From positions 1 to 47,031 of the forward strand of contig MNXW01000288.1 in the NCBI GenBank assembly GCA_001871515.1: DNA of 47,031 bases, read 5' to 3'. The DNA is from Comamonadaceae bacterium CG2_30_57_122 (lineage in GTDB: Bacteria > Pseudomonadota > Gammaproteobacteria > Burkholderiales > Burkholderiaceae_C). The stretch's first letter is position 1; every line of letters begins with the position of its first letter. This document shows, one piece after another, positions 1-47,031 of the stretch. The notes under the pieces are model-generated. The model was not told where the DNA came from, did not search any database, and was given only the letters and a program-made list of their open reading frames with translations. The position numbers and the translations under genes are program-made.

Positions 1-170
1 TCCACACCCTGGTGGGCAGCGCCCGGGAGAATCCGTCTGGGCCGTGGGCGGAACTGGCCGCCGTGGCCACGGTGGTGGCGCTGCAAAGGTGGCGCAGGCA
101 GCCGCTCTTAAGCATTTTGGCAGGCACGGCGCTGTATGTGGCGCTGCGCAATATCGGTATATCAAGCTAA
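1..170 (+). CDS. AzlD-like branched-chain amino acid transport protein, C-terminal end (partial)
   Basis: The window opens inside a reading frame whose codons begin at base 3 and which stops with TAA at 168-170. About 55 residues are visible. They contain a hydrophobic stretch (VATVVALQRW), a short basic loop (RWRRQP) and a second hydrophobic stretch (LLSILAGTALYVALR). This loop-plus-helix ending is typical of AzlD, the small membrane partner of AzlC in branched-chain amino acid export. The start and any AzlC partner lie outside the window. The call rests on pattern only; another small inner-membrane protein is possible. Confidence 0.55.
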   Translation, partial: HTLVGSARENPSGPWAELAAVATVVALQRWRRQPLLSILAGTALYVALRNIGISS

Positions 171-186
171 ATATATAAGATAAATT

Positions 187-229
187 GGCCTCTAGACCAG
201 GTAAAACGGGCGTAAGAAGCTATTCTTTG
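187..229 (-). repeat. Dispersed repeat, copy A (intergenic)
   Basis: On the + strand this reads GGCCTCTAGACC, then a divergent middle, then GCGTAAGAAGCTATTCTTT. It matches the reverse-orientation consensus of the repeat family seen at 5520, 14301, 17453, 19039, 23191 and 44167. It lies between the AzlD-like gene and the end of the sigma-54 activator gene, which are convergent. It is the most diverged of the copies. Confidence 0.6.
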
Positions 230-247
230 TATAGCTATTGACATCCC

Positions 248-2206
248 TCAATGACCCAGCTTTCGGTACAGCGTCTGCCGACTGATACCCAGGTGTCGCG
301 CCGCTTGCGACATGTTGCCGCCACTGTTTTGCAGGGCCTGGCGCATGGCTGCTTGCGAAAGTTGCGCCAGGCTTTGCGGCGATTCATAACCAGACACCAC
401 GCGTAACGAGGCGGTCTGGTGGTGCTTGGGTGGCATTGGCGGCACGCGCAGGTCTTCCAGCAAATCATCCGACAAATGCGCCCAGTCAATACACCGCTCA
501 TGCGGCTCCAGCATGGCGCTGGCGGTGCGCAAGGCATTGGCATATTGACGCAGGTTGCCAGGCCAGGTGTGTGCGCCCAAACGCGCCAGCAACTCCGGTG
601 CCACGTGCAGGCTGCGCTGCGGGTTCAAGTCACTCAGCAGGCGCTGCGTCAGCACGGCAAAGTCAGTGCGCTCGCGCAAAGCGGGCAACTGCACCGTCAG
701 GCCGTTGATGCGGTAATACAAATCGCTGCGAAAACGCCCCTGCTCGGTGGCTTCACGCAATTTGCAATGGGTGGCGCACATCAAGGCAAAGTCAACCGCC
801 ACGGCTGGGCCTCCCCCGAGCGGACTGACTTCGCGCTCTTGCAGCACGCGCAGCAGGCGCGCCTGCAGGGGCAGTGGCATGTCACCAATTTCATCCAGAA
901 ACAGCGTGCCGCCATGGGCTTCACGCAGCCGCCCGGGGTTGCCTTCACGCCTCGCGCCGGTGAAAGCGCCCGGGTTGTAGCCAAACAGCTCGGCTTCAAT
1001 CAGGTTCTCTGGCACGGCTGCGCAGTTGATGGCCACAAACGGCTTGGCGCGACGCGGGCCGCTGCCATGCGCAGCCCGTGCAAAAAGCTCTTTGCCCACG
1101 CCCGATTCGCCCTGGATCAGCAGCGCTATGGGCTTGTCTGCCACGCGCCTGGCTTTGTCGGCGGCGCTGCGCCAGCACAGGTCACCGGAGTCCAGCTGCG
1201 CTAGCGCATCTGCAGCATCCACGTGCCCGGCAAGCTGATTAACCCCCAACAGCGGCATCACACGACCATGCCTGCCCAGCGTGGTCGCATCGTGCTGCAC
1301 CAGCGCGAACAGGGCCGTGCCATCACGCCGGTGCACCTGTACCGGTTGGCCCGGATGTCGTCTGTGCTGCTGCAGCAGCGCATCCAGTGACACATCAAGC
1401 AAAGTCTTGAGCGGCACGGCATCCAGATCAGCCGTGGTCAGGCCCAGTTGTACCAGTGCAGCACGGTTGGCCCCCACCACCCAGCCGTCACCAGACAGCG
1501 CCAGAATGCCCTCGGCCACGATGCCAATACCCTCGCGCTGGGGGTGCGGATACAGCCGGATGTGCTGGCGGCAAGTGGCATCCATCAGGCGGTTTTCAAT
1601 CAGGCGCGCAGCCATGCTGACCAAGCCGTAGGTGTGCGGATGCCCGCCGCGATGGTCACCCGAAATGTCGAGCACGCCCATGAGTTCACCGGTGGCCGAC
1701 ACAATGGGCGCAGCAGTGCAGGTTAAAAAATCATTGCGCTCAAAGAAATGTTCGCCCCCATGAATCTCAACGTGGCTGCGCTCGGTCAGCGCGGTGCCAA
1801 TGGCGTTGGTGCCCCGGTGTTGTTCATGCCAGGATGCCCCGTTGGACAGCGCCACTTGCTGCGCGCGTTGCAAAAAATCAGTACGGCCGAGCGTGTGCAT
1901 CAAAATGCCTTGCGCGTTAGCCAAAATCACCATGCTTTGGCTGTCTTGCACCTGTTCAAACAACACTTCCATCACCGGGCGCGAATGCACCAGCAACTCA
2001 TGCTGGCTGGCCATGATGCGGCTCAGTTCAGCGGCGCTGGCGTGCGCCGTGTCACGCGCTGGTCCATTCGGCAACAGCCCGGCGGCCAGGCTGCGCTGCC
2101 ACGAGCGAGCCACACTTGCATCAATGCCTTCAGGCAGACAGTCGCCGTGTTCCAGAAAGTGCAATCGGGCCTGGCGCAAAGCCGAGGCAGTAGGCGGGGT
2201 GCGCAA
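248..2206 (-). CDS. acoR: Sigma-54-dependent transcriptional activator, AcoR family
   Basis: A 652-residue enhancer-binding protein that would remodel sigma-54 RNA polymerase to open promoters. A GAF-like sensor region spans roughly residues 75-210. The AAA+ domain follows with Walker A GESGVGKE (366-373), the sigma-54 contact loop GAFTGA (413-418) and Walker B TLFLDEIGD (434-442). A Fis-type helix-turn-helix ends the protein (NMSQAARHLGISRQTLYRKL). The start is a TTG with AGGAG eight bases upstream; no ATG occurs before residue 64. The gene is divergent from the aldehyde dehydrogenase operon, as acoR genes often are. All motifs are intact, so it should be active. The inducer (acetoin, alcohol or aldehyde in relatives) cannot be read from sequence. 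Confidence 0.9.
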   Translation of the reverse strand: MRTPPTASALRQARLHFLEHGDCLPEGIDASVARSWQRSLAAGLLPNGPARDTAHASAAELSRIMASQHELLVHSRPVMEVLFEQVQDSQSMVILANAQGILMHTLGRTDFLQRAQQVALSNGASWHEQHRGTNAIGTALTERSHVEIHGGEHFFERNDFLTCTAAPIVSATGELMGVLDISGDHRGGHPHTYGLVSMAARLIENRLMDATCRQHIRLYPHPQREGIGIVAEGILALSGDGWVVGANRAALVQLGLTTADLDAVPLKTLLDVSLDALLQQHRRHPGQPVQVHRRDGTALFALVQHDATTLGRHGRVMPLLGVNQLAGHVDAADALAQLDSGDLCWRSAADKARRVADKPIALLIQGESGVGKELFARAAHGSGPRRAKPFVAINCAAVPENLIEAELFGYNPGAFTGARREGNPGRLREAHGGTLFLDEIGDMPLPLQARLLRVLQEREVSPLGGGPAVAVDFALMCATHCKLREATEQGRFRSDLYYRINGLTVQLPALRERTDFAVLTQRLLSDLNPQRSLHVAPELLARLGAHTWPGNLRQYANALRTASAMLEPHERCIDWAHLSDDLLEDLRVPPMPPKHHQTASLRVVSGYESPQSLAQLSQAAMRQALQNSGGNMSQAARHLGISRQTLYRKLGH

Positions 2207-2243
2207 CGTGGTGTCTCCTGTGCAGCAGGGTCATCTGCTTTTT

Positions 2244-2347
2244 CAGGACTGACGCAAAATTGGCTCAGCTAGGCACGCCGCCGCAGACAGTACACCATGT
2301 ACGGCCAGTCGGCGCAACGACGCTGGGACGGTTTTGCGTCAATCCTG
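2244..2347. promoter_or_regulatory. Paired inverted sites, candidate activator-binding sequences
   Basis: CAGGACTGACGCAAAA at 2244-2259 is mirrored by TTTTGCGTCAATCCTG at 2332-2347; 15 of 16 positions agree. The arms are separated by 72 bp and lie about 200-300 bp upstream of the -24/-12 sequence, a normal distance for enhancer sites bound by a Fis-type activator such as the divergent regulator. Binding by that protein is inference. Confidence 0.5.
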
Positions 2348-2385
2348 CTTCTTTTGTTGGTGCAATGGTAGTCAGGAACGCATGG

Positions 2386-2412
2386 CCTGACGATATGAAA
2401 CACCGTGCATAG
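2386..2412. promoter_or_regulatory. 27-bp element shared with the tup regulator promoter (copy 1)
   Basis: The element reads CCTGACGATATGAA, one variable base, CAC, one variable base, GTGCATAG. It matches 7230-7256 at 25 of 27 positions. The halves CGATAT and GCATAG form a weak dyad, loosely like ModE-type operators. It lies about 130 bp upstream of the sigma-54 promoter of the aldehyde dehydrogenase gene. It is a candidate site for the ModE-type regulator encoded at 7249-8367. Confidence 0.5.
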
Positions 2413-2542
2413 AGCACCCGTGCCATGACTGTCACAGAACTTGACAGGTGTTCCACCGCTCAACACCCAGAGCCCCTCTTGGACATCCGCGCCCGCATGA
2501 AAAAGTTGTTTGAAATCAACGTATCTATCGGATTTCAAAGCG

Positions 2543-2560
2543 TTGGCACGCATCTTGACT
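2543..2560 (+). promoter_or_regulatory. Sigma-54 (-24/-12) promoter candidate for the aldehyde dehydrogenase operon
   Basis: TTGGCACGCATCTTGACT matches the consensus TGGCACG-N4-TTGC with GG and the -12 element in the right spacing; the last base of TTGC is A here. It lies 62 bp before the ATG at 2622, leaving a normal leader, and sits opposite a sigma-54 activator gene. Confidence 0.65.
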
Positions 2561-2621
2561 CATGACATGGCCCGCAAGGGAAATATTTATCCATTCATTG
2601 CACAAAATTCAGGAGACACGC

Positions 2622-4142
2622 ATGATCTACGCAGCCCCCGGCCAAGCCGGCGCAAAAATCGCCTACAAGGCCAAATACGACAACTTCATCGGCGGCAAAT
2701 ATGTGGCCCCGCTCAAGGGGGAATACTTTGACGTGATCAGCCCGATCAGCGGTAAGGTTTACACCCGGGCCGCCCGCTCGGGTGCCGAAGACATTGAGCT
2801 GGCACTTGATGCAGCCCACGCCGCGGCAGATGCCTGGGGCAAAACATCGGTCACCGACCGCTCCAACATCCTCTTAAAAATTGCCGACCGCATTGATGCC
2901 AACTTGGAACTGCTGGCCTACGCCGAAACCGTGGACAACGGCAAGCCGATCCGCGAAACCCTGGCCGCTGACATTCCTTTGTCAAGCGACCACTTTCGCT
3001 ACTTTGCCGGATGCATCCGCGCCCAAGAAGGCGCACTCAGCGACATCAACGAAACCACCGTCGCCTATCATTACCACGAGCCACTCGGCGTGGTGGGGCA
3101 AATCATCCCCTGGAACTTCCCTATTCTGATGGCCGCCTGGAAACTGGCCCCGGCGCTGGCTGCAGGCAATTGCGTGGTGCTCAAACCGGCTGAATCCACT
3201 CCGGTGAGCATTCTGATTTTGCTGGAAGTCATTGGCGACCTGCTGCCCCCGGGCGTGCTCAACATCGTCAACGGCTTTGGTCGTGAAGCCGGCATGCCGC
3301 TGGCCACCAGCAAGCGCATTGCCAAGATCGCCTTCACTGGCTCCACCAGCACCGGCCGCGTGATTGCCCAGGCCGCGGCCAACAACCTGATTCCAGCCTC
3401 GCTGGAACTCGGCGGCAAATCGCCCAACGTGTTCTTTGCCGACATCATGGACAAAGACGACGGCTTTTTGGACAAAGCCATCGAAGGCCTGGTGCTGTTT
3501 GCCTTTAACCAAGGCGAAGTCTGCACCTGCCCGAGCCGCGCGCTGATTCAGGAAAGCATTTACGACAAGTTCATGGAACGTGTGCTGCCACGCGTCAAGG
3601 CCATCAAGCAAGGCAATCCGCTGGACTCTGAGACCATGCTCGGAGCCCAAGCCTCGCAAGTGCAACTGACCAAAATCTTGTCGTACCTGGACATTGGCAA
3701 ACAAGAAGGTGCCCAAGTGCTCACCGGTGGTCATCAAGCCAACCTGGCGGGCGACTTGGCCGGTGGCTATTACGTGGAGCCCACGCTGCTCAAGGGTCAC
3801 AACAAAATGCGCGTGTTCCAGGAAGAAATTTTTGGCCCCGTACTGGCCGTAACCACCTTCAAGGACGAAGCTGACGCCCTGGCGCTGGCCAACGACACGC
3901 TGTACGGCTTGGGTGCTGGGGTATGGAGCCGCAACGGCAACGTGGCCTACCGCATGGGCCGCGCCATCAAGGCCGGTCGCGTCTGGACCAACTGCTACCA
4001 CGACTACGCCGCCCACGCCGCGTTTGGTGGCTACAAAGAGTCCGGCATCGGCCGCGAAACCCACAAAATGATGCTTGACCACTACCAGCAAACCAAGAAC
4101 CTGCTGGTGAGCTACAGCGAAAGCAAGCTGGGTTTCTTCTGA
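2622..4142 (+). CDS. acoD: NAD-dependent aldehyde dehydrogenase, AcoD/ExaC type
   Basis: A 506-residue cytoplasmic enzyme that would oxidise acetaldehyde or related aldehydes to acids. Visible family features are PWNFP near 163, the cofactor loop FTGSTSTGR (238-246), the general base Glu262 in LELGGKSP and the catalytic Cys301 in [12 protein letters not shown]. The ATG at 2622 is chosen because AGGAG lies at 2611-2615 and the length then equals that of AcoD/ExaC enzymes; a start at 2562 would sit on the sigma-54 promoter. The stop overlaps the next gene's ATG by one base (TGATG), so the two are translationally coupled. The divergent AcoR-type activator is the likely regulator. Acetoin, ethanol or another alcohol could be the source of the substrate. 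Confidence 0.9.
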
Positions 4143-4534
4143 TGGTTGAAAAAGTCGTTGCCACTCCGGCTGCGCTGGATCTGGTGGCGTTCTTGAAGGC
4201 CAAGCACGGCCCCGAACTGATGTTCCATCAGTCCGGCGGCTGCTGCGACAACAGCGCCGCCAATTGCTACCTGCTGGGCGAGATCACCATAGGCGCGGGT
4301 GATGTCTATCTGGGTGACCTTGGCGGCTGCCCATTTTACATTGGCAAAGCGCAATACCAATACTGGAAACACACCCAGCTGATCATCGACGTGATCGACG
4401 GCAGCGGCGGTGATTTTTCACTGGAAACGCCCGAGGGCAAGGGTTTTTTGACGCGATCAAGGGTGTTTACTGAAGCTGAGCTCATTGAACAGACCCAGGC
4501 AGACCTCAAGGCTGGCCAAAACCAAAACGCTTGA
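4142..4534 (+). CDS. DUF779 family protein
   Basis: A 130-residue soluble protein of the DUF779 family, which is commonly found directly after AcoD/ExaC-type aldehyde dehydrogenases. The signature MFHQSGGCCDNSAANCY near residue 28 is present, with adjacent cysteines that could bind a metal or react with an aldehyde; neither role is established. It starts on the last base of the preceding stop codon, which indicates coupled translation. Its last 29 bases overlap, tail to tail, the end of the modA remnant on the other strand, so an ancestral intergenic region has been lost here. Confidence 0.85.
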   Translation: MVEKVVATPAALDLVAFLKAKHGPELMFHQSGGCCDNSAANCYLLGEITIGAGDVYLGDLGGCPFYIGKAQYQYWKHTQLIIDVIDGSGGDFSLETPEGKGFLTRSRVFTEAELIEQTQADLKAGQNQNA

Positions 4535-4742
4535 ACACCGCTTGTGCATCCGCTGCCAGCAAGGACTTGGCAAACGTTTGGGCTGCGGGCGATGCCGATT
4601 GACGCACGGTGATGCCGTAGCGCGCTCCGACTTGCAGTTGTGGCGGGATTTGCACCACTTTCAGGTGCGGCACTTCTTTTTGTGCCGCCACTGCATTGGT
4701 GCAATAGGTCAGAAAGTCAGCGTATTCAAGAGGAATTTCATG
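4506..4742 (-). pseudogene. modA: C-terminal remnant of a molybdate-binding protein gene (modA)
   Basis: About 75 codons remain. The peptide contains ADFLTYCTNAVAAQKEVP, LQVGARYGITVRQ and AAQAVFKRFGF, which match the C-terminal lobe of ModA, the periplasmic molybdate-binding protein. The reading frame runs without interruption to its TGA at 4506-4508, but everything upstream (about two thirds of the protein, including signal peptide and first lobe) is missing; the join lies just after the tupA stop. No modB or modC is nearby. It cannot make a working binding protein. Recognition is by motif memory only. Confidence 0.7.
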
Positions 4743-4749
4743 GTCATGC

Positions 4750-5586
4750 TCACTTGACCGCATTCGGAAAGAACAACTGTTCGCCCCCAATTTTGTAGCT
4801 GGCAATCACCGCCTGGCCTGCGCTGCCGGTCACCCAGTCGATGAACTTCTGGCCCTCTGCCACCTTCACATGCGGGTGTTTGGCCGGGTTGATCAGCATC
4901 ACGCCGTATTGGTTGAAGAGGCGCTTGTCGCCTTCGACCAGCACTTTCAGGTCGCCCCGGTTCTTGAAGTTGAGCCAGGTGCCGCGGTCGGTCAGCGCGT
5001 AGGCATTCGTGCTGGATGCCATGTTCAGCGCCGGGCCCATGCCGCAGCCACACGATTTGTAGCCGCTGCCTTGCTTGTCGCTCAGGTCGGCCATTTTCCA
5101 GAAGCGCAACTCAGCGGCATGCGTGCCGCTTTTGTCACCGCGCGAGATGAACGGGCCGTTGGCAGCGGCGAGCTTTTTCAACGCCAGAACCACGTCGCTG
5201 CCTTTGACTTGCAGCGGGTCGCTGGCGGGCCCCACCACCACAAAGTCGTTGTACATGACTTCAAAACGCTTGACCGCAAAGCCTTCGGCCACCACTTTTT
5301 CTTCGGCCACCTTGTCGTGAACAAACAGCACATCTGCGTCGCCCCGGCGGCCCATGTCGATGGCCTGACCAGTGCCCAGAGCCACCACTTTCACATCCAT
5401 GCCGCTGGCCTTTTTAAACTCGGGCAGCAGCACCGAGAACAAGCCAGATTGCTCGGTGGAGGTGGTCGAGGCGACCACAATGGACTCTGCCTGGGCTCCC
5501 ATAGTTACTACCAAAGATGTAGCTACTAACGCACGCTGCATAAGCGCTAGAGGGCTAAATGACATATAAGATTTCAAAGTTTTCAT
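4750..5586 (-). CDS. tupA: Tungstate ABC transporter, periplasmic binding protein
   Basis: A 278-residue binding protein for tungstate. After a signal peptide (residues 1 to about 33, ending GAQA-ES) comes the TupA anion signature VVASTTSTEQSGL, then GTGQAIDMGRRGDADVLFVH and SRGDKSGTHAAEL, all expected for TupA rather than ModA. The ATG overlaps the tupC stop by four bases (ATGA). tupA is the last gene of the operon here, whereas it is usually first. Residues 5-23 of the signal peptide are encoded by a copy of the dispersed repeat (5520-5574), so the export signal has been built or rebuilt from repeat DNA. Confidence 0.88.
   Translation of the reverse strand: MKTLKSYMSFSPLALMQRALVATSLVVTMGAQAESIVVASTTSTEQSGLFSVLLPEFKKASGMDVKVVALGTGQAIDMGRRGDADVLFVHDKVAEEKVVAEGFAVKRFEVMYNDFVVVGPASDPLQVKGSDVVLALKKLAAANGPFISRGDKSGTHAAELRFWKMADLSDKQGSGYKSCGCGMGPALNMASSTNAYALTDRGTWLNFKNRGDLKVLVEGDKRLFNQYGVMLINPAKHPHVKVAEGQKFIDWVTGSAGQAVIASYKIGGEQLFFPNAVK
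5520..5574 (+). repeat. Dispersed repeat, copy B (inside tupA signal peptide)
   Basis: The + strand reads TAGCTACTAACGCACGCTGC, then ATAAGCGCTAGAGGGCT and an AT-rich tail with CATATAAG. This follows the family order: TAGCTGCT, GCGC, ATAAGGGCTAGAGG, TATAAG tail. Read on the gene strand it encodes SPLALMQRALVAT, the hydrophobic core of the TupA signal peptide. Similarity continues to about 5499. Confidence 0.65.
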
Positions 5587-6452
5587 GCTAACTCTCCAGT
5601 GACAAACAAATGGGCCGCCGGATAGCGCAAGGCCAACAGCGTCCCGCCAAAAAAATCCTCAACCGGCAAATCTGCCAGTACCCGACCCTGCTCCAGATAA
5701 ATCACCCGGCTGGCCAAGCGCTTGACCTGGCCCAGGTTGTGGCTGGCAAATACCAGCGTCACCGGTGTCTCGCGTGCGTCCATCCTGTCTGCTGGGGCGC
5801 TTGACGACTTGGCAAATTCTTCAATCAAGGCCTCAACCTCGCGCTTGGCATGCGGGTCCAGGCTGGCGGTGGGCTCATCGAGCAGCAACACCTGCGGCTG
5901 CAGCGCCCAGGCCCGCGCCATAGCCACACGCTGCATCTGGCCGCCCGAGAGCTGGCGCGCATTGCGCCCGGCCAGCTCGCTCAAACCCACCCGTTTTAAG
6001 GCCAGCAGCGCAGCTTGCTTGGCCTGACCCCACGGCGTACCACGCAGCCACAAACCTAGCGCCACGTTGCGCAACACCGACCAGCGCATCAGGTGCGGTT
6101 TTTGAAACAGCATGGCTTGGCCAAGCGCCGGCGCGCTGCTGAACTGACCCGATGTTGGCAAAAGCAGCCCGTGCAACAGCCGCAGCAGTGTGCTTTTGCC
6201 ACAGCCATTGGCTCCAATCAGCGCCACCCGCTCGCCCGGCGAAATGCTCAGACTAAGCTGTGACAAAGCCCGGACCGCACGCTCAGGCGACCCAAAATGC
6301 ACGCTCACCCCAGCCAGGTCAAAGATGCTCGATGCGGGGGGGCTGCTCCTGTTAATACCACTGATGTTTGTAGAGAACGACGGGCTCAACCGGCCGCAGT
6401 CATCTGACTGGGCAGGAGCCAAATCCGCGCGAAAAAGGTATTTGGTGGTCAC
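5583..6452 (-). CDS. tupC: Tungstate ABC transporter, ATP-binding protein
   Basis: A 289-residue ABC ATPase, assumed to power TupB. It shows Walker A GANGCGKST, signature LSGGQMQRVAMARAW, Walker B VLLLDEPTAS and the switch histidine in VFASHNLGQ. The start proposed is the GTG at 6452, whose last bases overlap the tupB stop (GTGA), matching the ATGA overlap at the other end; an upstream TTG at 6503 would extend 17 residues into tupB. Residues 1 to about 33 are an unusual serine- and proline-containing leader before the ABC fold begins at FDLAGVSVHF. The true start could lie further downstream, but no ATG is available there. Confidence 0.82.
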   Translation of the reverse strand: MTTKYLFRADLAPAQSDDCGRLSPSFSTNISGINRSSPPASSIFDLAGVSVHFGSPERAVRALSQLSLSISPGERVALIGANGCGKSTLLRLLHGLLLPTSGQFSSAPALGQAMLFQKPHLMRWSVLRNVALGLWLRGTPWGQAKQAALLALKRVGLSELAGRNARQLSGGQMQRVAMARAWALQPQVLLLDEPTASLDPHAKREVEALIEEFAKSSSAPADRMDARETPVTLVFASHNLGQVKRLASRVIYLEQGRVLADLPVEDFFGGTLLALRYPAAHLFVTGELA

Positions 6453-7183
6453 AACGACAGCACCGGCACAGCCAACCAACCCAGCTCTTGACGCTCGCGC
6501 CAATGCCGCACCAGTGCAATCAGGGCGTTAAGCAGCAACACCACACTGAGCAAAATCAGCCCCAAGCCCAGCGCCAGCGGCAAATCGCCCTTACTGGTTT
6601 CCAGCGCGATGGCCGTGGTCATGACACGGGTGAAGCCGTCAATGTTGCCGCCCACAATCATCACCGCGCCCACTTCAGAGACCGCCCGGCCAAAAGCGGC
6701 AATCATCACCGTCAGCAGCGCATAGCGCTCATCCCAGGCCAACAACAGGCTGCGCAGCACAGGCTTGGCACCGAGCGACTGCAGTTGCTCGCCATGCAGC
6801 GTTTGCGCATCTTCCACCACTTGACGCGTCAGTGCTGTGACCACCGGCAGCACCAGGACGGCCTGCGCCAGCACCATCGCCTTAAAGCTAAACAGCCAGC
6901 CCAAATAACCCAAGGGTCCGGTGCGTGACAACAGCAGGTAAATCACCAGCCCAACCACCACCGAGGGCACGGCCAAAAAGGTGTTAAGCAGCGTCAACAC
7001 CGCCGCACGCCCGGCAAAACGCGCCACACCCAGCCAGGCTCCCAGCAGCAAGCCCAGCGCACAAGCCATGGCACTGGCGCTGGCACTGACCGACAGCGAC
7101 CGGCCCACAATGGTGAGCAGGCCGGGGTCCAGGGAGGTGATGAGGTTCAGCGCAGTGGCGGCACTGTCAGAAAAAGTCGTCAT
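6449..7183 (-). CDS. tupB: Tungstate ABC transporter, permease
   Basis: A 244-residue inner-membrane permease of the binding-protein-dependent type. About five hydrophobic segments are visible, and the cytoplasmic EAA-like loop is LQSLGAKPVLRSLLLAW followed by AAFGRAVSEVGAVMIVGGNI, characteristic of the TupB/ModB/CysT group. The ATG at 7183 is preferred because TupB proteins begin close to the LDPGLLTIV segment; a GTG at 7219 would add 12 residues without a ribosome binding site. It is the first gene of tupB-C-A and is divergent from the ModE-type regulator. A 27-bp element (7230-7256) lies about 50 bp upstream and probably controls it. Confidence 0.87.
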   Translation of the reverse strand: MTTFSDSAATALNLITSLDPGLLTIVGRSLSVSASASAMACALGLLLGAWLGVARFAGRAAVLTLLNTFLAVPSVVVGLVIYLLLSRTGPLGYLGWLFSFKAMVLAQAVLVLPVVTALTRQVVEDAQTLHGEQLQSLGAKPVLRSLLLAWDERYALLTVMIAAFGRAVSEVGAVMIVGGNIDGFTRVMTTAIALETSKGDLPLALGLGLILLSVVLLLNALIALVRHWRERQELGWLAVPVLSL

Positions 7184-7229
7184 GCGGGTGTTCAAAACAA
7201 GATGCGGTATCGTAGCCACCGAATTAAAC

Positions 7230-7256
7230 CCTGACGATATGAACCACTGTGCATAG
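7230..7256. promoter_or_regulatory. 27-bp element at the tup regulator start (copy 2)
   Basis: This is the second copy of the sequence at 2386-2412 (25 of 27 identical: CCTGACGATATGAA, CAC, GTGCATAG blocks). It lies between tupB and the divergent regulator, and the regulator's GTG start codon (7249) is inside it. This placement fits an autoregulatory operator that also covers the tup promoter. The DNA-binding partner is inferred to be the ModE-type regulator. Confidence 0.55.
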
Positions 7257-8367
7257 GCTCCAACTTCACTACACCCTGTCGCGCGATGCCAGTCCGGCCT
7301 CGGTACGCAACCCCTTGATTGACTTGCTGCAAGCGGTGAGCAGCCAAGGCTCCATCTCGGGCGGCGCGCGCGCCTTGGGCCTCAGTTACCGCCACGTCTG
7401 GGGCGAACTCAAACGTTGGGAAAAAGAACTCGGCAATGAACTGCTGGTCTGGGAAAAAGGCCAGTCAGCCCGACTCACCGACTTTGCCAACAAGCTGATG
7501 TGGGCCGAACGGCAAGCGCAGGCGCGGCTGGCACCGCAGATCGATGCCTTGCGCGCCGAGCTGGAGCGCAGTTACGCGCTGGCGTTTGACGACACGGTGC
7601 ATGTGGTCACGCTTTACGCCAGCCATGACGATGCCTTGTCGCGTCTGCGTGAATTCGCGTTAAAGGCAGAAGATCAAAAATTGCATCTTGACATCCGCTT
7701 CACCGGCAGTGTGGATGCCATCCGCGCCCTGAACGAAGGCCGCTGCGTGATGGCGGGCTTTCATACCCTGATCGACATGGGCAAAAAAACCGGCACCGAG
7801 CGCACCTACAAGCCGCTGCTGCAACCAGGTCTGCACAAGATCATTGGTTTTGCCAAACGCACCCAGGGCCTGATGGTGGCACGCGGCAACCCCTTGGGCT
7901 TGCACAGCCTGCAAGACGTGGCCCAACGCCAGGCGCGCTTTGCCAACCGCAGCCTGGGCAGTGGCACGCGCGTGGTGCTGGACGACCTGCTGGCTCAGGC
8001 CGGCTTGAGCGTCGCGCAGCTCAACGGCACGAACCGGGGCGAACCCTCGCACGCCGCCGTGGCCAACGCAGTGGCCGCCGGGCAATCTGATGCCGCGCTG
8101 GGCATTGAAGCCGCCGCCGTCAGCGCCGGGCTGGACTTTGTGCCTCTGACGCAAGAACGCTACCACCTGGTGTGCCTGAAATCGGCCCTGACACAACCCG
8201 GCATCGTGCAACTGATGCAGTTGCTGCGTAGCCCGCCATGGCAACACACCGTAGCCACCATTGCAGGCTACACACCGGTGCAAAGTGGTGAGGTACTGGC
8301 CATGCGCCGGGTACTGCCGTGGTGGAGGTTTATGCCCCGAAACATGAAGCATGTGCTGCCCGCGTAG
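7249..8367 (+). CDS. ModE-type DNA-binding protein with periplasmic-binding-like ligand domain (tungstate/molybdate regulator)
   Basis: A 372-residue predicted regulator. Residues about 20-105 form a LysR/ModE-like winged helix (SISGGARALGLSYRHVWGELKRWEKELG, then LLVWEKGQSARLTDFA). Residues about 115-340 resemble a solute-binding protein domain (HDDALSRL, FTGSVDAIRALNEGRCVMAGFH, GSGTRVVLDDLLAQAG, HAAVANAVAAGQSDAALGIEAAA), the same architecture found next to molybdate or tungstate transporters. The start is GTG; the ATG ten bases upstream runs into a stop. No ribosome binding site is visible, so translation may be weak or leaderless. The last nine codons and the stop lie inside a dispersed repeat (8336-8395). 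It probably senses tungstate or molybdate and represses tupBCA. Confidence 0.8.
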   Translation: MHRLQLHYTLSRDASPASVRNPLIDLLQAVSSQGSISGGARALGLSYRHVWGELKRWEKELGNELLVWEKGQSARLTDFANKLMWAERQAQARLAPQIDALRAELERSYALAFDDTVHVVTLYASHDDALSRLREFALKAEDQKLHLDIRFTGSVDAIRALNEGRCVMAGFHTLIDMGKKTGTERTYKPLLQPGLHKIIGFAKRTQGLMVARGNPLGLHSLQDVAQRQARFANRSLGSGTRVVLDDLLAQAGLSVAQLNGTNRGEPSHAAVANAVAAGQSDAALGIEAAAVSAGLDFVPLTQERYHLVCLKSALTQPGIVQLMQLLRSPPWQHTVATIAGYTPVQSGEVLAMRRVLPWWRFMPRNMKHVLPA

Positions 8368-8395
8368 GTCGGGGTTCAACCCGCCCTGGTCGACT
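8336..8395. repeat. REP-like element, copy 1 (covers the 3' end of the ModE-type regulator)
   Basis: The segment shares blocks CATGAA-CATGTGC, GTAGG, TTCAACCCGCC and GACT with 17524-17584, in the same order and nearly the same spacing. Bases up to 8367 are coding and supply the regulator's last residues and its TAG stop. The palindromic end seen in copy 2 is missing here. Confidence 0.6.
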
Positions 8396-8601
8396 CAAAA
8401 CCTATTCGCAACCAGGCTCAAACCACGCCCTCTTTTTCACATTCGATCAGGGTTTTCCCTAGGTAAATCACGCCCTTCGCGTCAGGCTTTCTTCAGCCGC
8501 CAGCCCTTACGCTCTAAGGCTAAACTTGCAAGCGTTCGGCTGCCGGCTGAACCTTACCCCGGTTCAAATGCAGGCAACATTTCTACAACCATGGAGACAC
8601 C
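8368..8601. promoter_or_regulatory. Leader region of the TRAP permease genes
   Basis: This 234-bp gap carries the end of the REP-like element and a small hairpin (GAACC 8549-8553 with GGTTC 8561-8565). The ribosome binding site GGAGA lies just before the ATG at 8602. No clear promoter hexamers were identified. Confidence 0.3.
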
Positions 8602-9204
8602 ATGACCTTTCTACTTTCGCTGTCCCGGCTGATCGACAAGATCACCACCGGCATCGGTAAATCCACCATGTGGCTGATTCTGGCTACCACCCTCATCAGC
8701 GCTGGCAATGCACTGGTGCGCAAGATCTTCAACATTGGCTCCAATGGTCTGCTTGAAATCCAGTGGTACTTGTTTGCTGCGGTGTTTTTGCTCGGAGCGG
8801 GTTACGGCTTTTTGCGCAACTCGCACGTGCGCATTGACTTTATTGCCACCAAGTTAAGTGCCCATACCCGCAACTGGATTGACATCGTTGGCATTGTGCT
8901 GGTGCTGGTGCCGTTTTGCAGCATCAGCATCAACCTCGGCTGGTCTTTCTTTTTGCAGGCCTATCAAAGCGGTGAGATGTCGCAAAACGCTGGCGGACTG
9001 ATTCGCTGGCCGGTTTACCTGCTGATACCAACTGGCTTTGCAATGCTGTTGATGCAGTCGATGTCTGAGTTGATCAAGCGCGTGGCTTTCCTGCGTGGCG
9101 TGGGGCCTGACGTGCTCAGCGGTGAAGACGCCAAGTCCGACGACCAGAAAAATGCCGAAGCGCTTGAAGCGCAGTTGGCCAAAGAACTCGCAGGAGCCAA
9201 ATAA
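8602..9204 (+). CDS. TRAP transporter small permease subunit (DctQ family)
   Basis: A 200-residue membrane protein with four predicted hydrophobic segments: about 20-40, 53-75 (LEIQWYLFAAVFLLGAGYG), 93-115 and 135-158. The EIQWYLF segment followed by GYGFLRNSHVRIDF is the DctQ hallmark. The C-terminal tail is charged and probably coiled (EDAKSDDQKNAEALEAQLAKEL). It begins after GGAGA and its TAA is directly followed by the ATG of the large permease. With the large subunit and the binding protein at 11126-12208 it would import an organic acid using the ion gradient. Confidence 0.9.
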   Translation: MTFLLSLSRLIDKITTGIGKSTMWLILATTLISAGNALVRKIFNIGSNGLLEIQWYLFAAVFLLGAGYGFLRNSHVRIDFIATKLSAHTRNWIDIVGIVLVLVPFCSISINLGWSFFLQAYQSGEMSQNAGGLIRWPVYLLIPTGFAMLLMQSMSELIKRVAFLRGVGPDVLSGEDAKSDDQKNAEALEAQLAKELAGAK

Positions 9205-11049
9205 ATGCAAACCACTTTTCTGGCACAGCAATTTGTGCCCCTGATGTTCATCGCGCTGTTCGCGATTTTGCTCACCGGCTTTCCGGTGGCCTTTGGCCTT
9301 GCGGCCACCGGCCTGGGGTTGGGCTTTATTGGTATTGAGGCAGGCATCTTCCCTTCATCCATGTTCCAGGCGCTGCCTCTGCGGGTTTTTGGCATCATGC
9401 AAAACGACACGCTGCTGGCCATTCCCTTCTTTACTTTCATGGGGATTATTCTGGAGCGAAGTGGCATGGCCGAAGACCTGCTGGAGACCGTCGGCCAGGT
9501 ATTTGGCCCGGTGCGCGGCGGCGTGGCGGTGGCGGTGATTCTTGTCGGCGCACTGCTGGCAGCCACGACCGGTGTTGTGGCCGCTGCAGTGATCTCGATG
9601 GGTTTGATCTCGCTGCCGGTGATGCTGCGCTACGGCTACAGCCGCACGCTGGCCACCGGGGCGATTACCGCGTCGGGCACGCTGGCGCAAGCTATTCCAC
9701 CTTCGCTGGTTCTGATCGTGCTGGCCGACCAATTAGGCCGCTCTGTGGGTGACATGTATTCAGGCGCACTGGTTCCGGGTTTGCTGACGGTGGCGCTTTA
9801 TCTGAGTTTTGTCATTTTGGTCGCTATCTTCAAGCCCAAAATGGCTCCCGCCTTGCCGCCAGAGGCGCTGTTGTTCAAGGAAGACAACGGCCGCTCCGGC
9901 CACCGTTCGCTGTTGGTCTTGCTGCTCATCTGTATTGCCGTGGGTTACAGCTGGGCGCAGGTACATGATGGCCTGATGACGAAATGGCTTGAGCGCGCCA
10001 CCAAGTCGCCCAAGGATGAAATCGTCATCCTGTCGATGACCCTGGCATCCATCACCGGCCTGGTGCTGTCGATCGTCAACCGGGTCACCAGAATGGGTTT
10101 GCTGTCGCGCCTGGCCGAGCAGGTCACGTTTGTGCTGATGCCGCCGCTGATTCTGATCTTTCTGGTGCTGGGCACCATCTTTTTGGGCGTGGCCACCCCC
10201 ACTGAAGGTGGTGCCATGGGAGCGATGGGCGCGCTGATTCTGGCCAGGGGCAAGGGTCGCCTGAAGATGACGATTCTGACGCAGGCGCTGGAAAACACCG
10301 CCAAGCTGGCCAGCTTTGTGCTGTTCATTTTGATCGGTTCGACCGTCTTCAGCTTCACCTTTAACGCAGCAGACGGTCACATCTGGGTTGAGCATTTGTT
10401 TAACAAAATGCCCGGCGGCGCCTGGGGCTTTTTGATTGTGGTGAATTTGCTGGTGTTCTTCTTGGGCATGTTCATCGACTTCTTCGAGATCGCCTTCATC
10501 GTCATCCCGTTACTCGCTCCAGTGGCCGAAAAAATTCTGCCTGGCTTGATCCCCGGCATGACCACAGACCAGGCGATGATCTGGTTTGGCGTGATCATTG
10601 CCATGAACCTGCAAACTTCGTTCCTGACGCCGCCGTTTGGTTTTGCGCTGTTTTACCTGCGCAGCGTGGCCGCCAAGTTTGATTACAAAGACCGTGTGAC
10701 GGGCAAAACCATTGCGGCTGTCAAGACCACCGAAATTTACAAGGGTTCTGTAGTCTTCATCTGCCTGCAACTGACCATGCTGGTTTCGGTGATGATGTTC
10801 CCGAACCTGGTGACAGGAGGTATTGAGAAAGTGGAAAGCCTGAGCGCCGACCAGATCATGGAGCAGATGCAGATGTCAACCGAAGAAGGTGAGCCCGATC
10901 CCTTTGCCGACCCGGCTGAAGAAGATGCTTTTGCACCAACCGATGGCACAGTGCCTGCCGATGCAGCATCACCCGCGGGTAACGAACCGTCCGAAGACGA
11001 TGCCATGAAAGCCTTGCTTGATGACATGAACAAAGGCAAGTCGCAATAA
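9205..11049 (+). CDS. TRAP transporter large permease subunit (DctM family)
   Basis: A 614-residue inner-membrane permease with more than a dozen hydrophobic segments. Family features include FPVAFGLAATGLGLG at the N-terminus, FTFMGIILERSGMAEDLLE, GALLAATTGVVAA and GVATPTEGGAMGAMGAL. It starts immediately after the small subunit's stop; AGGAG lies in the end of that gene. The protein is longer than a typical DctM (about 430) because of an expanded central loop with extra membrane segments and an acidic, alanine-rich tail after about residue 565 (DPFADPAEEDAFAPTDG), which is expected to be unstructured. A strong terminator follows. Confidence 0.92.
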   Translation: MQTTFLAQQFVPLMFIALFAILLTGFPVAFGLAATGLGLGFIGIEAGIFPSSMFQALPLRVFGIMQNDTLLAIPFFTFMGIILERSGMAEDLLETVGQVFGPVRGGVAVAVILVGALLAATTGVVAAAVISMGLISLPVMLRYGYSRTLATGAITASGTLAQAIPPSLVLIVLADQLGRSVGDMYSGALVPGLLTVALYLSFVILVAIFKPKMAPALPPEALLFKEDNGRSGHRSLLVLLLICIAVGYSWAQVHDGLMTKWLERATKSPKDEIVILSMTLASITGLVLSIVNRVTRMGLLSRLAEQVTFVLMPPLILIFLVLGTIFLGVATPTEGGAMGAMGALILARGKGRLKMTILTQALENTAKLASFVLFILIGSTVFSFTFNAADGHIWVEHLFNKMPGGAWGFLIVVNLLVFFLGMFIDFFEIAFIVIPLLAPVAEKILPGLIPGMTTDQAMIWFGVIIAMNLQTSFLTPPFGFALFYLRSVAAKFDYKDRVTGKTIAAVKTTEIYKGSVVFICLQLTMLVSVMMFPNLVTGGIEKVESLSADQIMEQMQMSTEEGEPDPFADPAEEDAFAPTDGTVPADAASPAGNEPSEDDAMKALLDDMNKGKSQ

Positions 11050-11064
11050 ACCAAGCGGTTTTGA

Positions 11065-11105
11065 CACCCATAAAAAAAGGGCCGAGAGGCCCTTTTTTAT
11101 GGGTG
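11065..11105. terminator. Bidirectional rho-independent terminator
   Basis: CACCCATAAAAAAAGGGCC, loop GAGA, then GGCCCTTTTTTATGGGTG. The stem is almost perfect and is flanked by A and T runs, so it can end transcripts from both sides. It serves the convergent TRAP permease genes (+) and the TRAP binding protein gene (-). A second small hairpin GCGCC-TTT-GGCGC follows at 11105-11118. Confidence 0.9.
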
Positions 11106-11125
11106 CGCCTTTCGGCGCATCCTGC

Positions 11126-12208
11126 TTACAGCTTTTGCGACTGCATGAAGCTGTCAAAACGCGCTTCGGTGAAGCGGAACCACAGGTTGGCTTCAGCACG
11201 ATAAGCAGAATAGTCAGCGTAGATTTTCTTCCAGGCCGGGTTGCTGGCGCTGAGCTCGGCGTACACCTCTTGTGCGGACTTGAACGCAGCGGCCATCACG
11301 TCCTTCGGGAACGGGTGCAGCTTGACACCTTGACCCACCAGGGTCTTCAGGGCACCTGGGTTTTTGATGTCGTACTTGGCTTGCATGTCGGTGTGGGCGT
11401 AAGCAGCAGCAGCTTCCACAATGGCTTTGTATTCGGACGACAGGCCGTCGTACGCCTTTTTGTTGACATACAGGGACAACTGGGGACCGCCCTCCCACCA
11501 ACCTGGGTAGTAGTAATGCGGTGCCACTTTGTTGAAACCCAGTTTCAGGTCGTCATAGGGACCTACCCACTCGGCGGCGTCAATCGTGCCTTTTTCCAGC
11601 GAGGTATAAATTTCACCACCTGGAATATTTTGCGGTATGGTGCCCAACTTGGACAACACCTTGCCACCAAAGCCGCCCACGCGGAACTTCAGGCCTTTAA
11701 GGTCTTCTACCGACTTGATTTCCTTACGGTACCAGCCGCCCATTTGCGCACCGGTGTTGCCCATGGGGAAGTTGACGACACCCGCATTGGCGTAAAACTC
11801 GCGCAGCAGCTTCATGCCGTTGCCTTGGTACATCCAGGCAGTCATTTGGCGGCTGTTCAGACCGAATGGGATGGCGCAATCGAGCGCGTAAGTGGGGTCT
11901 TTGCCAAAGAAGTAATACGGCGCGGTGTGCGCCATTTCGACGGTACCGTTGGATGAACCGTCGAGCACGCCCATCGCAGGCACCAGTTCACCACCGGCAT
12001 GTACCGAGATGGTGAACTTGCCACCGGACATTTCACCCACTTTTTTTGCAAACACTTCGGCTGCACCATAAATGGTGTCAAGGGCTTTGGGAAAGCTTGA
12101 AGCCAAGCGCCAGCGGATAGTGGCGCCCTGGGCATGCACCACGGGTGCAGCACCTGCAGCCAAAACGCCAGCGATACCAGCGTTTTTAATAACGGAACGA
12201 CGATCCAT
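11126..12208 (-). CDS. TRAP transporter periplasmic binding protein (DctP/TakP-like)
   Basis: A 360-residue secreted binding protein. The N-terminus MDRRSVIKNAGIAGVLAAG ending HAQ looks like a twin-arginine export signal. The mature part has WRLASSFPKALDTIYG, MGGWYRKEIKSVEDLKGLKFRVGG and EWVGPYDDLKLGFNKVAPHYYYPGWWEGG, close to the TakP group that binds 2-oxo acids or similar monocarboxylates; the ligand is inferred. It faces the DctQ/DctM genes tail to tail across a shared terminator instead of leading the operon, so binding protein and permease are transcribed separately. A 210-bp gap separates it from dxs. Confidence 0.9.
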   Translation of the reverse strand: MDRRSVIKNAGIAGVLAAGAAPVVHAQGATIRWRLASSFPKALDTIYGAAEVFAKKVGEMSGGKFTISVHAGGELVPAMGVLDGSSNGTVEMAHTAPYYFFGKDPTYALDCAIPFGLNSRQMTAWMYQGNGMKLLREFYANAGVVNFPMGNTGAQMGGWYRKEIKSVEDLKGLKFRVGGFGGKVLSKLGTIPQNIPGGEIYTSLEKGTIDAAEWVGPYDDLKLGFNKVAPHYYYPGWWEGGPQLSLYVNKKAYDGLSSEYKAIVEAAAAYAHTDMQAKYDIKNPGALKTLVGQGVKLHPFPKDVMAAAFKSAQEVYAELSASNPAWKKIYADYSAYRAEANLWFRFTEARFDSFMQSQKL

Positions 12209-12417
12209 TGATTTACTCCTGTTGTTGAAGAATTAGCTCACCACACGGGTAGGTGCAGTGATGACTGATGAAAGTCACACAGCATTCTATGAATGCAAGT
12301 AACCAGCGAGACACCGGGTTTTCCCTTGAAAAAATCGACATTCCGGGGGGGATTCAGCTTTCTGCAAGCTTCAGATGATGAGTCTGAAATTTCAGTCACA
12401 AGCACCGAGAAAAAATT

Positions 12418-14280
12418 TCAAACAGCGGCAAAAAACCGCTGCCGTACCGCAGCTTCAATGCCTACCGCATCCAGCCCTTGCAGCGCCAGCAATTTGGCAG
12501 GGTCGCCATGCTCGGTAAAGACATCACTCAAGCCCAGTTGCAACACCGGCTTGAGCACAGCGGCAGCCGCCAGTGCTTCCAGCACGGCACTGCCCGCGCC
12601 CCCCATGACCGCGCCCTCTTCCAGCGTGACCAAAGCGTCATGGCTGGCAGCCACTTGCAGCAGCAGTTCCACGTCCAGCGGCTTGGCCCAGCGCATGTTG
12701 ACCACCGTGGCATTCAGGGCTTCTGCCGCCTGCAAGGCCGGATAAAGCAGCGTGCCAAAGGCCAAAATCGCCACGCGTTCACCGCTGCGACGAATCTCGC
12801 CCTTGCCAAACGGCAACGCGTCTAGTGTGCAAGTCACCGGCACGCCCGCCCCCGCGCCACGGGGGTAACGCACCGCCACCGGGTGGTTTTGCGCGTAGGC
12901 GGTGGACAGCAGCAGACGGCATTCGTTTTCATCGGCCGGGCAAGCCACGCTGATGTTGGGAATGCAGCGCAAATAGGGGATGTCGTAGGCACCGGCATGG
13001 GTGGCACCATCGGCCCCCACCAGCCCGGCGCGGTCCAGCGCAAATACCACCGGCAGGTTCTGGATGGCCACGTCGTGAATCAACTGGTCATAAGCACGCT
13101 GCAAAAAGGTGGAATAAATCGCCACTACCGGTTTCAGGCCTTCGCAGGCCAGACCGGCAGCAAAGGTTACGGCGTGCTGCTCGGCAATGCCCACGTCAAA
13201 ATAGCGTTCCGGAAAACGTTGATGGAACGCCACCATGCCGGAGCCTTCGCGCATGGCCGGGGTGATGGCCACCAGGCGGTCGTCAGCCGCAGCCATGTCG
13301 CACAGCCAGTCGCCAAACACCTGGGTAAACGTAGGCCTGGCCTGTGTGCTGGATTTTTGCAGGCCTACCGCTGGGTCAAACTTGCCCGGGCCGTGGTAAG
13401 CAATCGGGTCTACCTCAGCGAGTTTGTAGCCCTGACCTTTTTTGGTGACCACATGCAAAAACTGAGGGCCTTTGAGGTGCTTGATGTTCTCCAGCACGCT
13501 CACCAGCGTGTCCACGTCGTGGCCATCGATGGGACCCACGTAGTTGAAGCCAAATTTTTCAAACAGCGTGATCGGCTTGACCATGCCTTTGGCGGATTCT
13601 TCAAAGCGCTTGGCCAGTTCCCACAGCGGGGGCGCACCTTTGAGCACGGTTTTGCTGGCATTTTTAGCAGCGGCATAAAACTGCCCGCTGAGCAACTTGG
13701 CCAAATGCCGATTGAGCGCGCCCACCGGTGGGCTGATGGACATGTCGTTGTCGTTCAGAATCACCAGCAAATTGCAGTCCATAACCCCGGCATTGTTCAA
13801 GGCCTCAAAGGCCATGCCGGCCGTCATGGCGCCATCGCCAATCACCGCGATGGCGTGGCGCTCTTCGCCTTTGATTTTGGCAGCCAGTGCCATGCCCAGC
13901 GCAGCAGAAATGGAGGTGCTGGAGTGGGCTGTGCCAAAGGCATCAAATTCGCTCTCGTCACGCCGGGGAAAGCCGCTCAAGCCGCCCCACTGGCGCAATG
14001 TGGCCATGCGGTCACGCCGGCCGGTCAAAATTTTGTGCGGGTAGGTTTGGTGGCCCACGTCCCACACCACCCGGTCGTGCGGCGTGTTGAACACGTAATG
14101 CAGCGCCACAGTGAGTTCGACCGTGCCCAGGTTGGAACTTAAGTGCCCGCCAGTCTTGGCCACGCTTTCCAACAGGTAAGCACGCAGCTCGGTGGCCAGA
14201 TGGCCCAGTTGCTCGCGTGGCAGATGCCGCAAGTCCGCCGGGGACTGGATGGTTTGCAACAGGGCGTACGGGTTAGTCAT
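12418..14280 (-). CDS. dxs: 1-deoxy-D-xylulose-5-phosphate synthase
   Basis: A 620-residue thiamine diphosphate enzyme that joins pyruvate and glyceraldehyde 3-phosphate in the first step of the MEP isoprenoid pathway. It shows [39 protein letters not shown], the ThDP motif [18 protein letters not shown] with LNDNDMSIS, and the transketolase middle motif [15 protein letters not shown]. The ATG at 14280 (MTNPYALL) fits the family start; another ATG two codons upstream is also possible. It is last in the leftward xseB-ispA-dxs group. The 87-bp gap to ispA contains a dispersed repeat copy, so dxs may have partly separate expression. Confidence 0.95.
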
Positions 14281-14300
14281 CAGCATATGCTTTGTTTTTA

Positions 14301-14336
14301 ATAGCTGTTTGCTCTTTATTTGTAAGGGCTAGAGCC
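14301..14336 (+). repeat. Dispersed repeat, copy C (between ispA and dxs)
   Basis: The + strand has ATAGCTGTTTGCTCTTTATT followed by TGTAAGGGCTAGAGCC, and the AT-rich tail CATATAAGTTTTATAG continues to 14360. It fits the forward consensus and fills most of the ispA-dxs gap. Confidence 0.75.
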
Positions 14337-14367
14337 ATTTTTTCCATATAAGTTTTATAGCCACCGC

Positions 14368-15393
14368 CTAATGTGAGCGTTGCACCACCAGGTCGGCCAG
14401 GCCATGCAGCACACGGGTATCGGCCAAGCCGGTACTTTCCAGCGCCTGCAGCGCCTGGCAGTGCAACGATTGGGCGTAGGCCCGTGCGCCCTCCAGCCCC
14501 ATCAGGGAAACGTAAGTGGGTTTGTCATGGTCGGCATCCTTGCCCGCCGTTTTACCAAGCGTGCTGGAGTCGGCCACCACATCCAGAATGTCGTCCACCA
14601 CCTGGAACGCCAGGCCAATGGCCGCCCCAAAAGCCTGCAAGCCAGCCAGGGCATTTACGGTGGCTTCGGCGCAAGCCGCGCCCATCAGCACACTGGCCTG
14701 CAACAAGGCACCGGTTTTCAGGCGGTGCATTTCCTGCAACTGGTCTTGCGTCAGGGTCAGGCCGACACTAGCTAGGTCAATGGCTTGCCCACCAGCCATG
14801 CCGGCGCAACCTGCGGCGCGTGAAAGCAGGCGGCACAAGCGAGCCTGTTGACCGGGTTGCATCGCCGAGCCCTCTGGCGTGAGCAGTTCGAACGCCAGTG
14901 CTTGCAGGGCATCGCCCGCCAGCAAGGCACTGGCCTGGCCAAATTGCACATGCACCGTGGGTTTGCCCCGGCGCAGCACGTCGTTGTCCATGCAGGGCAT
15001 GTCGTCATGCACCAGGGAATAGGCGTGGATCAATTCCACCGCGCAGGCCGCACGCAGCGCCGCCTCACCCGGCTGTATGTTGGCAGTCGTGGAGCCAGCC
15101 ACACCCCGCCGGGCTAACTCGTCAACTCCCTCTTCAATCGGCAAATAATCTTCTGTCAGACCACTTTGAACCGCTTCAAAGGCCGCCAGCACCAACAACG
15201 GGCGCAGCCGTTTGCCACCATCCAGCACGGCGTAACGCATGGCGGCCATCAGCGCGGCAGGGGCATGGTGGGGGGCATCGGCACAGGCATCGACGCTGAC
15301 CCAAAGGTCAAGCGCGTGCTCAACCCGCTCAAGCTGGCGGGTGATCCAGGTTTGCAAATCCAGTGTGGGGAGAGCGCTCACTCGGGTGTCCAT
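14368..15393 (-). CDS. ispA: Polyprenyl diphosphate synthase (farnesyl/geranyl type)
   Basis: A 341-residue prenyltransferase that condenses isopentenyl diphosphate with allylic diphosphates, giving farnesyl diphosphate for quinone and undecaprenyl synthesis. The first aspartate-rich motif is in [19 protein letters not shown] and the second in [19 protein letters not shown] binds substrate. The ATG overlaps the end of xseB by 16 bp. The protein is about 40 residues longer than usual, mainly because of an extra segment at residues 77-109 between EAVQ and [10 protein letters not shown], before the first Asp motif. Product length is not certain from sequence. Confidence 0.92.
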
Positions 15394-15611
15394 GTTTTAA
15401 AGGTGGTGCCGTCTAGCACCTTGACCTGGTTTTCAACCGCTTCCAGGCGGTCACGGCAAAACGTCAGCAACTCGGCGCCACGCTGATATTGGGTGAGCAG
15501 TTGCGCCAGCGGCAGTTCACCAGACTCTAGTCTGGCCACCAGTTGTTCCAGTTCCTGCAGGGCCGCCTCGAAACTGGCGGGCGCTGAACTGTGTTTGGAG
15601 GCTGTAGCCAT
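15378..15611 (-). CDS. xseB: Exodeoxyribonuclease VII small subunit
   Basis: A 77-residue protein matching Xse[44 protein letters not shown], a two-helix coiled domain, ending KVLDGTTF. It partners with XseA (outside this window) to degrade single-stranded DNA. The gene heads the common xseB-ispA-dxs arrangement, with a 16-bp overlap into ispA. The ATG at 15611 follows a purine-rich stretch. Confidence 0.93.
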
Positions 15612-15735
15612 AGGTTGCGGGGTTTCCCTGAATCAAAGCCGTGATTTTAGGCGCTGCACCAGAGGCGCTGCTGGGCCAAGGTGCGATTCAAAATGAAGCC
15701 GCATCCTGGTTCATTCTGAACCCGGCGCGGCGACT

Positions 15736-15844
15736 GGGTCATGCGCATGCGGTTTTGGGGGCAAAACACGCGCGAAAGGTAAAGAACAGTTCGCTACCGA
15801 CAGCCTACGCGCGCCTTTGCCCCCAAAGCCCGGTCGCATGCCCC
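15736..15844. repeat. Large imperfect inverted repeat 1
   Basis: The outer arms GGGTCATGCG (15736-15745) and CGCATGCCCC (15835-15844) pair. Further in, TTTTGGGGGCAAA (about 15753-15765) pairs with TTTGCCCCCAAA (15816-15827), and CGCGCG near 15770 pairs with CGCGCG near 15808. This makes a long interrupted stem around a ~35-nt centre. Confidence 0.55.
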
Positions 15845-15967
15845 AATCACCACGCCTAAGCGATTACGGGTGAAGTCGGTATTGCAAATACGATTCACCT
15901 GGATTGGCATCATAAGCAGACCAGGCCGTCCATGAATTTCCCCTGCCAGCCAACCCACCACTGCATC

Positions 15968-16059
15968 GAATCAGTCGGGTGATGCGCTTTGCGGAGGTCA
16001 AGGAGGAGACCGCGCAGCGGGCGGGGGACACGTAGCAAAGCGCATCGCCTGGCTGATTC
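15968..16059. ncRNA. Candidate structured RNA or palindromic element (92-bp stem-loop)
   Basis: The arms 15968-15992 and 16035-16059 are each 25 nt and match in mirror image at 22 positions (shared core GATGCGCTTTGC). Two of the three mismatches can be G-U pairs on one strand. The 42-nt loop contains its own small stem GGTC/GACC around AAGGAGGA. No reading frame explains it. Whether it is transcribed cannot be told from sequence. Confidence 0.4.
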
Positions 16060-16197
16060 ATCAACCACAGTGACGATGGGGCAAGCACTGTGGTGTCACC
16101 CTCAACCCAACATCTCGCACACCACCCGTTGAATCTGACCCGAGTGGCAAGCCTTACAATTCGAGCCTGACAGCTCTCAAGGTAGCTGCCCTTCAAG

Positions 16198-16222
16198 CCC
16201 CTCCCCGAGGGGTTTTTGTTTC
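16198..16222 (+). terminator. Rho-independent terminator before the Rieske gene; possible end of a small RNA
   Basis: CCCCTC, loop CCC, GAGGGG, then TTTTTGTTTC. It lies 17 bp upstream of the Rieske oxygenase start and points the same way, where no gene needs ending. Upstream are a TACAAT box (16155-16160) and two tiny stems (GAGC/GCTC, AAGG/CCTT), so a short transcript of ~50 nt or a transcription attenuator is possible. Confidence 0.55.
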
Positions 16223-16238
16223 TTAGAAAGACCGAGTT

Positions 16239-17438
16239 GTGCAAACATTGTGCAAAACACACCCCCTTACCCGTTGCGAAACCGCTGACAACTTGCCCCA
16301 TTCCCAGGCATCAGCCCAGCCCACGTCCAGCACCGGACAACTGCCTGTCAGCGCCTATTTTGATGACGCGCTGTTTCAGCGCGAATTGCAAACCCTGTTC
16401 CAGAATAGACCACGCTATGTGGGCCATGCCGCCAGCGTGCCCAACGTGGGCGACTACGCCACCCTGGCGCAGGAGGGCGAGGGCCGCGCGCTGTTGCGCA
16501 CCCCCAACGGCATTGAACTGATCTCCAATGTGTGCCGCCACCGCCAGGCTCTGATGCTCAAGGGACGGGGCAACTTGGCTGCCTGCGGCGGCCAGCTGGT
16601 GTGCCCGATCCACCGCTGGACCTACAGCGCGGGTGATGCCGCTGGCCAGGTGCCAGCAGGCCAGCTCATCGGTGCGCCCCATTTTGACCACGACCCCTGC
16701 CTGCACTTGTCCAACTACCCGTTGCACGAATGGAACGGCCTGCTGTTTGAAGACAATGGCTGCGATGTGGCGGCAGACCTGGCTGGCATGCAGGAACGTG
16801 CGGCGCTGGACTTTTCTGGCTATGTGCCGGGCAAGGTGGAGCTGCACGAATGCAACTACAACTGGAAGACCTTCATTGAGGTCTACCTGGAGGACTACCA
16901 CGTGGGGCCATTCCACCCAGGGCTGGGCCACTTTGTCACCTGTGATGATTTGCGCTGGCAATTTGGCGAGCAGTTTTCGGTGCAAACCGTGGGGGTGTCC
17001 AAAGCTTTTGGTCAGCCCGGCTCTGCCGTTTACCAGCGCTGGGTTGATGCCCTGCTGGCCTACCGGGGCGGCGTGCAGCCCGAGCGCGGCGCGGTATGGC
17101 TCACCTATTACCCGCACCTCATGGTCGAGTGGTATCCACATGTGCTGACCGTGTCCACCCTGCACCCGATCAGCCCCAGCAAAACGCTCAACCAGGTAGC
17201 GTTTTTCTACCCGCAAGAGATAGCCGCATTTGAGCCTGAGTTCATTCAAGCCCAACAGGCCGCCTACATGGAAACCTGTATGGAAGACGACGAAATAGGC
17301 GAACGCATGGACGCAGGGCGCAAGGCTTTGCTGGCTCGTGGCGACAACCAGGTGGGTCCCTACCAGAGCCCGATGGAAGACGGCATGCAGCATTTTCACG
17401 CCTGGTATCGTCGGCAGATGGGGTCAAGAGGTCTGTAA
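16239..17438 (+). CDS. Rieske-type aromatic ring-hydroxylating oxygenase, alpha subunit
   Basis: A 399-residue non-heme iron oxygenase. The Rieske cluster ligands are Cys99 and His101 (NVCRHRQ) and Cys122 and His125 (VCPIHRW). The catalytic iron site is in YNWKTFIEVYLEDYHVGPFHPGLG, with His222 and His227 as ligands. The closest types are phenylpropionate- or choline-monooxygenase-like enzymes acting alone with a separate reductase; the substrate is unknown. The proposed start is GTG at 16239 without a good ribosome binding site; a later TTG is possible, because the conserved part begins near residue 34 (QLPVSAYFDDALFQREL). No beta subunit, ferredoxin or reductase gene is adjacent. A terminator lies just upstream. 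Confidence 0.88.
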   Translation: MQTLCKTHPLTRCETADNLPHSQASAQPTSSTGQLPVSAYFDDALFQRELQTLFQNRPRYVGHAASVPNVGDYATLAQEGEGRALLRTPNGIELISNVCRHRQALMLKGRGNLAACGGQLVCPIHRWTYSAGDAAGQVPAGQLIGAPHFDHDPCLHLSNYPLHEWNGLLFEDNGCDVAADLAGMQERAALDFSGYVPGKVELHECNYNWKTFIEVYLEDYHVGPFHPGLGHFVTCDDLRWQFGEQFSVQTVGVSKAFGQPGSAVYQRWVDALLAYRGGVQPERGAVWLTYYPHLMVEWYPHVLTVSTLHPISPSKTLNQVAFFYPQEIAAFEPEFIQAQQAAYMETCMEDDEIGERMDAGRKALLARGDNQVGPYQSPMEDGMQHFHAWYRRQMGSRGL

Positions 17439-17452
17439 AATACTATGTTTTT

Positions 17453-17490
17453 TATAGCTGCTTACTCATATTAATAAAGGGCTAGAGGCC
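17453..17490 (+). repeat. Dispersed repeat, copy D (intergenic)
   Basis: TATAGCTGCTTACTCATATT is followed by AATAAAGGGCTAGAGGCC, with an AT-rich tail (ATTTTATATAGCGCTTAT) to 17508. It is one of the best matches to the forward consensus and begins 15 bp after the Rieske gene stop. Confidence 0.8.
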
Positions 17491-17523
17491 ATTTTATATA
17501 GCGCTTATGTTCAACATTGACAT

Positions 17524-17600
17524 CCCGAAGCATGAAACATGTGCAGCCCTAAGTAGGGCAGGTTTCAACCCGCCATGGCCGACTGAAGTCGGCCCTACAA
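17524..17600. repeat. REP-like element, copy 2
   Basis: This shares CATGAAACATGTGCAGCCC, GTAGGGC, TTTCAACCCGCC and GGCCGACT with the copy at 8336-8395. It ends in a clean palindrome GGCCGACTGAAGTCGGCC followed by CTAC. It lies directly after dispersed repeat copy D, in the gap between the Rieske gene and the DMT permease. Confidence 0.65.
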
Positions 17601-17652
17601 AAAGCAATTGCTGACGACTGTCGTCGTTCTTTCACGTTAAAAGACTAAGCCC

Positions 17653-18540
17653 ATGCAAGCCCTCTGGATGGTGTTGGCCTCGTTCTTCTTTGCCAGCATG
17701 GCGGTAGGCATCAAGCTGGCCTCTGCCAGCTTTGGCTTGCCCGAACTGGTGTTTTACCGGGGCGTGGTGAGCGTGGTGTTCATGGCGCTGGTGCTGCGCG
17801 CCCGTGGCACGCCGCTGGCCACGCCGGTGCCGTGGATGCACGCCTGGCGCGCCGCCATTGGGGTGTTTTCTCTGGCCACCTGGTTTTACGCCATTGCCCA
17901 TTTGCCACTGGCCACCGCCATGACGCTGAACTACATGAGCGGCGTGTGGGTGGCCGCCTTTGTGGTGGGCGGAGCCATGCTCTACGGCAAAAGCACCGGT
18001 CAAGGCGCACTGATGGCCACAGTGCTGGCGGGTTTTGCCGGTGTGGTGATGATGCTGCGCCCGACGCTGGATCAAAACCAGCTGTTTGCCGGTCTGGTGG
18101 GGCTGCTCTCGGGGCTGGGCGCGGCCATGGCCTACCTGCAGGTGACAGCGCTGGGCAAGGCGGGGGAACCTGAAGGACGCACGGTGTTTTATTTTTCGGT
18201 CGGCACCACGCTGGCCGGGCTGCTGGCCGTGAGCTGGGATGGCTTCACCCCCTGGCAGAGTGTGAGCTGGCAGGCCGCCGCGTGGCTGATACCGATCGGC
18301 GTGCTGGCCACCCTGGGGCAGTGGAGCATGACCCGCGCCTACAGCCGTGGCCCCACCCTGCTGGTGGCCAACCTGCAATACGCCGGCATTGTGTTTGCTA
18401 GCGGGTACAGTTTGCTGCTGTTTGAAGACCAGATTCCGCTGATCGGCTGGGCTGGCATGGCACTGATTGTGGCAAGCGGCATGGCCGCCACGGTGCTGCG
18501 CACCAAGGTGCTGCCCAACACCCCGGCAGAAGACCATTGA
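17653..18540 (+). CDS. DMT superfamily permease (EamA domains)
   Basis: A 295-residue inner-membrane protein with about ten hydrophobic segments in two EamA repeats. Visible markers are FYRGVVSVVFMAL, WRAAIGVFSLATWFYAIAHLPLATAMTLNYMSGVWVA in the first half and GQWSMTRAYSRGPTLLVANLQYAGIVFA in the second. Members export amino acids, metabolites or drugs; no substrate can be named. The ATG at 17653 opens directly with the first membrane segment. The sulfurtransferase gene follows after 49 bp on the same strand and may share its transcript. Confidence 0.9.
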   Translation: MQALWMVLASFFFASMAVGIKLASASFGLPELVFYRGVVSVVFMALVLRARGTPLATPVPWMHAWRAAIGVFSLATWFYAIAHLPLATAMTLNYMSGVWVAAFVVGGAMLYGKSTGQGALMATVLAGFAGVVMMLRPTLDQNQLFAGLVGLLSGLGAAMAYLQVTALGKAGEPEGRTVFYFSVGTTLAGLLAVSWDGFTPWQSVSWQAAAWLIPIGVLATLGQWSMTRAYSRGPTLLVANLQYAGIVFASGYSLLLFEDQIPLIGWAGMALIVASGMAATVLRTKVLPNTPAEDH

Positions 18541-18589
18541 ACCGAGCTTGAGTGGCCTGATTTTTGCCCCCTTTTGAGAAGGAAACCCC

Positions 18590-19447
18590 ATGTACGCCAC
18601 GCTGATTTCTGCGCCCCAATTGCACACCCTGATGGCATCCCGGCAGCCGCTGCTGGTGTTTGACTGCAGCTTCGAGCTGATGCAGCCCACGGCGGGTGAC
18701 GCGCAATACCAATCCGGGCACATCCCTGGTGCACTGCGCGCTGATCTGGACCGCCATTTGAGCGCCACGGGTGCGCCCGATGCCGCCAGCGGGGGGCGAC
18801 ACCCTCTGCCCGGGCGCGAAGCCTTTGCCGCCTGGCTGGGCCATGTAGGTGTGCGCCCCGACATGCAGGTGGTGGTGTATGACCGCCAGGGGGCTAATTA
18901 CTGTGGCCGGCTGTGGTGGATGCTGAAATGGGTCGGGCATGAAGCCGTGGCGGTGCTCGATGGCGGGCTGCAGGCCTGGCAGGCGGCGGGTGGAGAAACA
19001 GAAGCCGGTACGTCACCCACGCTTCAAGCACAAAATTACCCTCTAGCCCTTGCTAATGCTGGGCTAGTAGATACAAAAACAGTAGCAACAAATCTGGCGC
19101 ATGCCAACCAGACGATTCTGGATGCACGGGGCGCGGCGCGCTTTCGGGGCGAGGTGGAGCCGCTCGACCCGGTGGCCGGGCACATTCCGGGCGCGTTGAA
19201 CCGGCCTTTTACCGATAATTTTGCTGCCAACGGCTGCTTCAAACCTGCGGCGCAGTTGCGCGCCGAATTTGAGGCCTTGCTGGCGGGGCGCGACCCGGCC
19301 AGCGTGGTGCACCACTGCGGCAGCGGTGTCAGCGCCGTGCCCAACATCATTGCCATGGAGGTAGCCGGTTTGGGGCGCACGGCGCTGTACGCCGGGAGCT
19401 GGAGTGACTGGTGCAGCGACCCGAACCGCCCCTGCGCCCAGGGGTAA
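18590..19447 (+). CDS. sseA: 3-mercaptopyruvate / thiosulfate sulfurtransferase
   Basis: A 285-residue two-domain rhodanese. The N-terminal domain (about 1-135) contains the CH2A-like FDCSFELMQP and the conserved GHIPGALRADLDRHLS; the C-terminal domain carries the active loop around Cys243 in HHCGSGVSAVPN. The CGSGVSA loop is typical of 3-mercaptopyruvate sulfurtransferases, which pass sulfur to cyanide or thiols. A ribosome binding site (GAAGGAAA) precedes the ATG. The region between domains (about residues 148-168, YPLALANAGLVDTKTVATNLA) is encoded by a dispersed repeat copy in frame. Confidence 0.9.
   Translation: MYATLISAPQLHTLMASRQPLLVFDCSFELMQPTAGDAQYQSGHIPGALRADLDRHLSATGAPDAASGGRHPLPGREAFAAWLGHVGVRPDMQVVVYDRQGANYCGRLWWMLKWVGHEAVAVLDGGLQAWQAAGGETEAGTSPTLQAQNYPLALANAGLVDTKTVATNLAHANQTILDARGAARFRGEVEPLDPVAGHIPGALNRPFTDNFAANGCFKPAAQLRAEFEALLAGRDPASVVHHCGSGVSAVPNIIAMEVAGLGRTALYAGSWSDWCSDPNRPCAQG
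19039..19090 (-). repeat. Dispersed repeat, copy E (inside sseA)
   Basis: On the + strand, CCCTCTAGCCCTTGCTAATG continues to GGGCTAGTAGATACAAAAAC and AGTAGCAAC. This fits the reverse-orientation consensus, including the distal AGTAGCAAC block also seen in the tupA copy. It is in frame and codes for YPLALANAGLVDTKTVATN, the linker leading into the second rhodanese domain. Confidence 0.7.
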
Positions 19448-19482
19448 AACAAACAGCCTTTCGCCTTGCTTTGGCTTTCGTG

Positions 19483-20394
19483 TCAGGCAACGTCATGTGC
19501 CTTGAACCAAGCCAGCGCACGCGCAAATCCATCTGCAGCGGCTTCCTTGCGGTAGCTGGGGCGGTAATCGGCATGAAACGCGTGCGGTGCGTCCCGGTAC
19601 ACCACAAACTCGGATGCTTTGGCAGCCGCATTGCCTTTGGCTCCAGCCATTGCCAGTGCTTCTTTCATCTGGTTGATGGTCGGCAGGGGAATGCCCCGGT
19701 CTTCGCCACCATAAAGCCCCAACACCGGCGCTTTCAGCTCGGCGGCCAATTCCAGCGGGTGTTTGGGTGTCAGCGCGGAAGCGACACCCACCAAGCGACC
19801 ATACCAGGCCACAGCAGCCTTGATGTGCTGGCTTTGCTCGGCGTAAAGCCAGGTGATGCGGCCACCCCAGCAAAACCCGGTGATGCCCACTTTTTTAAGG
19901 TTTCCACCATGGGCACCAGCCCACGCCACAGCACCGTCCAGGTCTTTCATCACCTGAGCATCAGGCACTTTTGAAACCACCTCTGTCATGAGTTTTGCCA
20001 TCTCTGTGTATTTGGCCGGATCGCCCTGGCGCGCGTACAACTCCGGGGCAATGGCCAGATACCCCGCCTTGGCAAATCGACGGCAGGTGTCGGCAATGTA
20101 TTCATGCACACCAAAGATTTCTTGAATGACCAGGATCACAGGCAGATTGCTTTTGCCTTCTGGGGCTGCAAAGAAAAATGGCACAGAAAACCCCTCCACA
20201 TCGTAAATAGCTTCGCCACTGGTCAAGCCTTCAACCGATGTTTTGATAGCCGTTTGCGCCATGATCGGCATGGCTGTGGCCGCATAACCCACCCCCAAGG
20301 CCACTTTCAGTGCAGTACGCCGACTGGCCCCCGCCTTGGTTGATTCACCTGGTAACAGGGCATCAAAGTCTAAGGTCTGATTCTGATCAAGCAT
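19483..20394 (-). CDS. Dienelactone hydrolase family protein with twin-arginine-like signal
   Basis: A 303-residue alpha/beta hydrolase. The catalytic triad is Cys175 (ITGFCWGGR), Asp232 (YGGEDRGIP) and His271 (DAPHAFHADYR); VILVIQEIFGVHEYIADTCRRFA is typical of dienelactone hydrolases. A signal-like segment, ASRRTALKVALGVGYAATAMPIMAQ (24-48), has the twin-arginine pattern but starts 23 residues in, so export is likely but not certain. The family opens lactone rings in chloro-aromatic breakdown, yet many members have other esters as substrates. It is divergent from the branched-chain 2-oxoacid dehydrogenase operon and shares a palindrome-bearing control region with it. Confidence 0.87.
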   Translation of the reverse strand: MLDQNQTLDFDALLPGESTKAGASRRTALKVALGVGYAATAMPIMAQTAIKTSVEGLTSGEAIYDVEGFSVPFFFAAPEGKSNLPVILVIQEIFGVHEYIADTCRRFAKAGYLAIAPELYARQGDPAKYTEMAKLMTEVVSKVPDAQVMKDLDGAVAWAGAHGGNLKKVGITGFCWGGRITWLYAEQSQHIKAAVAWYGRLVGVASALTPKHPLELAAELKAPVLGLYGGEDRGIPLPTINQMKEALAMAGAKGNAAAKASEFVVYRDAPHAFHADYRPSYRKEAAADGFARALAWFKAHDVA

Positions 20395-20418
20395 CAGTGG
20401 ACTCCTTGGTTAAAAATT

Positions 20419-20530
20419 GGAGCATATCGGCGAACAAATTCCGACTGCATTTCAGGGCTTCTCTGCAAACTGCAGCACAGTTTGCAGCCTGCACACGCGT
20501 GCCATATCACCAATAAATGCGATATGCTCC
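20419..20530. promoter_or_regulatory. Nested palindromes in the dienelactone hydrolase / bkd divergent promoter
   Basis: A perfect inverted repeat CTGCAAACTG-CAGCA-CAGTTTGCAG (20463-20487) sits inside a second, wider pair: GGAGCATATCG (20419-20429) and CGATATGCTCC (20520-20530), also perfect over 11 bp. Such symmetry is typical of a dimeric repressor site plus a flanking pair that could allow looping. No regulator gene is adjacent. Confidence 0.6.
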
Positions 20531-20632
20531 GCGTTGCTAGCCCATGCGCGCAGTGATCCTGTAGCAGCGGCAGCACACCATGGCCTAGGTGCTTTACCCA
20601 ATGCACTTCGGGCTCTGTTCAACGTATTCTGA

Positions 20633-21901
<1,269 letters not shown>

Positions 21902-21903
21902 TC

Positions 21904-22941
21904 ATGAACGACACCAAAACCATGAACACCAGCCCCATGACCATGATTCAGGCGCTGCGCTCCGCCATGGATGTGATGCTTGCCCGCGACCCCAATGTGG
22001 TGGTGTATGGGCAAGACGTAGGTTACTTTGGCGGCGTATTCCGCTGCACCGAAGGGCTGCAGGCCAAATACGGCAACCAGCGCGTGTTTGATGCCCCCAT
22101 CTCCGAGGGCGGCATTGTTGGCTCGGCGGTGGGCATGGGAGCCTATGGCTTGCGGCCGGTGATTGAGATTCAGTTTGCCGACTACGTTTATCCGGCTACC
22201 GACCAAATCGTGTCAGAAGCCGCACGCCTGCGCTACCGCTCCGCCGGCGACTTCACCTGCCCACTGACGATCCGCATGCCCTGTGGCGGCGGCATCTACG
22301 GCGGCCAGACGCACAGTCAAAGCCCCGAGGCCATGTTCACCCAGGTGTGTGGCTTGCGCACCGTGATGCCGTCCAACCCTTTTGATGCCAAAGGCCTGCT
22401 GATCGCATCCATAGAAAACGACGACCCGGTGATTTTTCTGGAGCCCAAGCGCCTGTACAACGGCCCGTTTGACGGCCACCATGAGCGCCCGGTAGTGCCT
22501 TGGAGCAAACACCCACTGGGCGAAGTGCCTGAGGGTTATTACACCGTGCCGCTGGACAGTGCGCGCATCACCCGAGCCGGAAGTGCCGTTACGGTGATCG
22601 CCTACGGCACCATGGTGCATGTGGCCGAGGCCGCCGTGCAAGAGAGTGATGTGGACGCTGAAATCATCGACCTGCGCAGCCTGTGGCCGCTGGACTTGGA
22701 CACCCTGGTGGCTTCAGTGAAGAAAACCGGGCGCTGTGTCATCGTGCATGAAGCCACCCGCACCAACGGGTTGGGCGCTGAATTGTTGAGCTTGATGCAA
22801 GAGCATTGTTTTTACCACCTGCAAGCGCCCATTGAGCGGGTAACCGGCTGGGACACGCCTTACCCGCATGCACAAGAGTGGTCGTATTTTCCGGGGCCAG
22901 CACGGGTAGCGGCGGCTCTGCAACGTGTATTGGAGGCTTGA
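21904..22941 (+). CDS. bkdA2: Branched-chain 2-oxoacid dehydrogenase E1 beta subunit
   Basis: A 345-residue partner of E1 alpha. It contains YGQDVGYFGGVFRCTEGLQAKYG, FDAPISEGGIVGSAVGMGAYG and IEIQFADYVYPATDQIVSEAA, the transketolase-type pyrimidine-binding domain, followed by the C-terminal transketolase domain (SAVTVIAYGTMVH, VIVHEATRTNGLGAEL). Gene spacing (two bases before, three bases after) shows tight coupling with E1 alpha and E2. Confidence 0.92.
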   Translation: MNDTKTMNTSPMTMIQALRSAMDVMLARDPNVVVYGQDVGYFGGVFRCTEGLQAKYGNQRVFDAPISEGGIVGSAVGMGAYGLRPVIEIQFADYVYPATDQIVSEAARLRYRSAGDFTCPLTIRMPCGGGIYGGQTHSQSPEAMFTQVCGLRTVMPSNPFDAKGLLIASIENDDPVIFLEPKRLYNGPFDGHHERPVVPWSKHPLGEVPEGYYTVPLDSARITRAGSAVTVIAYGTMVHVAEAAVQESDVDAEIIDLRSLWPLDLDTLVASVKKTGRCVIVHEATRTNGLGAELLSLMQEHCFYHLQAPIERVTGWDTPYPHAQEWSYFPGPARVAAALQRVLEA

Positions 22942-22944
22942 ACC

Positions 22945-24255
22945 ATGGCCATTCAAACAATCAAGATGCCCGACATTGGCGAAGGCATTGCTGAGGTCGA
23001 ATTGGTCGCCTGGCACATCAAGGTCGGAGACGTGGTGGCAGAAGACCAGATTCTGGCCGACGTGATGACCGACAAGGCCACGGTTGAAATCCCGTCGCAT
23101 GTGGCCGGCACCGTGGTGTCGCTCAACGCCGCGGTCGGAGAAGTAGTTGCTGTGGGCACAGAAATCATCCATATTGAAGTATCAAATGATGCTCTAGCCC
23201 TTGTAGATAAAGCGCAAGCAGCTATAAAAGATGAAGCAATAAAAGAAGAAGTAACTAAAGCGGTAGCAACTAAAGCGGTAGCAGCGCCTGCACCCGCCCT
23301 ACCGTCAAAGGCAACCCGCAGTCCACAAACCACAGCAACGGTAAAAATGTCGGCTCTGTCTGAGCACCATCACCCCATTGCTGCCCCTGCCGTGCGTCGC
23401 AGAGCCTGGGAATTGGGCGTGGACTTGAATCTGGTCAGCGCCACAGGTCCGGCCGGACGTATCACACTGGCCGATCTGGAACGGTATGGCGCAACCAGCA
23501 ACGCAGACCAGCTCGCCAACCGTGAAGCTGCGACCCCCGACCAGCGCTATGCGCAACAGTCTGCTGAAGAAGTGATTCCGGTGATCGGGCTGCGACGAAA
23601 AATCGCGCAAAAAATGCAGGAGGCCAAGCGTCACATTCCGCACTTCACCTACGTGGAAGAAATCGATGTGACCGAACTGGAGGAACTGCGCGCGCGTCTG
23701 AACGCGCAATTTGCAGCAACCCGTGGCCGCTTGACCCTGTTGCCCTTTTTGATGCGTGCCATCGTTTTGGCAGTGCGGGATCATCCTGAAGTGAATGCCC
23801 GGTTTGACGACGAAGCCAACCAGCTGACCCGCTTTGCCGCCGTGCACCTGGGGTTGGCCACACAAACCGCTGGTGGTTTGATGGTGCCCGTGATCCGCCA
23901 TGCAGAATCCCTGGACTTATGGGCCAGCGCCGCTGCGGTGCTGCGCGTCAGTGAAGCGGCACGCGGTGCCAAGGCGGCACGTGACGAGTTAAGCGGATCA
24001 ACCATCACCCTGACCAGCCTGGGGGCCTTGGGCGGCATCGTCAGCACCCCGGTCATCAACCATCCCGAGGTGGCCATTGTGGGCACGAACCGCATGGTAG
24101 AACGCCCGATGATGAAAAACGGTCAGGTGGTGGCACGCAAGATGATGAACCTGTCAAGCTCGTTTGACCACCGGGTGGTGGACGGCATGAACGCGGCTGA
24201 ATTCATCCAGCAAATCCGTGGCTACCTGGAGTGTCCGGGCACGCTGCTGGTTTGA
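22945..24255 (+). CDS. bkdB: Branched-chain 2-oxoacid dehydrogenase E2 (dihydrolipoyl acyltransferase)
   Basis: A 436-residue core subunit that carries acyl groups on lipoate and transfers them to CoA. One lipoyl domain (1-80) has the lipoyl-lysine Lys44 in VMTDKATVEIP. A flexible linker (about 81-140) follows, then a subunit-binding domain (141-182, PAVRRRAWELGVDLNLVSATGPAGRIT) and the acyltransferase domain with the catalytic His409 in DHRVVDG. The beginning of the linker (NDALALVDKAQAAIK) is encoded by a dispersed repeat copy, followed by a short tandem repeat (KAVAT-KAVAA). No E3 (dihydrolipoyl dehydrogenase) gene follows, so E3 must come from another locus. Confidence 0.92.
   Translation: MAIQTIKMPDIGEGIAEVELVAWHIKVGDVVAEDQILADVMTDKATVEIPSHVAGTVVSLNAAVGEVVAVGTEIIHIEVSNDALALVDKAQAAIKDEAIKEEVTKAVATKAVAAPAPALPSKATRSPQTTATVKMSALSEHHHPIAAPAVRRRAWELGVDLNLVSATGPAGRITLADLERYGATSNADQLANREAATPDQRYAQQSAEEVIPVIGLRRKIAQKMQEAKRHIPHFTYVEEIDVTELEELRARLNAQFAATRGRLTLLPFLMRAIVLAVRDHPEVNARFDDEANQLTRFAAVHLGLATQTAGGLMVPVIRHAESLDLWASAAAVLRVSEAARGAKAARDELSGSTITLTSLGALGGIVSTPVINHPEVAIVGTNRMVERPMMKNGQVVARKMMNLSSSFDHRVVDGMNAAEFIQQIRGYLECPGTLLV
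23191..23229 (-). repeat. Dispersed repeat, copy F (inside bkdB linker)
   Basis: GCTCTAGCCCTTGTAGATAA followed by AGCGCAAGCAGCTATAAAA is the closest match to the reverse-orientation consensus in the window. It is in frame in bkdB and encodes ALALVDKAQAAIK at the start of the linker after the lipoyl domain. The AT-rich DNA after it (to about 23260) is unlike the rest of the gene. Confidence 0.8.
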
Positions 24256-24266
24256 TTACATAGAAG

Positions 24267-24282
24267 AAGCCGTCAGGCTTTT
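24267..24282 (+). terminator. Weak terminator-like hairpin after bkdB
   Basis: AAGCC-GTCA-GGCTT followed by TT lies in the 31-bp gap between the convergent bkdB and cheB genes. The stem is short and the T run brief, so termination would be inefficient. Confidence 0.35.
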
Positions 24283-24286
24283 GGCT

Positions 24287-25375
24287 TTAAACCCGGAAGC
24301 GGTCAGACAGGCCGTTGAGTTTGGTCATCAACGCAGCGGCGATGTCTTTCAGAGGAAGGACTTCGTCGGCGGCTCCGTGCGCGATGGCTTCTTTGGGCAT
24401 GCCAAACACCACACAAGAAGCCTCGTCCTGGACAAAGTTGTAGCTACCCGCGTCTTTCATTTCACGCATGGCTTTGGCCCCGTCGTTGCCCATACCGGTC
24501 AGCATGATGGCAAAGGCGTTGCGCCCGGCCACTTTGGCCCCGGATCGGAACAGGACTTCGACCGATGGCTTGTGCCGGTTCACCGGCTCGCCGTCTTCCA
24601 CCACCGCCACATAGTTGGCGCCACTGCGGTCAACGCGGAACTGCTTGCCACCAGGTGCCAGATAGGCATGCCCTGGCAGCAGGCGTTCACCATTGATGGC
24701 TTCACGCACGGCAATGTTGCACAAGCTGTCCAACCGCGCCGCAAAGCTGGTGGTGAAACCGGGGGGCATGTGCTGGGTGATGACAATGGCCGGAAAATCC
24801 GCCGGCAGAGGCGTCAACACTTCCTTGATGGCCTCAGTACCACCCGTAGATGCCCCGATAAATACCAGTTTTTCAGTCGACACGCGCCCCACCAGGGTCA
24901 TGGCAGGACGCGCCGCAGCAACCTGCCCACCCACCATGACGCCTTTGTCAGCCACCGCCACGCGGCGACTGATGTGTGCCATTGAAGCAATGCGGATTTT
25001 TTCAACAATCTGGCTGGACAACTCACTCAAACCATCTGCCACCCCGATGCGCGGTTTGGAAACAAAGTCCACCGCACCGAGTTCAAGCGCCTTCATGGTG
25101 ACCTCCGCGCCGCGTGCAGTCAGGGTAGAAATCATCACCACCGGCATCGGCCGAAGACGCATCAGGCGACCCAGAAAATCTATCCCATCCATGCGGGGCA
25201 TTTCAATGTCCAGGGTGATCACATCCGGGTTCAGCTCGCGGATCATTTCCCGTGCCACCAAAGGATCATTGGCTGCGCCCACACATTCCATGTCCACCTG
25301 ACGATTGATGATGTCTGCCAACAGGCTTCTGACCAGGGCAGAGTCGTCGACAACAACCACTCTAATTTTCTTCAA
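24287..25375 (-). CDS. cheB: Chemotaxis response regulator protein-glutamate methylesterase
   Basis: A 362-residue two-domain enzyme that removes methyl groups from chemoreceptors when phosphorylated by CheA. The receiver domain has acidic residues VVDDS (9-12) and phospho-acceptor Asp56 ([10 protein letters not shown]). The esterase domain has the triad Ser176 (GASTGG), His202 (TQHMPPGFT) and Asp298 (GMGNDGA). The start is a TTG at 25375, ten bases after the cheD stop, with GAGGG just upstream; no earlier ATG exists in frame. It is last in the leftward che operon. Confidence 0.95.
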
Positions 25376-25385
25376 AACTCAACCC

Positions 25386-26033
25386 TCAAAACAAATCGAT
25401 AGAACCACCCGCAGTCGACTTGGCGACCGAGGCTGCATTGCCTTTGCGCTCTTCAACCGCCAGGGTTTCCGGATGTGAATGCGCCAGCCGCTTCACCAGC
25501 GCCTTGCCGGAAACCGGGAAAAAACACACTTTTCTGGGATGAATATCGAGCACATCCTGAGACACCACCGGAATGCGCTCGGTGGCCAGGTAGTCCAACA
25601 CAAATTTGGTGTTGCGCTCGCCTACATTCATGGAAGTAAACCCCGCCATGACTTGGGCTCCCCCAAATATCTTGGCTTGCATGGTCTCCCGGCGTGCGCC
25701 CATCTTGAGCATCTGGTTGATCAAGAGTTCCATGGCATACGAACCATACCGTCCGCCACCGTCACCACCCTCACCGTCAGGCAGCATGAAATGGTTCATG
25801 CCACCTGCCCTGGCACGGCCATCCCAGATACAGGCTGAAATGCATGAGCCCAGCACCGTCATGATCATGATCTCTTCGTTCGACACAAAGTATTCGCCAG
25901 GCAGCACCTTGACCGCATCGTACTGAAAGTGATGGTCACTGTAAAAGAAGGAGGCCTCGCCAGGACTGCGCGGCAAGGATTTCAAATGGTCAACTCTTGA
26001 CACGCGGGCGCTGCCAGTTTTAGCGTCGCTCAT
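25386..26033 (-). CDS. cheD: Chemoreceptor glutamine deamidase
   Basis: A 215-residue protein that deamidates glutamines on chemoreceptors. The catalytic cysteine is in TVLGSCISACIWD and the family motif GGMNHFMLP follows. The N-terminal 30 residues precede the CheD fold. Its ATG overlaps the cheR end by 14 bp. The protein ends AGGSIDLF, a tail nearly identical to that of the CheZ-like protein at 30011-30460. CheC, the usual CheD partner in other phyla, is absent here, as in other betaproteobacteria. Confidence 0.95.
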   Translation of the reverse strand: MSDAKTGSARVSRVDHLKSLPRSPGEASFFYSDHHFQYDAVKVLPGEYFVSNEEIMIMTVLGSCISACIWDGRARAGGMNHFMLPDGEGGDGGGRYGSYAMELLINQMLKMGARRETMQAKIFGGAQVMAGFTSMNVGERNTKFVLDYLATERIPVVSQDVLDIHPRKVCFFPVSGKALVKRLAHSHPETLAVEERKGNAASVAKSTAGGSIDLF

Positions 26034-26883
26034 ACACGGTCTTTCCCTTCAATATAAATAAGTCTCGTGACTCACTGAAGTTTTCTGCATGCCCAACAAA
26101 GAGCAAACCGCCGGGCGCCATCACGCGGTGAATACGCTCCAGCACTTTGCGTTGGGTGGGTGCGTCAAAATAAATCATCACGTTGCGGCAAAACACCACA
26201 TCAAAGGGTTCACGAAACGGCCAATCGTCACGAATCAGGTTGACGATGATGAAATTCACCATGCGTTGCAACTCGGGTTTGACCCTGACCATGCCGCTGT
26301 TGGCAGCCTTTCCTTTCAGAAAGAATTTCTGCAACTGGTTATCAGAAACATTCTTGAGGTTTTCACGCCGGTAAACGCCTTGCGCAGCCGTCGCCAGCAC
26401 CTTGGAATCAATGTCACTGGCAGTCAGGGTCAAATGGGCATTCGGGCCAAGAGCCTCTACCGCTGTCATCAAAATGGAATAGGGTTCTTCCCCTGTGGAA
26501 GCGGCACTGCACCATACGCTCCAAGCTCCCTGAGTTTTGTGTGTTTTCAGGTGTTCGCTGAAAATCTCAAAATGGTGATGTTCGCGAAAAAAAGAGGTCA
26601 GATTGGTCGTGAGCGCATTGACGAATTCCTGCCATTCAGTACCGTCATGATGCTCCAGCCAGCCCAAATAGTCCCTGAAACTTTGATGGCCGGTTTCACG
26701 TAAACGGCGTGAAAGGCGGCTATAAACCATGGCGTGTTTGCCGTCGTGCAGACTGATTCCTGCGCGCTGATAGATTAAAGCCTGCACCTGGTCAAAGTCG
26801 GCATCAGTCCAGGCGAATTCACGTCCTTGTGCGTCAGGCAAACCGGCCTCCTGCTGCAATTGGCCTGACCGGGAGACTGCCAT
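26020..26883 (-). CDS. cheR: Chemotaxis protein methyltransferase
   Basis: A 287-residue S-adenosylmethionine-dependent enzyme that methylates glutamates of chemoreceptors. The N-terminal helical domain includes ISLHDGKHAMVYSRLSRRLR, and the catalytic domain has LTTNLTSFFRE, WSAASTGEEPYS-like WCSAASTGEEPYS and DVVFCRNVMIYFD. It ends with FVGHAENFSESRDLFILKG. The start ATG at 26883 follows a 19-bp gap after cheW. All expected motifs are present. Confidence 0.95.
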   Translation of the reverse strand: MAVSRSGQLQQEAGLPDAQGREFAWTDADFDQVQALIYQRAGISLHDGKHAMVYSRLSRRLRETGHQSFRDYLGWLEHHDGTEWQEFVNALTTNLTSFFREHHHFEIFSEHLKTHKTQGAWSVWCSAASTGEEPYSILMTAVEALGPNAHLTLTASDIDSKVLATAAQGVYRRENLKNVSDNQLQKFFLKGKAANSGMVRVKPELQRMVNFIIVNLIRDDWPFREPFDVVFCRNVMIYFDAPTQRKVLERIHRVMAPGGLLFVGHAENFSESRDLFILKGKTVYERR

Positions 26884-26902
26884 TTGAATTCAATTTGAAA
26901 AA

Positions 26903-27391
26903 TCAGCACGCGTCAGAGTTCAAACCCATGTCATCGCCTGACATCAACTTCTCGATATCAAGCAGTATCAACATTCGTTCCCCCAGCGACCCCAAGCCTA
27001 TGACCGAGTCACTGTCAATCACACTTTCCACCTCTGGGGCGGCGCGCAAATTTTCTGGAGCCAGTTGCATCACATCGCTCACCGAGTCCACCACGATACC
27101 CGCAATGCGATGGTGCAGGTTCAGAATAATCACTACTGTGAAAGAATCGTACTTGGCGCTTTCGCAGTTGAATTTCAAACGCATGTCCACAATCGGCACA
27201 ATGGTGCCACGCAAATTCACCACACCCTTGATAAAGGCTGGCGCATTGGCGATGCGTGTGGGGGGCTCATAACCCCGAATTTCCTGCACCTTCAGAATGT
27301 CAATGCCGTACTCTTCCTGATCAAGCTTGAAAGTGAGGTATTCACGTGCACCTACGGCCACCGATTCATTTATTTTTTCAATTGCACTCAT
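26903..27391 (-). CDS. cheW: Chemotaxis adaptor protein
   Basis: A 162-residue SH3-like adaptor that links receptors to CheA. Hallmarks are EYLTFKLDQEEYGIDILKVQEIRGY near the start, VKGVVNLRGTIVPIVDMRLKF-type sequence (IKGVVNLRGTIVPIVDMR) and VDSVSDVMQL. It lies 28 bp downstream of cheA. Start and length are normal. Confidence 0.95.
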   Translation of the reverse strand: MSAIEKINESVAVGAREYLTFKLDQEEYGIDILKVQEIRGYEPPTRIANAPAFIKGVVNLRGTIVPIVDMRLKFNCESAKYDSFTVVIILNLHHRIAGIVVDSVSDVMQLAPENLRAAPEVESVIDSDSVIGLGSLGERMLILLDIEKLMSGDDMGLNSDAC

Positions 27392-27419
27392 CTTTTTTCT
27401 CCTGAAACGGGCTCAGACA

Positions 27420-29564
27420 TTAATGACGTGAACGACGAACCAGCGCAGCTGTGTCCAAAATCAAAGCTACTTTGCCATCACCCAGAATCGTTGCACCTGA
27501 GACGTTGGGCACCTTGCGGTAATTGGACTCCAAGTTTTTAACCACCACCTGCTGTTGCCCCAGCAGTTCATCCACCAGCAGCACCACGCGGCTGCCCTCG
27601 GCTTCAATGACTACCATGATGTCGCTGACTTTTTCAGAGTCAAAGCGGGATACCTGAAACACTTTTTCAAGTTCAATGACAGGCATGTACTCGTCACGCA
27701 CCTTGACCAATTGAGCTCCCTGGCCAACGGTGCTTACCGCATCAGACTTGACCTGGAACGACTCAACCACTGAGGACAAAGGCAGGATGTAAACCTCGTT
27801 GCCGACCCCGATTGACATGCCATCCATGATGGCCAGGGTCAAAGGCAAGCGCACCGACACCTTCATGCCGTAACCTTCAGAAGAATCAATTTCCACAGTG
27901 CCGTTCAGTGAGGTGATGTTGCGCTTGACCACGTCCATGCCAACCCCGCGGCCAGACACGTCGGTCACCACCTCTGCAGTCGAGAAGCCTGGGGCAAAAA
28001 TCAACTGCCAAACTTCAGCATCGGTCATGGCATCAGAAACATCCAAACCTTTTTCTCTGGCTTTGGAAAGAATTTTTTCACGCGACATGCCTTTGCCGTC
28101 ATCACGCACCTCGATCACGATGGAGCCGCCTTGATGCGCCGCAGACAAAGTGATCGTACCGGTCTCTGGTTTGCCAGCCTTGATCCGGTCGGCAGGCATT
28201 TCAATACCGTGGTCACAGCTGTTGCGCACCAAATGGGTCAAGGGGTCGGTGATTTTTTCAACCAGTCCTTTGTCCAGCTCAGTGGCTTCACCCAGGGTGA
28301 CAAAATTAACTTTTTTACCCAGCTTGCCAGCCAAATCGCGCAACATGCGCGGGAACCGGCTGAATACGATGGACATGGGAATCATCCGGATCGACATCAC
28401 CGACTCTTGCAGGTCACGGGTATTGCGATCTAGGTCGGTCAGACCGGTAAGCAATTGTTGGTACAGCGCAGGATCAAGCGCCCGGCTGTTTTGCGCCAGC
28501 ATGGCCTGGGTAATCACCAGTTCACCAACCAAATTGATCAACTGATCAACTTTGTTGATGGCCACGCGGATGGTGGCTGCTTCTGGTTGTGATGTTGCAG
28601 CATTAGCTGCACCCGCTGTTTTAGGCAGGGCGGCCTTTGATACTACGGAAGCAACCGTTGCGGCTGCTGGTGCTGCAGCGGCCGGGGCTAGCAAATCCGG
28701 CGCACCCGGTGCGCCATCAAAAAAACCAAACCCCAAGGGGGTACCTGTCTGCGAGGAGGATAGCGCATGATCTTGTGCGGCCTCTTCTGCTACTTGTTGA
28801 ATCACAACTTGCTCGCGTGACACATGGAAAGCAAACAAATCCAGCAAGTCTTCATTTGAAGAAGTGGTATGCACCTCAAACTCGCGGGGTGTTCCAGCAG
28901 TCCATGGCCGTGCCTTGATGTCACCCAAACCAGGGATATCTCGGAACAATTCCATGAGCGCAACCACCTGATCTTCTCGATCCAGCTGACTGATCCGAAT
29001 TTCAAGATGACGGACGCCATCCGCAGAGACAACAGCAGTTAAAGCCTTGGGCTGCTCTGGCACGGTTCCAGCCGACGGCGTTACTGGTACTGATACTGGC
29101 GCGACCACTTGCACAACTGCAGCTTTGGGTGCGGGAATTTCGCCACTGGCGAGTGAACGGATCCGGCTGACCAGGTCGGTCGTGGGTGGCCCTGCACCCT
29201 CGGCTCCCGCCTGATGCCTGGCTAAAAGGCTACGTGAGGCATCTGCTGATTCAAGCAACACATCAACCATGCTTGAGTTGGGTTGCAGTTCGTGTCTGCG
29301 TAAACGATCAAGCAGCGACTCCATTTGATGCGTCAGTTCAGCCACATCAGAAAAACCAAAAGTGGCAGCGCCCCCTTTGACAGAGTGCGCGCAGCGGAAG
29401 ATGCCATTCAACTCCTCGTCATCTGCCGTTTCAAGATTCAAATTGAGCAGCATTTGCTCCATCAAATCAAGATTTTCGCCAGCTTCTTCAAAAAAGATTT
29501 GATAGAACTGGGTTAAATCGAAATCAGACCCGGCGCTATTTGTGTCTTGATGTACTTCTGCCAT
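27420..29564 (-). CDS. cheA: Chemotaxis sensor histidine kinase
   Basis: A 714-residue kinase that phosphorylates itself and passes phosphate to CheY and CheB. The HPt domain has His60 in CAHSVKGGAATFGF. A P2-like region (about 185-270, HLEIRISQLDREDQVVALMEL) and a long Ala/Pro-rich linker follow. The P3 and ATPase domains show LVGELVITQAML, VRNSCDHGIEMP (N box), IEVRDDGKGM (G1), FAPGFSTAEVVTDVSGRGVGMD (F and G2 boxes). A CheW-like domain closes the protein. The ATG at 29564 follows a 47-bp gap after cheY. Confidence 0.96.
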   Translation of the reverse strand: MAEVHQDTNSAGSDFDLTQFYQIFFEEAGENLDLMEQMLLNLNLETADDEELNGIFRCAHSVKGGAATFGFSDVAELTHQMESLLDRLRRHELQPNSSMVDVLLESADASRSLLARHQAGAEGAGPPTTDLVSRIRSLASGEIPAPKAAVVQVVAPVSVPVTPSAGTVPEQPKALTAVVSADGVRHLEIRISQLDREDQVVALMELFRDIPGLGDIKARPWTAGTPREFEVHTTSSNEDLLDLFAFHVSREQVVIQQVAEEAAQDHALSSSQTGTPLGFGFFDGAPGAPDLLAPAAAAPAAATVASVVSKAALPKTAGAANAATSQPEAATIRVAINKVDQLINLVGELVITQAMLAQNSRALDPALYQQLLTGLTDLDRNTRDLQESVMSIRMIPMSIVFSRFPRMLRDLAGKLGKKVNFVTLGEATELDKGLVEKITDPLTHLVRNSCDHGIEMPADRIKAGKPETGTITLSAAHQGGSIVIEVRDDGKGMSREKILSKAREKGLDVSDAMTDAEVWQLIFAPGFSTAEVVTDVSGRGVGMDVVKRNITSLNGTVEIDSSEGYGMKVSVRLPLTLAIMDGMSIGVGNEVYILPLSSVVESFQVKSDAVSTVGQGAQLVKVRDEYMPVIELEKVFQVSRFDSEKVSDIMVVIEAEGSRVVLLVDELLGQQQVVVKNLESNYRKVPNVSGATILGDGKVALILDTAALVRRSRH

Positions 29565-29611
29565 ACCTGTCTCCTAACATCTTTTCTTAGGTTAATAACT
29601 GTACGTTTAGG

Positions 29612-29974
29612 TTACTTGACGACTTTTTTGATCACCTCAATCAATCGCGCCGGGTCAAAAGGCTTAACCAGCCATCCTGTGGCACCCGCAGCCCGCCCTG
29701 CTTGCTTCATGAGGTCACTGGACTCTGTGGTCAGCATCAAAATCGGGACGGTTTTGAACTGTGGGTGTTCGCGCAATTTGCGAGTCAGACCCAAGCCATC
29801 AAGGCGCGGCATGTTCTGATCAGTCAGGATCAAGTCAAAACTTTGCGTCAGGGCTTTTTCAAAAGCATCTACACCATCAACTGCTTCAACCACCTGATAA
29901 CCAGCACCGGTCAAAGTGAAAGAAACCATTTTTCGCATGGATGGCGAATCATCAACAGCGAGTATCAAAGGCAT
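29612..29974 (-). CDS. cheY: Chemotaxis response regulator controlling flagellar switching
   Basis: A single-domain receiver of 120 residues. The acidic pocket is AVDDS (6-10), the phospho-acceptor Asp52 lies in LTDQNMPRLDG, and Lys104 in WLVKPFDP completes the site; Thr82 and Thr83 follow LML. The N-terminus MPLILAVDDSPSMRKM is typical. It would be phosphorylated by CheA and bind FliM, whose N-terminal LSQEEVDALL motif is encoded at 35928. Confidence 0.94.
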   Translation of the reverse strand: MPLILAVDDSPSMRKMVSFTLTGAGYQVVEAVDGVDAFEKALTQSFDLILTDQNMPRLDGLGLTRKLREHPQFKTVPILMLTTESSDLMKQAGRAAGATGWLVKPFDPARLIEVIKKVVK

Positions 29975-30010
29975 GTAAAACTCCCACTATTCCAATCTGT
30001 CACCAGAAAT

Positions 30011-30460
30011 TTAAAAAAGCTCAATCGACCCGGCTTCCATTTCATCCTGTGTCACAGGATTTGGACGCTCAGGTACCTCTTCAACAAACGGCACGGCTTC
30101 ACCATCTTCATGGCCCATGGCATCTGATGCCAGGCGATATGCACACCCCTGAAGAATTTTTGAAGTATGAATAATCAATTGCGATGCCATGTCCTGAAAC
30201 TGCAACTCGGTCACCGCAGCGCGCAACGCCACGCGCACTTCGTCAAGCTCCTTGACGGCCGCAAATGCGGGCTCTGACAGGTTGGCACTCGCCGAGGTAA
30301 ACCGCATCATCAAGTTTTCCATGGTGTGTGCCAACAGACCGTCCAACCGAGTCAAGTCGTGAACAACCACTAAAAGCGAGTCCTGCACTTCAGCCACCAG
30401 CATGACCGGGAGCTCAACAGTAGGAACCGAAAATGATGTTTCATCAGGCGGCATGGCCAA
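30011..30460 (-). CDS. Short CheZ-like chemotaxis protein
   Basis: A 149-residue protein sitting upstream of cheY. It has a long amphipathic helical region and the motif VTELQFQDMASQLIIHTSKIL, which resembles the CheZ active region (LQFQD...Q) where a Gln/Asp pair drives CheY-P dephosphorylation. It is shorter than CheZ (about 214) and lacks most of the first helix. The tail EEVPERPNPVTQDEMEAGSIELF may be a CheY-binding peptide. The start chosen is TTG at 30460, because GGAG lies six bases before it; an ATG two codons later is 12 bases away. It could instead be a helical HPt-like protein. Confidence 0.6.
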   Translation of the reverse strand: MAMPPDETSFSVPTVELPVMLVAEVQDSLLVVVHDLTRLDGLLAHTMENLMMRFTSASANLSEPAFAAVKELDEVRVALRAAVTELQFQDMASQLIIHTSKILQGCAYRLASDAMGHEDGEAVPFVEEVPERPNPVTQDEMEAGSIELF

Positions 30461-30528
30461 TGGACGCTCCTATGGACAAAATGCTATGCAGTTAACCTTT
30501 GCTATCGTCGACAATCATAGCGCCTATT

Positions 30529-31644
30529 ATGAACAGCAACACTCGTAGCAACCCCAACTTGCGGATTTTGCATCTGGAAGATTCCACGCTTGACCATGAA
30601 CTTGTCAAGCGTGAGTTGCAACGTGCAGGAGCGAGCTTTGAAATCTGTCGAATTGAGACCCTGGAGAGCTTTGCCCTGGAGTTAAGGTCAGACAACTTCG
30701 ACGTGGTGCTGGCCGACTATCGACTCGCAGGATTTACTGCCCTGAATGCCTGGGAGCTGATGCAGGACAGACATTGCCGAATACCTTTTGTGCTGCTGTC
30801 TGGTGCGATTGGTGAGTCGGCCGCCGTAGCCGCGATCAAAATGGGCATCAGCGACTACCTTCCAAAAGAAGACATGGGAAAACTCGGGCGGGTTCTGGAA
30901 CGTGCCATCGAAATGCACCGTATCCAGATGGACAAAGAAGCCACTGATACCGAGCTGGCCGCATCTGAACAACGGCTGGCTGATTTTGCCGAACACTTGC
31001 AAGCCACCATTGAGCAAGAACGTGCCGCCATTGCCCGGGAAATTCATGATGACATTGGAGGATCATTGGCTGCAATCCGTTTTGATCTGTCATGGATTTC
31101 AAGACACTCCACCGAACCGGCCATGCTTTCGCACCTTGCGGCAGCAAGCGACATGCTCTCGCATGCACTGAATGCCAGCCAACGCATCATGATGAACCTA
31201 CGCCCCGCCGTGCTGGATCAGGGGTTGGTAGCGGCAGTTGAATGGCTAGCGACCAGTTTTACAAAACGAACCACCATCCCTGTTGCCATTCGTTCTCCCC
31301 AAAACTTTGAGCGTTTGCCCAAAACCGTCCAACTCACGGCCTACCGCACCACGCAAGAAGCTTTAACCAACATCGGCAAATACGCACAATGCACACAGGT
31401 CAACATCGAGCTGTCTGATGCCAAGGGCGTGTTGACGCTTGAAGTCTCTGACAACGGCTTGGGCATCCATGAACATGACCTCACCAAAACAAGTTCTTTT
31501 GGCATTCGTGGGTTGAAAGAGCGTGCCCGCACCGTTGGCGGCTGGCTGGATGTCAGCTCCATGCCCGGTTTGGGCACTACTATTCTCTTGTCTATTCCAA
31601 TCAAACCATTGGAAGACGACCAGGTAAAAGGGTTCAACACATGA
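30529..31644 (+). CDS. Sensor histidine kinase with N-terminal receiver domain
   Basis: A 371-residue soluble kinase with no membrane segment. The N-terminal receiver (8-125) has HLED, phospho-acceptor Asp63 (LADYRLAGF) and Lys113 (LPKED). A coiled coil (about 130-165) leads to a NarX/UhpB-type dimerisation domain with His173 in AAIAREIHDDIGGSLAAIRFDL and an ATPase domain with YRTTQEALTNIGKYA and VSDNGLGI. The ATG at 30529 is preferred to a TTG at 30499. The stop overlaps the next gene (ATGA), a LuxR-type regulator. Lying between the che and fli operons, it may link another phosphorelay to motility; that role is inference. Confidence 0.9.
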   Translation: MNSNTRSNPNLRILHLEDSTLDHELVKRELQRAGASFEICRIETLESFALELRSDNFDVVLADYRLAGFTALNAWELMQDRHCRIPFVLLSGAIGESAAVAAIKMGISDYLPKEDMGKLGRVLERAIEMHRIQMDKEATDTELAASEQRLADFAEHLQATIEQERAAIAREIHDDIGGSLAAIRFDLSWISRHSTEPAMLSHLAAASDMLSHALNASQRIMMNLRPAVLDQGLVAAVEWLATSFTKRTTIPVAIRSPQNFERLPKTVQLTAYRTTQEALTNIGKYAQCTQVNIELSDAKGVLTLEVSDNGLGIHEHDLTKTSSFGIRGLKERARTVGGWLDVSSMPGLGTTILLSIPIKPLEDDQVKGFNT

Positions 31645-32270
31645 TTCGAGTCATCTTATGCGACGACCATGCCATGGTTCGCCGTGGCATTCGTGACACC
31701 CTGTCAGAGGCGGTCGATATCCAGGTCACTGCCGAAGCCGGCAGCTATACAGAAGTGCGTGAGTCAATACGCAAGCACGCCTGTGATGTGTTGGTGCTGG
31801 ACATCAACCTGCCTGGGCGTGGTGGTCTAGAGGTGTTGTCCAGCCTGCGCGAGACTGATTCACCCATCAAGGTGCTGATGGTCTCGATGTTTCCTGAAGA
31901 CCAGTATGCGATTCGCTGTTTGAAAGCCGGTGCACAGGGCTACCTGAACAAGGCCGGCGACCCCGCAGACCTGATCACTGCCGTCCGCACGGTGGCACAG
32001 GGTCGCAAATACGTCACCCCAGGTGTGGCACAAATGCTGGTGGACAACCTCAACATGCCCGAAAGTAGCAGTCCCCATGCCTGCTTGTCCGAGCGCGAAC
32101 TTCAGACGCTGCTCAAAATAGCTTCTGGCAAGCGTTTGTCGGACATTGCCGAAGAACTCATGCTCAGCCCCAAAACCGTCAGTGTGTACCGCGCCCGGGT
32201 ACTTGAAAAACTCAAACTCTCCAACAATTCAGAACTGACGGTCTACGCCATTCGCAGCGGACTTGTATAG
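31641..32270 (+). CDS. LuxR/NarL-type response regulator
   Basis: A 209-residue DNA-binding response regulator. The receiver has CDDH (7-10), phospho-acceptor Asp54 in LVLDINLPGRGG, and NKAGD near the lysine position. The output domain has the LuxR helix-turn-helix: LSERELQTLLKIASGKRLSDIAEELMLSPKTVSVYRARVLEKL. It overlaps the kinase stop by four bases, so the pair is coupled. It resembles FixJ/UvrY/NarL regulators. Its targets may include the neighbouring flagellar or chemotaxis genes, but no binding sites were identified. Confidence 0.93.
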   Translation: MIRVILCDDHAMVRRGIRDTLSEAVDIQVTAEAGSYTEVRESIRKHACDVLVLDINLPGRGGLEVLSSLRETDSPIKVLMVSMFPEDQYAIRCLKAGAQGYLNKAGDPADLITAVRTVAQGRKYVTPGVAQMLVDNLNMPESSSPHACLSERELQTLLKIASGKRLSDIAEELMLSPKTVSVYRARVLEKLKLSNNSELTVYAIRSGLV

Positions 32271-32284
32271 CGCAACAAGCTCAC

Positions 32285-32307
32285 AAGAAACAAGTATCTT
32301 GTTTCTT
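32285..32307. terminator. Bidirectional terminator between the response regulator and fliR
   Basis: AAGAAACAAG-TAT-CTTGTTTCTT is a perfect 10-bp stem with a 3-nt loop in the 71-bp gap between two convergent genes. A second hairpin CCCGC-GT-GCGGG lies at 32321-32332, closer to fliR. Neither has a long T run, but the first is T-rich in both directions. Confidence 0.5.
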
Positions 32308-32341
32308 TGAGAACGCCTGGCCCGCGTGCGGGGTTGGGATG

Positions 32342-33109
32342 CTATCTGGTTGAAAAAAGCACAATGGCATGGCTCATGAGTGACAAAAATGGCTGATCCA
32401 ACATCGGCAGGGTCACCGCCATGCCAACCAAACCCACGGTGAGTGTGATGGGAAACCCAATAGCGAAAACGTTCATTTGTGGTGCAACGCGTGACACGAT
32501 GCCCAAGGCCAGATTGGCAAACATCAACATACCCATCATGGGCAGAGCCATCCACAAACCGCTGGCAAACAGTTCCGTGCCGAGATCTATGATTCGTAGT
32601 TGCTTCATGGCTTCGAGAAAATTTTGATCCACAGGAAACGCAGAAAAACTTTGGATCACGGTCAACAACACCAGCACATGCCCGTTCATGACGATAAACA
32701 TGAACGCTGCCATTTGCCCAAAAAACCTTGCCACGGTACTCGATTGTCCACCAATGGAAGGATCAAAAAAAGATGCAAAACCCAAACCCATCTGAAATCC
32801 AACCACTTCACCCGCCAACTCCACAGCAGCAAAAACCACCCGAATCGCGAAACCTGTTGCCAGACCAATGCCCACTTGCTGTACCACCGCACCAAAAGCG
32901 CCGGGATCGTTGATGCTGATGAGTGTTTGGCCTTCAAGACTGGGTTGAGCTGCCAGTGCCACAAAAAAAGCCAGAGCAATGCGCGCTCTGACAGGGAAAG
33001 CCCTGGAAGAAAAAATAGGGGCGGATGTAAACACCGCCAAAGTACGCAAAAATGGCCAAATCAACGGTGACAGCCAAGCCGTGAGTTGCGCCTCGGTAAA
33101 CGTGACCAT
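32342..33109 (-). CDS. fliR: Flagellar export gate protein FliR
   Basis: A 255-residue membrane protein of the flagellar type III export gate. About six hydrophobic segments are visible. Signature parts are FLRTLAVFTSAPIFSSRAFPVRARIALAF at the N-terminus, GEVVGFQMGLGFASFFDP and PMMGMLMFANLALGIVSRVAPQMNVFAIGFPITLTVGL. It is last in fliLMNOPQR and ends in front of a terminator-like hairpin. The ATG lies nine bases after fliQ. Confidence 0.95.
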   Translation of the reverse strand: MVTFTEAQLTAWLSPLIWPFLRTLAVFTSAPIFSSRAFPVRARIALAFFVALAAQPSLEGQTLISINDPGAFGAVVQQVGIGLATGFAIRVVFAAVELAGEVVGFQMGLGFASFFDPSIGGQSSTVARFFGQMAAFMFIVMNGHVLVLLTVIQSFSAFPVDQNFLEAMKQLRIIDLGTELFASGLWMALPMMGMLMFANLALGIVSRVAPQMNVFAIGFPITLTVGLVGMAVTLPMLDQPFLSLMSHAIVLFSTR

Positions 33110-33118
33110 CCCGTGGTC

Positions 33119-33388
33119 TTACATGACCGAAGCCGGTATGGCTTCCATGGTGCGACGAATGTAATTCACCAAGGTGGCCAACATCCACGGACCAGTCAGC
33201 GCAAATACAGCCACGGCCGCTACCAATTTAGGCACAAAGGCAAGCGTGGCCTCGTTGATTTGCGTCACGGCTTGAAACAAGCTGATCAGCAACCCAACCA
33301 CCAGCACCGTTCCCAGGACAGGTGTGGAAATCATCAGCAACATCCATAAGGCCTCTTGCCCCATGGTCAATACCATTTGCGAATTCAT
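33119..33388 (-). CDS. fliQ: Flagellar export gate protein FliQ
   Basis: An 89-residue membrane protein with two hydrophobic segments, matching FliQ in length and in MLLMISTPVLGTVLVVGLLISLFQAVTQINEATLAFVPKLVA. It lies nine bases from both fliP and fliR and forms part of the FliPQR export channel. Confidence 0.95.
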   Translation of the reverse strand: MNSQMVLTMGQEALWMLLMISTPVLGTVLVVGLLISLFQAVTQINEATLAFVPKLVAAVAVFALTGPWMLATLVNYIRRTMEAIPASVM

Positions 33389-33397
33389 GGCGCTACC

Positions 33398-34159
33398 TCA
33401 GGTCACAAAACTGGCCGCCAAGGAACCTAACAACAGGTTCCAGCCATCGGCCAGTACAAAGATCATCAACTTAAAGGGCAAGGCCACCAACACCGGTGAC
33501 AACATCATCATGCCCAGTGACATCAACACACTGGCCACCACAATGTCAATCACCAAAAACGGAATGAAGATCATGAAGCCAATCTGAAACGCAGACTTCA
33601 GTTCACTGGTTACAAACGCCGGAATCAAAACCCGCATGGGAGCATTAACCGCTGTGGTGTTGACATCGAGTTTGGCAAGTTTGACAAACAAAGACAGGTC
33701 AGACTGACGCGTCTGCTTGCTCATGAACTCCCGCATTGGTGCCTCAGCTTTCACCAGCGCTTGATCGAACGGCAAGGTGTTGTTGCTGTAGGGCAGATAC
33801 GCATCGTCGTACACCTTGTCCAACGTCGGCCCCATGACAAACAGGGTTAAAAAAAGTGACAGACCAACAATCACCTGGTTCGGTGGTGCTGATTGCGTGC
33901 CAAGCGCCTGACGCATCAAGGACAACACAATCACAATCCGGGTGAAGCCCGTCATCATCAGCAAAATGGCCGGCAAAAAAGACAGCGCCGTGAAAAACAG
34001 CAAGGTTTGTATCGGCACTGAAAAACTGACACCACTGCCCCCATTGCCCACCAACAAAGGCAGTTGCCCACCACTCTGCGCCCAACCCGGCAGCATCGTC
34101 AAAGCCAACGCCATACCGGCCAGGCATTTAAATGAGGTGCGAATCCAAAAACTGCTCAT
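33398..34159 (-). CDS. fliP: Flagellar export gate protein FliP
   Basis: A 253-residue membrane protein that forms the core of the flagellar export channel. A cleavable signal peptide is visible (FKCLAGMALALTMLPGWAQ), followed by LLFFTALSFLPAILLMMTGFTRIVIVLSLMRQALG, the conserved APPNQVIVGLSLFLTLFVMGPT and the C-terminal LPFKLMIFVLADGWNLLLGSL. The ATG at 34159 is chosen over a TTG at 34210, which would overlap fliO; this leaves a 22-bp gap. Confidence 0.95.
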   Translation of the reverse strand: MSSFWIRTSFKCLAGMALALTMLPGWAQSGGQLPLLVGNGGSGVSFSVPIQTLLFFTALSFLPAILLMMTGFTRIVIVLSLMRQALGTQSAPPNQVIVGLSLFLTLFVMGPTLDKVYDDAYLPYSNNTLPFDQALVKAEAPMREFMSKQTRQSDLSLFVKLAKLDVNTTAVNAPMRVLIPAFVTSELKSAFQIGFMIFIPFLVIDIVVASVLMSLGMMMLSPVLVALPFKLMIFVLADGWNLLLGSLAASFVT

Positions 34160-34181
34160 GGTATGCAAACCCTGTCCCCCG

Positions 34182-34499
34182 TCACAACATGACTGTTGGG
34201 GGCTGACCAACCGACACAGCAGTTGCTGGCATCACTTGCCTGGGCACCGCTACAGTGTGCAAGCAGGTGATGTTTTGAGCTGTGACACCCAAGGTCAGCC
34301 AGACACGCGCGTCGTCAGGACCCACTTCTACCGTGACCACGCGCTGATGCGGCCCAACCCCTATGGCCGAGACAATTTTGCTGGCAGACACCCCCCCCTC
34401 AGAAGTGCCTGCTACCCGGCGCTGCACCCACTTGAGTCCAACGGGCACCATGGCCAATAGCACCACAAAAAAAAGAATCGGAATCCAGGCTTGTGACAT
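34182..34499 (-). CDS. fliO: Flagellar biosynthesis protein FliO
   Basis: A 105-residue protein with one N-terminal membrane segment (PILFFVVLLAMVPVGLKWV) and a small soluble domain (HQRVVTVEVGPDDARVWLTLGVTAQNITCLHTV). FliO assists assembly of the FliP complex. The family is poorly conserved, so position between fliN and fliP is part of the argument. Confidence 0.88.
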   Translation of the reverse strand: MSQAWIPILFFVVLLAMVPVGLKWVQRRVAGTSEGGVSASKIVSAIGVGPHQRVVTVEVGPDDARVWLTLGVTAQNITCLHTVAVPRQVMPATAVSVGQPPTVML

Positions 34500-34506
34500 A
34501 GAACTT

Positions 34507-34935
34507 TTAACCCTTGCTTACCCGACGCAAGCGTTCTGACGGCGTGACCACATCGGTCAAGCGAATGCCAAATTTGTCATTGACCACCACCACTTCACCT
34601 TGGGCAATGAGGTAGCCATTCACCAACACATCCATGGGCTCACCCGCCAGGGCGTCCAGCTCCACTACAGAGCCCTGCCCCAATTGCAGAATGTGTTTGA
34701 TAGGTACTTTGGTACGCCCCAACTCCACCGACAACAGCACCGGGATATCCAGCACCCGGTTGATGTCGTTGATTTGCGCGTCGCTGCCACCTGAAAAAGG
34801 TTTTTGCGTGTCACCCGACAACACGCTACCAGGCTCAGGATCAGGAGCGGGTGCATCTGCCGTTTTTTGTTCCAGCAATGCCTCAGCCCAATCGGCCATG
34901 CCATCATCTTCAGGTGGTTTTTCGTCAGTTGCCAT
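34507..34935 (-). CDS. fliN: Flagellar motor switch protein FliN
   Basis: A 142-residue C-ring protein. An acidic, disordered N-terminal half (to about residue 60) is followed by the SpoA domain: VLDIPVLLSVELGRTKVPIKHILQLGQGSVVELDALAGEPMDVLVNGYLIAQGEVVVVNDKFGIRLTDVV, which is fully typical. It lies three bases after fliM and forms the base of the rotor switch. Confidence 0.96.
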   Translation of the reverse strand: MATDEKPPEDDGMADWAEALLEQKTADAPAPDPEPGSVLSGDTQKPFSGGSDAQINDINRVLDIPVLLSVELGRTKVPIKHILQLGQGSVVELDALAGEPMDVLVNGYLIAQGEVVVVNDKFGIRLTDVVTPSERLRRVSKG

Positions 34936-34938
34936 TTT

Positions 34939-35928
34939 TTACCCTTTCCAATTGCGGTCATTGTTCCGCAGGCATTTTTCGATTTTCAATGCGTATTTGG
35001 CATTGTGCGTGCCGTACTGACACTCAAAAACGGGCACACCATCCACCTTGGCCTGAATGCGGGGTTGCCGGTCAAGTTCAATGAAGTCGCCCGGTTTCAT
35101 GGCTAAAAGTTGCTCAATCGTTGCATCGGCATGCGCCAACTCAGCCACCAGTTCCACTTGAGCTGCCTGGATTTCCTGGGTCAGCACATTCACCCAGCGG
35201 CGATCCACTTCGATCGAATCGCCTTGTGTAGAGGAATACAGCACATCGCGAATCGGCTCCAGTGAGGCGTAGGGCATGCAAAGATGAATGCCCCCGGTGA
35301 TTTCTCCAATTTCCAACTGGAATGATGTCGACACCACAATCTCGCTGGGAGTCGCAATGTTGGCAAACTGCGGTTGCATTTCGGAGCGCTGGTAGTCCAG
35401 CACCAGCGGATAAATGCCCATCCAGGCTTTTTTATATTCTTCGGTAATGACATCCACCAGGCGGTTGATCACCCGCTGCTCAGTAGCGGAAAAGTCACGG
35501 CCTTCAATGCGGGTCTGGAATTTACCAATACCACCGTACAAAGATTCGATCACACCAAAAACCAGCGCAGGCTCACACACAATCAGACCACTACCGCGCA
35601 AAGGCCGAATGGCCACAATATTGAAATTGGTAGGCACCGCCAGTTCACGCAGGAACGCGCTGTACCGCTGTACCGACACCGGCCCTACCGAAACCTCAGG
35701 GCTGCGTCGAATAAAGTTGAACAAACCAATGCGCAGATTTCTGGCAAAGCGCTCGTTGACGATTTCCATCGTGGGCATGCGCCCACGCACAATACGTTCC
35801 TGGCTTGAAATGTTGTAGGCACGAACCTCTCCATGCTCAACCACTTCTTCAGCCATTTTCTGGCTCTCACCCGTGACACCTTCAAGCAGGGCGTCAACTT
35901 CTTCCTGGGATAAGAACGACTCGCTCAT
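34939..35928 (-). CDS. fliM: Flagellar motor switch protein FliM
   Basis: A 329-residue C-ring protein that binds phosphorylated CheY and sets rotation direction. The N-terminal CheY-binding peptide LSQEEVDALLEGV is intact. The middle domain contains RMPTMEIVNERFARNLRIGLFNFIRRS and the C-terminal SpoA domain ends the protein (GDFIELDRQPRIQAKVDGVPVFECQYG). Spacing to fliL is 18 bp and to fliN three bases. Confidence 0.96.
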   Translation of the reverse strand: MSESFLSQEEVDALLEGVTGESQKMAEEVVEHGEVRAYNISSQERIVRGRMPTMEIVNERFARNLRIGLFNFIRRSPEVSVGPVSVQRYSAFLRELAVPTNFNIVAIRPLRGSGLIVCEPALVFGVIESLYGGIGKFQTRIEGRDFSATEQRVINRLVDVITEEYKKAWMGIYPLVLDYQRSEMQPQFANIATPSEIVVSTSFQLEIGEITGGIHLCMPYASLEPIRDVLYSSTQGDSIEVDRRWVNVLTQEIQAAQVELVAELAHADATIEQLLAMKPGDFIELDRQPRIQAKVDGVPVFECQYGTHNAKYALKIEKCLRNNDRNWKG

Positions 35929-35946
35929 AGCAAAAACACCAGCGGG

Positions 35947-36552
35947 TTACTGCACGATCATGCTGGAAAACAGCACGCCCGTCACCGGGTAGGTTGGCGC
36001 GGCCTTGCGTTTGGGCTTCCTATTATTGGCAGCGGGTTCTTCCACCACCTCCGCACTGCCGCCAAAAGGCACTGAGGTTTCTCGCAGGATTTCTTGAATC
36101 AGTTTTTGCTTGCCTTCAGCAGACAATAATTCTTCTGAAGTTTTACGTGAAAGCAGCATCAACACGGAACTGCGAATGGTTGGCAGATAGGCCTTGACCT
36201 GGTCTGACGCATGTGAATCAACCACCTCCAGGGTAATGCCCACCTGGGCCACGCGCTCGCCTCCGGGGTCTGCCAGGTTCACCACCATATTGTCCATGGG
36301 CAGGTAAACCGGCGGTGTCTTGGCTGCACCATGAGCCGCCGCAGCAGGCGCATGTGTAGCCGCTGCTGAGTCCCACTCTTCGGCATCCAAAGCAGCGGCT
36401 TCAGCAGCTGCTTTTTGTTTGCTGATGTAAAAAAATGCCCCTCCACCTCCCACCAGAACCAGTGCCAGCACCGCACCAATGATGATGAACAGCTTCTTTT
36501 TGCTCTTTACCGGTGGTTTTTCTGCTTCGTGTTCTTCAGGTTTTGTGGCCAC
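35947..36552 (-). CDS. fliL: Flagellar basal body-associated protein FliL
   Basis: A 201-residue single-pass inner-membrane protein near the motor. A basic N-terminus (KPPVKSKKKL) precedes the membrane helix LFIIIGAVLALVLVGGGGAFFYI, followed by an Ala-rich linker and the FliL domain (PVYLPMDNMVVNLADPGGERVAQVGITLEV and IRSSVLMLLSRKTSEELLSAEGKQKLIQEI). It is slightly longer than usual owing to an insertion near residue 170 (AEVVEEPAANNRKPKRKAAP). It is first in fliLMNOPQR; a 111-bp gap to fliK contains hairpins and probably the promoter. Confidence 0.94.
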   Translation of the reverse strand: MATKPEEHEAEKPPVKSKKKLFIIIGAVLALVLVGGGGAFFYISKQKAAAEAAALDAEEWDSAAATHAPAAAAHGAAKTPPVYLPMDNMVVNLADPGGERVAQVGITLEVVDSHASDQVKAYLPTIRSSVLMLLSRKTSEELLSAEGKQKLIQEILRETSVPFGGSAEVVEEPAANNRKPKRKAAPTYPVTGVLFSSMIVQ

Positions 36553-36663
36553 GATGTTTCCTTCGCTACTTCAAATTGTCTTGATTATTTAACACAGACA
36601 AGCGTCTGAGCGCTTGATAAACACCCCAAAGATGGGGCATCCGTAGAGATCATGAGTCTACCT

Positions 36664-37929
36664 TCAGACAAACAAGTCAAGTGACCGGCCGACTGAAGGG
36701 TGTGCTGCTCTATTGGCCGCCGGGGTCAATACCTCAGCCTGAATCTGCCCCATGCGTTGTGAGTTGGCGCGGGCACGACGGCTCTCACCCGAGTTTTCTC
36801 TTTGCCCGGATGTCCCCACTGACACTCCCGCGAGTTGCAAACCCTGGCCGGACAGTAACTCTTTAAGCTGTGCTGCAGCACTTTCAAGCACCTGGCGAAC
36901 CCCAGTTTGGTCGGAACGAAAGTCAATCTGAGTCTGATCACCATTCATTGAGATATGAACCTCTATGGGAGAGTCTCCAAAACCGTCTAATGTCAATTCA
37001 GCGCGTTGCACACCGTGGCTCACCCAATAACTTACCGTTTCAGCCACTGCGGTATTGGCCACCGTGGCTGCGGCTGACGGCACGACAAACACAGCATCAG
37101 AGCGGCTTAAGGAAGACGAATTTCCAAGCCCTAAACCTGCATCAAGACCTGCAAGCCCAGACTTCACCGAACCCGATTTTCTCCCTGGTCGCTCCAACAA
37201 CCGTTGCATTTCTACACCTTCAGTGAGCAACACGCTTGGTGCTGAGTCTGTCGCTGGTGTCAAAGCCACCTGAAAGATCGGTTGACTCATGTCATTTGAC
37301 TCTTGAAGCTGCGCTTGACTGGAGGCAGACTGCATCCGCTGCGACATCAACCTGGTGAACGCAAGCGGCGCTGAAGCCTGCGAATGATCCTGCACGGCTT
37401 GCTGATCTGCAGCTTGTTGGAAATTAACCCCCCCCTCACTTCCATCAGTTTCTGTACCAATCTGCGCTGCAAGTTGAAGGTTGTCCGCTGCCACCGGTGA
37501 AGTGTTGAGGGCAGCTTGGGCTGACAATTTAGGCAACGCAGCATCGGCACTCTCAGATGACGCGGCCGAACCTGTTGACATCAGTGAAGTTAACGACATG
37601 TCAGATGCGGAAGAAACCAACGGTACTGTCGTCATAGCCGGGGTTGATGAAGCCAAAGGGACGACCGAAACTGACAACATTGACTGCCCCGGTATCATGA
37701 GACCCACGTCCGCAGCAGATGTATCCGAGGCATCATCTAATGCCACAGGCGATGCACCGTCTTCAGACTGAGCACCAACTGCATCAGCAGTCGACAGTGA
37801 ATGCATCAAAAAAGAAAATCCGTTGATACCATCAGTTTCCCCTGTTGAAGGTTTACCTGGTTTTTTACCGTAAGCTTCAGCACTGGCATTGGTTTTGTTA
37901 CTTTGTGGTGGGGTCAATTCAATTGCCAT
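36664..37929 (-). CDS. fliK: Flagellar hook-length control protein FliK
   Basis: A 421-residue secreted ruler protein. The N-terminal two thirds is Ser/Ala-rich and repetitive in composition, as expected for the ruler region. The conserved C-terminal switch domain is visible in RAELTLDGFGDSPIEVHISMNGDQTQIDFRSDQTGVRQVLESAAAQLKELLSGQGLQLAGVSVG. It ends RSLDLFV. The ATG at 37929 is preferred: GGAG lies just upstream and it overlaps the fliJ end by 11 bp; an ATG at 37986 would run deep into fliJ. Confidence 0.92.
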   Translation of the reverse strand: MAIELTPPQSNKTNASAEAYGKKPGKPSTGETDGINGFSFLMHSLSTADAVGAQSEDGASPVALDDASDTSAADVGLMIPGQSMLSVSVVPLASSTPAMTTVPLVSSASDMSLTSLMSTGSAASSESADAALPKLSAQAALNTSPVAADNLQLAAQIGTETDGSEGGVNFQQAADQQAVQDHSQASAPLAFTRLMSQRMQSASSQAQLQESNDMSQPIFQVALTPATDSAPSVLLTEGVEMQRLLERPGRKSGSVKSGLAGLDAGLGLGNSSSLSRSDAVFVVPSAAATVANTAVAETVSYWVSHGVQRAELTLDGFGDSPIEVHISMNGDQTQIDFRSDQTGVRQVLESAAAQLKELLSGQGLQLAGVSVGTSGQRENSGESRRARANSQRMGQIQAEVLTPAANRAAHPSVGRSLDLFV

Positions 37930-38389
37930 GGTGGTTCTCCAATTTCTGACGTGTTTGTCGCAAGGTTTGCATGGCCGCAAATTCATCCATTTGCTTCTGC
38001 TCCCGGCGCTGTTCCTGTTGCAATTGACCTGCCTGGCGTTTCGCCAGCAACAGTTTCAAACCGGCCATGTGAACTTCTGCCTGCAACACCTGTTGTTGTG
38101 CAGCCTTGAGCCTGGTCGTTGAGCCAGCCAGCACATCTTGTTGCAACACCACTGCTTGCTGCAAACGTGTCATGAACTGGTAATGGTGATGCAGCAGCTC
38201 TGGTGTGGTGCCAGCCTGGGCATTTTGTGCCCAGCGGGTCTCGGTTTCCTTTGCATAGGACTGCAGCTGATCCATCTGATCCTGAGCGTGCCCAAGGTGG
38301 TTACGCTGCTGTTGCAGCAACGCCAGCGCCTGATCGCGGCTTGTCTCAGCCAGTTCAATGGCCACACATAAACTGTTGAACTTGTGCAT
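37919..38389 (-). CDS. fliJ: Flagellar export chaperone FliJ
   Basis: A 156-residue protein that is almost entirely coiled coil (LAETSRDQALALLQQQRNHLGHAQDQMDQLQ through KQMDEFAAMQTLRQTRQKLE). FliJ links the export ATPase to the gate. The start is uncertain: ATG at 38389 fits the family N-terminus, but a TTG at 38416 overlaps the fliI stop (TTGA) and would add nine residues. It sits between fliI and fliK, as is standard. Confidence 0.88.
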   Translation of the reverse strand: MHKFNSLCVAIELAETSRDQALALLQQQRNHLGHAQDQMDQLQSYAKETETRWAQNAQAGTTPELLHHHYQFMTRLQQAVVLQQDVLAGSTTRLKAAQQQVLQAEVHMAGLKLLLAKRQAGQLQQEQRREQKQMDEFAAMQTLRQTRQKLENHHGN

Positions 38390-38412
38390 AGTGGCTACAA
38401 CATCAATCTTGC

Positions 38413-39831
38413 TCAAGACACGCTTTCAGCCAACGTGATGGAGGCTGAAAGTTCATTCACACTGTCCGGCAGACTGGCTGATTCAAACATATCTTGTTGC
38501 AAAAACTGCATCATCGGTTCATGCAACGCGATGGCTTCATCCATCGCCCGGTCCGAGCCCCGCACATAAGCCCCAATTTGCACCAGATCACGCCCTTTTT
38601 CATAGCGCGAATACACAGCCTTGAAACGCCGTGCCACTTCAAAATGCTCGCGAGAGGTGACGTTTTGCATCACCCGGGATGCCGATTGTTCAACATCAAT
38701 CGCCGGGAAATGCCCAGCCTCTGCCAAACTGCGTGACAACACAATGTGACCATCCAGAATGGCCCGAGCCGCATCGGCAATCGGGTCTTGCTGGTCGTCA
38801 CCTTCTGAGAGCACGGTGTAAAACGCAGTGATCGATCCCACCCCATTGAGCCCATTGCCGCTGCGCTCCACCAACTGCGGCAGTTTGGCAAAACACGAAG
38901 GTGGGTAACCCTTGGTGGCAGGGGGCTCACCAATAGCCAACGCAATCTCGCGCTGCGCCATGGCATAACGCGTAAGCGAATCCATCAACAACAACACGTG
39001 TTTACCTTTGTCCCTGAAACTCTCTGCCACCGCCGTGGCATAGGCCGCGCCTTGCATGCGCAGCAAGGGGGGTGCGTCTGCAGGTGCCGCCACCACCACC
39101 GCACGAGCCCGGCCTTCTTCGCCCAAGATGTCTTCAATGAATTCTTTGACCTCACGACCACGCTCACCAATCAGCCCCACCACAATCACATCCGCCTGGG
39201 TATAACGGGCCATCATGCCCAGCAGCACACTTTTGCCGACACCGGAGCCGGCAAACAAACCCAGGCGTTGACCACGACCCACGGTAAACAAGGCATTAAT
39301 GGCACGAATACCGGTGTCTAGTGTGTCACGCACTGGTGCACGATCCATGGCGTTGATGGGCTGGCGATCCATTGGCACAGAGAACACATTCAAAATCGGT
39401 CCCTTGTAGTCCATGGGCAGTCCATGGGCATCCACCACCCGCCCCAACAACCCATCCCCCAAGGGCAGACGCAACACGCCCTGGCCAAATTCACGCTGAA
39501 CCTGCCGTCGCTCGCCCAAACGGGGTACGGTGACATAGGCGGGCGCAGGCTCCACACTGGCACCGCTTGACAGGCCATGCACATCGCCTGCGGGCATCAG
39601 AAATGCACGGTCATTTGAAAATCCGACCACTTCAGTCAGCACCGGAGCCTGCGCCTTCATGTGCACCCAACATTGCGACCCCACCGGCACCCTAATGCCC
39701 ACCGCTTCCAGCACCAAACCGGTAAGCCGTGTGAGGGTGCCACGGGTCTCCAGCGTCGTGCCAGAGTGCACCCGCTGCATCGATTCCGCCAAAAAAGTTT
39801 GCCATTTCAGTGCGGCCTCAGGCTGGCTCAT
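38413..39831 (-). CDS. fliI: Flagellum-specific export ATPase FliI
   Basis: A 472-residue F1-beta-like ATPase that energises flagellar export. The Walker A motif is [11 protein letters not shown] with Lys200; Walker B is [34 protein letters not shown] and [16 protein letters not shown] are typical of FliI. The ATG overlaps the end of fliH by 14 bp. It belongs to the leftward fliFGHIJK block. Confidence 0.96.
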
Positions 39832-40513
39832 CTGTAGCCTCCCAGGTGCTGGTTAACCCCAAAGTGGCCACCGCACGCTGCCAGCGTTTTTGCAAGGTAG
39901 CATCCACCACCATACCTGCAGATTCCACCAAACAGCCCCCCGGTTGCAATGTGCTGTCCGCACGCAAACTCAGGCCAAGCCCAGAAAACTCTGTGGCCAA
40001 CACGCCCTCAAGCACTTCAAGGTCAGTGGGATGCAGGCGTACCACGGCGCTGCGGTGCTCAGCGCCAAGCAGATCAATGGCTTCGCGGATCACCGGCAGC
40101 AGCACGTTCGGGTTGACCGACAGCTCCTGGCGCAACACCTGGCGCGCCAGCTCACAAGACAGCTCCAGCACCCCTTGCGCCATCACCTGCTGCGCCTGAT
40201 CGAGTTGTGCCTGTGTCGACTGAAAAAGTTCACTGAAATGCTGACCGGACTGTGCGGCCTGGTTAGCCAGAAAATCAGCCATTTGCTGCTGGACCTCTGC
40301 CTGAGCCTGGGCGTGCCCCTGAGCCACCCCGTCGGCATAACCCGCCCGAAAACTTTCTTGCCTGGCTACTTCTTGCTGTGCCGCATCGTGCTCGGTTTCA
40401 CGCACTTTGACCTGCGCTTGCAGCAGCTGCGCGGCGGTTTCAATAGCGCCAAAACGCCACTGCTGCACCGCATCAATTTCGTCACCAGGAATAAAACGTG
40501 AATAGTTCCGCAT
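39818..40513 (-). CDS. fliH: Flagellar assembly protein FliH
   Basis: A 231-residue regulator of FliI. It starts [19 protein letters not shown], close to betaproteobacterial FliH, and has a long Gln/Ala-rich coiled stretch ([40 protein letters not shown]) before the conserved C-terminal part ([36 protein letters not shown]). A GTG at 40519 overlapping the fliG stop (GTGA) is an alternative start, adding two residues. The end overlaps fliI by 14 bp. Confidence 0.93.
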
Positions 40514-40515
40514 GC

Positions 40516-41514
40516 TCACACCATCGCATCATCTGCACCGCCGCCGATGACAATCGTGCCTTCATCGGCCAGGCGACGCACGGTTTTGAGAATTTCTTTT
40601 TGCTGCGCTTCCACTTCGGACAAGCGCATCGGTCCGCGCGACTCCAGGTCTTCGCGCAGCGTTTCTGCGGCGCGGGTAGACATGTTGGCCAAAATTTTCT
40701 CTTTGAGCTCAGGCTGTGCCCCCTTGAGCGCCACAATGAGCACATCGGAAGACACCTCTTTGAGCACAGTCTGAATGGCCTTGTCGTCCAGTTTGAGCAC
40801 ATCATCAAAGACAAACATCTTGTCCATGATTTTTTGCGCCAGATCAGGGTCGTGGTTGCGAATCGACTCGATCACCGTGCCCTCAATGGCGGTACCCATC
40901 AGGTTGATCATTTCAGCAGCGGTTTTAACGCCACCCAGGGATGACTTGCGCATCTTGTCGCCACCAGCCAGCACCTTGAACAGCACTTCATTGAGGTCTT
41001 TCAAGGCCGAGGGTTGAATCCCTTCCATGGTAGCCACCCGCAGCATCACCTCGTTACGCTGACGTTCTGTGAAGAACTTGAGAATGTCGGCGGCCTGATC
41101 AAAGTCCAGGTGCACCAGAATGGCCGCCACAATTTGCGGGTGCTCATTGCGCAACAGCTCTGCCACGCTTGAAGGCTCCATCCACTTCAGGCTTTCGATG
41201 CCTGACACGTCACCGCCCTGCAAAATCCGGTCGATCAGCAGAGCCGCTTTGTCGTCCCCCAAAGCGCGTTTGAGCACCGAGCGCACATAGTCGCCCGAGT
41301 TGGAGACCAACAAGCTTTGTGCGGCTGCAATACCGGTGAACTTGTCCACCACGTCATTGACCCGTTCACGCGTGATGGCCTTGGTTTTGGCAATGGCTTC
41401 GCCCAGCTTTTGCACCTCTTTGGGTGACAAATGCTTAAAGACTTCAGAGGCCTCGGCTTCCCCCAAAGACATCATCAGAATAGCGGCATCTTCCAATCCG
41501 TCAGTTTGCGACAT
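40516..41514 (-). CDS. fliG: Flagellar motor switch protein FliG
   Basis: A 332-residue rotor protein. It shows AAILMMSLGEAEASEVFKHLSPKEVQKLG at the N-terminus, NEHPQIVAAILVHLDFDQAADIL in the middle armadillo domain, and the charged torque helix near DDVLKLDDKAIQTVLKEVSSDVLIVALKGA. It lies 47 bp downstream of fliF and overlaps the possible GTG start of fliH. Confidence 0.97.
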   Translation of the reverse strand: MSQTDGLEDAAILMMSLGEAEASEVFKHLSPKEVQKLGEAIAKTKAITRERVNDVVDKFTGIAAAQSLLVSNSGDYVRSVLKRALGDDKAALLIDRILQGGDVSGIESLKWMEPSSVAELLRNEHPQIVAAILVHLDFDQAADILKFFTERQRNEVMLRVATMEGIQPSALKDLNEVLFKVLAGGDKMRKSSLGGVKTAAEMINLMGTAIEGTVIESIRNHDPDLAQKIMDKMFVFDDVLKLDDKAIQTVLKEVSSDVLIVALKGAQPELKEKILANMSTRAAETLREDLESRGPMRLSEVEAQQKEILKTVRRLADEGTIVIGGGADDAMV

Positions 41515-41561
41515 GTTCTTGCGTCCTCATCCATTCCTGGTTTGCTGATTTGGCGGACATA

Positions 41562-43250
41562 TCAGGCGGGTGCCTCGCCATTGATCCAGGTTTTGACAAT
41601 GTTAGCCACTGCGGCCGGATTGTCACGCGTCAATTTACGGGCATCTTCAAGCGCCACGTCGGCAGAGCTCAATTCAGCAGGTTTTGCTGTAGCAGAACTG
41701 GGCGCATTCAGCAGCGGGCGGTCGATTTCCTCCGCTTCAATCGCATCAAGCTGCCCGACCCGTTCGGACTTATCTGCCACGATGGGCTGTGCCATCACCT
41801 TCATGGCTGGGCGTATCACGCCCAACAGCACCAACGCACCAAACATCAAGGTGCCCACAGGCCATGCCAGACTGCGCGCCAAATCAAGCAAAGCGGGCTG
41901 TTGCCACAGCGGCAGCGGATCCACAGTGACTTTTTCTTTGGTAAAAGGTGCGGTCACCACATTGACAGAATCGCCACGTTCCTTGTTAAAACCTACGGTT
42001 TCGCGTACCAGCGCGGTCAGCTTCTCCAGCTGGGCATCACTCATGGCTGCCGTGCTGGTTTTGCCTTTGGCATCGGTCGTGGTTTGGTGGTTGATGATCA
42101 CCGCCGCGTTGATACGCTTGACCAAACCTGTGCCGCCGCGCACCACCCGAATGGTTTTATCAACTTCGTAATTGATCACCGATTCTTTGCGACCACCAGC
42201 ACCCAAAGTGCCGTTAGCACCTGCTGCAGTTAAAGTTTGCGCCGCCCCATTAATTGGTGTCGATGACGGGCCAGGCGGCTGGTTGGTGGTGGCTCCGGGT
42301 ACGCCGGTGGGGGTCACCGCACCCGCTGCTGAAGCACCACTTTCAAGCAACTGCTGGCTGCGAATGGCGCTGGCATCGGGCGTTTGATTGGGTTTGAACA
42401 ATTCAGAAGTGGATTCAGTTTGCGAAAAATCCAGCTCTGCCGTGACTTGAGCACGCACGTTTTGCCGCCCCACCACGGGTTCCAGAATATCCAGAATGCG
42501 GCTGCTGTACAGCTGCTCAATCTGCTGCACATATTGCAATTGCTGAGCATCAGCCCCCATGCCGCCCCCTGCCTCGGCGGGCGTTGAAAGCAATTTACCC
42601 GTGTCATCAAGCACACTCACGGCCTTGGGATCCATCTCTGGCACACTGGAAGACACCAGGTGAATGATGCCTGCCAGCTGTCCCCGATCTAGCGAACGCC
42701 CGGCATTCAAACTTAGCAGCACCGAGGCCGATGGTTTTTGCTGATCGCGAAAAAAACCGTTTTGATTAGGCAGCGCCAGATGCACTCGCGCGCTTTGCAC
42801 TGAAGACAAAGCCTGAATGGAGCGCGTCAACTCGCCTTCGAGCCCACGCTGAAAAGTCAGTCGCTCCTGAAACTGGGTCATTCCGAACCGGTTGGCCGTA
42901 TCCATCAACTCAAAGCCTGTCACCGAGCCTTTGGGCAAACCTTGCGACGCCAGTTTGAGCCGCGTGTCATAGACCCGATCAGCGGGCACCAGAATCACAC
43001 CCCCACCTGCGCCATACTGATATGGAACATTCATCTGGCTAAGTTGCGCCACGATGGCGCCACCATCTTTGTCAGGCAAATTGGCATACAGCACACGGTA
43101 TTCCGCCTGGCGGCCCATCACCAAGCCAATGATGCCAATGGCCACAAACAGCACAATGCCCACCCCCAAGCGCAGCTTTTGGGCCTGATCCAAACCAGCC
43201 AGACGCTGGGCAAAAGTGGGATTTATGGGAATAGCAAGAGCGGCAGTCAT
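41562..43250 (-). CDS. fliF: Flagellar MS-ring protein FliF
   Basis: A 562-residue membrane protein that forms the MS ring. An N-terminal membrane helix (LGVGIVLFVAIGIIGLVMG) is followed by the ring-building domains (YRVLYANLPDKDGGAIVAQLSQMNVPYQY, RVHLALPNQNGFFRDQQKPSASVLL), a Ser/Gly/Pro-rich linker with INGAAQTL, a second helix (LAWPVGTLMFGALVLLGVI) and the FliG-binding tail (ARKLTRDNPAAVANIVKTWING). The ATG at 43250 has GGAAG six bases upstream; a GTG at 43283 is unlikely. It is divergent from fliE. Confidence 0.96.
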   Translation of the reverse strand: MTAALAIPINPTFAQRLAGLDQAQKLRLGVGIVLFVAIGIIGLVMGRQAEYRVLYANLPDKDGGAIVAQLSQMNVPYQYGAGGGVILVPADRVYDTRLKLASQGLPKGSVTGFELMDTANRFGMTQFQERLTFQRGLEGELTRSIQALSSVQSARVHLALPNQNGFFRDQQKPSASVLLSLNAGRSLDRGQLAGIIHLVSSSVPEMDPKAVSVLDDTGKLLSTPAEAGGGMGADAQQLQYVQQIEQLYSSRILDILEPVVGRQNVRAQVTAELDFSQTESTSELFKPNQTPDASAIRSQQLLESGASAAGAVTPTGVPGATTNQPPGPSSTPINGAAQTLTAAGANGTLGAGGRKESVINYEVDKTIRVVRGGTGLVKRINAAVIINHQTTTDAKGKTSTAAMSDAQLEKLTALVRETVGFNKERGDSVNVVTAPFTKEKVTVDPLPLWQQPALLDLARSLAWPVGTLMFGALVLLGVIRPAMKVMAQPIVADKSERVGQLDAIEAEEIDRPLLNAPSSATAKPAELSSADVALEDARKLTRDNPAAVANIVKTWINGEAPA

Positions 43251-43424
43251 AAAAATCTTCCATGTCAAAAGGGCGTGGTGCACCCTTGATGCAATTGATT
43301 ATTGGGCTCGCTCCTGAAAACATTAGTTTGAAAAGAACTGCCTTTACCCCCTACTTCAAATTAAAGCTTTGACCAGCAGGTCGCTAGCATCAACCCACCC
43401 CAAGAAGCCAAGGGCACAAACACC

Positions 43425-43742
43425 ATGAACCTCAGACTCACCCCCAATACGATGCCGCTTGCGGTACGCCCTAACCTCGCCACCGGGCTGGGCAATGTCA
43501 ATGTGGGGGGTAAACAATCGGACAGTTTTTCTGGGGCTCTGAGCAATGCACTGCAATCAGTTAGTGCAACACAAAAGGAAGCCGCCCGCTTGCAACACGA
43601 GGTGCAGCTGGAAAACCCAAAGGTAAGCCTGGAAGAGACCATGGTGGCCATGCAGAAAGCGCAGATTGGCTTTCAGGCCACGCTGCACGTGCGCAACCGC
43701 ATGGTGCAGGCTTACACCGACATCATGAACATGCAGGTGTAA
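43425..43742 (+). CDS. fliE: Flagellar hook-basal body protein FliE
   Basis: A 105-residue rod-junction protein between the MS ring and rod. The conserved half is DSFSGALSNALQSVSATQKEAARL, NPKVSLEETMVAMQKAQIGFQATLHVRNRMVQAYTDIMNMQV, an ideal FliE ending. It is the only flagellar gene on the + strand here, with fliF divergent across 174 bp that must hold both promoters. A degraded DUF4143 gene follows. Confidence 0.96.
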   Translation: MNLRLTPNTMPLAVRPNLATGLGNVNVGGKQSDSFSGALSNALQSVSATQKEAARLQHEVQLENPKVSLEETMVAMQKAQIGFQATLHVRNRMVQAYTDIMNMQV

Positions 43743-43784
43743 GAATTAGGCAGCTGGCCTTCAATCAACCCTGACGCGCCTAAC

Positions 43785-44166
43785 CCCGGAACTCGTGCTG
43801 ACCCAACGCACACGATTTGGCGCAACACTGGAGACCTGGGTTTACGGTGAACTATTCAAACTGCTCAGCATTACCCCTGAGCCATGGTTTTTGTCGCACT
43901 TCAGGGACAAAGACTAGGTTGAGGTTGACTTTGTGCTGGAGCCGCCGCTGCGTGAGGTGATTGGCGTTGCAGTCAAGGCGACTGCCAGTGTGAATTCAGG
44001 CGACTTCAAAGGCCTGCACAAGCTGCGCGAACTTGTTGGCGCCCCATTTGTGACTGGCATCGTGCTTTATGACGGCACACAAGCACTGTCATTTGGAGAG
44101 GGTCTGTGGGCAGTGCCTTTGGGCAGACCATGCCTTTCCGTCTTCTCAAAAATTTATAAGAAATAA
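43785..44166 (+). pseudogene. Remnant of a DUF4143-type ATPase gene with an in-frame stop
   Basis: Read in the frame ending at TAA 44164-44166, the peptide runs TQRTRFGATLETWVYGELFK, then SHFRDKD, a TAG at 43915-43917, then VEVDFVLEPPLREVIGVAVK, SGDFKGLHKLRELVG and LYDGTQALSFGEGLWAVPL. These are the C-terminal features of DUF4143 AAA ATPases (RDKDgxEVDFVLE...GVEVKAS). The TAG replaces a normally Gln/Gly position, and the whole ATPase half is missing. It lies between fliE and fliT, inside otherwise complete flagellar genes, so it is a decayed insertion. Confidence 0.75.
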
Positions 44167-44206
44167 GCCTCTAGCCCTTATAAATACTGGGTAAACAGCT
44201 ATGCTA
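44167..44206 (-). repeat. Dispersed repeat, copy G (after the DUF4143 remnant)
   Basis: GCCTCTAGCCCTTATAAATA followed by CTGGGTAAACAGCTATGCTA matches the reverse-orientation consensus well. It starts directly after the TAA of the DUF4143 remnant and ends ten bases before the end of fliT. Confidence 0.8.
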
Positions 44207-44216
44207 AATATAGCAT

Positions 44217-44516
44217 TTAATGCAAATACTGGTGCGGGCTTTCCAGGTTTTGTTCACAGTGCATGAGCCAGGGCTCGGCCAGGTAGCGGATTTGTGCGTC
44301 GTTGTTGAGAATGCGCTGCATGATGCGGGTTTTTTCGGCGCGTTGCTCGGGCTGCAAGTGCTCTTGTGCCGCACGTTCACGCAATTGCTCTATGAGTACT
44401 GCGCAAGTGCCTTCAAAGTGCACCACCTGCTCCCAGTCTTCCAACTTGGCGGCGTCAAGCATTTTGGCGCTGCTGTCTTCGATGGCTTTGTAATAGTCGA
44501 TAAGGATTTGTGACAT
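44217..44516 (-). CDS. fliT: Flagellar chaperone FliT
   Basis: A 99-residue helical protein in the position of FliT, the export chaperone for the filament cap FliD. The sequence ILIDYYKAIEDSSAKMLDAAKLEDWEQVVHFEGTCAVLIEQLR fits the first two FliT helices. The family is weakly conserved, so gene order fliD-fliS-fliT supports the call. The ATG lies 15 bases after the fliS stop. Confidence 0.85.
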   Translation of the reverse strand: MSQILIDYYKAIEDSSAKMLDAAKLEDWEQVVHFEGTCAVLIEQLRERAAQEHLQPEQRAEKTRIMQRILNNDAQIRYLAEPWLMHCEQNLESPHQYLH

Positions 44517-44531
44517 GACGGGCTCCTGCGA

Positions 44532-44951
44532 TTACATCAAACGGTTGGCCGCATCCTGGTCGCCACCAATTTGCTTCCAGGCCTGAGCAATTGGCTCAAT
44601 CACCCTGATAACATCAGCCAGAGCCACATCATCGTTGTGCAAATTGGCATGCGTCAGGCGCAGCACGCAGTAGCCGTACAGGCCGTTCAGGTTCTGCGCC
44701 AAGTCACCACCTTGCGCCAAATTCAAGCCAGGCTTGAGCCCCTCGTCAATGATGCGAACGGCCTTGGTAATTTGTCTGCCTTTTGTCGCAACATCACCGC
44801 GCCCCATCGCCGCACGCGCTGAACCAACGGCTTGCAAAAAACCCTCAAGCATCAAATTCACCAACTGATGAGGACTGGCTTCACTGACAGCTGTCTCAAC
44901 ACTGACCCGTTGGTAAGCTGAGGCTGATCGTTGACTGACTGAAGTAAACAT
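44532..44951 (-). CDS. fliS: Flagellin export chaperone FliS
   Basis: A 139-residue helical chaperone that keeps flagellin from polymerising before export. It has AYQRVSVETAVSEASPHQLVNLMLEGFLQAV, KGRQITKAVRIIDEGLKPGLN and the typical LNGLYGYCVLRLTHANLHND. The start at 44951 (MFTSVSQRSASAYQRV) is the family norm, with GGAA upstream; ATG 44963 or TTG 45002 would add residues. A sigma-28-like -10 element lies upstream. Confidence 0.93.
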   Translation of the reverse strand: MFTSVSQRSASAYQRVSVETAVSEASPHQLVNLMLEGFLQAVGSARAAMGRGDVATKGRQITKAVRIIDEGLKPGLNLAQGGDLAQNLNGLYGYCVLRLTHANLHNDDVALADVIRVIEPIAQAWKQIGGDQDAANRLM

Positions 44952-44980
44952 GGTGTGTTCCATTTTGTTTGTTACTTTAG

Positions 44981-45007
44981 TTATCGGTATTTCATTGTCC
45001 AAATCAA
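44981..45007 (-). promoter_or_regulatory. Possible sigma-28 (FliA) promoter for fliST
   Basis: Reading the minus strand, ACCGATAA (44981-44988) agrees with the FliA -10 consensus GCCGATAA at seven of eight positions. The -35 region eleven bases upstream (TTGATTTG) is a weak match to TAAAGTTT. Late flagellar genes are commonly under FliA, which supports it. Confidence 0.35.
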
Positions 45008-45036
45008 GCGCATTTTCGAAAGCAAAAGAGCATCAT

Positions 45037-46485
45037 TTATGCTGTAGATTTATTCCAGGCTGCCACCTGCTGGGTCACGTATGCATTGAGCGCGTTTAAC
45101 TGCGCCATCTGCGCATCCAGAGCGGTGTACTGCTTGCGCAGGCGGGTTTCAAACAAGGCGGCACGGTCATTCACTTTGGCCTGCTCCTTGGTGTTTCTGT
45201 CCAGCGTACCCTGGAGAGCCGATGCCTTGGACGCAATGGCCCCACTAGTCGCCAAGACACCTTTGCCCAAAGCTTTGAATTTCAGAGCAAAACCATCAGT
45301 CATCGAATCGTTGTTGTTATTGGTAAAAAGCTGCTGCAAAGACGTGCCATTGTTGGCAGCCACGCTCAATTTATCAGTATTGATCGTCAAAGACCCATCC
45401 AACTGTTGTTGCAAACCAATATCTGACAAACGTTGTGACGTTGCACCCAGACTGGAAGACCCCAGCATATTACGCAAAATATTTTGCAAACCCACCACCG
45501 ACGAATCCCCTTGAAACAAACCCGCTGTTTTTGTAGCTGCCACGTATTTGGTCAGGTCTGACAACGATTTATTCAACGTGTTGTAAGCCGTCACGAAGTC
45601 ATTCACGTTTTTCACGGCCGGCGTCACGTCTTCGCTAATTTTCATGGTGAGTGGCGACAAAACCTCACTGCCACCCCCATAACCTGTGGTCGTTGTGGCG
45701 AGCAACTTGATCGTCACGCCAGGAATATTGTCGGTAAGCGTGTTCGTCGCTGAAGTAACAGCAAGACCATTGATACGCACCTTGGCATCTTGCCCGTACT
45801 GCACCGGAATGCCCACCGCAGCCAAACCCACTCCAGGTTTATTTTGTGGGTCAAAAACCAAACCCGCCAGCGCCACATCGGCAGACTGCAGCCGAAAGCC
45901 AGCCGCTGCACCTGTATCGCTGGATTGCACCAACAAGCGCTCATTCGTGCCATCGTTGAACACGGTGGCCACAACGCCCGCCTTGGCACCATTGATCTTG
46001 GCTGCAATGGCAGAAAGCGTATCGGTCGCTTCAATGCTCACGTCAACACTGGCAGCCGCGCCCGCCGTAAACGATGCCCCCCCTGCACTCCAGGTACCCA
46101 ACTGAAGCGTTAACGTGCCGACGCCGGGCATGGTGCCCGGTGGCAACGCGGCCGTTGAGCCGGATTGGAGCTTCGCCAGTTGGTCAACATCCAGGGTGAA
46201 TGACGTGGCGTTGGCCGTTGGAGCCGCAGTGATGGTCGCCACACTTGAATTTGACGATGCCGCAGTACGGGAGCCCCAGGAGCCAGGAACAGAGATTCGC
46301 GTCGCAACGTCCGTCAGCGCAGAAAACTGGGCCTGAATCTCGCCAAACGCCGAAATTTGCGCTTGCACATTGGTAGCTTTGAGCGCGAGCGTCTTCAGCG
46401 GCGTCTTCTCCAGCGCAACCAACTGCGACACAATGGAATTGACATCAAGCCCACTACCAATACCTGCTGATGAAATACTAGGCAT
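45037..46485 (-). CDS. fliD: Flagellar filament cap protein FliD
   Basis: A 482-residue secreted protein that caps the filament and folds flagellin in place. The N-terminus ISSAGIGSGLDVNSIVSQLVALEKTPL and the C-terminal coiled part (FETRLRKQYTALDAQMAQLNALNAYVTQQVAAWN) are typical; the central domain is Ala/Thr-rich. A strong AGGAGG ribosome binding site precedes the ATG. It lies after flagellin, separated by a terminator. Confidence 0.96.
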   Translation of the reverse strand: MPSISSAGIGSGLDVNSIVSQLVALEKTPLKTLALKATNVQAQISAFGEIQAQFSALTDVATRISVPGSWGSRTAASSNSSVATITAAPTANATSFTLDVDQLAKLQSGSTAALPPGTMPGVGTLTLQLGTWSAGGASFTAGAAASVDVSIEATDTLSAIAAKINGAKAGVVATVFNDGTNERLLVQSSDTGAAAGFRLQSADVALAGLVFDPQNKPGVGLAAVGIPVQYGQDAKVRINGLAVTSATNTLTDNIPGVTIKLLATTTTGYGGGSEVLSPLTMKISEDVTPAVKNVNDFVTAYNTLNKSLSDLTKYVAATKTAGLFQGDSSVVGLQNILRNMLGSSSLGATSQRLSDIGLQQQLDGSLTINTDKLSVAANNGTSLQQLFTNNNNDSMTDGFALKFKALGKGVLATSGAIASKASALQGTLDRNTKEQAKVNDRAALFETRLRKQYTALDAQMAQLNALNAYVTQQVAAWNKSTA

Positions 46486-46573
46486 GCAAACCTCCTAAGT
46501 TAACCTCGAAGTTTTATTATGTGACGTTCACCCTAGATCTAAAAGATGAAAAGGAGGTGTATTCACAAAAACC

Positions 46574-46607
46574 AAAGCGACGAAAGACCGAAGTCCATCG
46601 TCGCTTT
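46574..46607 (-). terminator. Terminator after flagellin
   Basis: AAAGCGACGA (46574-46583) and TCGTCGCTTT (46598-46607) form a perfect 10-bp stem. On the minus strand the stem is followed by GGTTTTTG, so it ends the flagellin transcript before fliD. Confidence 0.8.
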
Positions 46608-46657
46608 GTTCCAGAGCTAGCCGCCCGAGGGCTTCCTCTCAGCGATTGCCAAGCCTC

Positions 46658-47031
46658 TTAACGCAGCAGCGCCAGCACACCTTGCGGCAACTGGTTGGCC
46701 TGAGCCACCATGGCGGTACCGGCTTGTTGCAGCACTTGAGCGCGTGACAGATTGGCAGTTTCTGCCGCAAAGTCAGCATCCTGAATCCGGCTACGTGACG
46801 CAGACAGATTTTCGGAAGTGGTTTGCAAGCTGGCCACCACAGAAGTGAAGCGGTTTTGCACAGCACCCAGCGCGGCCCGTGACGCGTTGACCGTGGACAA
46901 AGCACCGTCAATCGCAGATAGCGCGTTGGTGGCATTGGTGGCGGTAAGCACATTGATGGACGAAATCGCGGTGGTCGTCAAAGTGGTGGTGGGGGAAATC
47001 GTGCCAGCGGTAAGACCTGCATTGGCTGGCG
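46658..47031 (-). CDS. fliC: Flagellin, C-terminal part (cut by the window edge)
   Basis: About 124 codons of flagellin, the filament subunit, are visible; the frame stays open to the right edge (PANAGLTAG... continuing before [16 protein letters not shown]). The conserved D0/D1 C-terminal helices are complete: [56 protein letters not shown] and the ending [14 protein letters not shown]. It stops with TAA at 46658-46660 and is followed by a strong terminator. The N-terminal half and the promoter lie outside the window. Confidence 0.97.

Follow-up and report, generated by a model that had tools for sequence, protein, structure and literature searches.

A candidate operator shared by a tungstate-uptake locus and a sigma-54-type aldehyde dehydrogenase operon in a Comamonadaceae bacterium and its relatives

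Why should one and the same 27-bp element stand both at the start of a putative regulator of tungstate uptake and ahead of an aldehyde dehydrogenase (ALDH) operon? The question is raised by a 47,031-nucleotide stretch of contig MNXW01000288.1 of Comamonadaceae bacterium CG2_30_57_122, here called the window, for which a first-pass annotation had reported two near-identical copies in two divergent control regions and had proposed that they are operators of a ModE-type regulator (here REG; Table 1). Read directly, the copies agree at 25 of 27 bases, one in each of two control regions, as had been claimed, with the correction that the first of these is the divergent region between acoR and ALDH. 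Copy 2 does span the start codon of the regulator, most likely a GTG at 7249, and copy 1 does lie upstream of a sigma-54-type ALDH promoter, ending 131 bp from it. No comparable third site is present: the two copies are the only matches in the window with up to 3 mismatches, and two matches were obtained in 0 of 100 dinucleotide shuffles. In the organism's own assembly (336 contigs, 84.7% complete), the 22-bp core, written as C-N-ATATG-N8-TGCATAG but scored here and in mismatch counts as CGATATG-N8-TGCATAG, is perfect only at these two places; 7 further places carry 2 mismatches, and a reversed-pattern control gives 2 matches. With a weight matrix built from the sites over the REG start in 80 further loci, the ALDH-side copy scores 40.4 bits, which equals the best of those 80, and the REG-side copy 38.6; elsewhere in the window the highest score is -0.8. 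The genome scan that the annotation had suggested thus found the motif at many unrelated sites neither in this assembly nor in the genus, and chance or a simple repeat has been ruled out by the shuffles, the assembly and genus scans and the weight matrix.

Table 1. Features of the ALDH and tungstate-uptake regions of the window
Feature	Position	Strand	Evidence or remark
AcoR/DhaR-type sigma-54 activator (GAF, AAA+, Fis-type HTH)	248..2206	-	Pfam; Sigma54_activat 206.5 bits; start may be further upstream
Predicted acoR -10, TACCAT	2365..2370	-	By inspection; predicted -35 TCGTCA at 2388-2393, spacer 17
Element copy 1	2386..2412	+	CCTGACGATATGAAACACCGTGCATAG; 22-bp core 2391-2412; predicted REG operator before ALDH
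Imperfect inverted repeat, TGTCACAGAACTTGACAGGTGT	2430..2451	+	Predicted upstream activating site for AcoR; lies 17 bp past the element
Sigma-54-type ALDH promoter, TGGCACG-N4-TTGA	2544..2558	+	Conserved across ALDH loci
ALDH, NAD-type, ExaC type (acetaldehyde dehydrogenase)	2622..4142	+	NF050026 941.7 bits, above the cut-off of 900
DUF779 protein, ALDH neighbour annotated without a function	4142..4534	+	PF05610 134.2 bits
tupA-like tungstate-binding protein	4750..5586	-	NF041772 218.7 bits, below the curated cut-off of 400
tupC-like ATPase (longest frame; true start probably internal)	5583..6503	-	ABC_tran 105.6 bits
tupB-like permease (longest frame; ATG at 7183 likelier start)	6449..7219	-	NF041773 168 bits, below its cut-off of 320; NF038017 220.5 bits, above its cut-off of 100
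Predicted tupBCA -10, TACGAT	7209..7214	-	By inspection; predicted -35 TCGTCA at 7232-7237, spacer 17
Element copy 2	7230..7256	+	CCTGACGATATGAACCACTGTGCATAG; core 7235-7256; predicted REG operator between tupBCA and REG
REG, LysR/ModE-type HTH (HTH_1) and PBP_like domain, GTG start	7249..8367	+	Profile matches, structure model

REG itself is not a canonical ModE. The DNA-binding domain is ModE-like, but the fold is LysR-like and the sensor is a PBP_like domain, with no TOBE/molbindin domain at E <= 0.001. PF12727 (PBP_like) gives 189.2 bits and PF00126 (HTH_1) 36.9 bits, while TIGR00637 gives 37.1 bits, under its cut-off of 98.5; no LysR_substrate Pfam domain was detected at E <= 0.001, PF12727 being matched instead. 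The structure model (pLDDT 85.6) has a helix at 78-113 and finds full-length LysR-type chains as its best Foldseek matches (best E 1.1e-14, TM about 0.4); an HTH_1 domain, a linker helix and a PBP-like effector domain, which together characterize the LysR type, are all present. In a profile search of the PDB, ModE chains were matched over the HTH only (2ijl, E 2.5e-6; 1b9m, E 0.007), and, one marginal match apart, this is the only part in which solved structures meet REG by sequence. The fold of the sensor domain resembles those of many oxyanion binders (ModA/WtpA, TupA, phosphate, sulfate) with no clear preference, and a viral-library search returned general binding-protein folds only. For the neighbouring binding protein, TupA is the best NCBIfam model, though below cut-off.

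The proposal that the element is the operator of REG is backed by comparison. At 80 of 80 REG loci found by protein similarity the core lies over the REG start, with 0 mismatches in 55, 1 in 23 and 3 in 2 (in one genome, G020, the REG match lacks the N-terminal part, so that the distance from site to start is not exact there). A tup gene accompanies all 80, and a divergent tupB lies within 500 bp in 77. In the genus, a perfect site was found in 72 of 89 genomes, and exactly those 72 encode REG; the 17 without REG have zero perfect sites, and the reversed-pattern control gave 0 (place counts in the genus and family scans, and the matching of genomes between them, were done by eye). The defined columns of the site carry 1.80 bits against 0.49 for the flanks in 36 sequences, a figure inflated by the selection of sites with no more than 2 mismatches. 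In both copies ATSGTA ends 17 bp upstream of TGACGA, which by inspection resembles a -10/-35 pair of the minus strand, and among 81 REG sites the columns at the predicted tupBCA -10 distance from the core are strongly conserved. From all of this the element looks like a predicted operator of REG.

The 20 perfect sites of the genus that lie away from REG comprise 18 before ALDH and 2 before a molybdopterin oxidoreductase, both of the latter going with FdhD (the second, L134, judged by eye). With up to 2 mismatches, the ALDH site is present in 32 of 34 genomes with REG, between -222 and -238 relative to the ALDH start, and in 0 of 5 without (Fisher 3.6e-5), though Fisher values are inflated by relatedness, the ALDH tree needing 4 changes to account for the absence of the site from 7 genomes. 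The set consists of 39 genomes, that is, 40 less G069, whose ALDH start is cut by a contig end; G073 is present twice in the ALDH-site and promoter counts and once in the statistics. The link between ALDH and the regulator that the first-pass annotation had drawn from the element is supported by comparison to this extent: the site is kept before ALDH, and none of the five genomes without REG has it there. Three of these (G002, G025, G034) retain the sigma-54 promoter, the activating repeat and, where the acoR -10 would be, ATGGTG, and only the right half of the site is left. In the single-contig genome G005, ALDH keeps its site about 567 kb from REG; in G030, REG and AFOR_C (tungsten-type aldehyde oxidoreductase, AOR) are present and the ALDH site is degenerate (3 mismatches). 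In G003 another gene frame intervenes upstream of the ALDH site.

The ALDH operon has both a -24/-12 promoter and an AAA+ activator, as expected of sigma-54-dependent operons; the activator we take to be AcoR. Among 40 ALDH loci, in which one genome is represented twice, TGGCA[CT]N5TTGA occurs in 38, with TTGA where the usual -12 element is TTGC. AcoR may be expected to bind the inverted repeat, whose columns are conserved at a fixed offset from the site and which was found at +29 to +31 in 20 of the 32 genomes. Copy 1 also overlaps the predicted acoR -35, and AT[GC]GTA lies near the predicted acoR -10 place in 24 of the 32 ALDH sites, at about the same distance as before tup. When the spacing from site to sigma-54 promoter was scored in 31 of the 32, 20 genomes fell at 127-131 bp and 11 at 139-143 bp, with none between; two classes one helical turn apart tie the site to the ALDH promoter.

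If a metal-free ALDH is under the control of a tungstate sensor, a metal-dependent partner might be expected, and a molybdenum- or tungsten-dependent aldehyde oxidase had been suggested. The suggestion fits most relatives, in which the enzyme is a tungsten-type AOR often near tup and REG. In the window's own incomplete assembly (84.7%) AFOR_C was not found; the contig breaks before the position at which relatives have AOR, and synteny would place aorABC past the azlCD-type genes. Counting any match, weaker paralogues and fragments included, AFOR_C is present in 67 of the 89 genus genomes, and in 30 of them lies about 32 kb or nearer to REG. An own-genome aldehyde oxidase of the xanthine-dehydrogenase type was considered and rejected, the sole MoCoBD_1 protein being xanthine dehydrogenase itself (TIGR02965, 1124 bits). 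The ALDH site is found in 31 of 32 genomes with AFOR_C, so that AOR, NAD-ALDH and site coexist in 31 genomes, and in 1 of 7 without, the one being the window's. By eye, 10 genomes have REG without AFOR_C, including G060 (100% complete), and 5, all incomplete, have AFOR_C without REG. A palindrome related to the REG site, [CA]TATG-N10-CATA[GT], is found in 11 of 19 AOR loci, no more than 300 bp upstream of aorA; in G047 a ModE gene lies near it and could own it. Three aorABC operons of another genus carry a perfect REG site.

Across the family, 106 perfect sites were found in 399 genomes against 1 control match. Among 42 sites in 39 regions, chosen by eye as unusual rather than at random, 28 lie before tup genes, 4 before ALDH, 3 before aorABC and 7 before none of these. 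The sites L242, L244 and L259 adjoin a molybdenum-hydroxylase-type [2Fe-2S] protein, a binding-protein transporter gene and moeA, while L235, L240, L246 and L247, for which no relevant neighbour turned up among the searched proteins, are probably chance matches. Outside the family, a scan of 291 genomes gave 9 sites, the control giving 3; since none is beside tup or ALDH among the proteins searched, and one is near a REG-like protein (34% identical), these are mostly chance and a wider spread has been rejected.

Comparison of the genomes gives a conserved site, its tie to REG, its position before ALDH, and an AOR in the relatives. We think it probable that the operator of a tungstate-responsive REG has been recruited to ALDH and holds acoR and ALDH down while a tungsten AOR is usable. 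REG, whose gene is divergent from those of a TupABC-type tungstate transporter, would bind the copy between tupBCA and its own gene, with tungstate as the presumed ligand, giving metal-dependent autoregulation in which high tungstate turns the transporter off. The second copy would have been recruited to the ALDH control region. There, 17 bp separate it from the putative activating site for AcoR, and in genomes with a divergent acoR it also covers the putative -35 of that gene. Tungstate-bound REG would then keep acoR and ALDH low while AorABC, which the organism itself presumably encodes, can be made; once tungsten is exhausted, REG would leave the DNA, tungstate uptake would rise, and the metal-free NAD enzyme would replace AOR. 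The site apparently lets the cell choose between a metal-free ALDH and a tungsten enzyme of similar job. The more specific form of this, a tungsten-economy switch in which a PBP-domain tungstate sensor vetoes a sigma-54 ALDH promoter from a fixed position next to the AcoR site, has about an even chance of being right.

Sequence does not reveal the sign of control, and it is conceivable, if a good deal less probable, that tungstate-bound REG instead activates or co-activates acoR and ALDH, the tungsten AOR and NAD-ALDH being made together when tungsten is at hand. The centre of the site would lie about 44 bp ahead of where acoR is predicted to start, as is usual for activators, and the REG model resembles LysR-type regulators, which, like LysR-like ones, are often activators. 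In Pelobacter, according to the part of the report drawn on here, a tungsten-independent acetylating aldehyde dehydrogenase appears additionally in tungstate-rich medium (PMC4275255). Against activation, the geometry of the tup site is no different, and of an uptake system one would expect repression, not activation, by its own substrate.

It is rather doubtful that REG acts on acoR only, with ALDH following through the amount of AcoR. The tup-like distance of AT[GC]GTA in 24 of 32 ALDH sites would suit this, but no divergent acoR was detected within the 1.3-3.2 kb covered upstream of the ALDH site in eight genomes (G003, G007, G016, G017, G062, G073, G074, G088); all of these except G007 lack the -10 word as well, and their sites are still at -222 to -237. 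With acoR not the neighbour, the site stays by the ALDH sigma-54 promoter, and on these genomes and the spacing classes acoR as the sole target has been given up. Equally unlikely is that REG senses molybdate, or both oxyanions, so that the ALDH link would reflect molybdenum economy: tungstate and molybdate are not separable from the sensor fold, and two genus sites do stand before a molybdopterin oxidoreductase, but tup genes go with REG in all 80 loci, and G047 has a separate TOBE-bearing ModE beside mod-type transporter genes (named by eye). That the ALDH-side copy is a functionless leftover of a local duplication near tup, as the adjoining of the two operons in the window and in several relatives might suggest, is very improbable and has been rejected, the copy being kept in unlinked genomes and in another genus, conserved above its flanks, and absent from relatives without REG.

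If the tungsten-economy reading is true, synthesis of the metal-free enzyme would be confined to conditions in which there is aldehyde or alcohol but no tungsten for AorABC, and one sensor would join metal uptake, tungstoenzyme and metal-free substitute in Rhodoferax-type bacteria and in one or more other genera. Enzyme switches that spare a metal are known for metals other than tungsten; the one predicted here, for tungsten and in betaproteobacteria, has a sensor that is named, an operator that is exact and an enzyme pair that can be tested, the predicted regulon now being assigned to an HTH/PBP_like regulator, and the role of tungsten in Rhodoferax-type bacteria would become directly testable.

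Several known systems bear comparison. ModE is the molybdate-responsive repressor of modABC in E. coli and also acts on molybdoenzyme genes; REG shares with it a related HTH and presumed control of an oxyanion transporter through an inverted-repeat operator, but has a PBP_like sensor and a LysR-like linker helix in place of TOBE/molbindin, and its predicted target here is an enzyme without a metal cofactor. The tungstate-responsive TunR of sulfate-reducing bacteria controls tup genes with a ModE-like HTH, as proposed for REG, though its second domain and host group differ, and we know of no aldehyde dehydrogenase target for it. AcoR/ExaC acetaldehyde dehydrogenase operons with sigma-54 promoters are a known kind, and activator, ALDH, DUF779 and promoter are alike here; what differs is the added site of a tungstate-uptake regulator, missing in the five REG-less relatives examined. 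In the part of the open-access literature searched, no account was found of tungsten-responsive aldehyde dehydrogenase control by such a regulator. The betaproteobacterium Aromatoleum aromaticum has a three-subunit tungsten AOR, AorABC, whose role overlaps that of an aldehyde dehydrogenase, and AOR activity is five-fold higher in a mutant without that dehydrogenase; tungsten-dependent control of an aldehyde dehydrogenase is not described in the part of that paper used here (PMC6365974). In Pelobacter carbinolicus, in the portion of the account consulted, tungsten supply decides the acetaldehyde-oxidising enzyme, tungsten-dependent AORs rising with tungstate and a molybdenum-dependent isoenzyme being expressed under tungsten limitation, with no regulator or operator named (PMC4275255). 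There the alternative is a molybdenum isoenzyme, whereas here it would be an NAD enzyme that contains no metal and has a sigma-54 promoter.

The two 27-mers that the first-pass annotation had placed before the aldehyde dehydrogenase operon and over the start of the regulator gene (REG) lie, on direct reading, exactly there, with two mismatches between them, and a scan of the window found no other such pair. Their perfect core, CGATATG-N8-TGCATAG, occurs only twice in the organism's own draft genome, as these two copies. The REG start codon falls inside the gene's own predicted operator, so that protein bound there would sit over the beginning of the gene. Ten frames scanned with Pfam in window 8602-29564 gave a TRAP transporter (DctQM), Dxs, a polyprenyl synthase, a Rieske ring hydroxylase, a dihydrolipoyl acyltransferase and CheA, with three frames lacking a match; no tungsten- or molybdenum-related gene was among the ten.

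Features of the window, in gene order, and of compared loci
Feature	Position	Strand	Remark
acoR	window 248-2206	-	AcoR/DhaR-type sigma-54 activator
27-mer, ALDH side	window 2386-2412		
ALDH	window 2622-4142	+	ExaC-type acetaldehyde dehydrogenase
DUF779		+	
tupA-, tupC-, tupB-like		-	
27-mer, REG side	window 7230-7256		
REG	window 7249-8367	+	start codon at 7249
Shared stretch and divergence	C141 94-330; window 3-195		
Apparent repeat, weaker copy	L226:3916-3977		on C141
Palindrome upstream of aorA	L196:5585-5604		G047
AcoR-like protein	L196:5766-6911		G047; GAF, Fis-type HTH
REG-type site	L126:4108-4129		before 923-residue molybdopterin oxidoreductase
REG-type site	L134:4220-4241		before similar enzyme (by eye)
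Inserted frame	L197:18353-19561		G003

REG had been called a ModE-type regulator; it does have a LysR/ModE-type HTH, but TOBE is absent and a PBP_like domain is present instead. In the predicted structure residues 78-113 form a long linker helix, and the model's best structural matches are full-length LysR-type regulators. Searched by itself, the sensor domain gives matches to type II binding folds, which include tungstate-bound ModA/WtpA and TupA as well as proteins that bind phosphate or sulfate and the effector domains of LysR regulators. Since these bind several ligands, the ligand is pointed to by genomic context and not by fold; that context suggests tungstate.

Of 388 loci found by protein search, the 80 with close REG relatives were kept; most are titled as Rhodoferax, as other Comamonadaceae or as uncultured betaproteobacteria. 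In all 80 loci the element lies over the REG start codon at the same place (no mismatch in 55, one in 23, three in 2); every locus has a tup gene, and in 77 a divergent tupB lies within 500 bp. With the window included, the start codon is GTG in 74 loci, ATG in 6 and TTG in 1. Part of this conservation is due to coding, because the start codon sits within the right half-site, and such a double constraint, coding plus operator, may explain the invariant N-terminal His-Arg of REG. In other genera, however, the element stands upstream of tup genes with REG elsewhere or not seen in the stretch examined (L229, L249, L252 and others), where coding cannot explain its conservation. Within the genus, the 72 of 89 genomes that have REG are the same 72 that have a perfect site (matched by eye), and the reversed pattern gave zero matches in a scan of all 89. 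Judged by its distribution, the element belongs to REG, which appears to control tungstate uptake.

The genus scan yielded 92 perfect sites, by a count made by eye: 72 lie at REG, one per genome, and 20 elsewhere. Seventeen of the latter were read as fetched regions, 15 preceding ALDH and two a molybdopterin oxidoreductase with FdhD; the remaining three belong to the window and to the equivalent regions of G047 and G071, and each of them precedes ALDH. The L126 oxidoreductase, identified with its FdhD by family search, falls below every NCBIfam cut-off, and the similar pair of L134 was recognised by eye; the oxidoreductase is a putative Mo/W enzyme, unclassified. When every ALDH with a visible start was compared (39 genomes), a site with at most two mismatches, a choice that inflates the measured conservation of site columns over their flanks, was found at -222 to -238 in 32 of the 34 genomes with REG (at most one mismatch in 28) and in none of the five without; count tests here are weakened by relatedness among the genomes, many assemblies are incomplete, and several tallies were counted by eye from tables. 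In three genomes lacking REG (G002, G025, G034) the sigma-54 promoter and the activating repeat are still present, as is an ATGGTG word at the position of the acoR -10, but of the site itself the right half alone is recognisable, which we read as decay. On the ALDH gene tree, site absence requires four changes (as few in 3 of 500 label shuffles) and so is not a single event. Another genus of the family contributes four more sites before ALDH (L231-L234). By these comparisons the element belongs to ALDH too.

An ATSGTA word lies at constant distance from the core, before tup and, where present, acoR; it reads as the -10, with TCGTCA as the -35, of a predicted minus-strand promoter, whose transcription start would lie about 44 bp downstream of the site centre. 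On the ALDH side of the window, the presumed AcoR activating repeat starts 17 bp beyond the site; its conserved TGACA part was located with a regular expression, which placed it at +29 to +31 in 20 of 32 genomes, matched elsewhere in four and gave no match in eight. The spacing from site to sigma-54 promoter is 127-131 bp in 20 genomes and 139-143 bp in 11, with none between and one unscored, two classes that differ by one helical turn (Rayleigh R 0.85 at 10.5 bp). Eight genomes, G003 and G088 among them, show no acoR across from the ALDH site within the 1.3-3.2 kb of upstream sequence examined; the site's position is unchanged in these, and the acoR -10 word is missing in seven. In G088 REG itself takes the place of acoR. 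Because the site stays without acoR, and with helically phased spacing, we hold that it would act on the ALDH promoter, plus acoR where adjacent. In G003 acoR and ALDH are separated by an inserted frame that resembles an iron-type alcohol dehydrogenase (by eye) and is flanked on each side by a REG-like site and an activating repeat.

AFOR_C, taken as the mark of tungsten-type aldehyde oxidoreductase (AOR), is present in 67 of the 89 genomes; in 31 it shares a contig with REG, and in 30 of these the two are no more than about 32 kb apart (coordinates compared by eye). REG occurs without AFOR_C in ten genomes, and AFOR_C without REG in five, each under 90% complete. Of the 39 ALDH genomes, 32 have AFOR_C, and 31 of these have the ALDH site; of the seven that lack AFOR_C one has the site, the window's own genome; G060, which is complete, has REG and neither AFOR_C nor the ALDH site. 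The order in G047 is aorC, aorB, aorA, an AcoR-like protein, modE, modCBA, a LOG-type gene, azlCD, acoR, ALDH, DUF779, tup and REG (Pfam searches confirm aor, the AcoR-like protein and modE; mod, LOG and azl were assigned by eye). The AcoR-like protein, divergent from aorABC, has no AAA+ domain and so could not drive sigma-54 alone; it is perhaps the AOR regulator. Upstream of aorA, 11 of 19 loci (L196, L197, L199-L202, L205, L207, L209, L210, L214) have a palindrome, CTATG-N10-CATAG, which spans 20 bp like the REG site and which we take to be close to a ModE box.

AFOR_C had no match in the window's own assembly, an incomplete draft, and AOR in this organism is thus a prediction from synteny. 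The window's left end lies inside azlD, and the 4,092-bp contig C141 of the same assembly (L226) shares sequence exactly with it before diverging in an apparent dispersed repeat, at which the assembly probably broke. C141, likely the left neighbour, carries azlD, azlC and a LOG-type gene and ends before reaching the position that modABC and aorABC occupy in G047.

The predicted REG site also stands on a metal-free enzyme acting on the same substrate class as the tungsten enzyme. The simplest sign of control would be repression of ALDH by tungstate-bound REG. In the literature searched, including the part of PMC4275255 available, neither a regulator nor an operator turned up for such tungsten control, nor a metal-free alternative subject to it. 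The physiology of the proposed switch does have a precedent in Pelobacter, where, according to that part of PMC4275255, tungsten supply sets the choice of acetaldehyde-oxidising enzyme.
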